Assembly: GCA_903836575.1 (NCBI GenBank)
Contig: CAILRJ010000355.1
Span: forward strand, 1 to 46,451
Direction of reading: 5' to 3'
DNA from: an uncultured Burkholderiales bacterium
GTDB lineage: Bacteria > Pseudomonadota > Gammaproteobacteria > Burkholderiales > Burkholderiaceae_D
DNA: 46,451 nt
The notes under the pieces are model-generated. The model saw only the letters and a program-made list of their open reading frames with translations. It ran no database searches and had not been told where the DNA came from. Every line of letters begins with the position of its first letter. The first letter of the stretch is position 1. Position numbers and translations under genes: made by a program. This document shows positions 1 to 46,451 of this stretch, one piece after another.

Positions 1-1
1 C

Positions 2-1150
2 GACATTGAACTGTTCCGCAAGATTGCCACGGTGGCTGCTGTTCTTGGTGTGCTAGGTGCAGGTTTCATGCTTGCCAAGGGCCGCAAGACGTTGCGAGAG
101 TCAGCCATACCTGTGCTGGCCACCGTTGGTTTAGCAGTGTTCTCGTACAAGCTTCAAAATATTACTGACTGGCGTTTGACGATTTTCGGAGTGATGACCT
201 TGTTCGTCGTGTATTACCTGCAAGATGGCATCATCGGATTCTTGCGCAGTCTTTTCGTCAAGGGCTCAGTTCGTGACGCAAAGCATGCCGGTACACAGGG
301 TGACGAATCGAAAGCATGGGCAGTTGCCCCAAGTACTGCGGGTATCGGCTCAACCTTGCTTACCGCCAAGGGTATCTTGATGCAATTTGGTGGTTTGAAG
401 GCGTTGAACCTAGTTGATTTAGTCATCGCAAAAGGAACGGTCCATGGCTTAATCGGCCCTAACGGTTCAGGCAAGAGCACGATGATGAACGTATTGACTG
501 GTATATACAAACCGACCGCTGGAGCCGTTGAATTCAATGGCGCGGTAATCTCCGGACAAACGCCTTCGTCAATTGCATTGGGTGGCGTGGCTCGTACATT
601 CCAAAACGTGCAGTTATTTGGTGAAATGACCTCGACGGAAAATGTTTTGGTTGGGTTGCATAATACTTTCCGAAGCAACATCGTTGATGTAATGTTTAAT
701 ACACCAAGGTATCGGCGAGAAGATGCTCAGGCGCGTGAGCGTGCCGCTGGGATCTTGCAGTTTGCCGGTTTGGCGTCATTGGCTGACGAAGAAGCCCGCA
801 ATCTGCCGTATGGCAAGCAACGCGTCTTGGAAATTGGTCGTGCACTTGGACTCAATCCTCAATTGTTGTTGCTCGATGAGCCAGCCGCCGGCTTGACGGC
901 TCCCGACATCAAGGAGCTTGTCGCGATTATTCGCAAAATAACGCAACATGGCATTACGATCATCCTTATCGAACACCATATGGATGTTGTGATGTCTATT
1001 TCGGATACCGTTACCGTCCTTGATTTCGGTCAAAAAATTGCCGAAGGCAAGCCCGCTGCGGTTCAGTCCGATCCAAAAGTGATCGAAGCTTATCTGGGAG
1101 GTAGTGTCGGTGACGATGCTTCAGCCACGCCTACTCTTGCAGGGAATTGA
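2..1150 (+). CDS. livG: Branched-chain amino acid ABC transporter, LivM C-terminal end fused to LivG ATPase (5'-truncated by window edge)
   Basis: Frame is open to the window edge upstream of the ORF-track start. N-terminal hydrophobic permease-like segment (VLATVGLAVFSYKLQNITDWRLTIFGVMTLFVVYYLQDGIIGFLR), then an ABC ATPase with Walker A GPNGSGKST, LPYGKQR signature region and LLLLDEPAAGL Walker B. Confidence 0.88.
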   Translation, partial: DIELFRKIATVAAVLGVLGAGFMLAKGRKTLRESAIPVLATVGLAVFSYKLQNITDWRLTIFGVMTLFVVYYLQDGIIGFLRSLFVKGSVRDAKHAGTQGDESKAWAVAPSTAGIGSTLLTAKGILMQFGGLKALNLVDLVIAKGTVHGLIGPNGSGKSTMMNVLTGIYKPTAGAVEFNGAVISGQTPSSIALGGVARTFQNVQLFGEMTSTENVLVGLHNTFRSNIVDVMFNTPRYRREDAQARERAAGILQFAGLASLADEEARNLPYGKQRVLEIGRALGLNPQLLLLDEPAAGLTAPDIKELVAIIRKITQHGITIILIEHHMDVVMSISDTVTVLDFGQKIAEGKPAAVQSDPKVIEAYLGGSVGDDASATPTLAGN

Positions 1151-1151
1151 C

Positions 1152-1883
1152 ATGCTTACTATCTCTAATCTGCACGCCGCCTATGGCAAAGTCGAGGTCT
1201 TGCACGGTATCTCGCTTGAGGTACCAAAGGGTAAGGTTGTTACGCTGATCGGCTCTAACGGCGCTGGAAAGACGACGACCATGCGCGCCATTTCCGGCAT
1301 GATCAAGCCTAAATCCGGCACTGTCACACTCTCAGGGAAAGATGTGACCGGTCTGGAATCGCACAAGATTGCCCGCGCAGGATTGGCACATTCTCCGGAA
1401 GGCCGCCGTGTTTTTTCTACGATGAGCGTTACGGATAATTTATTGCTGGGAGCATTTCCTCGCTATACAGGATCACGCCCACGTGGTGATATCAAGGAGG
1501 ATCTCGAAAAATCGCTGGAGCTGTTTCCCCGGCTGAAAGAGCGTCAGCATCAACTTGCTGGCACGCTTTCTGGTGGTGAACAGCAAATGCTGGCGATGGC
1601 ACGCGCGGTGATGCTGAATCCTGAAGTCATCCTGCTTGATGAGCCTTCGATGGGACTGGCGCCAATTCTCGTCGAGGAAGTCTTTCGTATTATTCTTAGC
1701 TTAAAAAAACGCGGTGTGACGATGTTATTGGTCGAGCAGTTTGCAGCGGCAGCACTAAATGTGGCTGATTATGGCTATGTGATGGAAAATGGTCATATTT
1801 CTGTGCACGGCCCGGCTGACAAACTCAAGAACGATCCCGCTGTTCAAGCCGCCTATCTCGGTGGTGGCGGTCAGCAGCACTGA
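1152..1883 (+). CDS. livF: Branched-chain amino acid ABC transporter ATP-binding protein LivF
   Basis: MLTISNLHAAYGKVEVLHGISLEVPKG, Walker A GSNGAGKTT, LSGGEQQ signature, VILLDEPSMGLAP. The ATG at 1152 is preferred over the ORF-track start at 1104. Confidence 0.92.
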   Translation: MLTISNLHAAYGKVEVLHGISLEVPKGKVVTLIGSNGAGKTTTMRAISGMIKPKSGTVTLSGKDVTGLESHKIARAGLAHSPEGRRVFSTMSVTDNLLLGAFPRYTGSRPRGDIKEDLEKSLELFPRLKERQHQLAGTLSGGEQQMLAMARAVMLNPEVILLDEPSMGLAPILVEEVFRIILSLKKRGVTMLLVEQFAAAALNVADYGYVMENGHISVHGPADKLKNDPAVQAAYLGGGGQQH

Positions 1884-1897
1884 TGAAGTAGTAGGTG

Positions 1898-1951
1898 AAA
1901 AGCTCGCTCGCATCGCCTTGGCATATTCGCTGGGCAATGCGAGCTTTTTTA
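1898..1951. terminator. Probable bidirectional terminator between livF and the convergent lysR gene
   Basis: Inverted repeat aaaagctcgc (1898-1907) / gcgagctttt (1939-1948) followed by a T tract, between two convergent CDSs. Confidence 0.65.
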
Positions 1952-2866
1952 TTTCTGATCTCCAGTACGGCGCCAGTAATCCGGCCGCAAGTAAGCATGC
2001 CGAAGAAAGTCAACAAACACACGGATGCGCAATGGCAGATGACGCCGCTGTGTAAATACTGCGTAGATGTCATTTCCCGGTGCGGCGAACTCATCGAGTA
2101 CAGTGACCAGCAGCCCAGACTCAATTTCACTCCCCACTTCCCACATCGATCTCCATGACAAACCCTTGCCTGCCAGAGCCCAGTCGTGGAGTACCTCTCC
2201 ATCGTTGCAAGCCATGTTGCCGGTGACCTTGATCGTGATGTTTTTGCCGTGCTGACGAAAGGTCCAGCCACGTTGGCTACCGTCGCTACTAATTGCCAGG
2301 CAGTTGTGACCTGTTAGTTGGTCCAGTGCCTGCGGTATGCCATGGCGTTTCAGATATGCCGGTGTGGCAACAACCACGCGTTTATTTTCGGCCAGCTTGA
2401 CGCCGACCATGTTGGAGTCAGTCAGTGCTGCAATCCGGATGGCGACGTCTATGCCTTCGTCTAGTAAGTCGGCAATGCGGTCATTCAGACTCAGCGTGAG
2501 GTTCACGCCACGATGTTCGGCCAGGAATGAAGGCAGTAACGGAGCGACATGCTGACGGCCGAAGCCGGCAGGAGCTGAGATTGTCAAGTGACCACTTGCG
2601 GCACGTGCTCCGGCAGAAACGGCCAATTCGGCCTGGTCTAATTCGGCCAAGATGCGCTGACAGTCCTCCAGGAAACTGCTGCCTTCAGGTGTTAATACGA
2701 TCTTACGCGTGGTTCGCTGCAATAACTTGACGCCCAGTCGTTCTTCCAGCGCATCAAGGCGACGTCCTATCATTGCCGGTGCTATGCCTTCAGCGCGTGC
2801 TGCAGCAGAAAAGCTTCCCTTTGCGATGATTTCGACAAAGGTGGAAAGTTGCTTGAATTGATCCAT
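1949..2866 (-). CDS. LysR-family transcriptional regulator
   Basis: MDQFKQLSTFVEIIAKGSFSAAARAEGIAPAMIGRRLDALEERLGVKLLQRTTRKIVLTPEG: LysR wHTH followed by a substrate-binding domain. Start chosen at MDQFK; ORF track extends to 2908. Confidence 0.9.
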   Translation of the reverse strand: MDQFKQLSTFVEIIAKGSFSAAARAEGIAPAMIGRRLDALEERLGVKLLQRTTRKIVLTPEGSSFLEDCQRILAELDQAELAVSAGARAASGHLTISAPAGFGRQHVAPLLPSFLAEHRGVNLTLSLNDRIADLLDEGIDVAIRIAALTDSNMVGVKLAENKRVVVATPAYLKRHGIPQALDQLTGHNCLAISSDGSQRGWTFRQHGKNITIKVTGNMACNDGEVLHDWALAGKGLSWRSMWEVGSEIESGLLVTVLDEFAAPGNDIYAVFTQRRHLPLRIRVFVDFLRHAYLRPDYWRRTGDQK

Positions 2867-2930
2867 GGAGTCCATATGGTGAATGCGCATAAACCTGTCG
2901 CAACCCAATGGTAATTTGTTTCATTGCCAG

Positions 2931-2980
2931 AACCCAAAAAAACGATATGCCGATTGGTCGACATACCGTTTCTTTGGGTT
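2931..2980. repeat. Long imperfect palindrome (50 bp)
   Basis: aacccaaaaaaacgatatgccgattggtcgacataccgtttctttgggtt folds end to end with 3 mismatches plus G-T pairs near the loop, by manual pairing. Confidence 0.7.
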
Positions 2981-3138
2981 GGGGATGACTATTTGAGACG
3001 CGGTTAGTTCTTGCCGCTAGATCAATCCCTTGATGTCGAACACTAGGTCAAACTTAGTCATCCGTGGTGACTATCCAGGTTTCAAGTTTGGCAAGAAGTT
3101 ATCACAACGATAAATTCTTAGTCCGGTATCGAGAACGC

Positions 3139-3831
3139 TCAATCGTCGCGATTCACGAATCCAAGTATGTGCAACAGACTTGTGAAAAGGTTAAAGATTG
3201 AAATGAATAACGTCAGCGTCGCCATCACGTAATTGGTCTCACCACCACGTACGATATTGTTTGTTTCATACAAAATCATGCCCGACATCAGCACCACAAA
3301 AGCAGCTGAAACGGTCAACGACAAGGCTGGAATTTGTAGAAAAATTCCTGCCAGCGACGCCAAAAAAGCAACCAATATGCCAACGGTTAAAAAACCGCCC
3401 ATCATGGACAGATCACGCTTGGTTACCATCGCATAGGCGGAGAGTGCAACGAAAATTGCGGCCGTCCCACCGAATGCCAGCATGACGGTTTCTGTCCCGT
3501 TGGGCATGCTGAGGTAACGACTGATAATCGGGCCTAGCGTATATCCCATGAAGCCGGTAAGCGCGAATAGTAAACCGACACCCAGCGCCTGATCACGGTA
3601 TTTTGTAATAGCAAACAGCAAGCCGAAGTAACCAACTAGCGTGATGATGATGCCCGGTCCTGGCAAGCCGAGCGCGGCGGTGGCGCCTGCAGCTACCGCG
3701 CTGAAGGCCAGGCACGCCGATAACAGCATGTAGGTATTGCGTAGTACGTTTCGGGCATTGTCATCGATGACGTTGCTGGCAGACCCAGCGTTCGTCGCGC
3801 TGCGGCCGAAGAGTGAATTGCGATCGTTCAT
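3139..3831 (-). CDS. Bax inhibitor-1/YccA family integral membrane protein
   Basis: Seven-TM-like hydrophobic protein with BI-1/YccA features (LRNTYMLLSACLAFSAVAAG..., SIFNLFTSLLHILGF at the C-terminus). Confidence 0.88.
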   Translation of the reverse strand: MNDRNSLFGRSATNAGSASNVIDDNARNVLRNTYMLLSACLAFSAVAAGATAALGLPGPGIIITLVGYFGLLFAITKYRDQALGVGLLFALTGFMGYTLGPIISRYLSMPNGTETVMLAFGGTAAIFVALSAYAMVTKRDLSMMGGFLTVGILVAFLASLAGIFLQIPALSLTVSAAFVVLMSGMILYETNNIVRGGETNYVMATLTLFISIFNLFTSLLHILGFVNRDD

Positions 3832-3956
3832 GGAGTATTCCTTCCGATGTAAATAAATTGACGCCGGTAAAAAAATAACCGATTGCTTGAGGATAGTCTA
3901 TTTTCTTTGTTTAAAAAGCGCACATAATGGAAGGCTTACTTCGATAAAGCAGAATT

Positions 3957-4883
3957 ATGAAAAATACCGGTCTGAATTTTCGACATCTCTATTATTTTTG
4001 GGTCGTTGCCAAGGAAGACAGCATCACACGTGCGGCCGAGCGGCTCGGTGTAGCGATCCAGACGATCAGTACCCAGCTCGGTCTGCTGGAAAAATCGATT
4101 GGCAAGTCGCTTTTCGCCCCTCAGGGTAGGCGACTCGTGTTGACCGAAGCCGGACGTATCGCGATGCGCTATGCCGAGCAGATTTTTGCACTGGGCGAGC
4201 AGATGGAAGATGCTTTGTCGGACCTTGATGTCGGTAGGACAATGCGCCTGACAGTCGGGATTTCTGACTCACTACCAAAATTGATTGCCTCGCGCTTGCT
4301 GGCAGCTGCACTTGCCTTGCCGGAGCGTGTCAGGCTGGTATGTTACGAAGATCGCTTTGAAGCCTTGCTCGGCGAACTCAAGGTCCATAAGCTTGACGTG
4401 GTGTTAACCGATCGTCCTGTGCATGCGGGCACAGTTTTGCGCGTATTCAGCCATTTGCTAGGAGAGAGCGAACTAATGCTTTTTGGTCTGCCCGCATTGG
4501 CTGAAAAATACGAGCCAGGTTTTCCGGCGAGCTTGCAAGGCGCGCCGCTATTGCTGCCGACACGCAATAATGCGATTCGCGGCAGGATTGATCATTGGCT
4601 TGAAGCGCAGGACCTGCGTGCCGACGTAGTCGGCGAGTTCGATGACAATGCGTTACTAAATACTTTTGGACGAAGCGGATTAGGACTTTTTCCGGCACCA
4701 TCCGCACTGGCTGATGATGTTGCTGCGCAATTCGGTGCGATTCCGGTTGGTCCGCTGCAGGGCGTCAAGGAGCAGTTCTATGCGATTTCCAACGAACGCA
4801 AGATCAAGCATCCGGCGGTCGAGGCCATCCTGTCGGCGATTCATGGCGAAGATCTTGCCGGCGGTCACAAAGAACTTACATAA
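3957..4883 (+). CDS. nhaR: LysR-family transcriptional activator, NhaR-like
   Basis: MKNTGLNFRHLYYFWVVAKEDSITRAAERLGVAIQTISTQLGLLEKSIGKSLFAPQGRRLVLTEAG is characteristic of NhaR. Confidence 0.85.
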   Translation: MKNTGLNFRHLYYFWVVAKEDSITRAAERLGVAIQTISTQLGLLEKSIGKSLFAPQGRRLVLTEAGRIAMRYAEQIFALGEQMEDALSDLDVGRTMRLTVGISDSLPKLIASRLLAAALALPERVRLVCYEDRFEALLGELKVHKLDVVLTDRPVHAGTVLRVFSHLLGESELMLFGLPALAEKYEPGFPASLQGAPLLLPTRNNAIRGRIDHWLEAQDLRADVVGEFDDNALLNTFGRSGLGLFPAPSALADDVAAQFGAIPVGPLQGVKEQFYAISNERKIKHPAVEAILSAIHGEDLAGGHKELT

Positions 4884-5464
4884 GATCGTATCCCGGCGAG
4901 CAGCATTTCTACCGCCATCGCGGTCAATATCAAGCCCATCAATCGCTCGAATGCCAGCATGGCTCGAACGCCAAGTACTTGTTGCATTCGTTCGGCACCC
5001 AGCAATACTGCCAGCCAAACCAGGGCAACAGCCGATAGTGCTGCGACATGCAGGAGCACATCAGCGGTGGTGTCGGAGGAAAATAGTAGAACCGTCGCAA
5101 GCGCAGATGGTCCGGCGAGTGCCGGGATCGCGAGCGGCACGATGAACGGTTCGCTGTTGCTGTCCGTGTCGCCAAGTACACCTCCGGGTTGCGGGAACAC
5201 CATTCTTAATGCGATCAGGAACAGAATTACCCCGCCACCAATGCGTAGTGCAATTTCAGATAATTGCAACGCATTGAGAAAGTGCCGCCCGAAAAACATA
5301 AATAGCAGCAACAACAGGAAGGCGATCAGACATTCGCGTACCACGACACGCCAGCGGCGCTCGCGCGGGACGACCCTTAAAGCGCTGACGAATAGCGGGA
5401 CATTTCCAAACGGATCAGTGACGAGCAATAGCAGGATGAATGCCTGAAAAAAAGTATTGGACAT
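4865..5464 (-). CDS. MarC family integral membrane protein (UPF0056)
   Basis: FFQAFILLLLVTDPFGNVPLFVSALR..., multiple TM segments and PLAIPALAGPSALATVLL typical of MarC/YhgN. Confidence 0.88.
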   Translation of the reverse strand: MSNTFFQAFILLLLVTDPFGNVPLFVSALRVVPRERRWRVVVRECLIAFLLLLLFMFFGRHFLNALQLSEIALRIGGGVILFLIALRMVFPQPGGVLGDTDSNSEPFIVPLAIPALAGPSALATVLLFSSDTTADVLLHVAALSAVALVWLAVLLGAERMQQVLGVRAMLAFERLMGLILTAMAVEMLLAGIRSYVSSL

Positions 5465-5521
5465 GAAGGGAGTTTGAGAATGGTCGAATGCACAATTAAT
5501 TGTGGAGGGTATGGTAATACA

Positions 5522-6592
5522 CTATGAACGTAGCATTCCGTCACCATCCTGTGTCAGGCGGCATCGACATTCCGGATAGCCGGTGCAACGCCAGAATGAT
5601 TTGAAGTCACCGCTGCGCAAGTCCATTTTGCGTGAACACACCGGGCAGGTTGGACTGCGGAAGTCACCTTTCACAGCCAGTTGTAAAAGCATCTCTTGTC
5701 GTTTTTGCGGTAATTTCAGGATACGTCCGAGGAGGGTAGGGCCATCTATTGCGGTTATGTTGAGGTTCCGTGCTGTCGCAAGGGCGTCCACGCTGAAATG
5801 ACCTGCAGTCAGGAAGAAAGACTGTTGGACGGCGTGACGCTGCTGTGCCGTATGAAGCGCGCGTACCCGGTCGACCTGAATGATGACTTCGCCGCTTACG
5901 GTGCAGGCAATTGCGTTCATGTAAGTCGATCCCTCCTGCCATATCTGCAGGTTAGAAGCACTGTCCGGAGCACTCTCAAGTGGGCGTGCGTTGAGCTTGA
6001 TCGCATCGAAAAAACTGCGGCAAACATCTTCGAAACGCCGCCATTCAAGTTCTTGCAGTAACTCCAAGCTCCAGTCTGTCAGCGGGATGACTGCTCGCGA
6101 TAGATTATGGTGAGGCGGGATCTCAATTGCCGGGACCGGCATGACCAAGCTAGGATGGCGCTCCATGCTGGGAATTCTCTCTCGCGTGTCACGGTTGTTG
6201 CTGGCCCATCTGCTATTGATATCCGGTTGCCGCCACTGGTCCTGCATCGTTGAATCTCGGGTCTGCCGCGTGGTGCTGGTTTGGCCCGGCCGTGCCGAGC
6301 GTCGTGTTGGCCTGTTTCTGCGTACGCGCTCTACGAGCAGGATGAACCACAATCCCAGAGATATCAGCCAGATTAACAACAACGACTGAACGATCCATGC
6401 AACCTGTTCTGGTGCTAGCGCAGGTAGCAGTGACGTCAGTTTGAATCGGGTAACAACGTAGCCGACTCCGACGAGAACCATCAGCAAGGTGATGACCTGG
6501 AAAACGGTATTACGCTGGCTACCATTGTTCATGTATCGACTCCGTCGGATATCACTACATTGATTATCCAATAGCTTATCGCTTCGTGACAT
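5522..6592 (-). CDS. Membrane-anchored Mrr-like restriction-endonuclease-fold protein with C-terminal topoisomerase-type C4 zinc ribbon; catalytic residues appear degenerate
   Basis: Two N-terminal TM segments, LELLQELEWRRFEDVCRSFF (Mrr N-terminal signature), FFLTAGHFSVDALATARNLNITAIDGPTLLGRI (Mrr C-terminal signature), CPVCSRKMDLRSGDFKSFWRCTGYPECRCR zinc ribbon. Start may be the internal MNNGSQ at about 6532. Confidence 0.75.
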   Translation of the reverse strand: MSRSDKLLDNQCSDIRRSRYMNNGSQRNTVFQVITLLMVLVGVGYVVTRFKLTSLLPALAPEQVAWIVQSLLLIWLISLGLWFILLVERVRRNRPTRRSARPGQTSTTRQTRDSTMQDQWRQPDINSRWASNNRDTRERIPSMERHPSLVMPVPAIEIPPHHNLSRAVIPLTDWSLELLQELEWRRFEDVCRSFFDAIKLNARPLESAPDSASNLQIWQEGSTYMNAIACTVSGEVIIQVDRVRALHTAQQRHAVQQSFFLTAGHFSVDALATARNLNITAIDGPTLLGRILKLPQKRQEMLLQLAVKGDFRSPTCPVCSRKMDLRSGDFKSFWRCTGYPECRCRLTQDGDGMLRS

Positions 6593-6690
6593 GGAAAAAG
6601 TTGTTCAAAATAAATCTACGGCCCTCGTTGCAACGGTCTTCTTCAAATAATTACCGGCTTTTTAGTGATCTCAGGATTTTTTAGTGCAAT

Positions 6691-6724
6691 CTTAGCGCTG
6701 GCCGATTTGTCGCCGAGCGCTAAG
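6691..6724. other. Stem-loop in an ORF-poor intergenic region
   Basis: Perfect 9-bp arms cttagcgct (6691-6699) / agcgctaag (6716-6724). Confidence 0.5.
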
Positions 6725-6985
6725 GTTGCCTTTGCGTCCCCGATATTTGGTCGCCATCTAGGGCTTCATACGTGCGCTGGAAGTCGGAAATCTTCGCAAG
6801 ATTTATCGATGGTTGAAAAAACGTGAGTCCATAAATAATCATCTGCGGAAAAATGATGTACCAAGTGGACAGCCAAGAGCGTCATTGACAGCCATGATTA
6901 CCGGGTGCCGAACCACGTGTCGTACGGTCCGGTACTCGGTTCTCCTTATTCGTTCACTTCTCAGCAGGTCTGACTCTCGTTTTGC

Positions 6986-7492
6986 TCAATATTTCCCGAT
7001 GAAATCCCGCTTGCCAACATCGACGCCGTTGTGACGCAGGATTGCGTAGGCTGTCGTTACGTGGAAGAAAAATTGTGGCAGTGAGTAATGTAGCAAGTAG
7101 GTCTGGCCTTTGAATGACTTGCTGTTAGGACCAGAGCTGGTCGTGATGTCGCGTTCTTCGCTTCCATCGATCTGTGCCGCTGGCAGCGAGCCGATAAAAG
7201 CCAGTGTTTTGGCAATGCGTGCCTTGAGTTCGGCAAAGGTCTGTTCGGTATCCTCGTACTTCGGCACGTCGACGCCTGCCAGACGGGCGCAGCTGCCCTT
7301 GGCAAAATCTGCAGCGATCAGGACTTGGCGTGTCAGCGCAAACATGTCCGGGAACAGTCGCGCTTGCAGGAGTGCATTCGGATCGATTTTTTTATCATTG
7401 GCATGCGTTTCGGCTTTATCGAGCAAGTCGGTCAGGCTGTTAAGCATCTGCGTGAACACGGGAACAGACGCGGCGTACATTGAAATAGACAT
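6986..7492 (-). CDS. DUF1993 domain-containing protein
   Basis: MSISMYAASVPVFTQMLNSLTDLLDKAETHANDKKIDPNALLQARLFPDMFALTRQVLIAADFAKG is typical of DUF1993. Start at MSISM, not the ORF-track start at 7615. Confidence 0.85.
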   Translation of the reverse strand: MSISMYAASVPVFTQMLNSLTDLLDKAETHANDKKIDPNALLQARLFPDMFALTRQVLIAADFAKGSCARLAGVDVPKYEDTEQTFAELKARIAKTLAFIGSLPAAQIDGSEERDITTSSGPNSKSFKGQTYLLHYSLPQFFFHVTTAYAILRHNGVDVGKRDFIGKY

Positions 7493-7604
7493 GATGATCT
7501 CCTGAAAAAGTCTGCGGATGATAGCGCACTGCTGGTGCCGGTGTGGCGTGCTTGCGGGTCTTCTGCGGTACGATGTGTAACCGAAAAGTGACTTCAGAAA
7601 GCCT

Positions 7605-9863
7605 ATGCCGAACATTCCGCCTGAAAAAAAATCCCGTCGTTACTTCCTGCTCGCCGCCCTTGGTGTAACTGGCGCGCTGACGGTTGGCTGGGGGCTGATG
7701 CCGCCGCGTCAGCGTCAGGAAGGCAGCGAGCCGCTGCCCGTCGTTGATGGGGAAGTCGCGCTTAACGGCTGGATCAAGATCGGTCGTGACGGCACTGTTA
7801 CAGTCGCCATGCACCGTAGCGAAATGGGACAGGGTGTTCATACAGCGCTACCGATGCTGGTGGCCGAAGAGCTTGATGTGCCGCTGTCGATGGTACGCAT
7901 CATGCAGGCGCCGATCGACAAGATTTATGGCAATGTCACTATGCTGGTCGACGGTCTGCCTTTCCATCCGGATGACAACGGACTCGTCAAGCGCAGTGCG
8001 CAGTGGTTGACGGCGAAGGTGGCACGCGAGCTCGGTTTGATGGTCACCGGCGGTTCATCAAGCGTCAAGGATGCATGGGGACCGATGCGAGAAGCCGGTG
8101 CAACGGCGCGCGCGATGCTGGTTGCCGCCGCCGCGCAGCAATGGAAGGTGCCGGATGCGCAGTGCCGGACTGACGCCGGTGTGGTGAGTCATGCGAATGG
8201 CAAGCGCGCGACCTATGGCGAGCTGGTCGAGGCGGCCGTCCACAGCAATCCCGGCAGGATTTCGCTGCGACAGCCGGCGCAATTCAAGCTGATCGGTACG
8301 CCGCAACTCAGGCGCGACTCTGCCCTCAAGGTTGATGGCAGTGCCATCTTTGGACTTGACGTGCGACCACCCGGCATGGTCTATGCCGCAGTCCGGATGT
8401 CGCCGACCCTTGGCGGCAGCGTCGCTCAGTTCGTCGAGAGTGCGGTCAGGGCAATGCCGGGCGTATTGCAGGTGGTGGATTTTTCGGCTGCGGCCGGTGG
8501 TGTAGCCGGCGTTGCCGTGATTGCCAAATCGTTCTGGCAGGCACAGCTGGCGGTCAAGGCGTTGCCGCTGGAGTGGGTTGCCGGTCCGAACGCAGCACTC
8601 AAGACGGCCGACGTATTTGCCGATCTCGTGGCCAAGCTCGAGAGCGAGCCGGGCTATGTTTATCACTCCGCCGGCGACATGGCGTTGGCTGGCAAAGCGA
8701 TCAAGACCTTGCAGGTTGAATACCGCGCGCCGTTCCTGGCGCATGCAGCATTAGAACCGATCAATTGTACGGCCCAGGTTCGTGATGGCAAGGTGACGTT
8801 ATGGGCCCCGACTCAAGTGCCGAGCGTTGCGCTGGCGGCGGCGGCCCGGGTCGCCGGTGTCGACAAGGAGCAGGTGACGGTGCATGTCACTTATCTGGGC
8901 GGTGGCTTTGGTCGCCGGCTCGAAATTGACATGGTCACGCAGGCCGTGGCAATTGCCCTGGCAGCGGCGGGTGCACCGGTACAGGTGATCTGGTCGCGCG
9001 AAGAAGACACCGCCCACGACATGTATCGGCCGGCGGCATTGGCGCGCTTCTCCGCTGCGTTCGACGGTGCCGGTCAGGTCATTGGCTTCGATTGCAAGTC
9101 AGCGTCGGGTTCGATTACGCAGCAGGTACTCAAGCGTACTTTCGGGCTGCCTTCCGGCGGCCCCGACAAGACCACGGTCGAGGGCGAATTCGATTTGCCT
9201 TATGCGTTTCCGAACCAGCGTATTGCACACGTCATTGCGCCAACGCCGGTGCCGCTTGGTTACTGGCGCTCGGTCGGGCACTCGCATAATGCTTTTTTTA
9301 CCGAGAGCTTCATTGATGAAATAGCGCTCGCGGTGGGCAAGGACGAAGTCGACTTCCGGCGCGAGCTACTGAAAAATCATCCGCGACATCTGGCGGTGCT
9401 CGATGCAGCGCTTGCCCAAGCCGGCCCCGTGCCAGCCGGTCACGCGCACGGTGTAGCCCTGCATCAATCGTTTGGCAGCATCGTTGCGGAGGTGGCTGAT
9501 GTGTCGATCAAGGCGCGTACGATCCATGTGCACCGCGTGGTCTGCGCGGTCGATTGCGGTATCGCCGTCAATCCGAATCTGATTGCACAGCAAATGGAGT
9601 CAGCGGTAATTTTTGGACTGAGCGCCGCACTGTTTGGTGAAATTACGCTGGAGAACGGTCAGGTGCAGGAAGATAACTTCAGTAATTATCCTGTCGTACG
9701 GATGCACCAGGCTCCACTGGTGGAAACGGTAATCATCGCCAGCACTGAACCACCGCAGGGCATTGGCGAGCCAGGCGTACCGCCGATTGCACCAGCCGTC
9801 GCGAATGCAATCTTCAAACTGACCGGCACCCGTTTGCGCACTCTGCCACTGCGAATTAGCTGA
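7605..9863 (+). CDS. Xanthine dehydrogenase family molybdopterin-binding subunit (isoquinoline 1-oxidoreductase beta-subunit/IorB-like), probable Tat substrate
   Basis: KKSRRYFLLAALGVTGALTVGW twin-arginine-like leader, HRSEMGQGVHTALPMLVAEEL, GGGFGRRLEIDMVTQA, GIGEPGVPPIAPAVANAI. Confidence 0.88.
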   Translation: MPNIPPEKKSRRYFLLAALGVTGALTVGWGLMPPRQRQEGSEPLPVVDGEVALNGWIKIGRDGTVTVAMHRSEMGQGVHTALPMLVAEELDVPLSMVRIMQAPIDKIYGNVTMLVDGLPFHPDDNGLVKRSAQWLTAKVARELGLMVTGGSSSVKDAWGPMREAGATARAMLVAAAAQQWKVPDAQCRTDAGVVSHANGKRATYGELVEAAVHSNPGRISLRQPAQFKLIGTPQLRRDSALKVDGSAIFGLDVRPPGMVYAAVRMSPTLGGSVAQFVESAVRAMPGVLQVVDFSAAAGGVAGVAVIAKSFWQAQLAVKALPLEWVAGPNAALKTADVFADLVAKLESEPGYVYHSAGDMALAGKAIKTLQVEYRAPFLAHAALEPINCTAQVRDGKVTLWAPTQVPSVALAAAARVAGVDKEQVTVHVTYLGGGFGRRLEIDMVTQAVAIALAAAGAPVQVIWSREEDTAHDMYRPAALARFSAAFDGAGQVIGFDCKSASGSITQQVLKRTFGLPSGGPDKTTVEGEFDLPYAFPNQRIAHVIAPTPVPLGYWRSVGHSHNAFFTESFIDEIALAVGKDEVDFRRELLKNHPRHLAVLDAALAQAGPVPAGHAHGVALHQSFGSIVAEVADVSIKARTIHVHRVVCAVDCGIAVNPNLIAQQMESAVIFGLSAALFGEITLENGQVQEDNFSNYPVVRMHQAPLVETVIIASTEPPQGIGEPGVPPIAPAVANAIFKLTGTRLRTLPLRIS

Positions 9864-9868
9864 GTGGC

Positions 9869-10285
9869 TCAGTCGGCGGCGTCATCGAGCAGGCGCTGCA
9901 AATGGAAGCGCTGCTCGTGTACGTGGCTGACGGCGAGGTTGGCCAGTTCATTGGCTGGCAGCGCGGCTTGTGCCTGCACCAGCCGGTCGGCCAGTTGCAG
10001 GCCCGGCTGGACACTGCCAAAAAAGGCAACATAGGCATTGCGCTGGACCAGCATGGTCGGAAAATTCTCCACTTCGATATCGCCCAGCAAGTCGGCCTGA
10101 TCTTCGATGTCGATCCACAAGAAGCGTTTGTCGGGATGGCGCACAGCGAGCTCATCGAATTGCGGGCGGTAGTCGCGGCAAACATCGCACCAGGCTGCGC
10201 ACAGGCAGGCTACCAGCAGGTCGTCGCTGCGCAGCCATTCCTGCAACTGGGGAAGGGTGTCGGCGTTCAAGGTCAGGATAGTCAT
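9869..10285 (-). CDS. Thioredoxin family protein with atypical CDVC active site
   Basis: LLVACLCAAWCDVCRDYRPQFDELA...FPTMLVQRNAYVAFFGSVQP: thioredoxin fold with WCxxC and a cis-Pro-like FPT. Confidence 0.85.
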   Translation of the reverse strand: MTILTLNADTLPQLQEWLRSDDLLVACLCAAWCDVCRDYRPQFDELAVRHPDKRFLWIDIEDQADLLGDIEVENFPTMLVQRNAYVAFFGSVQPGLQLADRLVQAQAALPANELANLAVSHVHEQRFHLQRLLDDAAD

Positions 10286-10415
10286 GGAGCGAAGGGCGAA
10301 TAGCAAAAAACACTATCGTAATGCATGTCGCTACTTTTTCACCAGCGTGCAGGGCAGGAGCGTGCATTTTAGCGATTCAACTGATCTCGTCACTGCGCGC
10401 GGTAAAATACGCTTC

Positions 10416-11114
10416 ATGCCCACCATTCTCGCCATCGAAACCTCTTCCGAGTCCGCCTCCGTAGCCCTGTTGCACGGTTCTACTATCCTGAGCCGTCTGG
10501 CCAGTGGCTCGCAAACGCACTCACACACTCTGTTGCCGATGGTGCAGCTTGTGCTGCGGGAAGCCGGGCTTGGTCTGGCCGATTGCGCAGCCATTGCCTT
10601 TGGCGCTGGTCCGGGTTCCTTTACCGGCGTACGTACCGCATGCGGTGTTGCGCAAGGTCTGGCGTTCGGCGCTGATCGCCCGGTTGTCGCAATCAGTACG
10701 CTCGAAGCAATGGCGCTCGCCTGCCACGAACAAACCGGCGCCAGCGCAGTATTGGCGATGCTCGATGCCAGGATGGGTGAAGTGTATTGGGCACAATATC
10801 GCTTTACGCCGTCGCTCGAGATCGTTATTGCACCTTGCCTGTCAGCGCCCGACAATGTCTTGCCGGCCGGTGCCGTTACGGCTTGCGGTAATGGTGTGTC
10901 CGCTTATGCCGCGCAATTCGCCAGTCGCCTTTTTATGCAGGATGCCCGTGCGGATCTGATGCCGCACGCAGTCCAAGTAGCGTCGCTGGCGAGGTTGGCG
11001 CTGGCAGCCGGATCGCAAGTGGCTGCCCGGGATGCCCAACCCATTTATTTGCGTAACAAGATTGCTCTGACGACTGCTGAGCGGTTATTGAAAAGCCAGC
11101 AGGTTACGGCATGA
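10416..11114 (+). CDS. tsaB: tRNA (adenosine(37)-N6)-threonylcarbamoyltransferase complex dimerization subunit TsaB
   Basis: MPTILAIETSSESASVALL...SHTLLPMVQLVLREAGLGLADCAAIAFGAGPGSFTGVRTACGVAQGLAFG. ATG at 10416. Confidence 0.93.
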   Translation: MPTILAIETSSESASVALLHGSTILSRLASGSQTHSHTLLPMVQLVLREAGLGLADCAAIAFGAGPGSFTGVRTACGVAQGLAFGADRPVVAISTLEAMALACHEQTGASAVLAMLDARMGEVYWAQYRFTPSLEIVIAPCLSAPDNVLPAGAVTACGNGVSAYAAQFASRLFMQDARADLMPHAVQVASLARLALAAGSQVAARDAQPIYLRNKIALTTAERLLKSQQVTA

Positions 11115-11602
11115 ATCTGGAAACGCAGCCGATGCGGATGCCGGACCAGCATCCGTCACTGCAGTTTCGACGGATGACCGAACAGGACCTCGATGAAGTC
11201 GTGGCGATCGAAGAAAAAGTCTATCCGCATCCTTGGTCGCGTGGCAATTTTGTTGATTCGATCCGTAGTGATTATCAGGCTTGGGTACTGCAAGACGGAC
11301 GGGGTAGTTTGCTCGGTTATTTCCTGTTGATGTTTGCGGTCGACGAAGTGCATTTGCTTAATATTTCGGTGCGAGGTGACATGCATGGACGCGGCCTCGG
11401 TCGTTACCAATTGCAGAAAATCGTCGCGTTGGGACAGCAGGAGGGGATGTTGTCGGTATTGCTGGAAGTACGACCGTCGAATTTGCGTGCTCTGGAGGTC
11501 TACGAACGCTATGGTTTCATGCGAATCGGATGTCGTAAAAATTACTATCCGGCCGGTATCGGTGGTCGCGAGGATGCGATCGTGATGCGGTTGACGCCAT
11601 GA
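11111..11602 (+). CDS. rimI: Ribosomal protein S18-alanine N-acetyltransferase RimI
   Basis: GNAT domain with VYPHPWSRGNFVDSI and LEVRPSNLRALEVYERYGFMRIGCRKNYYP. ATGA overlap with tsaB. Confidence 0.92.
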   Translation: MNLETQPMRMPDQHPSLQFRRMTEQDLDEVVAIEEKVYPHPWSRGNFVDSIRSDYQAWVLQDGRGSLLGYFLLMFAVDEVHLLNISVRGDMHGRGLGRYQLQKIVALGQQEGMLSVLLEVRPSNLRALEVYERYGFMRIGCRKNYYPAGIGGREDAIVMRLTP

Positions 11603-12522
11603 CGTCAGCAGACGCGGGCATGGTGCGGCGTGCCAGATTCTTGCATGAACTGGGTATTGGTCCTGTCTGGGTACAACGATATGGGCATGTGCAGAAATCA
11701 CCCGTTGAGGGGCTATCGGATGTGCCATCCCGGATCACTGCAGCGGCGCCAGTGGAGCCGCTGCCATCTGTCGTGATGGTTGCGGCACCGGTTATTGACA
11801 AACAGGAAAAAATTGCTTCGGCATGGGACGATGTGTCAGTGCCAGTGCCAGTGCCAGTCCGTGCGGGCATTGCCGCCGCGTCCGCTCCGCCGGTCCTTGC
11901 CTTAGCCAGTGATGACGGTGTTGCCGCCATCGCCAGCATGTCGTGGCAAGAACTCGACATTGCCGTCACCAACTGTACCCGCTGCCCGCTTTGCAAAAAC
12001 CGCAAGCAGGCGGTGCTCGGTACAGGTGACCAAAAAGCTGGCTGGTTGTTTGTCGGCGAGGGTCCGGGTTCCGTCGAGGATCAGAAGGGCGAGCCGTTCG
12101 TCGGTCCGGCGGGCAAACTGCTCGACAGCATGTTGCTGGCGCTTGACTTGCGCCGCGGCGAAAACAGCTACCTGTCTAATGCAGTCAAATGTCGTCCGGT
12201 AGATGCCGACGGCAAGGACCGGCCGCCAACCGCCGTTGAAAGCGCGGCCTGCCGCCCCTACCTGGAACGCCAGATCACTTTGCTCAAGCCCGCTGTTATC
12301 GTTGCGCTTGGGAAAGTTGCTGCTTTGTCGCTGCTCGGCGGCGATCCGAAAATCGCTGTCGCGGCCTTGCGGGAACATACGCACCGTTATGGCAGCATCC
12401 CTGTCGTAGTCACTTATCATCCGGCCTACCTGCTGCGCAAACCGCTGGACAAGGCCAAGTCGTGGCGCGACCTGTGTCTGGCTGCGCAGGCCTATGCCAG
12501 CGAAGGAAAACTTGCAATCTGA
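11599..12522 (+). CDS. Uracil-DNA glycosylase, family 4-like
   Basis: CTRCPLC, LFVGEGPGSVEDQKGEPFVGPAGKLLDSML, YLSNAVKCRP, VVVTYHPAYLLR. ATGA overlap with rimI. Confidence 0.92.
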   Translation: MTSADAGMVRRARFLHELGIGPVWVQRYGHVQKSPVEGLSDVPSRITAAAPVEPLPSVVMVAAPVIDKQEKIASAWDDVSVPVPVPVRAGIAAASAPPVLALASDDGVAAIASMSWQELDIAVTNCTRCPLCKNRKQAVLGTGDQKAGWLFVGEGPGSVEDQKGEPFVGPAGKLLDSMLLALDLRRGENSYLSNAVKCRPVDADGKDRPPTAVESAACRPYLERQITLLKPAVIVALGKVAALSLLGGDPKIAVAALREHTHRYGSIPVVVTYHPAYLLRKPLDKAKSWRDLCLAAQAYASEGKLAI

Positions 12523-13465
12523 CCCATTTCAGGCAGTTTTTCATGCGCGCTGGGCAGGCTTGCGCGACCCCCACGTGCGTGCTCTGGCCTGGCTGCTGGA
12601 TGCGCCCGATCTACTCGATCCTGCCGCTACGCAATGGGATGGCAAGATTGCCTCGCTGACGCCGGCTTCCGATCTCGCTGTGTGGTTGACAGTGCTCGAT
12701 GGCGCACCGGAAAATTTGCATGCGTTTCTGATGCTGCGTCCGTATGAGCGGCTTGGGCGATATGCCGAAAAACTGCTGGCATTTTATTTTTTACGGCAAG
12801 GCATGCTGGTAGCGCACGGCGTGCAAGTACATTCTGGAAAAAATCAGACGATCGGTGAATTCGATTACTTGTTGCAGAATGCCGGACAGTTTCAACACTG
12901 GGAATTCGCGACCAAGTTATACCTGCTCGAAGGCAGTGCCGATGGCGACTATTTTGTCGGACCCAACCTGGCCGATACGCTAGGAACTAAAATGCGCAAG
13001 ATCCTCGAGCGTCAGCTTGCACTCGGCCAGCATCCGGATGCCCAAATGCATTTGCCGGCACCGATTGAACGGGCTTGCGCATTGATCAAGGGATGGCTGT
13101 TTTATCACGGTAACGATCAGGCTTCGCAGGCGCTCGGCGTGCGATCAGACCACTGCCGCGGCTTCTGGTGCGCGCAGGCTGATGCCGGCCGGTTGGACGC
13201 CGAATGTTATGTGTTGTTGCCGAGATTGTCGTGGCTGGCACCGCTGCAGATCGAGAGCGACCAGACCGTAGGCAAGGCCGCGATGACTGCCGCACTTCAA
13301 ACGCACTTCGCGCAGACTTCGATGCCGGTATTGGTCTCGCTGTTGCGTTTTGTCGATGGCATCGCGCAGGAAACCAGGCGTGGCTTTGTCGTGCCGGACG
13401 ACTGGCGCGAACGTGCCGGCCAGCGCGCGCAGCGTGCCTTCATCGCCAGTCACAGCCGGCCCTAA
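12494..13465 (+). CDS. DUF1853 family protein
   Basis: RLGRYAEKLLAFYFLRQGMLVAHGVQVHSGKNQTIGEFDYLLQNAGQFQHWEFATKLYLL, typical DUF1853. 5' end overlaps the UDG gene. Confidence 0.85.
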   Translation: MPAKENLQSDPFQAVFHARWAGLRDPHVRALAWLLDAPDLLDPAATQWDGKIASLTPASDLAVWLTVLDGAPENLHAFLMLRPYERLGRYAEKLLAFYFLRQGMLVAHGVQVHSGKNQTIGEFDYLLQNAGQFQHWEFATKLYLLEGSADGDYFVGPNLADTLGTKMRKILERQLALGQHPDAQMHLPAPIERACALIKGWLFYHGNDQASQALGVRSDHCRGFWCAQADAGRLDAECYVLLPRLSWLAPLQIESDQTVGKAAMTAALQTHFAQTSMPVLVSLLRFVDGIAQETRRGFVVPDDWRERAGQRAQRAFIASHSRP

Positions 13466-13469
13466 CTGT

Positions 13470-14738
13470 TTAATGCTTGTGTTCGCCGATCAGCGCCAGT
13501 GAGTCAAATTCCTGTTGGTTGCGTTTGTGCTTGCGCATGACAACCAGCATCATGGAAGAGACGAAAAAGCCAAACATAAAGATGACAATGTTCACGTTCA
13601 GGTTCATTTTTATCATGATCGCATAGAGCACCAGCATGCCCAGTACCGACAGGTTTTCATTAAAGTTCTGGACAGCAATCGAGTGACCGGCACTCATCAG
13701 GACATGACCGCGATGTTGGAGCAGGGCATTCATCGGTACCACGAAATATCCCGACATCGCACCGATCAGGATCAGCAACGGATAGGCAACCCAGACAGTC
13801 GTCACCATCGTCATCGAGATCACCACCAGTCCCATCGCGACGCCCAGCGGCATCACCGACAGAGATTTTTTCAGCGGCACGAAGCGCGCCGCAGCGACGG
13901 CGCCGATCGCCACGCCAACAGCGACCACTCCTTGCAGGATTGCTGCGCGGTCGAGCGGAATATGCAGTGATTTTTCAGCCCATTTCAGGACGATGAATTG
14001 CAGCGTCGCGCCGGCACCCCAGAACAAGGTAGTTACCCCGAGCGAAATCTGGCCCAGCTTGTCTTTCCAGAGCGTCTTGTAGCAGTGTGAAAAATCAACA
14101 ATCAGGCGCAGCGGATTGCGCTGTTGATGCGCGTAACGTGCACCAGTGTCAGGAATTTTAAGGTTAAATGCGGCGGCTAGAAGATACGACAGTGCAATGA
14201 CCGACAGCGCGGCTTCCATCGGCGTATCAACACCGGTATCGATGAGTGGCATGTCGAACTGCAGCAGTGTGGCGGCGATCGTGGGATTGACCAGCGATCC
14301 GCCGAGTACCGTGCCGAAAATGATGGAGGCGATCGTTAGTCCTTCGATCCAGCCGTTGGCGGCCACCAGTCGTTCCGCCGGCAGCAGTTCGGTCATGATG
14401 CCGTACTTGGCTGGTGAATACGCCGCTGCACCGATGCCAACTACTGCGTACGAGATGAGTGGATGCACGTGTAAAAACATCAGGCTGCAGCCAAAGACCT
14501 TGACAAGGTTGGTGATGAACATTACCCGTCCCTTGGGCATGGCATCGGCAAACGCTCCGACAAAGGCCGCCAGCAAGATGTAGGAGAGTGCAAAAAACAA
14601 CTTCAACAATGGTGTCATCCATTGCGGTGAATGCATCTCCGCAAGAAGCGCGATCGCGGCTATCAGTAACGCGTTGTCGGCCAGCGAGGAAAAAAACTGC
14701 GCTGCCATGATGGTGTAAAAACCGCGATTCATACGCAT
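13470..14738 (-). CDS. lplT: Lysophospholipid transporter LplT (MFS)
   Basis: MNRGFYTIMAAQFFSSLADNALLIAAIALL...SPAKYGIMTELLPAERLVAANGWIEGLT. Confidence 0.9.
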   Translation of the reverse strand: MRMNRGFYTIMAAQFFSSLADNALLIAAIALLAEMHSPQWMTPLLKLFFALSYILLAAFVGAFADAMPKGRVMFITNLVKVFGCSLMFLHVHPLISYAVVGIGAAAYSPAKYGIMTELLPAERLVAANGWIEGLTIASIIFGTVLGGSLVNPTIAATLLQFDMPLIDTGVDTPMEAALSVIALSYLLAAAFNLKIPDTGARYAHQQRNPLRLIVDFSHCYKTLWKDKLGQISLGVTTLFWGAGATLQFIVLKWAEKSLHIPLDRAAILQGVVAVGVAIGAVAAARFVPLKKSLSVMPLGVAMGLVVISMTMVTTVWVAYPLLILIGAMSGYFVVPMNALLQHRGHVLMSAGHSIAVQNFNENLSVLGMLVLYAIMIKMNLNVNIVIFMFGFFVSSMMLVVMRKHKRNQQEFDSLALIGEHKH

Positions 14739-14910
14739 GCTGGGGTTGCTATGGTGGTGATGTCGGCTTGCTTTATACCATGAAAATATCTGGCAACTCT
14801 GAATTTGCGGCGGTGTTGGAGAGGGGCGCTCCGGTAAAATGAACCGTGTTTATTCAAGCGCTAGAAAACCCTCTTTTATTCGGCCTTTTTTACTACTCTT
14901 TATCGGAACT

Positions 14911-15996
14911 ATGCCTAGACCACTTGTCGTCATTATTGATATTCCTGCATTGCAGCATAATTTGTCCGTAGCACGACGACGTATGCCTGCGGCGACTACC
15001 TGGGCAGTAGTCAAGGCGAATGCTTATGGTCATGGCCTGGAGCGTGGCATGCGAGCGTTCGGTGCCGCCGACGGTCTGGCGCTGATCGAGCCCGAAGCGG
15101 CGGTTGCCTTGCGTGAGCTTGGCTGGCAGAAGCCGATTCTTCTGCTTGAAGGCTGTTTTGACCAGAGCGATTTCAGGCTTGCCGCGCAGCACAAATTTGA
15201 AGTGACCATTCATTGTCCGCAGCAAATAGGCTGGCTTGAGAAAACCCGTTTCGACGCGCCAGTCAATGTCCACCTGAAAATGAATAGCGGCATGAATCGG
15301 CTCGGCTTCATGCCACAGGATTTTGCCGCGGCTTATCAGCGTCTGCGTGGCAACCCCCAAGTGGGAACTATTGCGTTGATGACCCACTTCGCCAACGCCG
15401 ATGCGGCTGACAATCCAGGTCTGCCACTGGCTGAACAAGTGCGCCGATTCGAGTTCGGTAGCGCAGGGCTTGAGGCTCCATGGAATATTTCGAATTCCGC
15501 CGCCACACTGCTGCATGCCGATATGCGTAGTCATCAGGTCCGTCCCGGCATCATGCTCTACGGCGGTAGTCCCGGCGCGCACAAGACGTCGCCGGCAGGT
15601 GCCTTCGGCTTGCGTTCGGCGATGACGTTGCAGAGCGAATTGATTGGTATCCAGCAAATCCATCCCGGCGATGCTGTTGGCTACGGTAGCCGTTTTATCG
15701 CGGACGTACCGATGACGATCGGCGTGGTCGCCTGCGGATATGCCGATGGCTATCCGCGTCATGCACCGGGCGGTACCCCGGTGCTGGTTGACGGAGTTCG
15801 TACTCGGCTGGTAGGGAATATCTCGATGGATATGATGACCGTCGATCTGACGGCGATCCCCACGGCGCATCATGGCAGTTGCGTCACGCTGTGGGGTGAC
15901 GGTTTGCCGATCGACGAAGTGGCGGAGGCCGCCGGTACCATCGGTTATGAATTGATGTGTGCCATCGCCCCGCGCGTGCGTGTCACTGAACGATAG
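14911..15996 (+). CDS. alr: Alanine racemase
   Basis: MPRPLVVIIDIPALQHNLSVARRRMPAATTWAVVKANAYGHGLERG (PLP lysine motif) and VGYGSRFIAD. ATG at 14911. Confidence 0.95.
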   Translation: MPRPLVVIIDIPALQHNLSVARRRMPAATTWAVVKANAYGHGLERGMRAFGAADGLALIEPEAAVALRELGWQKPILLLEGCFDQSDFRLAAQHKFEVTIHCPQQIGWLEKTRFDAPVNVHLKMNSGMNRLGFMPQDFAAAYQRLRGNPQVGTIALMTHFANADAADNPGLPLAEQVRRFEFGSAGLEAPWNISNSAATLLHADMRSHQVRPGIMLYGGSPGAHKTSPAGAFGLRSAMTLQSELIGIQQIHPGDAVGYGSRFIADVPMTIGVVACGYADGYPRHAPGGTPVLVDGVRTRLVGNISMDMMTVDLTAIPTAHHGSCVTLWGDGLPIDEVAEAAGTIGYELMCAIAPRVRVTER

Positions 15997-16015
15997 ATTT
16001 TTTAATACAGGTCCC

Positions 16016-17398
16016 ATGGCAAAAGTAAAAACCAATTTCACCTGCAGCGAATGCGGTGGTATCAGCAACAAGTGGACGGGTCAATGTCCGTCCTGCGGGC
16101 AATGGAATACGCTCGTTGAAACCCAGATTGAAAGCGCCGGAATCAACCGGTTGTCGCAACAGGCGGCACCAGTCAGTCTGGCGCAAACCGCGCCGGTACT
16201 CTCGTTAGCCGATATCGAGGCGGTCGAGGTGCCACGCTTTGGCACCGGCATCGAAGAATTTGACCGGGTGCTAGGCGGGGGGCTGGTGCCGGGTGGGGTG
16301 GTGCTGATCGGAGGGGATCCTGGTATTGGCAAATCGACGCTGTTATTGCAGGCGCTCGCCAACCTGTCGCGTAGCAAGAAAGTGCTCTACGTCAGCGGCG
16401 AAGAATCGGGCGCACAGATTGCACTGCGCGCCAAGCGATTGGCGGTGGATGCCAAGGATTTGCAATTACAAGCAGAAATTCAGCTCGAAAAAATTTTGTA
16501 CACGCTCGCCGAACACAAACCTGACGTGGCCGTGATCGATTCGATTCAGACCGTGTATTCGGACGCGCTCAGTTCGGCACCCGGTTCGGTGGCTCAGGTG
16601 CGCGAGTGTGCTGCGCAACTCACGCGCACCGCCAAGCAGACCGGCGTGACCATCATCATGGTCGGCCATGTAACCAAAGAAGGCGCGTTGGCCGGGCCGC
16701 GTGTGCTTGAGCATATCGTTGATACGGTGCTGTATTTCGAAGGCGATACCCATTCGAGTTTCCGGTTGGTGCGTGCGGTCAAGAATCGCTTTGGCGCAGT
16801 CAACGAGCTTGGCGTGTTTGCGATGACCGAGAAGGGTTTAAAAGGGGTTTCCAATCCGTCGGCGCTGTTTTTGTCGCAGCACGATAACCAGGTGCCAGGT
16901 TCCTGTGTCATGGTGACGCAGGAAGGAACCCGGCCCTTGCTGGTCGAGATTCAGGCCTTGGTCGATACGTCGCATGCGCCAAATGCGCGGCGCTTGTCGG
17001 TCGGCCTCGACCAGAACAGGCTGGCGATGCTGCTTGCAGTGTTACATCGGCATGCCGGTGTCGCGGCATTTGATCAGGATGTCTTCATTAACGCAGTTGG
17101 GGGCGTCAAGATCACCGAGCCGGCGGCAGATCTGGCAGTGATGCTGGCAATTCAGTCCTCGCTGCGCAACAAGCCGTTACCGCGCGGTCTGGTTGTGTTC
17201 GGCGAGGTCGGATTGGCTGGCGAAATTCGTCCCGCGCCGCGCGGACAGGAGCGTCTGCGGGAAGCGGCCAAACTGGGCTTTTCAATTGCGATGATACCCA
17301 AGGCGAATGCGCCTAAAGGGAAGGTCGAAGGCTTGACCATCATCGCGGTCGAGCGCATTGATGAGGCACTCGAGAAAATCCGCGACGCAGCGCTGTAA
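16016..17398 (+). CDS. radA: DNA repair protein RadA
   Basis: MAKVKTNFTCSECGGISNKWTGQCPSCGQWNTL zinc finger, GDPGIGKSTLLLQ Walker A, KNRFG motif, Lon-like C-terminus. ATG at 16016. Confidence 0.96.
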   Translation: MAKVKTNFTCSECGGISNKWTGQCPSCGQWNTLVETQIESAGINRLSQQAAPVSLAQTAPVLSLADIEAVEVPRFGTGIEEFDRVLGGGLVPGGVVLIGGDPGIGKSTLLLQALANLSRSKKVLYVSGEESGAQIALRAKRLAVDAKDLQLQAEIQLEKILYTLAEHKPDVAVIDSIQTVYSDALSSAPGSVAQVRECAAQLTRTAKQTGVTIIMVGHVTKEGALAGPRVLEHIVDTVLYFEGDTHSSFRLVRAVKNRFGAVNELGVFAMTEKGLKGVSNPSALFLSQHDNQVPGSCVMVTQEGTRPLLVEIQALVDTSHAPNARRLSVGLDQNRLAMLLAVLHRHAGVAAFDQDVFINAVGGVKITEPAADLAVMLAIQSSLRNKPLPRGLVVFGEVGLAGEIRPAPRGQERLREAAKLGFSIAMIPKANAPKGKVEGLTIIAVERIDEALEKIRDAAL

Positions 17399-17475
17399 TT
17401 TTTTTGATCGGGCATGACAACCCTCGAAGTCACCTTCTCTTGCCCGCGTTGTCGTGATCGTCGGGTCTCAGGTTA

Positions 17476-19323
17476 TTAATGTTCGCTTTCCGCAGTGCAG
17501 GTCACAGTGAGTTCACGAACTTCGCCGGCGGCGACTTGCCAGTGATGGTCAGCTTGCCTGCTGACGATTCCTTTGCCATGGGTAATCTTCGGTTTTTGGC
17601 AGAGTGCAACCGGGATGCGCCAAGTCATTTGCGCCAGCGAGGTATCGTGGTGCGCTTTGAGTTCCAGTTTGCCAGCCTGATCGCTCAGTTTCCACTGCAC
17701 TTCTTCCCGCCGACTCATGAAACGCGCCACGTCGGTCATCGTACGCCAATTGAATAAGTGTTGTTCCTGCAGTGATTTGGCGGTATCGAGCAGGGCGCGC
17801 ATTGAGTCAGCGTAATAGGGCACACCGATCGGGTGGCAGTAAATTTGGCGAATAGTTTGGTTGGTAGCGACAAATTTAGTGAGCGCAACGAGCCAGTCCG
17901 TCATCGGCCCGGCTGGTTGTTTGGCGAACATTGCTTCTTCGAACGACGCAATACGGCCGAATGGCGTTATCGGAATGGACCAGGTGCGTTTGTCGATCAG
18001 GGCATTGTTCTGGAACATACGTGTCGGGCCCATGCCCAGATTGGATGTGGTGTAGTAGGTTTCGATTCCATGTCTGCCAATCCAATCGATGACCCAGCGC
18101 GGATGGTTACCGTTTGGTGCCGAGTATTCGGTAATCGGTCGACCGGTGACCTTGCGCATCGCGTCGTTGTTATAGACCAGATATTTTTCATATTCGTTGC
18201 TGTTGGTATCGTTGACGCGCGAGCCGAAATAGTTATGGATCCAGCCACCGTGATCGCCGATGGCGTTGCCGCGTGCTTGTAAATAACGTATCCATTGCTG
18301 CGTTGTGGTGTTGTGAACAACATCCATGCCTAAACCGTCGCCAAACTGATTGACGTCGGGGCCCGCCGTGAAATGTATCGAGTACGGGCCCTGATCAAAA
18401 ATCCCCATTTTTTGTAGCGTGGCGAGACTCTTGATGGCTGAGCCGTTATCGACATGGATATTCAGAATTAGCCCGCCGATGCCGTCCGGTGCAGATAACA
18501 AACGAGGAAGGCCGACAAATTCGTCTGAAAAATAACGCAGGAATGAATGCATCAGCAAGCCATCCGTACGGTTCTTGAGCAAACCCAATGGCAGGTTGAT
18601 AAACAAGGTTTCACCCTTGCCTAGCCGATGTCTGGCTGCGACCACTTGTGTCTCAGGCGTCAGCATCATCACCTCGGTATCGGCTGCAACAGCGCCGGTC
18701 TGGAACAATGGATATTTCAGTTCGCTATAGCGATAAGTCGTCATCCATTGATCAAAGGTCTGGCTATTGAACGAGACCGCTTTCTCCACATCGGTTCGCC
18801 CAGGAGGGATGCCGATACGCGAGACGGATTCTTTCGTACCGATGACCGGGCTGGCACGCACGACGGCTTTGCCGAATTTTTCATACATCGCATATTCAAC
18901 GCCTGCGACGTCGGACAGTCGTGCACTCTCGGGGGCATACGCACCGTTGAGGTCATAGGTCAGCGCATCGAAGACCAGCATGAGTTTGCCGCCTTGCCGG
19001 ACATAATCTCTGAGCGTGTCGGTCAGGTACGTGGAGGCGCGCCGATGGAGTTTGTCGGGCACGATGATTCCCGCATAGGCTTTCTGATCGGATGGTCTGG
19101 CACGCAGGAATTGGCTGGCACTGACGACTTCGAGCTTGATGCCTTCTTCCAGTGCCGCCTGGTGCCAGATCTGTTCGCTATCGGTATCTGTCCCGTCGGC
19201 CACAAGTAAAGCCAATGTGCGTTTTTGATCGAATGCCGGCCAGATGGCATAGGCCAGTGTGCAGCTGGCTACCACTGCGATCGCTAGTAATATCCAGCTG
19301 TTTTTGATGATTTTCAAGCGCAA
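17476..19323 (-). CDS. Putative exported polysaccharide deacetylase-like protein (divergent NodB-like) with N-terminal GATase-like domain
   Basis: N-terminal TM/signal; IIVPDKLHR...YVRQGGKLMLVFD (Rossmann/GATase-like); LILNIHVDNGSAIKSL, AIGDHGGWIHNYFG, YSAPNGNHPRWVIDWI, IYCHPIGVPYY resemble deacetylase metal-site motifs. Confidence 0.6.
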   Translation of the reverse strand: MRLKIIKNSWILLAIAVVASCTLAYAIWPAFDQKRTLALLVADGTDTDSEQIWHQAALEEGIKLEVVSASQFLRARPSDQKAYAGIIVPDKLHRRASTYLTDTLRDYVRQGGKLMLVFDALTYDLNGAYAPESARLSDVAGVEYAMYEKFGKAVVRASPVIGTKESVSRIGIPPGRTDVEKAVSFNSQTFDQWMTTYRYSELKYPLFQTGAVAADTEVMMLTPETQVVAARHRLGKGETLFINLPLGLLKNRTDGLLMHSFLRYFSDEFVGLPRLLSAPDGIGGLILNIHVDNGSAIKSLATLQKMGIFDQGPYSIHFTAGPDVNQFGDGLGMDVVHNTTTQQWIRYLQARGNAIGDHGGWIHNYFGSRVNDTNSNEYEKYLVYNNDAMRKVTGRPITEYSAPNGNHPRWVIDWIGRHGIETYYTTSNLGMGPTRMFQNNALIDKRTWSIPITPFGRIASFEEAMFAKQPAGPMTDWLVALTKFVATNQTIRQIYCHPIGVPYYADSMRALLDTAKSLQEQHLFNWRTMTDVARFMSRREEVQWKLSDQAGKLELKAHHDTSLAQMTWRIPVALCQKPKITHGKGIVSRQADHHWQVAAGEVRELTVTCTAESEH

Positions 19324-19591
19324 TTCCTTATATTAAAGAATGAGGTCGTTGACTGAGGAAACGCTGTCAAGCTCCGCGTTATCACTCGGCACTGCTCGGT
19401 GATGACGTAATTCGTTGGGAAAGTTGCATGGTCTGGTTGACGCGAGATTGCCGCTTGGTGACGATATTCACCACTGTCCCGACTATAAACATCCGAGCTT
19501 CAACTTAATTTGCGGGTTCTCAAGACGCGTGGGTTATCGCAATAAATATGTCATAGCGCCTTGCCTTGACGTTGCGCAGAGCGGTCTTGCA

Positions 19592-20440
19592 CTATCGCGT
19601 GATCCTCGCGGGAATCAGGCTGACCGTCCAGGAGTACAGCGCAACGAATAGCAGCATGTCGAAGACAGCACCAAGGCATAGGTAAAGTACGGGCATATAA
19701 AGCAGTGACATCTTGTAGAGAATCAGTGTGTGCAAGACAACCTTGTGCGGGATCATCAGAGTGAAATAGCCGAGGATGAAAATTGTGTGCACGATTTTGA
19801 CGGTCAGGCTTAGTTCCAGCAGGTAATAGCCAATCGCTAGCATTACTGGAATCGCCAGCATCAGCATGCTGCCCATGCTGATTAGGGCGCGCATGTGATC
19901 CGGGATCGAGTAAGGAAATTGCGATGGCGCATACCAGAAAAATAACAAAGCGAGTGCTTGTACGACGCAGAGGATACGCAACAAGTATTGCAACGGGATC
20001 CTGTCTTTGCTCATGTTTGAGGTCAGAGCAAACACAACAAACGTGGCCAGTGCCGAGATCAGTTTGGTAGTGAAACTGGGCATGTACGACGCATTGGCTG
20101 CACCTATCCATTCAAACTGTAAGGTGTTTGCTAAGGCTGTTTGATGCTGAGCCTGCAAGGGGATGTCCAGGCGTGTCAGCCAGAATTGGATGCAGTCTTG
20201 CCAGAAATTGAGGATAAATGGCTCACCAATTAGCAGCAAGCAAAAAAATAAAACGGGTAACAAGAGCGCTTGCACAATGACGAACGGTTCAGCAGTCAGC
20301 TTGCGCATTGCCCGATGCTGGCCTGCCGCCGCATGGTGCTGCCTTGCGATCCGTATGGCTTGTGCGGCTGACTCGACGGCAGCGTTACGCAGTTGTCTGT
20401 AGGCGGAGAGATTTTCTTTTTGGGTTTGCATGGTGCTCAA
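19592..20440 (-). CDS. Uncharacterised polytopic inner-membrane protein in exopolysaccharide locus
   Basis: Several hydrophobic segments (FVIVQALLLPVLFFCLLLIG; LISALATFVVFALT; MLMLAIPVMLAIGYYLLEL; MPVLYLCLGAVFDMLLFVALY). 4-nt overlap with the upstream gene. Confidence 0.7.
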   Translation of the reverse strand: MSTMQTQKENLSAYRQLRNAAVESAAQAIRIARQHHAAAGQHRAMRKLTAEPFVIVQALLLPVLFFCLLLIGEPFILNFWQDCIQFWLTRLDIPLQAQHQTALANTLQFEWIGAANASYMPSFTTKLISALATFVVFALTSNMSKDRIPLQYLLRILCVVQALALLFFWYAPSQFPYSIPDHMRALISMGSMLMLAIPVMLAIGYYLLELSLTVKIVHTIFILGYFTLMIPHKVVLHTLILYKMSLLYMPVLYLCLGAVFDMLLFVALYSWTVSLIPARITR

Positions 20441-21270
20441 TCGAAATGTCGTGACAAGCCAATATCAACGCCGCTACGTTCATACGTCGGATTGCGGTAG
20501 TGGTTAATGCTGATGCTGGTACCCCAGTTCTGGTTGATCCGGTAGCGCCACGCGAGGCTGGCTTCCTGGCTGTTGAAGTTCACCAGGCTGGTATCTAGGG
20601 CCAGTGGCAAATATCCTTCGCTACCCCAAGCCACTCTGGCCGACAAGGTATTGCGTGGATCAGGGTTGTAGCTAGCGGCGACAAATTGCTGGTGCGTCAT
20701 CACACCACCGGGATTACTGCGGTTGAATCGGACGCCGCCTTCAAGAACGAGCGGAAACTCAAAGTACCAGGCGCCACCGAGGCTGATGCTGAGGTCGACA
20801 TGGCCGTCAGGGGCATCGTAGTAGCCAACTCCGAGCGAGCTGATGAAGTTTTTCTCAGGCAACCACTTTTTGTAAAAGAAGCCATCAAGGCGGTAGCGCG
20901 GCAAATAAAAAGCGCCATCCCCAACGCCGACCGAGATGCTTGCAAACCTGCTGTCATCGAGGGTCACGGTATCGGTCACACCGAGGAACGTGCCGCTGGT
21001 GTGATATTCGTTTTTACTTGATAGCTCCACTTGCAATACATGGTTGTCCTGTTCCAGCACGCCGTGGGCAGTCAGGTGGTGCCACGATGAATAGGGTCCC
21101 GTCAGTTGCTGGGTTCCGGTCGTGACTTCGAATGACCGCAGCGCGGGATTCAGGAGCATATCCGGCGGGGCGGTCCTGCTCGTTTCTGCATGTCCTGTTA
21201 TTGCAGTCATTGCGATCCAGGCGAGCGCAACACAACTGAAAGGATAGTTAGCAGGCAATTTCGGCTCCAT
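20437..21270 (-). CDS. YaiO-like outer-membrane beta-barrel protein
   Basis: Signal peptide (FSCVALAWIAMTAITGHAE), alternating beta-strand pattern, C-terminal ...SGVDIGLSRHFD ending in Phe-Asp after amphipathic strands. Resembles YaiO. Confidence 0.65.
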   Translation of the reverse strand: MEPKLPANYPFSCVALAWIAMTAITGHAETSRTAPPDMLLNPALRSFEVTTGTQQLTGPYSSWHHLTAHGVLEQDNHVLQVELSSKNEYHTSGTFLGVTDTVTLDDSRFASISVGVGDGAFYLPRYRLDGFFYKKWLPEKNFISSLGVGYYDAPDGHVDLSISLGGAWYFEFPLVLEGGVRFNRSNPGGVMTHQQFVAASYNPDPRNTLSARVAWGSEGYLPLALDTSLVNFNSQEASLAWRYRINQNWGTSISINHYRNPTYERSGVDIGLSRHFD

Positions 21271-22423
21271 CAGACTTTGCAGGCGCAAGGATCGCCGCTA
21301 TCCGTTGTGCCGCGTAGCCATCACCAAAGGGGCTTTGATCGACCTGCATGCGTCGGTATGCAGTACTGTCCTCAAGCAGAGGCCGCGCATGCCGGCATAT
21401 GTCGTCTACATCGGTACCCACCAGCAAGGCACCGCCGGCGTTGACAAGTTCCTGCCGCTCGGTGCTCGTGCGAGCGATCAGTACTGGTTTTGCAAAAGCC
21501 GAGGCCTCTTCCTGAATGCCGCCGGAGTCGGTCAGCGTGAAGTGACAACGCACCAGCAAATCGATTAGCGCTGGATAATCGAGCGGATCGGTCAGGCAGA
21601 TGCGTTCTCTGACGCAGGATGGGAGTGCAGAGATTTCGCGTTCGACATCGCTGCGTACGGCTGGGTTTGGATGGACTGGCCAGACTACAACGACGCCATC
21701 GTGCTGCGCAACGATGGCGCCGGCCGCTTGCGCGATCTGGCGTATTGGTGCGCCCCAGTTTTCGCGACGGTGTGCGGTGATCAGGATCATGCGGTCGCCG
21801 CGATGCTGGTGCAAAAACTGACGGGCGTTTTCCGGGATTGCCGGATTGTTGTCGCGGGAAGCATTTTGCAGATAGTTGCGGGTCCATAATGCGGCGTCGA
21901 TTACGGTATTGCCGACCATGAAAATATTATCGGCAGCGATATTTTCTACGCGCAGATTTTCACGGGCCTGTTCGGTTGGCGGGAAATGCCAATGAGCGAG
22001 CCGACCGATCAGCTCGCGATTTTTTTCTTCAGGAAAGGGGTCGCGTTGATGAGTGCGCAGTCCTGCTTCAATATGGGCAACCGGAATATCGTCGTAATAG
22101 CCAGCCAGCGCACCGACGAACGCGGAACTGGTGTCGCCCTGGACCATAATGACATCGGGTTGTAGTGCGCGAATCGCTTCCGCGACGCCATCGGTCAGTG
22201 CGGATGTCAGGTGGGCCAGCGCCGGCGACTTGCGCTGCAGGTTGATGACAATGTCCGGAGGCATATCGAAGAAACGATACAGTTCGTGAGCAACGGCCTC
22301 ATGCTGACCGGTATGGATTATCTGTACATGCTGTCCGCGCGCCTTGAGTGCCTTGTAGACGGGAGCCATTTTGATGATTTCCGGCCGGGTCCCCAGGCAG
22401 GTAAGAAAAGTCTTTTTTTGCAT
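21248..22423 (-). CDS. wecB: UDP-N-acetylglucosamine 2-epimerase (non-hydrolysing)
   Basis: MQKKTFLTCLGTRPEIIKMAPVYKAL, VQGDTSSAFVGALAGYYDDIPVAHIEAGLRT, PFPEEKNRELIGRLAHWHFPPTEQA, ILITAHRRENWG, LTDSGGIQEEA. ATG at 22423. Confidence 0.92.
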   Translation of the reverse strand: MQKKTFLTCLGTRPEIIKMAPVYKALKARGQHVQIIHTGQHEAVAHELYRFFDMPPDIVINLQRKSPALAHLTSALTDGVAEAIRALQPDVIMVQGDTSSAFVGALAGYYDDIPVAHIEAGLRTHQRDPFPEEKNRELIGRLAHWHFPPTEQARENLRVENIAADNIFMVGNTVIDAALWTRNYLQNASRDNNPAIPENARQFLHQHRGDRMILITAHRRENWGAPIRQIAQAAGAIVAQHDGVVVVWPVHPNPAVRSDVEREISALPSCVRERICLTDPLDYPALIDLLVRCHFTLTDSGGIQEEASAFAKPVLIARTSTERQELVNAGGALLVGTDVDDICRHARPLLEDSTAYRRMQVDQSPFGDGYAAQRIAAILAPAKSDGAEIAC

Positions 22424-22698
22424 GAGTAAAAGTAATGCTTTTGTTTTGGTTGTCATGGAAAGCCGATACCCGAATACCCGGACTTGATGCGCCGCCTGCG
22501 TTACGCCGTAACGTATGTGGCAATGTTGCAAAGGTTATTCCGGAGAGTGACTTGCGAGAAGCGGGGCAAATTTTTTGGTCCTTTACTTTTATAGCACCGG
22601 AGTTTTTGGCTCTATTTGACAAAAATCATGTTGACTCTCTGTCCATTGAAAATAGGCACATAAAGTTTGAGTTGTCTGTTTAATTCCAGGGTCTATCG

Positions 22699-23685
22699 CT
22701 AGTTACAAGCAGTATTCGCAGCGGCAGACTTGAGTCCTTTGCTTTGAAGAATCTGCGCAACGACTTCATCCGTCACGGTCCAGTGACCGGTTCGCTGATA
22801 CGGCAAGGCTTCCCGTAGCCAGCATTGCGCCGATGTCTTGTCGTTCTGTTTCATGGCGATGTAGGCGATCAATCCCCATGCGTAGTCATTGCTGACTTGC
22901 TTGAGCCAGAGCGCGCGATGCTGTTTCATCCATGTGCGGTAATAGTTGCCGGAGTCGTTGGGTAGCAGCGGGAAATTGACTAGCAACGGAAAAATCTGGG
23001 CGACATGATCCGGATAAAATGCGGGAGTGACGGTTTTCTGTTCGGGTTGGGTCGATACCAGAAAACGTCGGGATTGCGCATCCCAGAAAGTGTTGTGAAT
23101 CGCTTGGGAGAATTTTCGTGCACTCTGGTTTGCTGTCTGTCCGACCCGTGCCGTCTGGTAGGACCATACTTCGAGGTTGTCCATGAATAGCCCATGCTGG
23201 AAGGTTGGCGACACCAGATAGACGCCACGTTTCTTGTCGAGCAGGGTTTCCAGCGCCTTGCTGGCGGCGTTGTGGCTCTTGCGCCAGCCCGGTTGGATGT
23301 CGAGTTGCCCGGGCATCGTGTCGAGGAATTTGAGCCAGATCGCGAGCAATGCGTCATCTGCATCGGCCTCCCGGCAATCAAGCCAGATCGGTCCTGTGCG
23401 GCAGAAGCGGGCAAAGCTGCCGTCAAGACGTTGGCGGATAGTTAGCCAGTCGATCCATTTCGACGCGTAGGCAGAAATGTCGAGGCCATTTTCCTGAGCC
23501 AGCAGTAATGCTTGTAATGTGAAGTACGGATCGATGACATTGCCGGTTTCGAGGATCATGATGGCTCCGGAATCGTCCGCAAATGCCCTCAAATCCAGTA
23601 CCGGCGCTGCGGTTAATGCAACTGGAAACGCCAGCAAAAGCAGCGTGAGTGCAGCATTCCGCCATCGGCGCATCAAGGCTCCCAT
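22699..23685 (-). CDS. Exported protein of exopolysaccharide locus, possibly an (alpha/alpha)-barrel hydrolase/lyase-like fold
   Basis: Signal peptide (RRWRNAALTLLLLAFPVALTAAPV); repeated helical W/D-rich segments (LTIRQRLDGSFARFC, DADDALLAIWLKFLDT, FQHGLFMDNLEVWSY). Confidence 0.55.
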   Translation of the reverse strand: MGALMRRWRNAALTLLLLAFPVALTAAPVLDLRAFADDSGAIMILETGNVIDPYFTLQALLLAQENGLDISAYASKWIDWLTIRQRLDGSFARFCRTGPIWLDCREADADDALLAIWLKFLDTMPGQLDIQPGWRKSHNAASKALETLLDKKRGVYLVSPTFQHGLFMDNLEVWSYQTARVGQTANQSARKFSQAIHNTFWDAQSRRFLVSTQPEQKTVTPAFYPDHVAQIFPLLVNFPLLPNDSGNYYRTWMKQHRALWLKQVSNDYAWGLIAYIAMKQNDKTSAQCWLREALPYQRTGHWTVTDEVVAQILQSKGLKSAAANTACN

Positions 23686-24701
23686 ACAACCCCGACTTTT
23701 CTTGCCCAGATGGTTCCGTGCGCGACTGCACCGGAGATGGCGATAAGATTGTCGGTACTGATCGTGGTCGGTGCATCGGCGCGGCCTATTACCGTGCCGC
23801 TACCGAGCACAATTTCGGTTTCAGAGATGAGTGGTCCCGCCACGCAGGCATGGTCGTGTAGCTCGATGCGGTCTTCGCAGATCAGCGAACCGGTGATTCG
23901 TGCCGAGCGGCCGACTTGTATCGCGTTGCGTGCTTTGACATGGCCGTCGACGATCGTGTGGTGGCCGATCGTCAAGGTTCCCGTGACGATTAGTGATCCT
24001 GTGTAGCTGCAGCCGTCAGTTAGCCGACAGTCGCCCTTGACCAGCGTCAGTGCCGCGGTACGACGGACTGCCCCTGGCAATTCATTGAGGCTAGCCGGTA
24101 AATAGAGATCCAGTTTTTGCGGTGTTGTTGTGGCTTTTTTCCCTAGTTGAATCGTGGGTGCACTGAGTCTTTCGAAACAGCAGCGGCCTGCCAGTTCGAT
24201 GCTGATGTTGGAGGACAGACGCCGCAAGGTGACACAGCCGGTATCGAGACTGATCGGTCCATCGGCGTGGCCCCATTCAAGGATTTCTCCGTTGCTGCCA
24301 AGTCGTAGCATGCCGTGTGACAGGACGCTGGTCAGACTGCTGTTGCCGCCACAGTCGAGGTCCGCGTGCAGGTAGAGCGGTCGGTTGCAGCGGACCGGTG
24401 CGGCAGAGAGGATTGCATCTAGTCCGATCAGCGGTCGGGTACCCTCCGTCCAGTTCATCTGCACCGGCGGCTTATACACATAGTCGAACTTGCTTTGAGC
24501 ACGGTCGCTAGCGATATCAGTGAGGGCATCGTTGCGGAATTGGCGCGTGAAATAATCGACTTCGTTAGCATACTGGCGTGAAATCGGTAAAGGCGAACAG
24601 TCCTCCGGTGCACGCCATTCGTTGACTGCCGGGACGAACGGCAGCGATAGCATGACAAGACATAGAAGGCAGAACAGATACAGCGCAAGGGTTGAATTCA
24701 T
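23673..24701 (-). CDS. Membrane-anchored bactofilin/polymer-forming-like beta-helix protein
   Basis: N-terminal TM (MNSTLALYLFCLLCLVMLSLPF), C-terminal repetitive LTIGHHTIVDGHVKARNAIQVGRSARITGSLICEDRIELHDHACVAGPLISETEIVLGSGTVIG beta-helix pattern. Confidence 0.65.
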   Translation of the reverse strand: MNSTLALYLFCLLCLVMLSLPFVPAVNEWRAPEDCSPLPISRQYANEVDYFTRQFRNDALTDIASDRAQSKFDYVYKPPVQMNWTEGTRPLIGLDAILSAAPVRCNRPLYLHADLDCGGNSSLTSVLSHGMLRLGSNGEILEWGHADGPISLDTGCVTLRRLSSNISIELAGRCCFERLSAPTIQLGKKATTTPQKLDLYLPASLNELPGAVRRTAALTLVKGDCRLTDGCSYTGSLIVTGTLTIGHHTIVDGHVKARNAIQVGRSARITGSLICEDRIELHDHACVAGPLISETEIVLGSGTVIGRADAPTTISTDNLIAISGAVAHGTIWARKVGVVWEP

Positions 24702-24703
24702 GA

Positions 24704-26275
24704 TCAGGGTACCGGCGGTTGGCGATAGCGAATGGTCTTGTCCCACACCATTTCGCGTTTAAAGAGCCAGTCGACCAGCAGACTCCAGGAGGCATGGGAT
24801 ATTGCAAACAGACTGATGAAAAAACACAGCAGGTTAAATGGCAGCAGACGCAGTCGCTTGCGATTGCCATCGAGCAGTACTGCAATAGCGATCTCGAAAA
24901 AAGCCGCGAAATTACCCAGCGTGCTGAATGCCATCAAGGCAAAAGCGGGTATGAGCCGGTTCAGCAGCGAACCGGCATTGGCGAAGTACAAGGCCAGAAC
25001 GATGAACCAGCCGGTCAGCAGAAGCAGCGGGACGATAAACACCAGCAGCAGCAGCATGCCGTCAATGCGCTCGCGCAGACTGAGGAAGGGACTGGTCAGG
25101 AAGCTATACCAGTACCGCACCATGACCTGGTTATGTCCCTTGGACCAGCGTTTGACTTGCTTGATGCGGACAGCCCAGTCTTCGGGGACTTCTTCGTAAC
25201 ATTCGGAGCGATTGGTATAGACGGTTTTCCAGCCATTGAGCATCAGGCGGTAAGTGATGTCGGTATCTTCGGCGAGGATGTCGTCATGCCAGCCGCCAGC
25301 CGCGTGCACAGCCGAGCAGCGCACGCCGCCAACGGTGCCACCATATTGCGGCAACAGGCGCAGGTTCATGCGGGCTTGCTGATCGACCTGATAGCCGCCG
25401 GAACGTTCAAGATCAAGCATGCGGGTGAGCAGGTTGGTGCCGGCGTTCATCGGTACTACCCGACCCATTACTGCACCGACTTCGGGATCGAAAAAAGGCG
25501 CGACCAGTTGCTTGAGCAAGCCACGACCGGGTACGTAATCGGCATCGAAGATGATCACGATATCGCCCTCGACATAGGCCAGCGCGTCCTTCAGTGCAGC
25601 GGCTTTGCCGGCCTTGCCGGTTAGCCGATGGAATGGCGTGATACGTCCGGGATAGCGGGCAACGTAACTGTCGATAATGTCGCGGGTACGATCGAGCGAG
25701 CGGTCGTTGACCGGTACGATTTTTAGCCGGTCAGCCGGGTAGTTGGTGTCGAGGAGTGCTTCGATACAGCCTGCAATGACTTTTTCTTCATTGTGCGCAG
25801 CAATGAACACGGTGATCGATGGCCAGTTCGCCTGGTCGATATCGATGTAAGGATGGCGTTGTTTGCCAAACAATCTGCTAATCGTAAAGAGGAAGTGCCG
25901 CACTCCGTAGAGCGCCATGATCAACACGATAATGAACAGCAGCGCCGCCATTAGCGAGATCAACGGCCGGTCACTGATGGTCGGTATTGCATCGCCGATG
26001 CCCACCGAGCGGGCTCTCAGGCCGTCGATATTGTCGAGGTTGATCAGGCTGTTTGCATCTTGTTCCGCGTCCCGTACCAAAGGGGCGGGACTGTCGCTGA
26101 CAGTTGCCTGTTGCGCTGTGCTGGGGATTTCTTCCTGAGTCAGGGACGGTGTTGCGCTTGCCGGTGAGGATATTTGTGCTTGTAATGGCAAGGCGGTCAG
26201 TAGCGCGAAGTGCATGAACAGCGTGGCGATCACGCGCGCGGATCGGGTCCGGCCGACATCGGAGTGGTGGTGCAT
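24704..26275 (-). CDS. Processive family 2 glycosyltransferase (exopolysaccharide synthase) with N-terminal secretory-like segment
   Basis: SITVFIAAHNEEKVIAGCIEALL, IIFDADYVPG (DxD), ILAEDTDITYRLMLNG (ED), IKQVKRWSKGHNQVM (QxxRW), C-terminal TM helices. Leader ...ARVIATLFMHFALLTALPLQAQ before a second TM. ATG at 26275. Confidence 0.85.
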   Translation of the reverse strand: MHHHSDVGRTRSARVIATLFMHFALLTALPLQAQISSPASATPSLTQEEIPSTAQQATVSDSPAPLVRDAEQDANSLINLDNIDGLRARSVGIGDAIPTISDRPLISLMAALLFIIVLIMALYGVRHFLFTISRLFGKQRHPYIDIDQANWPSITVFIAAHNEEKVIAGCIEALLDTNYPADRLKIVPVNDRSLDRTRDIIDSYVARYPGRITPFHRLTGKAGKAAALKDALAYVEGDIVIIFDADYVPGRGLLKQLVAPFFDPEVGAVMGRVVPMNAGTNLLTRMLDLERSGGYQVDQQARMNLRLLPQYGGTVGGVRCSAVHAAGGWHDDILAEDTDITYRLMLNGWKTVYTNRSECYEEVPEDWAVRIKQVKRWSKGHNQVMVRYWYSFLTSPFLSLRERIDGMLLLLVFIVPLLLLTGWFIVLALYFANAGSLLNRLIPAFALMAFSTLGNFAAFFEIAIAVLLDGNRKRLRLLPFNLLCFFISLFAISHASWSLLVDWLFKREMVWDKTIRYRQPPVP

Positions 26276-26377
26276 AGTTGAGCTTCCCTGTGTATTTTTT
26301 TGTTGAAACGGGTTTCGGCTCCTGTCCGCGTTGCATGACGGACTACTTGGTGCAAGGCCAAAACGTTTGAAAAGTGT

Positions 26378-26396
26378 ATGCGGCGGTTGGCCGCAT
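26378..26396 (-). terminator. Possible weak terminator/attenuator hairpin between hpnE and the synthase gene
   Basis: atgcggc-ggttg-gccgcat stem-loop; on the minus strand followed by acacttttc. Confidence 0.35.
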
Positions 26397-26497
26397 TCCT
26401 TGACAATCAACAAATGAACTCGAAAGGATGGGAGAGGGGGACGGGGCGGCTCAGATAGTGCTATCCCGATGAAGCCGTGCGTGCCGGCCGGTGTTTA

Positions 26498-27808
26498 TTA
26501 GTCGCGGGTCAGCAACGCCTGCGCTGCAGCAACTCCGCTGCGTACGGCGGACTCAATCGTGGCGGGATAGGCATTGGCGGTGTAGTCGCCGGCCAGTTTC
26601 AAGCCTGACAAGGGGGTGTGACTATCCGGACGCAGCAAACCCGGCGTGCAGCTGAACGTGGCGCGTTTTTCGGAAATGACCTGACTCCATATCGGCATGG
26701 TCAGCTCCGGACGGGAAAATGCCTGCGCCAATTGCTGGCCGACGGCACTTGCCAGTGCCGCCTTGCCCTCGGCGATGGCTTCGTTCGAGGCACTGACGAC
26801 GACCGCAAACAGACCATCATGTCGCGTATCAAGCTGGCCACGATCGAATACGAACTGACCCCAGCGCTGCTGTTGAGGATCATCGATGAGCGCATGAAAC
26901 GGTTCGGGGAGCCGCCGGTCAGGAGGGTATTGCAGATAGCACGTCGTGATGGGCTCATAGGTCAATGCCTGCAGCGTAGTCACGTCGGTCAGCGGCGCCA
27001 GTAAGGTGGCGGCATTGCCGATGTCGGTAGCCAGGACGACCTCGTCGGCATGATGGATAGCACCCGCACTCGTTAGTTGCCATCCCTGGTCACGTCGGGC
27101 GATGGCGGTGATGCGGGTGCCGGTCTGCATCTTGCCCAGGTGCTGTTCAATGAAGTGCGCAGCCTGATTCGGAAACAGGCTGCTCAGGTCGCAGCGAGGT
27201 AGCAGCATGTCCGAGTCGGATCGACGCGCGCCCAAACTGTCTTTCAGCACAGTGAGGAATACTTGCGCCGAGGCACGTTCCGGTGGTGTGTTGAGCGCGG
27301 CGATACACAGTGGCCGCCACATCAGCTGGATCAGCGTGACAGTCTGGTCGAAGCGTTCCAGCAGTTCCGTGACGCTGCAATCCATGTTGAGTTGCCAGTC
27401 CATCCAGCGCGCCGCCGACGAAAATCGCATCAGCGCCAGTTTGTCGGTGCGGGTGAGTCCGCGGGCTCGCCACAAGGCAACTGCCAGGTGTAACGGTGCC
27501 GGTAAGGCAGCGGCAACGAAGTCCATGCCGGTTCCTGGCGGGTAGCGCATTTGCAAGGGCAGGCGCAACAACGCGGTATCGGGGTCGATGCCAACCTGAC
27601 GCATCAGGCGCAGCGACTCACGGTAGGCTCCTAACAGGATGTGCTGACCATTGTCGAGTGACAGGCCCTGGAGGGTGACTTGCCGTGCACGGCCGCCCGG
27701 CGTGCGGGCCGCCTCGAATAACGTAACGCGACGACCGGCTGCAGCCAGTTCGACGGCGGCGGCACAGCCAGCCCACCCAGCACCGATGACGGCAGTGTGT
27801 ATCGTCAT
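26498..27808 (-). CDS. hpnE: Hydroxysqualene dehydroxylase HpnE
   Basis: MTIHTAVIGAGWAGCAAAVELAAAGRRVTLFEAARTPGGRARQVTLQGLSLDNGQHILLGAYRESLRLMRQVG; FAD amine-oxidase-like, adjacent to hpnD and hpnC. Confidence 0.93.
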   Translation of the reverse strand: MTIHTAVIGAGWAGCAAAVELAAAGRRVTLFEAARTPGGRARQVTLQGLSLDNGQHILLGAYRESLRLMRQVGIDPDTALLRLPLQMRYPPGTGMDFVAAALPAPLHLAVALWRARGLTRTDKLALMRFSSAARWMDWQLNMDCSVTELLERFDQTVTLIQLMWRPLCIAALNTPPERASAQVFLTVLKDSLGARRSDSDMLLPRCDLSSLFPNQAAHFIEQHLGKMQTGTRITAIARRDQGWQLTSAGAIHHADEVVLATDIGNAATLLAPLTDVTTLQALTYEPITTCYLQYPPDRRLPEPFHALIDDPQQQRWGQFVFDRGQLDTRHDGLFAVVVSASNEAIAEGKAALASAVGQQLAQAFSRPELTMPIWSQVISEKRATFSCTPGLLRPDSHTPLSGLKLAGDYTANAYPATIESAVRSGVAAAQALLTRD

Positions 27809-27815
27809 CGAGCGG

Positions 27816-28649
27816 TCATCCGCGGATATAGGTACGCCACGCCAGCCACAGCTTGCGGATTGGCGTGAGCGAAATGCGCTGCTTCAGTACATGGAATCCA
27901 TCGTGTTCGATTTCCGACAGCAGGGCGCGATAAATCGCCGACATCATCAGGCCCGGTCGCTGGCTGCGCCGGTCGGCGGCCGGCAGCAGTGCCAATGCTT
28001 CATCGTAGGCACTTTGAGCCCGGCGGACCTGGAAGCGCATCAGGTTTTCGAACTGCTCGTTGTGACGGGCATTGAGCAGGTCTGCTGCCGTCACGCCGAA
28101 TTGCTGCAGTTCGTTGACCGGCAGGTAGATCCGGCCGATACGGGCATCTTCGCCGACGTCGCGGATGATGTTGGTGAGCTGGAATGCCAGCCCGAGTTTT
28201 TCGGCGTAGAGCAGTGTCTGCTTGTCGGTATAGCCAAAAATGCTGGCTGACAGGATCCCGACCACGCCGGCGACATGCCAGCAGTATTTTTGCAACCCGA
28301 TGTAATCGAGGTAGCGGGTTTGATCCAGATCCATTTCCATGCCATCGATGATGGCGAGTAAATGCTGGCCATCAAGCTGGTAGGTTGCCATGTGGGGTTG
28401 CAATGCCAGCGTGACCGGATGGGTTGGCGTACCGGCCAGCATCGCGCCGATTTCGCTGCGCCACCAGTGCAGCTTGGTGCGGGCGATGCCGACATCGGTA
28501 CATTCATCGACGGTGTCGTCGACTTCACGGCAAAACGCATACAGCGCCGTAATCGCCCGTCGGCGCTCGGCTGGCAGGAATAAAAAGCTGTAATAAAAAC
28601 TGGAGCCGCTTTGCGCGGCTTTTTGTTGACAGTACTCGTCTGGAGACAT
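27816..28649 (-). CDS. hpnD: Presqualene diphosphate synthase HpnD
   Basis: SGSSFYYSFLFLPAERRRAITALYAFCREVDDTVDEC, FQLTNIIRDVGEDARIGRIYLP. Confidence 0.93.
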   Translation of the reverse strand: MSPDEYCQQKAAQSGSSFYYSFLFLPAERRRAITALYAFCREVDDTVDECTDVGIARTKLHWWRSEIGAMLAGTPTHPVTLALQPHMATYQLDGQHLLAIIDGMEMDLDQTRYLDYIGLQKYCWHVAGVVGILSASIFGYTDKQTLLYAEKLGLAFQLTNIIRDVGEDARIGRIYLPVNELQQFGVTAADLLNARHNEQFENLMRFQVRRAQSAYDEALALLPAADRRSQRPGLMMSAIYRALLSEIEHDGFHVLKQRISLTPIRKLWLAWRTYIRG

Positions 28650-28731
28650 GGATGCGCCGGGCAGGAATCGAAGCCGCTATGCTAGCCGACCACGCCGATA
28701 CCGACAAACCTTATGTCGATACCAGCAGTAT

Positions 28732-29541
28732 TTACATGCGCAGTGCACGCCATAGAAGGCGCAGGTAGTCGGTTTTGCGCAGCGTGGGACGCTGGCGAAA
28801 GACATCGTAATCGACCGCTTCGATCGTGGCGAGGATATGCAATCCGCCTTGCACCACCAGTCGTAATTCCCAGCCGATCCGGCCCGGCAAGCGCAACGCC
28901 AGCGGCGCGCCGGCCAGCAGCAAAGCGCGCGCGCGATCGATTTCGAAGGCCATCAACTGGCGCCAGGCGTCATCGACACGCTGTTCAGTCAGCTGGGTTT
29001 CGCTGACACCGAAACGGGACAGGTCTTCCAGCGGCAAATAGATACGCGACTTCTGCCAGTCGATGGCGACGTCCTGCCAGAAGTTAATCAACTGTAGCGC
29101 GCTGCAAATTGCATCCGATTGCGCCAGGTTACGTGCGTCGGCCGCGCCATACAAATGCAGCATCAGCGCACCGACCGGATTGGCCGAGCGGCGGCAGTAA
29201 TCCAGCAGCGTCGTGAAATCGGTATAACGCGTCGTCACGACATCCTGCCGGAACGCCGACAGCAAGTTGCGCATTGGCGTCAGTGGCAATTGCCAGTCGT
29301 GCACGACGTCGTGGAGCTTGCGAAATAGTGGTTCGGCCGGTGTCCCGCCTGCGGCAATCAGGTCGAGTTGCGCTTCATAGGTATCGAGTGCGGCAATGCG
29401 TTCGTGCGGAGCGGCATCGCCCTCGTCGGCGATGTCATCGGCGCTGCGGGCGAACGCATAAATGGCTTCGACCGGCGGGCGCAGCCGGGCCGGAAGCAGG
29501 ATGGAGGCAACCGGAAAGTTTTCGTAATGATCGACGGCCAT
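28732..29541 (-). CDS. hpnC: Hydroxysqualene synthase-type protein HpnC
   Basis: MAVDHYENFPVASILLPARLRPPVEAIYAFARSADDIADEGD, LINFWQDVAIDWQKSRIYLP. Start at MAVDHYENF (29541), not the ORF-track start at 29646. Confidence 0.92.
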   Translation of the reverse strand: MAVDHYENFPVASILLPARLRPPVEAIYAFARSADDIADEGDAAPHERIAALDTYEAQLDLIAAGGTPAEPLFRKLHDVVHDWQLPLTPMRNLLSAFRQDVVTTRYTDFTTLLDYCRRSANPVGALMLHLYGAADARNLAQSDAICSALQLINFWQDVAIDWQKSRIYLPLEDLSRFGVSETQLTEQRVDDAWRQLMAFEIDRARALLLAGAPLALRLPGRIGWELRLVVQGGLHILATIEAVDYDVFRQRPTLRKTDYLRLLWRALRM

Positions 29542-29597
29542 GCAGGTTTTCTCCAAGCCAGAAAGGAGTTTGAAAAAATCAGTCGGAGTTTTGTAAT

Positions 29598-29623
29598 AAT
29601 TACTAACCGATTGGTCAGTAATT
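29598..29623. promoter_or_regulatory. TetR-type operator-like palindrome
   Basis: aattactaaccga|ttggtcagtaatt; half-sites match as inverted repeats at 11 of 13 positions. Lies between hpnC and the efflux MFP gene. Confidence 0.7.
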
Positions 29624-29712
29624 GTTTTAAGCTCCGAGCGGTACAAGAAGTACTGGTGAAAACTCCCGTTCCCAGTGTTTCTTTTTGAGCCCGCATCATA
29701 AAGGAAAGCACC

Positions 29713-30852
29713 TTGACCTCCTGCCTCAATTCCTCCCGTTTTTCCGTCGCTCCCATGGCTGCGGTCGTACTGGCGCTGGTACTGCTCGCCGGCTGTTCCA
29801 AACCGATCGAAAAAACCGAAGATATCCGGCCTGTTCGCGCCATGAAGCTGGTCGCCGCCGATGCGGATGCGAAGGCCGAGTTTTCCGGTGATGTTCGCCC
29901 GCGTATCGAATCCCGTCTCGGCTTTCGTGTCGGCGGCAAAATCGTCGCGCGCAAGGTCGAGGTAGGTAGTCTGGTCAAGCGCGGGCAGATACTCATGCAG
30001 CTCGATCCGCAGGATTTACAACTGGCGCAATTGCAGTCGGCGGCCGTGTTGAAGGCCGCACAAAGCAATCGTGACCTGGCCCGTGCCGAGCAGCAGCGCT
30101 ATGAAGATTTGCGGGCGCGTAATTTTGTTAGCCAGGCCGTGCTGGATGCCAAGCAAACTGCTTTCCAGGCGGCGCAGGCCAGTTTCGATCAGGCGACTGC
30201 TGCGGCGCGCAATCAAATTAATCAGACCGGTTACGCTACGCTGATCGCCAATGCCGACGGTGTCGTCACGGGTATCGATGCGGAAGCTGGTCAGGTTGTC
30301 GCGGCGGGTACGCCGGTGTTGCGGATCGCGGAGACCCGCGACAAAGATGTGGTCATTGGTATTCCCGAGGATCAGGTGGAATTATTGCGCCGGGTGGACG
30401 ACATCCGGATCCACGTCTGGGCCAATCCGGATACGGTGATTCAGGGGAAATTACGTGAATTATCACCCATTGCCGATCCGGTCTCGCGTACTTTTACCGC
30501 CCGCATTGCGTTGCCGGTTGAGGCCGTCGAGGTGCGTTTAGGCATGACGGCCTATGTCACCTTTGTCAGCAAAATCCCGCAAGGAATGATCCGTGTCCCG
30601 CTCAACGCGTTGGTGCGCAACCAACCGAACACGGCCGTCTGGGTCATTGACAAGGGCATCGTCAGCCTGGTGCCGGTGCAAGTCGTCGGTCCTGCCGGCA
30701 ACGACATGTTGTTGTCTGGCGGTGTTTCTGCCGGTCAGGTCATCGTCACCGCCGGAGTCAACTTGCTCAAATCCGGCCAGAAAGTCACCATCCTCAATGA
30801 CGACCTTGCCGTGCGCGATGCGGCCTTGCTGCAGGCCGGGGCGACCAAATGA
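29713..30852 (+). CDS. RND efflux transporter periplasmic adaptor subunit (lipoprotein, HlyD/MFP family)
   Basis: AAVVLALVLLAGCSKP lipobox, ESRLGFRVGGKIVARKVEVGSLVKRGQILMQLDPQDLQLAQ, VVTGIDAEAGQVVAAGTPVLRIAE. TTG start after an AAGGAA-like RBS. Confidence 0.92.
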   Translation: MTSCLNSSRFSVAPMAAVVLALVLLAGCSKPIEKTEDIRPVRAMKLVAADADAKAEFSGDVRPRIESRLGFRVGGKIVARKVEVGSLVKRGQILMQLDPQDLQLAQLQSAAVLKAAQSNRDLARAEQQRYEDLRARNFVSQAVLDAKQTAFQAAQASFDQATAAARNQINQTGYATLIANADGVVTGIDAEAGQVVAAGTPVLRIAETRDKDVVIGIPEDQVELLRRVDDIRIHVWANPDTVIQGKLRELSPIADPVSRTFTARIALPVEAVEVRLGMTAYVTFVSKIPQGMIRVPLNALVRNQPNTAVWVIDKGIVSLVPVQVVGPAGNDMLLSGGVSAGQVIVTAGVNLLKSGQKVTILNDDLAVRDAALLQAGATK

Positions 30853-33800
30853 AAGGCGGATTCAACCTCTCGCGCTGGGCACTCGAACACATTCCGCTAA
30901 CACGTTATCTGATGGCAGTGCTGCTGATCGGCGGCATGCTCAGCTATGCCCGGTTGGGCCAGGACGAAGATCCGCCATTCACGTTTCGTGCCATGGTCGT
31001 GCGGGCGACCTGGCCCGGTGCGACCGCTTTACAGATGGCCGAGCAAGTCGCTGACAAGCTCGAAAAAAAACTGCAGGAAACACCTTACATTGACAAGATC
31101 CGTAGCTACTCGAAGCCCGGAGAAACCACCATCATCCTGCAACTGCGCGAATCGACGCCGCCCAAAGAAACGGCCGCTTCGTGGTATCAGGTACGCAAGA
31201 AAATCGGCGATATTCGCGCCACCTTGCCGGCGGGTGTCAACGGCCCGTTCTTCAACGACGAGTTCGGCGATACCTACGGTTCGATCGTCGCTCTTTCCGG
31301 CGACGGCTTTACGTATGCCGAAGTAAAGGACTATGCCGACTTTGTGCGCCAGCAGTTGTTGCGGGTGAACTCGGTCGCCAAGGTGGAGTTGTTCGGTGTT
31401 CAGGACGAACGCATCACGATCGAGTTTTCACAAAAAAAATTCGCCCAGTTAGGTATCACGATTGATAGCGTGGTCGCACAACTGGCGGCGCAAAACTCGG
31501 TCGAGGGAACCGGTATTCTGGTGACGCCGACCGATAACCTGCAGGTGCGCGTCACTGGCGCGCTGATGACGGTCAAGGACCTGCAGGAACTTGATCTGCG
31601 CGCCAATGGCACCAGTTTCAAGCTCGGAGACTTCGCCATGATCCGGCGCGAGTACCGCGATCCGCCGCAAGACAAGATGCGCTTCAATGGCAAGGATGTG
31701 ATCGGTCTCGGCATTTCGATGGAAAAGGGCGGCAACATCATCGAACTCGGAAAGAGTCTTGACACGACGCTCGCGGCGGTTAAAGCCAAGTTGCCGGTGG
31801 GCGTTGAGTTATCGCGGGTGGCCGATCAGCCGAAGGCCGTCATTGCCTCGGTCAGCGAATTCCTGCACACGCTGGTTGAGGCGGTGCTGATCGTGCTGGC
31901 AGTCAGTTTCCTGGCGCTGGGATTGCACACTAAACCTTTTCGGCTCGACATCCGTCCCGGTCTGGTGGTCGGTCTGACGATACCGCTGGTTTTAGCGATC
32001 ACGTTCCTGTTCATGCGCATTCTTGATATCGACCTGCACAAGATTTCGCTGGGTGCGCTGATCATTGCCCTGGGCTTATTGGTTGACGATGCCATCATCG
32101 CCGTTGAAATGATGGTGCGCAAAATGGAGGAAGGATTTTCGCGGTTCGATGCAGCCACTTTTGCCTACACTTCAACGGCGATGCCAATGCTGACCGGTAC
32201 GCTGATCACGGCGGCTGGATTCCTGCCCATCGGCCTGGCCAAGTCGACGGCCGGCGAATATACGTTTTCGATGTTTTCGGTCAATTCGCTGGCACTGCTG
32301 ATTTCATGGCTGGTGGCCGTTATCTTTACCCCTTATATTGGATATGTCCTGCTCAGGGTCAAGCCAGTTGCCGGCGCCGATGCCCACCATGAATTGTTCA
32401 ATACACCGATGTATAACCGGTTCCGCAAGACGGTCAACTGGTGTGTCGAATGGCGCAAGACGACGATCCTGTTAACACTGGCCGCGTTTGGATTGGGCGT
32501 GTTTGGCTTCAAGTTCATCGAGCAACAATTTTTCCCTGACTCCAGTCGCACCGAGCTGATGGTGGAACTCTGGCTGCCGGAAGGTTCGGCTTTCAGGGCA
32601 ACGGAAGCGCAGGCAAAAAAATTCGAAGCCTTCATTCAAAAGCAGGACGGCGTCGAAAGCGTCACCAGTTATGTCGGTACTGGCAGCCCGCGCTTTTATC
32701 TGCCGCTGGACCAGATTTTTCCGCAGACCAACGTGTCGCAAATCGTCGTCCTGGCCAAAGATCTGAAAGCACGTGAAGCTTTGCGCTTGAAGATTGTTGC
32801 AATCTTCAAAGCGGATTTCCCTGAGGTGCGCGGTCGCGTCAAGCTGTTGCCAAACGGACCGCCAGTGCCCTATCCGGTGCAGTTTCGTGTCACCGGCACG
32901 GAAGTAACAAAGGTCAGGGCGATTGCGGATCAGGTCAAGGAGATCATGCGTGCGAACCCGAATGCGATCGGTGTCAACGATAACTGGAACGAGTCGGTCA
33001 AGGTTTTGCGGATCGATCTGGATCAGGAAAAAATGCGCGCGGTTGGCGTGACCTCGCAGACAGTCATGCGTGCAGCCAACACGCTGTTGAGCGGATCGAC
33101 GGTCGGCCAATATCGTGATGGCAATCGCTTGATCGATATCGTCATCCGGCAACCCGTCGATGAGCGGTCGACGATTTCTGCACTGGATCAGGCCAATATC
33201 CCGACGGCCAGCGGCAAGTCGGTGCCACTGTCACAGCTCGCACGTGCCCGGTTTGTCTGGGAACCCGGAGTGATCTGGCGCGAAGGACGTGAATGGGCTG
33301 TGACCGTGCAATCTGATGTGGCCGATGGCATTCAGGGGCCAACGGTATCGAATCAGATCAATCCTCAGCTCGCGACGTTGCGCGCTGGTCTGCCGGCGGG
33401 CTACAAAATCGATCTGGCCGGTGCGGCTGCCGATAGCGGCAAGGCACAGGAGTCCATTGCTGCCAATGTGCCACTGGTAATCTTTATTATCTTCACGTTG
33501 CTGATGTTGCAGCTGCACAGTTTTTCACGCTCGCTGTTGGTATTTTTGACCGGACCTCTCGGTGTGGCCGGCGCGGCGATGGCCTTGTTACTGCTGCAGC
33601 GGCCGTTCGGCTTCGTCGCGCAACTCGGCGTGATTGCGCTTTTCGGGATGATCATCCGCAACTCGGTGATCCTGATTGACCAGATCGAGCAGGATATCGC
33701 CGCCGGTGCGGCCCCATGGAATGCAATTGTCGAATCGGCCGTGCGACGCTGCCGGCCAATCATTCTGACTGCCGCCGCAGCGGTACTGGCCATGATCCCG

Positions 33801-33938
33801 CTGTCACGCTCGGTATTCTGGGGGCCGATGGCGGTGGCCATCATGGGCGGTTTGATCGTCGCTACCGCGCTAACGCTGTTGTTCTTGCCGGCGTTGTATG
33901 CGGCGTGGTTCAGGGTCAAAAAACCCTCCCCGACGTGA
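30849..33938 (+). CDS. RND efflux transporter permease subunit (AcrB/HAE family)
   Basis: 1029 aa; GLLVDDAIIAVEMMVRKMEEG, two large TM bundles, FGMIIRNSVILIDQIEQD. ATGA overlap with the adaptor gene. Confidence 0.95.
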   Translation: MKGGFNLSRWALEHIPLTRYLMAVLLIGGMLSYARLGQDEDPPFTFRAMVVRATWPGATALQMAEQVADKLEKKLQETPYIDKIRSYSKPGETTIILQLRESTPPKETAASWYQVRKKIGDIRATLPAGVNGPFFNDEFGDTYGSIVALSGDGFTYAEVKDYADFVRQQLLRVNSVAKVELFGVQDERITIEFSQKKFAQLGITIDSVVAQLAAQNSVEGTGILVTPTDNLQVRVTGALMTVKDLQELDLRANGTSFKLGDFAMIRREYRDPPQDKMRFNGKDVIGLGISMEKGGNIIELGKSLDTTLAAVKAKLPVGVELSRVADQPKAVIASVSEFLHTLVEAVLIVLAVSFLALGLHTKPFRLDIRPGLVVGLTIPLVLAITFLFMRILDIDLHKISLGALIIALGLLVDDAIIAVEMMVRKMEEGFSRFDAATFAYTSTAMPMLTGTLITAAGFLPIGLAKSTAGEYTFSMFSVNSLALLISWLVAVIFTPYIGYVLLRVKPVAGADAHHELFNTPMYNRFRKTVNWCVEWRKTTILLTLAAFGLGVFGFKFIEQQFFPDSSRTELMVELWLPEGSAFRATEAQAKKFEAFIQKQDGVESVTSYVGTGSPRFYLPLDQIFPQTNVSQIVVLAKDLKAREALRLKIVAIFKADFPEVRGRVKLLPNGPPVPYPVQFRVTGTEVTKVRAIADQVKEIMRANPNAIGVNDNWNESVKVLRIDLDQEKMRAVGVTSQTVMRAANTLLSGSTVGQYRDGNRLIDIVIRQPVDERSTISALDQANIPTASGKSVPLSQLARARFVWEPGVIWREGREWAVTVQSDVADGIQGPTVSNQINPQLATLRAGLPAGYKIDLAGAAADSGKAQESIAANVPLVIFIIFTLLMLQLHSFSRSLLVFLTGPLGVAGAAMALLLLQRPFGFVAQLGVIALFGMIIRNSVILIDQIEQDIAAGAAPWNAIVESAVRRCRPIILTAAAAVLAMIPLSRSVFWGPMAVAIMGGLIVATALTLLFLPALYAAWFRVKKPSPT

Positions 33939-34055
33939 TTACTTCTGGCTGGCGCGGTGCTGCAATGAGCGTCGCGCCAAAAATCACGGCGTGCTGGAAT
34001 AAAATCCAGTAAAATCACCGACTGATGTAGACCGGCCTCTGGCAAAGGCAGTTGA

Positions 34056-34087
34056 AGGCGACCATATTTACCTCAGGGTCGCTTTTT
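34056..34087 (+). terminator. Rho-independent terminator after the RND operon
   Basis: gcgacc (34058-34063) / ggtcgc (34077-34082) followed by TTTTT. Confidence 0.6.
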
Positions 34088-34110
34088 GCTTTTGGCAGGT
34101 GGACATTCCC

Positions 34111-34197
34111 GCGAGGATGGCGAAATTGGTAGACGCACCAGGTTTAGGTCCTGACGCCAGTAATGGTGTGGGGGTTCGAGTCCCCCTCCTCGCACCA
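34111..34197 (+). tRNA. tRNA-Leu (anticodon TAG)
   Basis: gcgaggatggcgaaattggtagacgcaccaggtttaggtcctgacgcc...ggttcgagtccccctcctcgcacca: paired acceptor stem, anticodon loop with TAG, long variable arm, encoded CCA. Confidence 0.96.
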
Positions 34198-34228
34198 CAG
34201 AATTCTTTTTATAATTTGGACGATTCAC

Positions 34229-35581
34229 ATGGCAACTGCTGTCGAAACCCTCGAAAAACTTGAGCGCCGCATCACGATCACGGTCCCTTTGGCAGATGTC
34301 CAGGCCGAAGTCGAAAAGCGCCTGAAAGTACGCGCTAAATCCGCCAAGGCACCTGGCTTTCGCCCAGGCAAAGTGCCAATGAAAATGGTTGCTGCCCAGT
34401 TTGGTTATCAGGTTGAAACTGAAGTCCTGAATGACAAAGTTGGTCGCGCTTTTAACGATGCTGCCAACGAAAACAAACTACGGGTTGCCGGATACCCACG
34501 TATCGAGCCGAAAGCTGCCGGTGAAGATGCCGTAGAAGGCACGATTGTTTTCGAAGCGACTTTTGAAATCTATCCTGAAGTCAAAGTCGGTGACCTCACA
34601 ACTACTGAAGTCGAAAAAACCGTCACTGAAGTGACCGATGCAGAAATTGACAAGACCATCGAGATCCTGCGCAAGCAGCGAGCTCACTTCCACGTCAAGG
34701 GCGAGCAGGATGCGCACGGCGACGGCGGTCCGGATCAGACAGCACAAAAAGACAACCGCGTAACGGTCGACTTCACCGGATCGATCGACGGTGTTGAATT
34801 CCCGGGCGGCAAGGCTGATGACTACGCCTTCGTTCTTGGTGAAGGCCGGATGCTGCCCGAATTTGAAGCAGCGATCACCGGACTGAAAGTTGGCGAATCG
34901 AAGTCATTCCCACTGGCCTTTCCAGCGGATTACCACGGCAAGGATGTCGCTGGAAAAACCGCTGAATTCACGATTACGCTGAAAAAACTCGAGTGGGCAC
35001 ACATGCCTGAAGTCGATGCCGAGTTTGCCATCACGTTGGGCGTTGAAGACGGTGACATTGCCAAGATGCGTGCTGATATCAAGGTCAACCTTGAGCGTGA
35101 AGTTGGTGGTCGCACCAAAGCTAAAACTAAAGATAGCGTGATGGATGCGCTGATCAAGTCAGCTGAACTCGACGTGCCAAATGCGCTGGTCGAACAAGAC
35201 GTCGAGCGCCTCGTCGAGATGACGCGTCAGGACATGCAGCAACGTGGAATGGATGTGAAGAGCATGCCGTTTCCGCCAGAGTTGTTTACTGCTCAGGCCG
35301 AACGCCGCGTACGCCTTGGTTTGATTCTGGCTGAAGTAGTAAAGACAAACAGCCTCCAAGCGACGGCAGACCAGGTCAAGGCGCAGGTTGAAGACTTTGC
35401 CAAGAGCTACGAAGACCCTCAGCAAGTGATGCAATATTATTTTAGCGACCGTAACCGTCTCGCTGAAGTCGAAGCCCTTGTATTGGAAGAAAACGTCGTC
35501 AACTACGTCTTGGGAAAATCAAAAGTGACGGAAAAATCTGTCGCCTTTGATGAATTGATGAGTAACAACGCACAGGCGTAA
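34229..35581 (+). CDS. tig: Trigger factor
   Basis: [33 protein letters not shown]...[18 protein letters not shown] domain [41 protein letters not shown] at 34229; the ORF-track start lies inside tRNA-Leu. Confidence 0.95.
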
Positions 35582-35616
35582 ATCGCCGTGTGCTCTCCAA
35601 AGGAAAGCAACTATTC

Positions 35617-36237
35617 ATGATGACAAGAAATTTTGCGATGGAACCACAGATGCTCGGCATGATCCCGATGGTGATCGAGCAGAGCGGACGCGGGGAACGG
35701 TCGTACGATATTTATTCGCGCTTGCTGAAAGAACGCGTCATTTTTCTCGTGGGCCCGGTCAATGACGGTGTGGCCAACCTGATCGTCGCGCAGCTGCTCT
35801 TCCTGGAGAGCGAAAATCCGGACAAGGATATTTCGCTATATATCAATTCACCCGGCGGGTCGGTCTCGGCCGGCATGGCAATCTTCGACACGATGCAGTT
35901 TATCAAGCCGAATGTCTCGACGTTGTGCACGGGATTGGCGGCATCGATGGGCGCTTTCCTGTTGGCTGCTGGTGCCAAGGGCAAGCGGTTCTCGTTGCCA
36001 AACTCGCGCATCATGATTCATCAGCCATCCGGTGGTGCGCAAGGTCAAGCAACTGACATTGAGATTCAGGCAAAGGAAATCCTTTACTTGCGCGAACGCC
36101 TGAACGGTATTCTTGCCGACAAGACCGGGCGCACTATCGAGGAAATTCGTCGGGATACCGAACGCGATAACTTCATGTCTGCTGATGAAGCAGAAAAGTA
36201 CGGCATGATCGATAAAGTTCTGACCACCCGCGAGTAA
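35617..36237 (+). CDS. clpP: ATP-dependent Clp protease proteolytic subunit
   Basis: [51 protein letters not shown] (Ser and His active-site motifs). RBS AAAGGAAAG upstream of ATG 35617. Confidence 0.96.
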
Positions 36238-36267
36238 CCTGCGACTAATACGGCTTTGGTCACACAG

Positions 36268-36299
36268 AACGCCCGGACAGTTAACCGTCTGGGCGTTTT
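36268..36299 (+). terminator. Rho-independent terminator after clpP
   Basis: aacgcccggac / gtctgggcgtt hairpin (one G-U wobble) with T run. Confidence 0.75.
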
Positions 36300-36409
36300 G
36301 TTTTCAGACGACGATGCCGACGCCCTCCCGCGACATTCTGATGCGTCGCCGTGACGGAAAATGATTTCGCAGGTAATATCAAACAAACCCCACCACCTTC
36401 AACTTCTCC

Positions 36410-37678
36410 ATGTCCGATAAAAAATCTACTACCAGCGAGAAATTGCTGTACTGCTCATTTTGTGGCAAGAGCCAGCATGAGGTTAAAAAACTGATCGCCG
36501 GACCCTCTGTATTCATTTGCGACGAGTGTATCGATCTCTGCAATGACATCATTCGGGACGAGGCTTCTACGGTGGAATCCGTAGCCGGTCCTAAATCAGA
36601 GTTGCCAACGCCGCAAGAAATTTGTGAACTGCTGGGTCAGTACGTGATCGGGCAGGAAGGTGCCAAGCGCATCCTGTCCGTGGCCGTTTACAACCACTAC
36701 AAGCGTTTGCGTCACCTTGGCAAGAAAGACGATGTTGAATTGGCCAAGAGTAATATCTTGCTGGTCGGCCCGACTGGTTCCGGCAAAACGTTGCTGGCAC
36801 AAACGCTTGCACGGATGCTCAATGTACCGTTCGTGATTGCGGATGCCACGACGCTTACCGAAGCCGGCTATGTCGGTGAAGACGTTGAAAACATCATCCA
36901 GAAATTATTGCAAGCCTGTAACTACGATGTAGAAAAAGCGCAGAAGGGCATTGTCTACATCGATGAAATCGACAAAATTTCACGTAAGTCCGACAACCCC
37001 TCGATTACCCGGGATGTATCAGGTGAAGGTGTTCAGCAAGCATTGCTGAAGCTCATTGAAGGCACGATGGCATCGGTACCGCCACAAGGCGGTCGTAAGC
37101 ATCCGAACCAGGATTTTGTCCAGATTGATACGACCAACATCATGTTTATTTGTGGTGGCGCGTTCGACGGCTTGGCCAAGATCATCAGCAATCGTTCTGA
37201 AAAAAGCGGGATCGGTTTCTCAGCTAGCGTAAAAAGCCAGACAGAGCGGTCAGCAAGCGAGGTATTGTTAGAAGCGGAACCGGAAGATCTGATCAAGTTC
37301 GGCCTCATTCCTGAGCTGGTCGGACGCTTGCCCGTGGTTGCGACGCTAAGCGAATTGACAGAAGACGCCATGATCCAGATTCTGCTGGAGCCAAAAAATG
37401 CGCTGATCAAGCAGTACGCGCGGTTGTTGCAAATGGAAGGCGCGGAACTCGAAGTCCGTCCTGCCGGATTGCAGGCAATTGCCCGTAAGGCTTTGCAGCG
37501 CAAGACCGGTGCACGAGGCTTGCGGTCGATTCTCGAGCATGCCTTACTGGACGTGATGTTTGAATTGCCGAATCAACAAAATGTCTCAAAAGTAGTCATT
37601 GATGAAAATACTATCACCCAGGGTGCCAAGCCATTGATGATTTATCATGATCAGCCGAAAGTAGCCGGTTCCAAGTAA
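36410..37678 (+). CDS. clpX: ATP-dependent Clp protease ATP-binding subunit ClpX
   Basis: [32 protein letters not shown] zinc-binding domain, [27 protein letters not shown]. Confidence 0.97.
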
Positions 37679-37908
37679 TATGTTCGGTTTTACAGCCTGA
37701 AAATACCGTGTAGCCATCGGTTTTTTCGGGCGAACGCAGTAGCATTAAAAAATACGGACCAGTGACAATCCGTTGAGATGCCGGTTCCGCCCAGTTGGTG
37801 GCCGGGTTTTTACCGGGATTTTTTCGTCCACTGATATTTGTTCGTGAACGGCCTTGTGTTTTCCGCTCTCGCGCCAACATCAATTACATGTTTTTGATAA
37901 GGCTCGCC

Positions 37909-40320
37909 ATGACGACTTCCACTTTTACTGAACATACCCAGTTACCGCTATTGCCTTTGCGCGATGTTGTAGTTTTCCCGCATATGGTCATACCGTTATT
38001 CGTTGGTCGTCCCAAGTCCATCAAGGCCCTCGAGGCTGCAATGGAGCAAGGGAAGAGCATCATGCTGGCAGCACAAAAAGCTGCAGCCAAGGATGAACCA
38101 TCGGCCGATGACATTTATGAAATCGGTTGCATTGCCAACATTCTTCAAATGCTGAAGCTCCCTGACGGCACCGTCAAGGTACTGGTCGAAGGTACCCAGC
38201 GCGCCCGTATTCACCATATCAGTGAACTCGATACGCATTTCATCGCCGATCTGACGCCGGTTGAGTCCGAGGCCGGTGATGAGGCCGAAGTCGAGGCGAT
38301 GCGCCGTGCGATCGTTCAGCAGTTCGATCAATACGTGAAGCTGAACAAGAAAATCCCACCTGAAATTCTGACCTCACTTGCCGGCATCGACGATGCTGGT
38401 CGCCTTGCCGATACGATTGCCGCGCACTTGCCGCTGAAACTTGAGCAAAAACAGGTCATTCTCGAAATTGTTAATGTCGCAAAGCGCCATGAACATTTAT
38501 TGGGTCAGCTTGAAGGTGAGCTAGATATTCTGCAGGTAGAAAAGCGCATCCGTGGCCGCGTCAAGCGCCAAATGGAAAAGTCCCAGCGTGAGTACTACCT
38601 TAACGAGCAAGTCAAGGCGATCCAGAAAGAACTTGGCGAAGGCGAAGAGGGCGCAGACCTGGAGGAGCTTGAGAAAAAAATTGTTGCCGCCAAGATGCCA
38701 AAAGAAGCACTTGCCAAGGCCAACAGCGAACTCAAGAAGCTCAAGCTCATGTCGCCGATGTCGGCTGAGGCGACCGTCGTTCGCAACTATATCGATACGC
38801 TAGTCGGGCTGCCATGGAGAAAAAAGTCCAAGGTTAACAACGATTTGTCGAATGCTGAGAAAGTACTTGAAGACGACCATTTTGGTCTCGACAAGGTCAA
38901 GGAACGCATTCTGGAATATCTTGCCGTTCAACAGCGTGTCGATAAACTGAAAGCCCCGATTTTGTGTTTCGTCGGTCCTCCTGGTGTGGGAAAGACCTCG
39001 CTTGGTCAGTCAATTGCCCGTGCGACGAACCGCAAGTTTGTTCGGATGGCGCTAGGTGGTGTGCGTGATGAGGCCGAAATTCGCGGTCATCGTCGTACTT
39101 ACATCGGCTCGATGCCTGGCAAGATTCTGCAGAGCCTGGCGAAAACCGGTGTGCGCAACCCACTGTTCCTGCTTGACGAAATCGACAAGCTAGGTATGGA
39201 TTTCCGTGGTGATCCGTCGTCGGCACTGCTTGAAGTGCTGGATCCGGAACAGAATCATATGTTTTCGGACCACTACGTTGAGGTTGATTTTGACCTGTCC
39301 GATGTAATGTTTGTCGCGACTTCCAATTCGTACAATATTCCGCCTGCGCTGCTTGACCGGATGGAAGTGATCCGGTTGTCGGGTTACACCGAAGATGAAA
39401 AAACCAGCATCGCGCAACGCTATTTGCTGCCTAAGCAAATCAAGAATAACGGTCTGCTGGAAGGCGAAATCAGTGTGGCCGAATCGGCGATTCGCGACAT
39501 CATTCGCTATTACACACGTGAAGCGGGTGTCCGGTCCCTTGAGCGGGAAATATCGAAGATCTGCCGTAAAGTCGTCAAAATGCTGCTGCTTAAAAAGCAG
39601 GATAAGAAAGTGGCGGTTACCGGCAAAAATATTGACAAGTTCCTTGGAGTGCGTCGCTACGATTTCGGTGTCGCTGAAAAAGAAAATCAGATCGGACAAG
39701 TCGTCGGTCTGGCCTGGACGGAAGTGGGCGGGGATCTGCTGACCATCGAAGCCGTGACGATGCCTGGCAAGGGACAGATCATCCGTACCGGTACACTCGG
39801 CGATGTAATGAAGGAATCGATCGAGGCAGCACGCACGGTGGTACGTAGTCGTGCCCGTAATCTTGGCATCAAACTCGATGCGTTCGAAAAGAACGACATT
39901 CACATCCATGTACCGGAAGGTGCAACGCCGAAAGATGGACCATCGGCTGGTGTGGCGATGACGATTGCCATGGTGTCATCCTTCACCGGCATACCAGTGC
40001 GTGCCGATGTTGCGATGACAGGCGAAATTACGTTGCGCGGAGAAGTGCTGCCGATCGGTGGGTTGAAGGAAAAACTGCTGGCAGCGCATCGAGGCGGTAT
40101 CAAGACGGTGATGATTCCCGAGCAAAATGTGAAGGACTTGGCCGAGATCCCGGACAACGTCAAGAACAAGCTCGAGATCGTACCAGTGCGCTGGATTGAC
40201 AAGGCGCTCGAGATCGCACTTGAACGATCGCCTGTACCGCTGACCGATGAAGAAGTCGCGTTGAGTGCACTGGCGGCGCAAAAGAAGGAGCCGGTCGATC
40301 CGCTGATCGTGAAGCATTGA
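37909..40320 (+). CDS. lon: ATP-dependent protease La (Lon)
   Basis: LPLLPLRDVVVFPHMVIPLFVGRPKSIKALE, CFVGPPGVGKTSLGQSIA, catalytic PKDGPSAGVAM and GGLKEKLLAA. ATG at 37909 preferred. Confidence 0.97.
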   Translation: MTTSTFTEHTQLPLLPLRDVVVFPHMVIPLFVGRPKSIKALEAAMEQGKSIMLAAQKAAAKDEPSADDIYEIGCIANILQMLKLPDGTVKVLVEGTQRARIHHISELDTHFIADLTPVESEAGDEAEVEAMRRAIVQQFDQYVKLNKKIPPEILTSLAGIDDAGRLADTIAAHLPLKLEQKQVILEIVNVAKRHEHLLGQLEGELDILQVEKRIRGRVKRQMEKSQREYYLNEQVKAIQKELGEGEEGADLEELEKKIVAAKMPKEALAKANSELKKLKLMSPMSAEATVVRNYIDTLVGLPWRKKSKVNNDLSNAEKVLEDDHFGLDKVKERILEYLAVQQRVDKLKAPILCFVGPPGVGKTSLGQSIARATNRKFVRMALGGVRDEAEIRGHRRTYIGSMPGKILQSLAKTGVRNPLFLLDEIDKLGMDFRGDPSSALLEVLDPEQNHMFSDHYVEVDFDLSDVMFVATSNSYNIPPALLDRMEVIRLSGYTEDEKTSIAQRYLLPKQIKNNGLLEGEISVAESAIRDIIRYYTREAGVRSLEREISKICRKVVKMLLLKKQDKKVAVTGKNIDKFLGVRRYDFGVAEKENQIGQVVGLAWTEVGGDLLTIEAVTMPGKGQIIRTGTLGDVMKESIEAARTVVRSRARNLGIKLDAFEKNDIHIHVPEGATPKDGPSAGVAMTIAMVSSFTGIPVRADVAMTGEITLRGEVLPIGGLKEKLLAAHRGGIKTVMIPEQNVKDLAEIPDNVKNKLEIVPVRWIDKALEIALERSPVPLTDEEVALSALAAQKKEPVDPLIVKH

Positions 40321-40339
40321 TTGGCATGTGTTGATTAGG

Positions 40340-40367
40340 AAATGGCGCTCTGTGGAGCGCCATTTTT
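40340..40367 (+). terminator. Rho-independent terminator after lon
   Basis: aaatggcgctc-tgtg-gagcgccattt followed by T residues. Confidence 0.85.
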
Positions 40368-40577
40368 ATATCCTCTTTGGATTGTTTCCGGTGGATTTAT
40401 CCCGGGGCTGGCGTGAATTCCCATAATTACAGTTTTTACATGGCGATTGTCCTGCTGCTTGTGCATTTAAGCATGGCAAAGCAGCTTCGTATGAGTTAAG
40501 ATCGTCGACTTCGGTGTGGTGACAAACATCGGAAATGTAGAAATCTGCAGTCGACTGGCAGCCCAAAGCCGCATTGA

Positions 40578-40653
40578 GGGTGCTTAGCTCAGTTGGTAGA
40601 GCGGCGCCCTTACAAGGCGTAGGTCGGGGGTTCGAGCCCCTCAGCACCCACCA
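40578..40653 (+). tRNA. tRNA-Val (anticodon TAC)
   Basis: gggtgcttagctcagttggtagagcggcgcccttacaaggcgtaggtcgggggttcgagcccctcagcacccacca; cloverleaf, loop cttacaa, encoded CCA. Confidence 0.96.
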
Positions 40654-40737
40654 GACGTCGTCTGCAACACAATGCGAAGCATGTTGTATACGGTTAAATT
40701 GGAAGCAATTTGATTGTGAATAAATGAGTAGTAATCA

Positions 40738-40814
40738 GGAGTGGTAGTTCAGCTGGTTAGAATACCGGCCTGTCACGCCGGGGGTCGCGGGTTCGAGTCC
40801 CGTCCACTCCGCCA
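40738..40814 (+). tRNA. tRNA-Asp (anticodon GTC)
   Basis: ggagtggtagttcagctggttagaataccggcctgtcacgccgggggtcgcgggttcgagtcccgtccactccgcca; loop ctgtcac, encoded CCA. Confidence 0.96.
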
Positions 40815-40984
40815 GAACAATAACGACGAAGTAGTGATTCCATTGGAATCACGTCGGGACTCGAAGGGAATCGCTTGCAAGCGATTCCGCGGCCTGCAGT
40901 ATGTAGGCGAGTCCCGTCCACTCCGCCAGAACAATAACGACGAAGTAGTGATTTCATTGGAGTCACGTCCACTCCGCCGAAACA
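40794..40984 (+). repeat. Direct repeats containing the tRNA-Asp 3' end: copy 1 at 40794-40855, copy 2 at 40908-40969, partial third copy at 40966-40984
   Basis: 62-bp units cgagtcccgtccactccgccagaacaataacgacgaagtagtgatt[c/t]cattgga[a/g]tcacgtc are identical at 60/62 positions; third partial cgtccactccgccgaaaca. Confidence 0.9.
40867..40888. repeat. Perfect 22-bp palindrome between the tRNA-Asp-derived repeats
   Basis: ggaatcgcttgcaagcgattcc equals its own reverse complement. Confidence 0.9.
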
Positions 40985-40990
40985 TCCGAA

Positions 40991-41016
40991 AAGGCGAACG
41001 CGAGTTCGCCTTTTTT
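40991..41016 (+). terminator. Rho-independent terminator downstream of the tRNA-Asp repeat region
   Basis: aaggcgaac-gcga-gttcgcctt followed by TTTT. Confidence 0.85.
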
Positions 41017-41069
41017 CATATGCATCACTGCGATAGAATTGTTCGCAACTTGTCTCTGAATGGTTGATC

Positions 41070-42998
41070 ATGTTTGAATTCGTCCGTACTCATAAACGCC
41101 TGATGCAGTTTTTGCTGCTTTTAATCATCGTCCCGTCGTTCGCTCTGGTGGGTTTGGGAAGCTATAAAAGCTTCGGGGATGCCGAAAATGTGGTCGCCAA
41201 AGTGGGCGGCCAACCTATCACACAGCCCGAGTACGATGCAGCGTTGCGTGAGCAAATGGCGCGCTTCAAACAGATGTTCGGTGCACAGTTCGATCAGAAG
41301 ATGTTCGATACGCCAGAGGCTCGTCGAGGCGTTCTGGATAGCCTGATCGCTCAGCGTGCCTTGTCCATCGAAGCTGCCCGGCAGCACTTGAGCGTGGCTG
41401 ACAAGGCTCTGCAGCAGAGCATCACCAGCATTGATGGTCTCGTTGGTCCCGACGGTAAATTTGATGGTGAACGCTATCGCTCGTTACTTGCCATGCAAGG
41501 CATGACACCGGCCATGTATGAGCAGCGCTTACGCCAGGATATGGCTGTTCAGCAATTGAATTCAGCGATCCAGTCGACGGCCTTTGCACCAAAGTCAGTG
41601 ACGCGCCGTTTGTCAGAGATCAACGATCAGGAACGTTCCGTTCAGGAACTGTTTTTCAAGCCGGCCGATTATGCTAGTCAGGTGAAAGTTACGCCTGAGA
41701 TGCTGAAGGCCTATTACGACAATAACGCTCGTCAATTTGAAGTGCCGGAGCAAGCCAAAGTCGAGTATGTAGTCTTGAGTAGCGACGCATTGGCGGCCCA
41801 GATTGCAGTAACGGATCAGGAAGCGGCAGACTTTTACGAACAAAACAAACGACGGTTTGGTATTGATGAACAACGCCGTGCCAGTCATATTTTGGTCAAT
41901 CTGAAAAAAGAGGCGTCGGTAGCGGACAAAGCTGCGGCCAAAGCTAAGGTTGAGAAATTACTCGACCAAGTGCGCAAACACCCCGCAGATTTTGCCAAAA
42001 TCGCCAAGGCCAGCTCTGAAGATCAGGGCAGTGCACCCAATGGTGGTGATCTGGATTTCTTTGGCAAAGGCGCGATGACACCTCCGTTCGAAGATGCTGT
42101 GTTCAAGCTCAAGTTAAATGAGATCAGCGACGTTGTTGAGTCCGATTTTGGATTTCATATCATTGAAGTTACGGCGATCAAGCCCGCTTCGTTCCGGACG
42201 CTAGAGCAGGTCAAGCCGGAGATCATCGCAGACATCAAGAAGCAAAAAGCAGCCAAGCAATATTCGGAAGCTGCAGAAGTGTTCAGCAATACCGTCTATG
42301 AACAGTCAGACAGCCTCAAACCGGTTGCCGATAAACTCAAACTGAAAGTGGAAACGGTTTCCAATATCAGCCGCACGCTCAATCCGTCGGCGCCACCGAC
42401 TGCACTGTTTAATAACCAGAAATTCCTCAATGCACTGTTTGCCGACGATACATTGAAAAACAAGCACAACACCGAGGCCGTTGAAGTCGCGCCGAGCACA
42501 CTATTAGCTGGTCGTGTCGTCGAGTACAAGCCCGTTGGCAAGCGGCCGTTGGCAGAGGTTGAAGCGATCGTACGTGAGAAAGTGATTGCAGAAGAGTCCG
42601 CAGTACTGGCTAAAAAAGCCGGTGAAGCGAAGCTCGCTGCGCTCAAGCTCGCCGATGATGCAGCGGGATTTGGTAGTGTCAAAGTGGTGTCGCGGGCGAA
42701 AAACGACGCACTCAATGGCGCCGGATTCGACAGCGTCATGAAAGCTGATATCAGCAAGTTGCCGGTCATTGTGGGTACGGATCTGGCTGGCCAGGGTTAC
42801 GCGGTGTATCGGATCAGTAAAGTCGCTCAGGCCGAAAAAATTGATGGACCACGCCGTCTTGCTGAAGAAAAGCAAATCGCCAACACGCTGGCCCAGCAGG
42901 AAATGCTTGCCTACATCGACGCACTCAAGCTAAAAGCCAAGGTAAAAATTATCAAGCCCGTCTCAAACACGCCAGTGGTGGCGGATGAGCGTTTGTAA
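41070..42998 (+). CDS. ppiD: Periplasmic folding chaperone PpiD (SurA N-terminal/PpiC domains)
   Basis: MFEFVRTHKRLMQFLLLLIIVPSFALVGLGSY N-terminal anchor; RRASHILVNLKKEA...GGDLDFFGKGAMTPPFEDAVFKLKLNEISDVVESDFGFHIIEV PpiC domain. Confidence 0.93.
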   Translation: MFEFVRTHKRLMQFLLLLIIVPSFALVGLGSYKSFGDAENVVAKVGGQPITQPEYDAALREQMARFKQMFGAQFDQKMFDTPEARRGVLDSLIAQRALSIEAARQHLSVADKALQQSITSIDGLVGPDGKFDGERYRSLLAMQGMTPAMYEQRLRQDMAVQQLNSAIQSTAFAPKSVTRRLSEINDQERSVQELFFKPADYASQVKVTPEMLKAYYDNNARQFEVPEQAKVEYVVLSSDALAAQIAVTDQEAADFYEQNKRRFGIDEQRRASHILVNLKKEASVADKAAAKAKVEKLLDQVRKHPADFAKIAKASSEDQGSAPNGGDLDFFGKGAMTPPFEDAVFKLKLNEISDVVESDFGFHIIEVTAIKPASFRTLEQVKPEIIADIKKQKAAKQYSEAAEVFSNTVYEQSDSLKPVADKLKLKVETVSNISRTLNPSAPPTALFNNQKFLNALFADDTLKNKHNTEAVEVAPSTLLAGRVVEYKPVGKRPLAEVEAIVREKVIAEESAVLAKKAGEAKLAALKLADDAAGFGSVKVVSRAKNDALNGAGFDSVMKADISKLPVIVGTDLAGQGYAVYRISKVAQAEKIDGPRRLAEEKQIANTLAQQEMLAYIDALKLKAKVKIIKPVSNTPVVADERL

Positions 42999-43020
42999 AT
43001 AATCCGGTTGCGATGGATTG

Positions 43021-43054
43021 AAGGCCACACAGGCATTACGTCCTGTGTGGCCTT
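43021..43054. terminator. Probable terminator hairpin after ppiD
   Basis: aaggccacacagg / cctgtgtggcctt 13-bp perfect arms; weak downstream T richness. Confidence 0.6.
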
Positions 43055-43147
43055 CGGTGTTTGTTGGTCAAATTGATTGACTGCTCATGTTACTTCTAGC
43101 AAGTAGAGTTCGACTGCAGGAGTAACCGTCGCGGATTCGTCTGCGGT

Positions 43148-44170
43148 TCAGCGGACCGCCACCTGAAAATAAGCCTTGAAGGCTGCGATGGTGCGGGTCA
43201 CATCGTCGTGAGAAACATCAAGGTGTGTGACCAGACGCATGTGCGGGGTGATGCGCGCGGTAATACCATTTTCCAGCAGATATTTTTCGAGCGGCGCGCA
43301 ATGGGCCGCATCCATGTCGGCATACAGGATGTTAGTTTGCGGGGTGCTGACAGTGAGTTCGTCGATCCCGGCCAGGCCCGCGGCCAGCAGCGTTGCATGG
43401 TCATGATCTTCAGCCAGCCGGTCGATGTGATGCTCCAGCGCATACAAGCCGGCAGCGGCAAGAATACCTGCCTGGCGCAAGCCGCCACCGAGCATTTTGC
43501 GCCAGCGCAGCGCGCGTTGGATCATATCGCGACTGCCGCACAGTACCGAGCCGATAGGCGCGCCCAATCCTTTTGACAAGCACACCGAGACCGAATCAAA
43601 ACCCGCCGTCGCCGCTTGCAGGCTGATGCCTTGCTTGACTGCCGCATTGAAAATCCGCGCGCCATCCAAATGGGTAATCAGGCCGCGCTGATGCGCCAGC
43701 GTGGTGGCGGCGTCAAGATAGTCACGCGGCAAAACGCGACCGCCAATCGTATTTTCGAGCGCTAGCATGCGCGTGCGGGCAAAGTGGACGTCGTCGGGTT
43801 TGATGGCTCCGGCAATATCAGTCAGCGCCAATGAGCCATCGGCTTGCTGTGGCAGCGGTTGCGGCTGAATACTTCCAAGCACGGCTGCACCACCGGCTTC
43901 GTACTTGTAGGTATGCGCTTCCTGACCAACCAGATATTCGTCACCACGACCGCAATGTGCCATCAGGCCAATCAGGTTGCTTTGCGTGCCGGACGGTGCA
44001 AAGAGCGCAGCTTCATAGCCGAACAGTTCTGCGGTCACGTGCTGCAAGCGGTTGACGGTCGGATCGTCGCCGTACACATCATCACCGACCTCGGCCGCGG
44101 CCATGGCTGCACGCATGGCAGGACCGGGACGGGTCACGGTATCGCTACGCAAATCGATCAGGTGATTCAT
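43148..44170 (-). CDS. ltaE: Low-specificity L-threonine aldolase
   Basis: [73 protein letters not shown] (PLP lysine). Confidence 0.93.
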
Positions 44171-45105
44171 ACGACTCCTTGTGGTGAGGGTGGCTTGACC
44201 CGGAACGGATCAACATGGGTCATCAGGTTCAATACAGCGTGTCGCTCCATGACACGGCGACGCGCATCGAGGGCGATGTCATGACCTTGCTCGACGGTGA
44301 TGTCGGCATCAATTTCAAGGTGGACATCGACTAAGATCATGTCGCCGGCCTTGCGGGTTTTCAGGTCATGCCAGCCGAGTACGCCGGGAGTTTCTGTCAG
44401 CGTGACACGAATTGCCTGCACCGTCTCATCGTCGACTGCGCGATCCATCAAGTCATGCAACGCATCCCAGGCAAAACCCCAACCCATTTTCGTGACCATG
44501 AATCCGACGATCATCGCTGCCAGTGGATCGAGGATCGGATAGCCCATCAGGCTGCCGGCGATGCCGACGGCCACCACCAGCGACGCTGCAGCATCCGAGC
44601 GCGCGTGCCAGGCATTGGCGACCAGCATGCTGGAACGCACTCTCTTGGCCACGTTGAGCATGTAGCGAAACAGCAGTTCCTTGGCCAGTAGCGCTGCGAG
44701 GGCAACCCAGATCGCCACCGACTTGACTTGCTGGATTGCGCCCGGCTGTTCGATCTTGTGAAAGGCGCTCCACAACATGCCGACGCCAACGGCTAGCAGC
44801 AGCAGGCCGAGCGTGAGCGATGCTGCATTTTCGTAGCGCTGGTGGCCATAGTGGTGATCCTCATCCGGCGCTTTCTGGCTATGGTGATTGGCAAACAAAA
44901 CGACGAAGTCAGCCACCAGATCCGACAGCGAGTGAATGCCGTCGGCGATCAGTCCTGCCGATCCCGCCAGGATGCCGGTACTGACCTGGCCGATGGTCAG
45001 GCCGATGTTGACGACGACGCTGACCAGCGTGCTGCGCTTGGCGGCCTCTTGCCGTGACGGTGTGTTTTCGTCGTCGTGTTCGTCCAGTTGGTCGATGGCT
45101 TGCAT
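44167..45105 (-). CDS. Cation diffusion facilitator family transporter
   Basis: STGILAGSAGLIADGIHSLSDLVADFVVLFANHHSQKAPDEDHHYGHQRYENAASL, DAAASLVVAVGI. ATG at 45105; 4-nt overlap with ltaE. Confidence 0.92.
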   Translation of the reverse strand: MQAIDQLDEHDDENTPSRQEAAKRSTLVSVVVNIGLTIGQVSTGILAGSAGLIADGIHSLSDLVADFVVLFANHHSQKAPDEDHHYGHQRYENAASLTLGLLLLAVGVGMLWSAFHKIEQPGAIQQVKSVAIWVALAALLAKELLFRYMLNVAKRVRSSMLVANAWHARSDAAASLVVAVGIAGSLMGYPILDPLAAMIVGFMVTKMGWGFAWDALHDLMDRAVDDETVQAIRVTLTETPGVLGWHDLKTRKAGDMILVDVHLEIDADITVEQGHDIALDARRRVMERHAVLNLMTHVDPFRVKPPSPQGVV

Positions 45106-45191
45106 GTTATTTCCCTGGTTTATTTTTTCCCTCGCATGGCGAGGGGGTGTTGCCTCAGCTGTGTCGCGCCTGCTGTATTGTTCATGCTGTA

Positions 45192-46451
45192 CTACTCCTG
45201 CCGTTCCAGGATTGATCCGAGCGCTGCCAGCGCCCGCTCGCCAATCGAACGATCGGCCCATTCCTTGAGCGTGATGCGCCGGCTGTTATCGAGGTAGTCA
45301 TCGACCGTGCGTTTGAGCTCGGTCGCGATTGTCGCATCTCGCAAGACCAGATTGACTTCATTGTTCAGTCCGAACGAGCGGTTATCGAAATTGGTCGATC
45401 CGACGACCGACCACAGGTCGTCGAGCAGCATGATTTTCGCATGCAGCATGCCGGGCTGGTATTCATGAATTTGCACGCCGCCGGCGATCAGTTCGCCGTA
45501 CCAGCGTCGGCTCGCCAGGCGCGCAATCGTGTGGTTGTTATGGCTGCCGTTGGTCATGATCGTTACTTTCACTCCGCGGGCGACGGCGTCCAGCAGCGCG
45601 GTGCGCATCGATCGGTCAGGTACGAAGTAGGGCGAGGTGATCAGTAACTCCTGTCGTGCTGCGCCCACCAGTAGTTGGAACAACACGCGGGCGCGGGTAG
45701 AGCGACCGCCGGTCGGTGTACTGCCGATCACCAGAGCGATGGCATGGTCGACGCCAATGGTGGCGGGCAGGGTAGTTCGGCCCAGCCGCATTTCGGGACC
45801 GACGAGAATTTCGCCGTGGCTTTCCAGCCAGCTCTGTGCGAAGACGGATTGCAACGCGCGTGCCGGCGTACCGGTGACGCGCATCATCAGATCGCGCCAC
45901 GGCGGTGAGTCAACCGTGCCGGTGTCCCAGGCGGCGCCGATGCCGGCGCCACCAACGAAGGCAGTCTGGCCGTCAACGACCAGCAACTCGCGATGGGTGC
46001 GGTTGTTCCAGCGTTTCAGTGTGTACCAGCGAAACGGCTGGTACCACGCCACTTGCGCACCAGCGGCACGCAGCGGGTCAAAAAAATGGTCAGGCGTCGG
46101 CAGACTGCCGACGGCATCGACAACGACGCGTACCGTGACACCGGCACGTGCGCGTTCGGCCAGCGCATCGATGAAGATTTGGCCGATCGGCGTCGCATGA
46201 AAAATAAAGGCTTCCAGATCGATCGATGTCGTGGCGCTACGGATCAGCGCCAGTTCGGCAGGGTAAAAATTTTTACCTTCCGGATAGATCGTCGTGTCAT
46301 CCAAGGCCAGCGGCGCCTGCTCGACGACGCTGCCCAGCAAGTCAAGCAATACCGGCGAGCGGGTCGACGGCACCGGTGCGCTGGTGTGGTAAGTCAGACC
46401 CGGCTCGAACAGCACTACGAACACCAGCGCCAGCATCAGCGTGGTGGACAA
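45192..46451 (-). CDS. Phospholipase D-like/cardiolipin synthase family protein (5' end at or beyond window edge)
   Basis: Second HKD motif LHAKIMLLDDLWSVVGSTNFDNRSF; first motif THRELLVVDGQTAFVGGAGIG. Leader hydrophobic segment at the window edge. Confidence 0.85.
   Translation of the reverse strand: MSTTLMLALVFVVLFEPGLTYHTSAPVPSTRSPVLLDLLGSVVEQAPLALDDTTIYPEGKNFYPAELALIRSATTSIDLEAFIFHATPIGQIFIDALAERARAGVTVRVVVDAVGSLPTPDHFFDPLRAAGAQVAWYQPFRWYTLKRWNNRTHRELLVVDGQTAFVGGAGIGAAWDTGTVDSPPWRDLMMRVTGTPARALQSVFAQSWLESHGEILVGPEMRLGRTTLPATIGVDHAIALVIGSTPTGGRSTRARVLFQLLVGAARQELLITSPYFVPDRSMRTALLDAVARGVKVTIMTNGSHNNHTIARLASRRWYGELIAGGVQIHEYQPGMLHAKIMLLDDLWSVVGSTNFDNRSFGLNNEVNLVLRDATIATELKRTVDDYLDNSRRITLKEWADRSIGERALAALGSILERQE

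Follow-up and report, generated by a model that had tools for sequence, protein, structure and literature searches.

A new family of structured, tRNA-tailored elements located behind tRNA genes in Burkholderiaceae_D

Behind the tRNA-Asp gene of the DNA analyzed here (the whole stretch of 46,451 nucleotides, hereafter the window), there is a complete copy of a structured element tailored to the tRNA that precedes it, and there is strong evidence that such elements form a new family, absent from Rfam. Each copy contains two pieces matched to its host tRNA: a strand antisense to the T-loop and T-stem, and often also to the acceptor, and a copy of the tRNA 3′ end. We hold with moderate confidence that the element acts as RNA. 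The explanation that we favor, and to which we give about an even chance of being right, is that these elements are structured 3′ trailers of pre-tRNAs, with a plan similar to that of RtT RNA and an alternative pairing to their own tRNA that would affect its maturation or the release of a small RNA.

The element at the tRNA-Asp locus

The gene order at the locus is clpX-lon-tRNA-Val-tRNA-Asp-ppiD, with tRNA-Val at 40578–40653, an arrangement that points to Burkholderiales. The features from tRNA-Asp onwards are summarized in Table 1. The full fold is much more stable than those of shuffled sequences (z = −5.5). A 108-aa open frame at 40741–41067, which overlaps tRNA-Asp and the repeats, is surely spurious.

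Table 1. Location of the element and its surroundings in the window
Feature	Positions	Strand	Basis
Host tRNA-Asp(GTC) gene	40738–40814	+	ARAGORN; Rfam tRNA model, 68.8 bits
T-loop/T-stem 3′ strand of tRNA-Asp, TTCGAGTCCCG	40792–40802	+	Sequence, ARAGORN
Short trailer, without terminator or acceptor antisense	40815–40833	+	Sequence; comparison with relatives
Hairpin H1, GTGATTCCATTGGAATCAC	40834–40852	+	Covarying stem in the 20-sequence alignment; double changes at 8 of 9 pairs
P1 left strand, CGGGACTCGAA	40855–40865	+	Sequence; 11-nt perfect antisense of tRNA-Asp 40792–40802
Hairpin H2, perfect 22-bp palindrome	40867–40888	+	Double changes at 8 of 9 pairs
Hairpin P3, GCCTGCAGTATGTAGGC	40892–40908	+	G-U pair in 20 of 20 aligned sequences
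tRNA-Asp 3′ end copy (T-loop to CCA), P1 right strand	40908–40928	+	Identical to 40794–40814
Second, degenerate unit: trailer and H1′ (40948–40966) joined directly to an acceptor remnant	40929–40978	+	Repeat comparison
Terminator-like hairpin with T-run	40990–41016	+	Directly behind the tRNA at empty sites L013, L014, L016 and L017
Covariance-model match to the whole core	40834–40916	+	94.6 bits, E 5.6e-15

The original prediction started from a direct repeat of 62 nt (40794–40855 and 40908–40969, identical at 60 of 62 positions, with starts 114 nt apart) followed by a partial third copy (40957–40984), and both are present as described. The perfect palindrome reported between the repeats was also found, and it is the hairpin H2 of the element. 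The inverted CGGGACTCG (40855–40863) is equally there, constitutes the first 9 nt of the P1 left strand and pairs with CGAGTCCCG at 40908–40916. The two hairpin variants that had been pointed out are those of H1, i.e., GTGATTCCATTGGAATCAC and, in the second unit, GTGATTTCATTGGAGTCAC, and both differences leave a G-U pair on the tRNA-sense strand. The 62-bp repeat corresponds to a complete element followed by a second unit that equals the first but has lost its core by deletion between two CGTC microhomologies. In the sister species G001 this second unit is missing. The search of relatives that the original prediction had called for placed the element behind the same tRNA in G001 (same genus, one-contig genome) and G002, so that an assembly artifact is ruled out as the source of the repeat. 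The early observation was thus right, but it concerned one copy of a widespread element, and it missed the antisense strand, the other host tRNAs and the family-wide spread. Judged by its sequence, the window copy is reduced: its trailer has neither the terminator nor the acceptor antisense that fuller copies elsewhere contain.

In relatives without the element, tRNA-Asp is directly followed by the terminator GGCGAAC..GTTCGCC and then by ppiD, while at occupied loci the element and the 3′ copy sit between tRNA-Asp and that terminator. The duplicated tRNA 3′ end around the insert, together with the empty sites in relatives, is what an att scar would display. Between the window repeats there is no integrase gene nor phage or island remnant, the segment being the conserved non-coding core. 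The only terminator visible before ppiD stands downstream of the element, which lies therefore inside the predicted pre-tRNA transcript at the window locus. At many other loci a terminator-like T-run occurs between tRNA and element, so that only read-through transcripts would include the element there.

Covarying core and complementarity to the host tRNA

The structure of the element was built from an alignment of 20 distinct units, with relatives' copies located behind tRNA-Asp, tRNA-Glu and tRNA-Ser. It consists of four stems (H1, P1, H2 and P3), with P1 closing a junction. The 5′–3′ order is H1, P1 left strand, H2, a GCG/GCGG junction, P3 and P1 right strand, the latter being the start of the tRNA 3′ copy. 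Standard pairs occupy 95.2% of the pair cells of the alignment, and pairing drops to 31–45% in controls with slid partners. Both-sided compensatory changes occur at 22 of the 33 base pairs, and double changes were observed in 115 cells versus a shuffled mean of 31, counts that in all cases take in inherited changes. The compensatory covariation expected of a functional structured RNA was found, beyond the shuffled and the slid controls. H2, the GCGG junction and P3 are conserved across genera and different host tRNAs. Concerning the strand, G-U pairs exceed A-C pairs in H1 (22 to 8), P1 (74 to 30) and P3 (229 to 2, mostly one invariant G-U), which favors an RNA of the tRNA-sense strand, while the mispairs of H2 lean the opposite way (5 G-U and 17 A-C).

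The P1 left strand, together with an invariant GAA behind it, is the reverse complement of the T-loop and T-stem 3′ strand of the host tRNA. Measured against the last 23 nt of the tRNA, the longest antisense stretch had a median of 10 nt for element-bearing tRNAs versus 5 nt for other tRNAs of the same loci; the latter include 20 high values, most of which come from loci that bear the element but did not belong to the scanned set. At those of positions 0–9 where copy and tRNA disagree, the left strand is complementary to the tRNA 41 times (plus 4 with G-U) and to the copy 0 times (plus 1 with G-U). P1 formed with the copy was accordingly rejected as the whole story of the main conserved helix. 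In 93 cases of a tRNA base substituted within an isoacceptor, the antisense base changes along with it 73 times, retains the majority complement 8 times, forms G-U once and shows neither pattern 11 times. Inherited changes are part of these counts, and the anchor, though nearly fixed, was picked for the best tRNA match.

Two classes of copies differ in this respect. In those reaching CCA, the left strand deviates from the tRNA 168 times versus 37 for the copy, which is mostly identical to the tRNA; given these frequent departures of the left strand, perfect antisense is not maintained throughout. Copies that end after the T-stem have an almost perfect left strand, with 13 deviations versus 53 in the copy. 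The split is that the former tolerate a diverged antisense and the latter keep it perfect. In the fullest copies, found mainly behind tRNA-Ser, an antisense of acceptor and CCA precedes H1, and T-loop, acceptor, CCA, trailer and terminator constitute a single inverted repeat that reaches about 46 bp at most and contains H1 within one of its arms (L137, L138 and L149). A search for the pattern of T-arm and anti-T-arm in 299 genomes across the phylum matched only the window's own genome and one family relative.

Distribution, inheritance and comparison with known systems

Within the window's family, 233 of 394 genomes had a covariance-model match at a threshold of E ≤ 0.001, and as many as 11 matches were listed for a single genome; no copy was detected in the other 161, which indicates that the element is dispensable. 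In an order-level sample of 399 genomes, 17 had matches, and 9 of these genomes belong to other families. When the sample was taken from the class (369 genomes), the sole match was the window's own genome, and none was obtained outside the order. The window's own genome has four copies. At C152 and C329 of this genome (L114 and L115), the element lies behind tRNA-Glu and is preceded by a terminator, and the copy is degenerate in one case.

An upstream tRNA was identified for 190 of the 216 distinct copies examined: Asp (93), Ser(CGA) (28), Glu (20), Ser(GCT) (17), Ser(GGA) (14), Leu(CAG) (10), Arg(CCG) (3), Ser(TGA) (3), Thr(TGT) (1) and a doubtful Gly (1). The remaining copies are mostly at contig ends or correspond to insertions that split tRNA from element. 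In four tRNA-less cases (L175, L086, L226 and L187), the element is directly preceded by a bare tRNA 3′ fragment or by foreign-looking sequence, as if islands or insertion sequences had entered at the tRNA or its terminator. Behind a second tRNA-Asp of G001 (L037, G001:C1:315300–317300), there are five near-identical 177-bp units, each with its own terminator, which suggests homogenization of arrays. In another family of the order, a tRNA-Asp array (L029, in G039) is followed by 9-nt antisense runs without model match, possibly a different element.

Of 60 copies compared, 47 had their nearest relative at the same tRNA in a different genome and 7 at a different tRNA within their own genome. This indicates mostly vertical inheritance and disfavors an active hopping between tRNAs.

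Rfam scans of the window and its relatives yielded nothing above threshold except tRNA, and in the literature RtT and sX4 turned up but no description of the present family. RtT (RF00391; rttR, in the tyrT/tyrV operon of E. coli) resembles the element in that its repeats lie directly behind a tRNA gene and each of them ends in a copy of the tRNA 3′ end; the copying of the preceding tRNA 3′ end in each repeat unit is thus common to both. In the tyrV region of E. coli, with 178-bp repeats, GGGGAAGGAT occurs upstream of each ATCCTTCCCC copy of tRNA-Tyr, with hairpins in between. As GGGGAAGGAT is the complement, the building plan is the same. However, the core sequence and the stem layout differ, and the complement in RtT covers T-stem and acceptor, not the T-loop. 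The RF00391 model (gathering score 45 bits) matched neither the window region nor the scanned relatives, compared to 133.8–137.5 bits for the E. coli control. According to a passage of PMC4986893, which cites Bosl and Kersten (1991), RtT RNA is released from the tRNA operon transcript and is implicated in amino-acid limitation.

The model of sX4 (RF02223, from Xanthomonas) resembles the Ser-associated copies, with a tRNA-Ser, a hairpin trailer and a G-rich strand depicted as paired to the C-run of the tRNA 3′ end, but it lacks the H2/P3 core. L137 aligns to the whole model with 52.7 bits, below the 70-bit gathering score and mostly derived from the tRNA, and no match is listed in the window region at E up to 10. 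The RF02223 model appears to contain a whole tRNA-Ser, so that the sX4 predictions published for other bacteria may be tRNA genes.

Att sites of integrative elements share with the window locus a tRNA 3′ end (T-loop to CCA) duplicated around an insert, although here the insert is a conserved, structured, non-coding element of about 114 bp. To attC-like folded recombination sites, the likeness is limited to hairpin geometry, with no linked integrase. In the case of 3′ETS-leuZ and other tRNA trailer sRNAs, a small RNA is cut from the pre-tRNA trailer, and a small RNA derived from the present element would have the same origin. We know of no trailer sRNA with a strand antisense to the T-arm of its own tRNA.

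Possible role and alternative explanations

The energies predicted for the window were −120.0 kcal/mol for the fold with P1, −117.4 for tRNA and rest folded apart, and −116.7 for the fold with the T-arm invaded, values that leave aside tertiary structure, modification and co-transcriptional order. In the model, pairing with the tRNA and pairing with the own copy are only about 3 kcal/mol apart. In the T-arm-invaded fold, the copy pairs with the T-stem 5′ strand of the tRNA and hence replaces the original 3′ strand. For the Ser and Glu copies, the invaded fold is favored over separate folding by 4–21 kcal/mol, given read-through of the terminator.

We infer a function as folding switch or as processed trailer RNA. 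At the window locus, the element would be transcribed within the pre-tRNA, and the antisense strand would be shared between two partners, the T-arm of its own tRNA and the duplicated 3′ end. If P1 forms, the tRNA would be free to fold normally, while upon invasion of the T-arm by the antisense strand the copy would take over as the T-stem 3′ strand. The maturation of the tRNA, or the release of a small RNA from the trailer, would then depend on folding and processing, as proposed for RtT. The copies would have arisen by rare insertion or duplication, followed mostly by vertical descent at a given tRNA. A broader claim, which we advance only tentatively and consider rather unlikely, is that anti-T-arm trailer and decoy 3′ copy constitute a new class of cis-acting tRNA regulators, in which strand exchange would decide between a functional and a disrupted or rebuilt tRNA, for several isoacceptors and throughout the family.

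Three options were originally offered for the repeats, and the structured RNA trailer is the best supported of them, considering the stems covarying across genera, the wobble bias towards the tRNA-sense strand and the position before the terminator. Tandem duplication accounts for the second unit of the window and for the arrays of five units elsewhere. As for an att scar of a phage or island, the insertion is indeed flanked by a duplicated tRNA 3′ end, typical of att sites, and the orphan copies L086, L175, L187 and L226 lie beside tRNA 3′ fragments resembling boundaries of islands or insertion sequences. However, the idea of a phage or island once integrated in tRNA-Asp and later lost is refuted as an explanation of the core, because the segment between the repeats is the family-conserved element itself and not residual phage DNA. 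No integrase gene adjoins it, the window's version had no phage or plasmid match, and the nearest relatives of the copies are mostly at the same tRNA in other genomes; we regard this scar as the least probable of all the explanations considered. Scarcely more probable is a neutral by-product of template switching during replication at the palindromic tRNA terminator, combined with tandem duplication. It would fit the inverted and direct copies of one tRNA end in a hairpin-rich stretch, and the second unit of the window does resemble slippage or deletion at the CGTC microhomology. But template switching would not yield one and the same core behind Asp, Ser, Glu and Leu tRNAs, nor keep H2, the GCGG junction and P3 across genera and tRNAs with double compensatory changes.

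The main rival to the trailer reading is a slow, non-autonomous mobile DNA element that carries a replacement 3′ half of the tRNA and inserts at tRNA T-arms, which seems to us a possible but clearly minority explanation. Its insertion may involve a single strand folded into hairpins of constant length, like integron attC, the downstream copy being the displaced tRNA end and the RNA structure a by-product. Such an element is consistent with occupied sites that show a duplicated tRNA 3′ end and contrast cleanly with the empty ones, with the use of several host tRNAs in one genome and with the tandem arrays, as well as with hairpins of fixed length and free sequence. The copies with a decayed displaced 3′ end yet intact tRNA-antisense strand, and the single copies in which the trailer behind the copy differs from that behind the tRNA, also point in this direction. 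Against it, the element has no coding sequence, no match was found on viral contigs searched with the general pattern or in plasmid and phage records queried only with the window's version, the nearest relatives are those described above (47 versus 7 of 60), and the antisense strand follows tRNA substitutions in a compensatory manner after insertion. The inverted repeat from T-loop to terminator of L137, L138 and L149, with H1 in one arm, suggests still another role, that of a read-through guard: polymerase passing the terminator would make a long hairpin (up to about 46 bp), cleavable by RNase III, which would dispose of read-through precursors. This is improbable, as the window copy has neither terminator nor acceptor antisense, and the conserved H2/P3 part would be left without a role.

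tRNA genes are usually regarded as simple and their trailers as passive. Over half of the sampled genomes of the family carry, behind one or more tRNA genes, a conserved element absent from Rfam with a strand that tracks the changes of the tRNA. If the element acts at the DNA level, it would be a new kind of tRNA-targeting element. If it acts at the RNA level, it suggests a self-directed control of tRNA maturation and would provide a comparative framework for the poorly understood RtT RNA. As the complementarity indicates, the antisense strand, by pairing with the tail of the neighboring tRNA, may influence how that tRNA is made.
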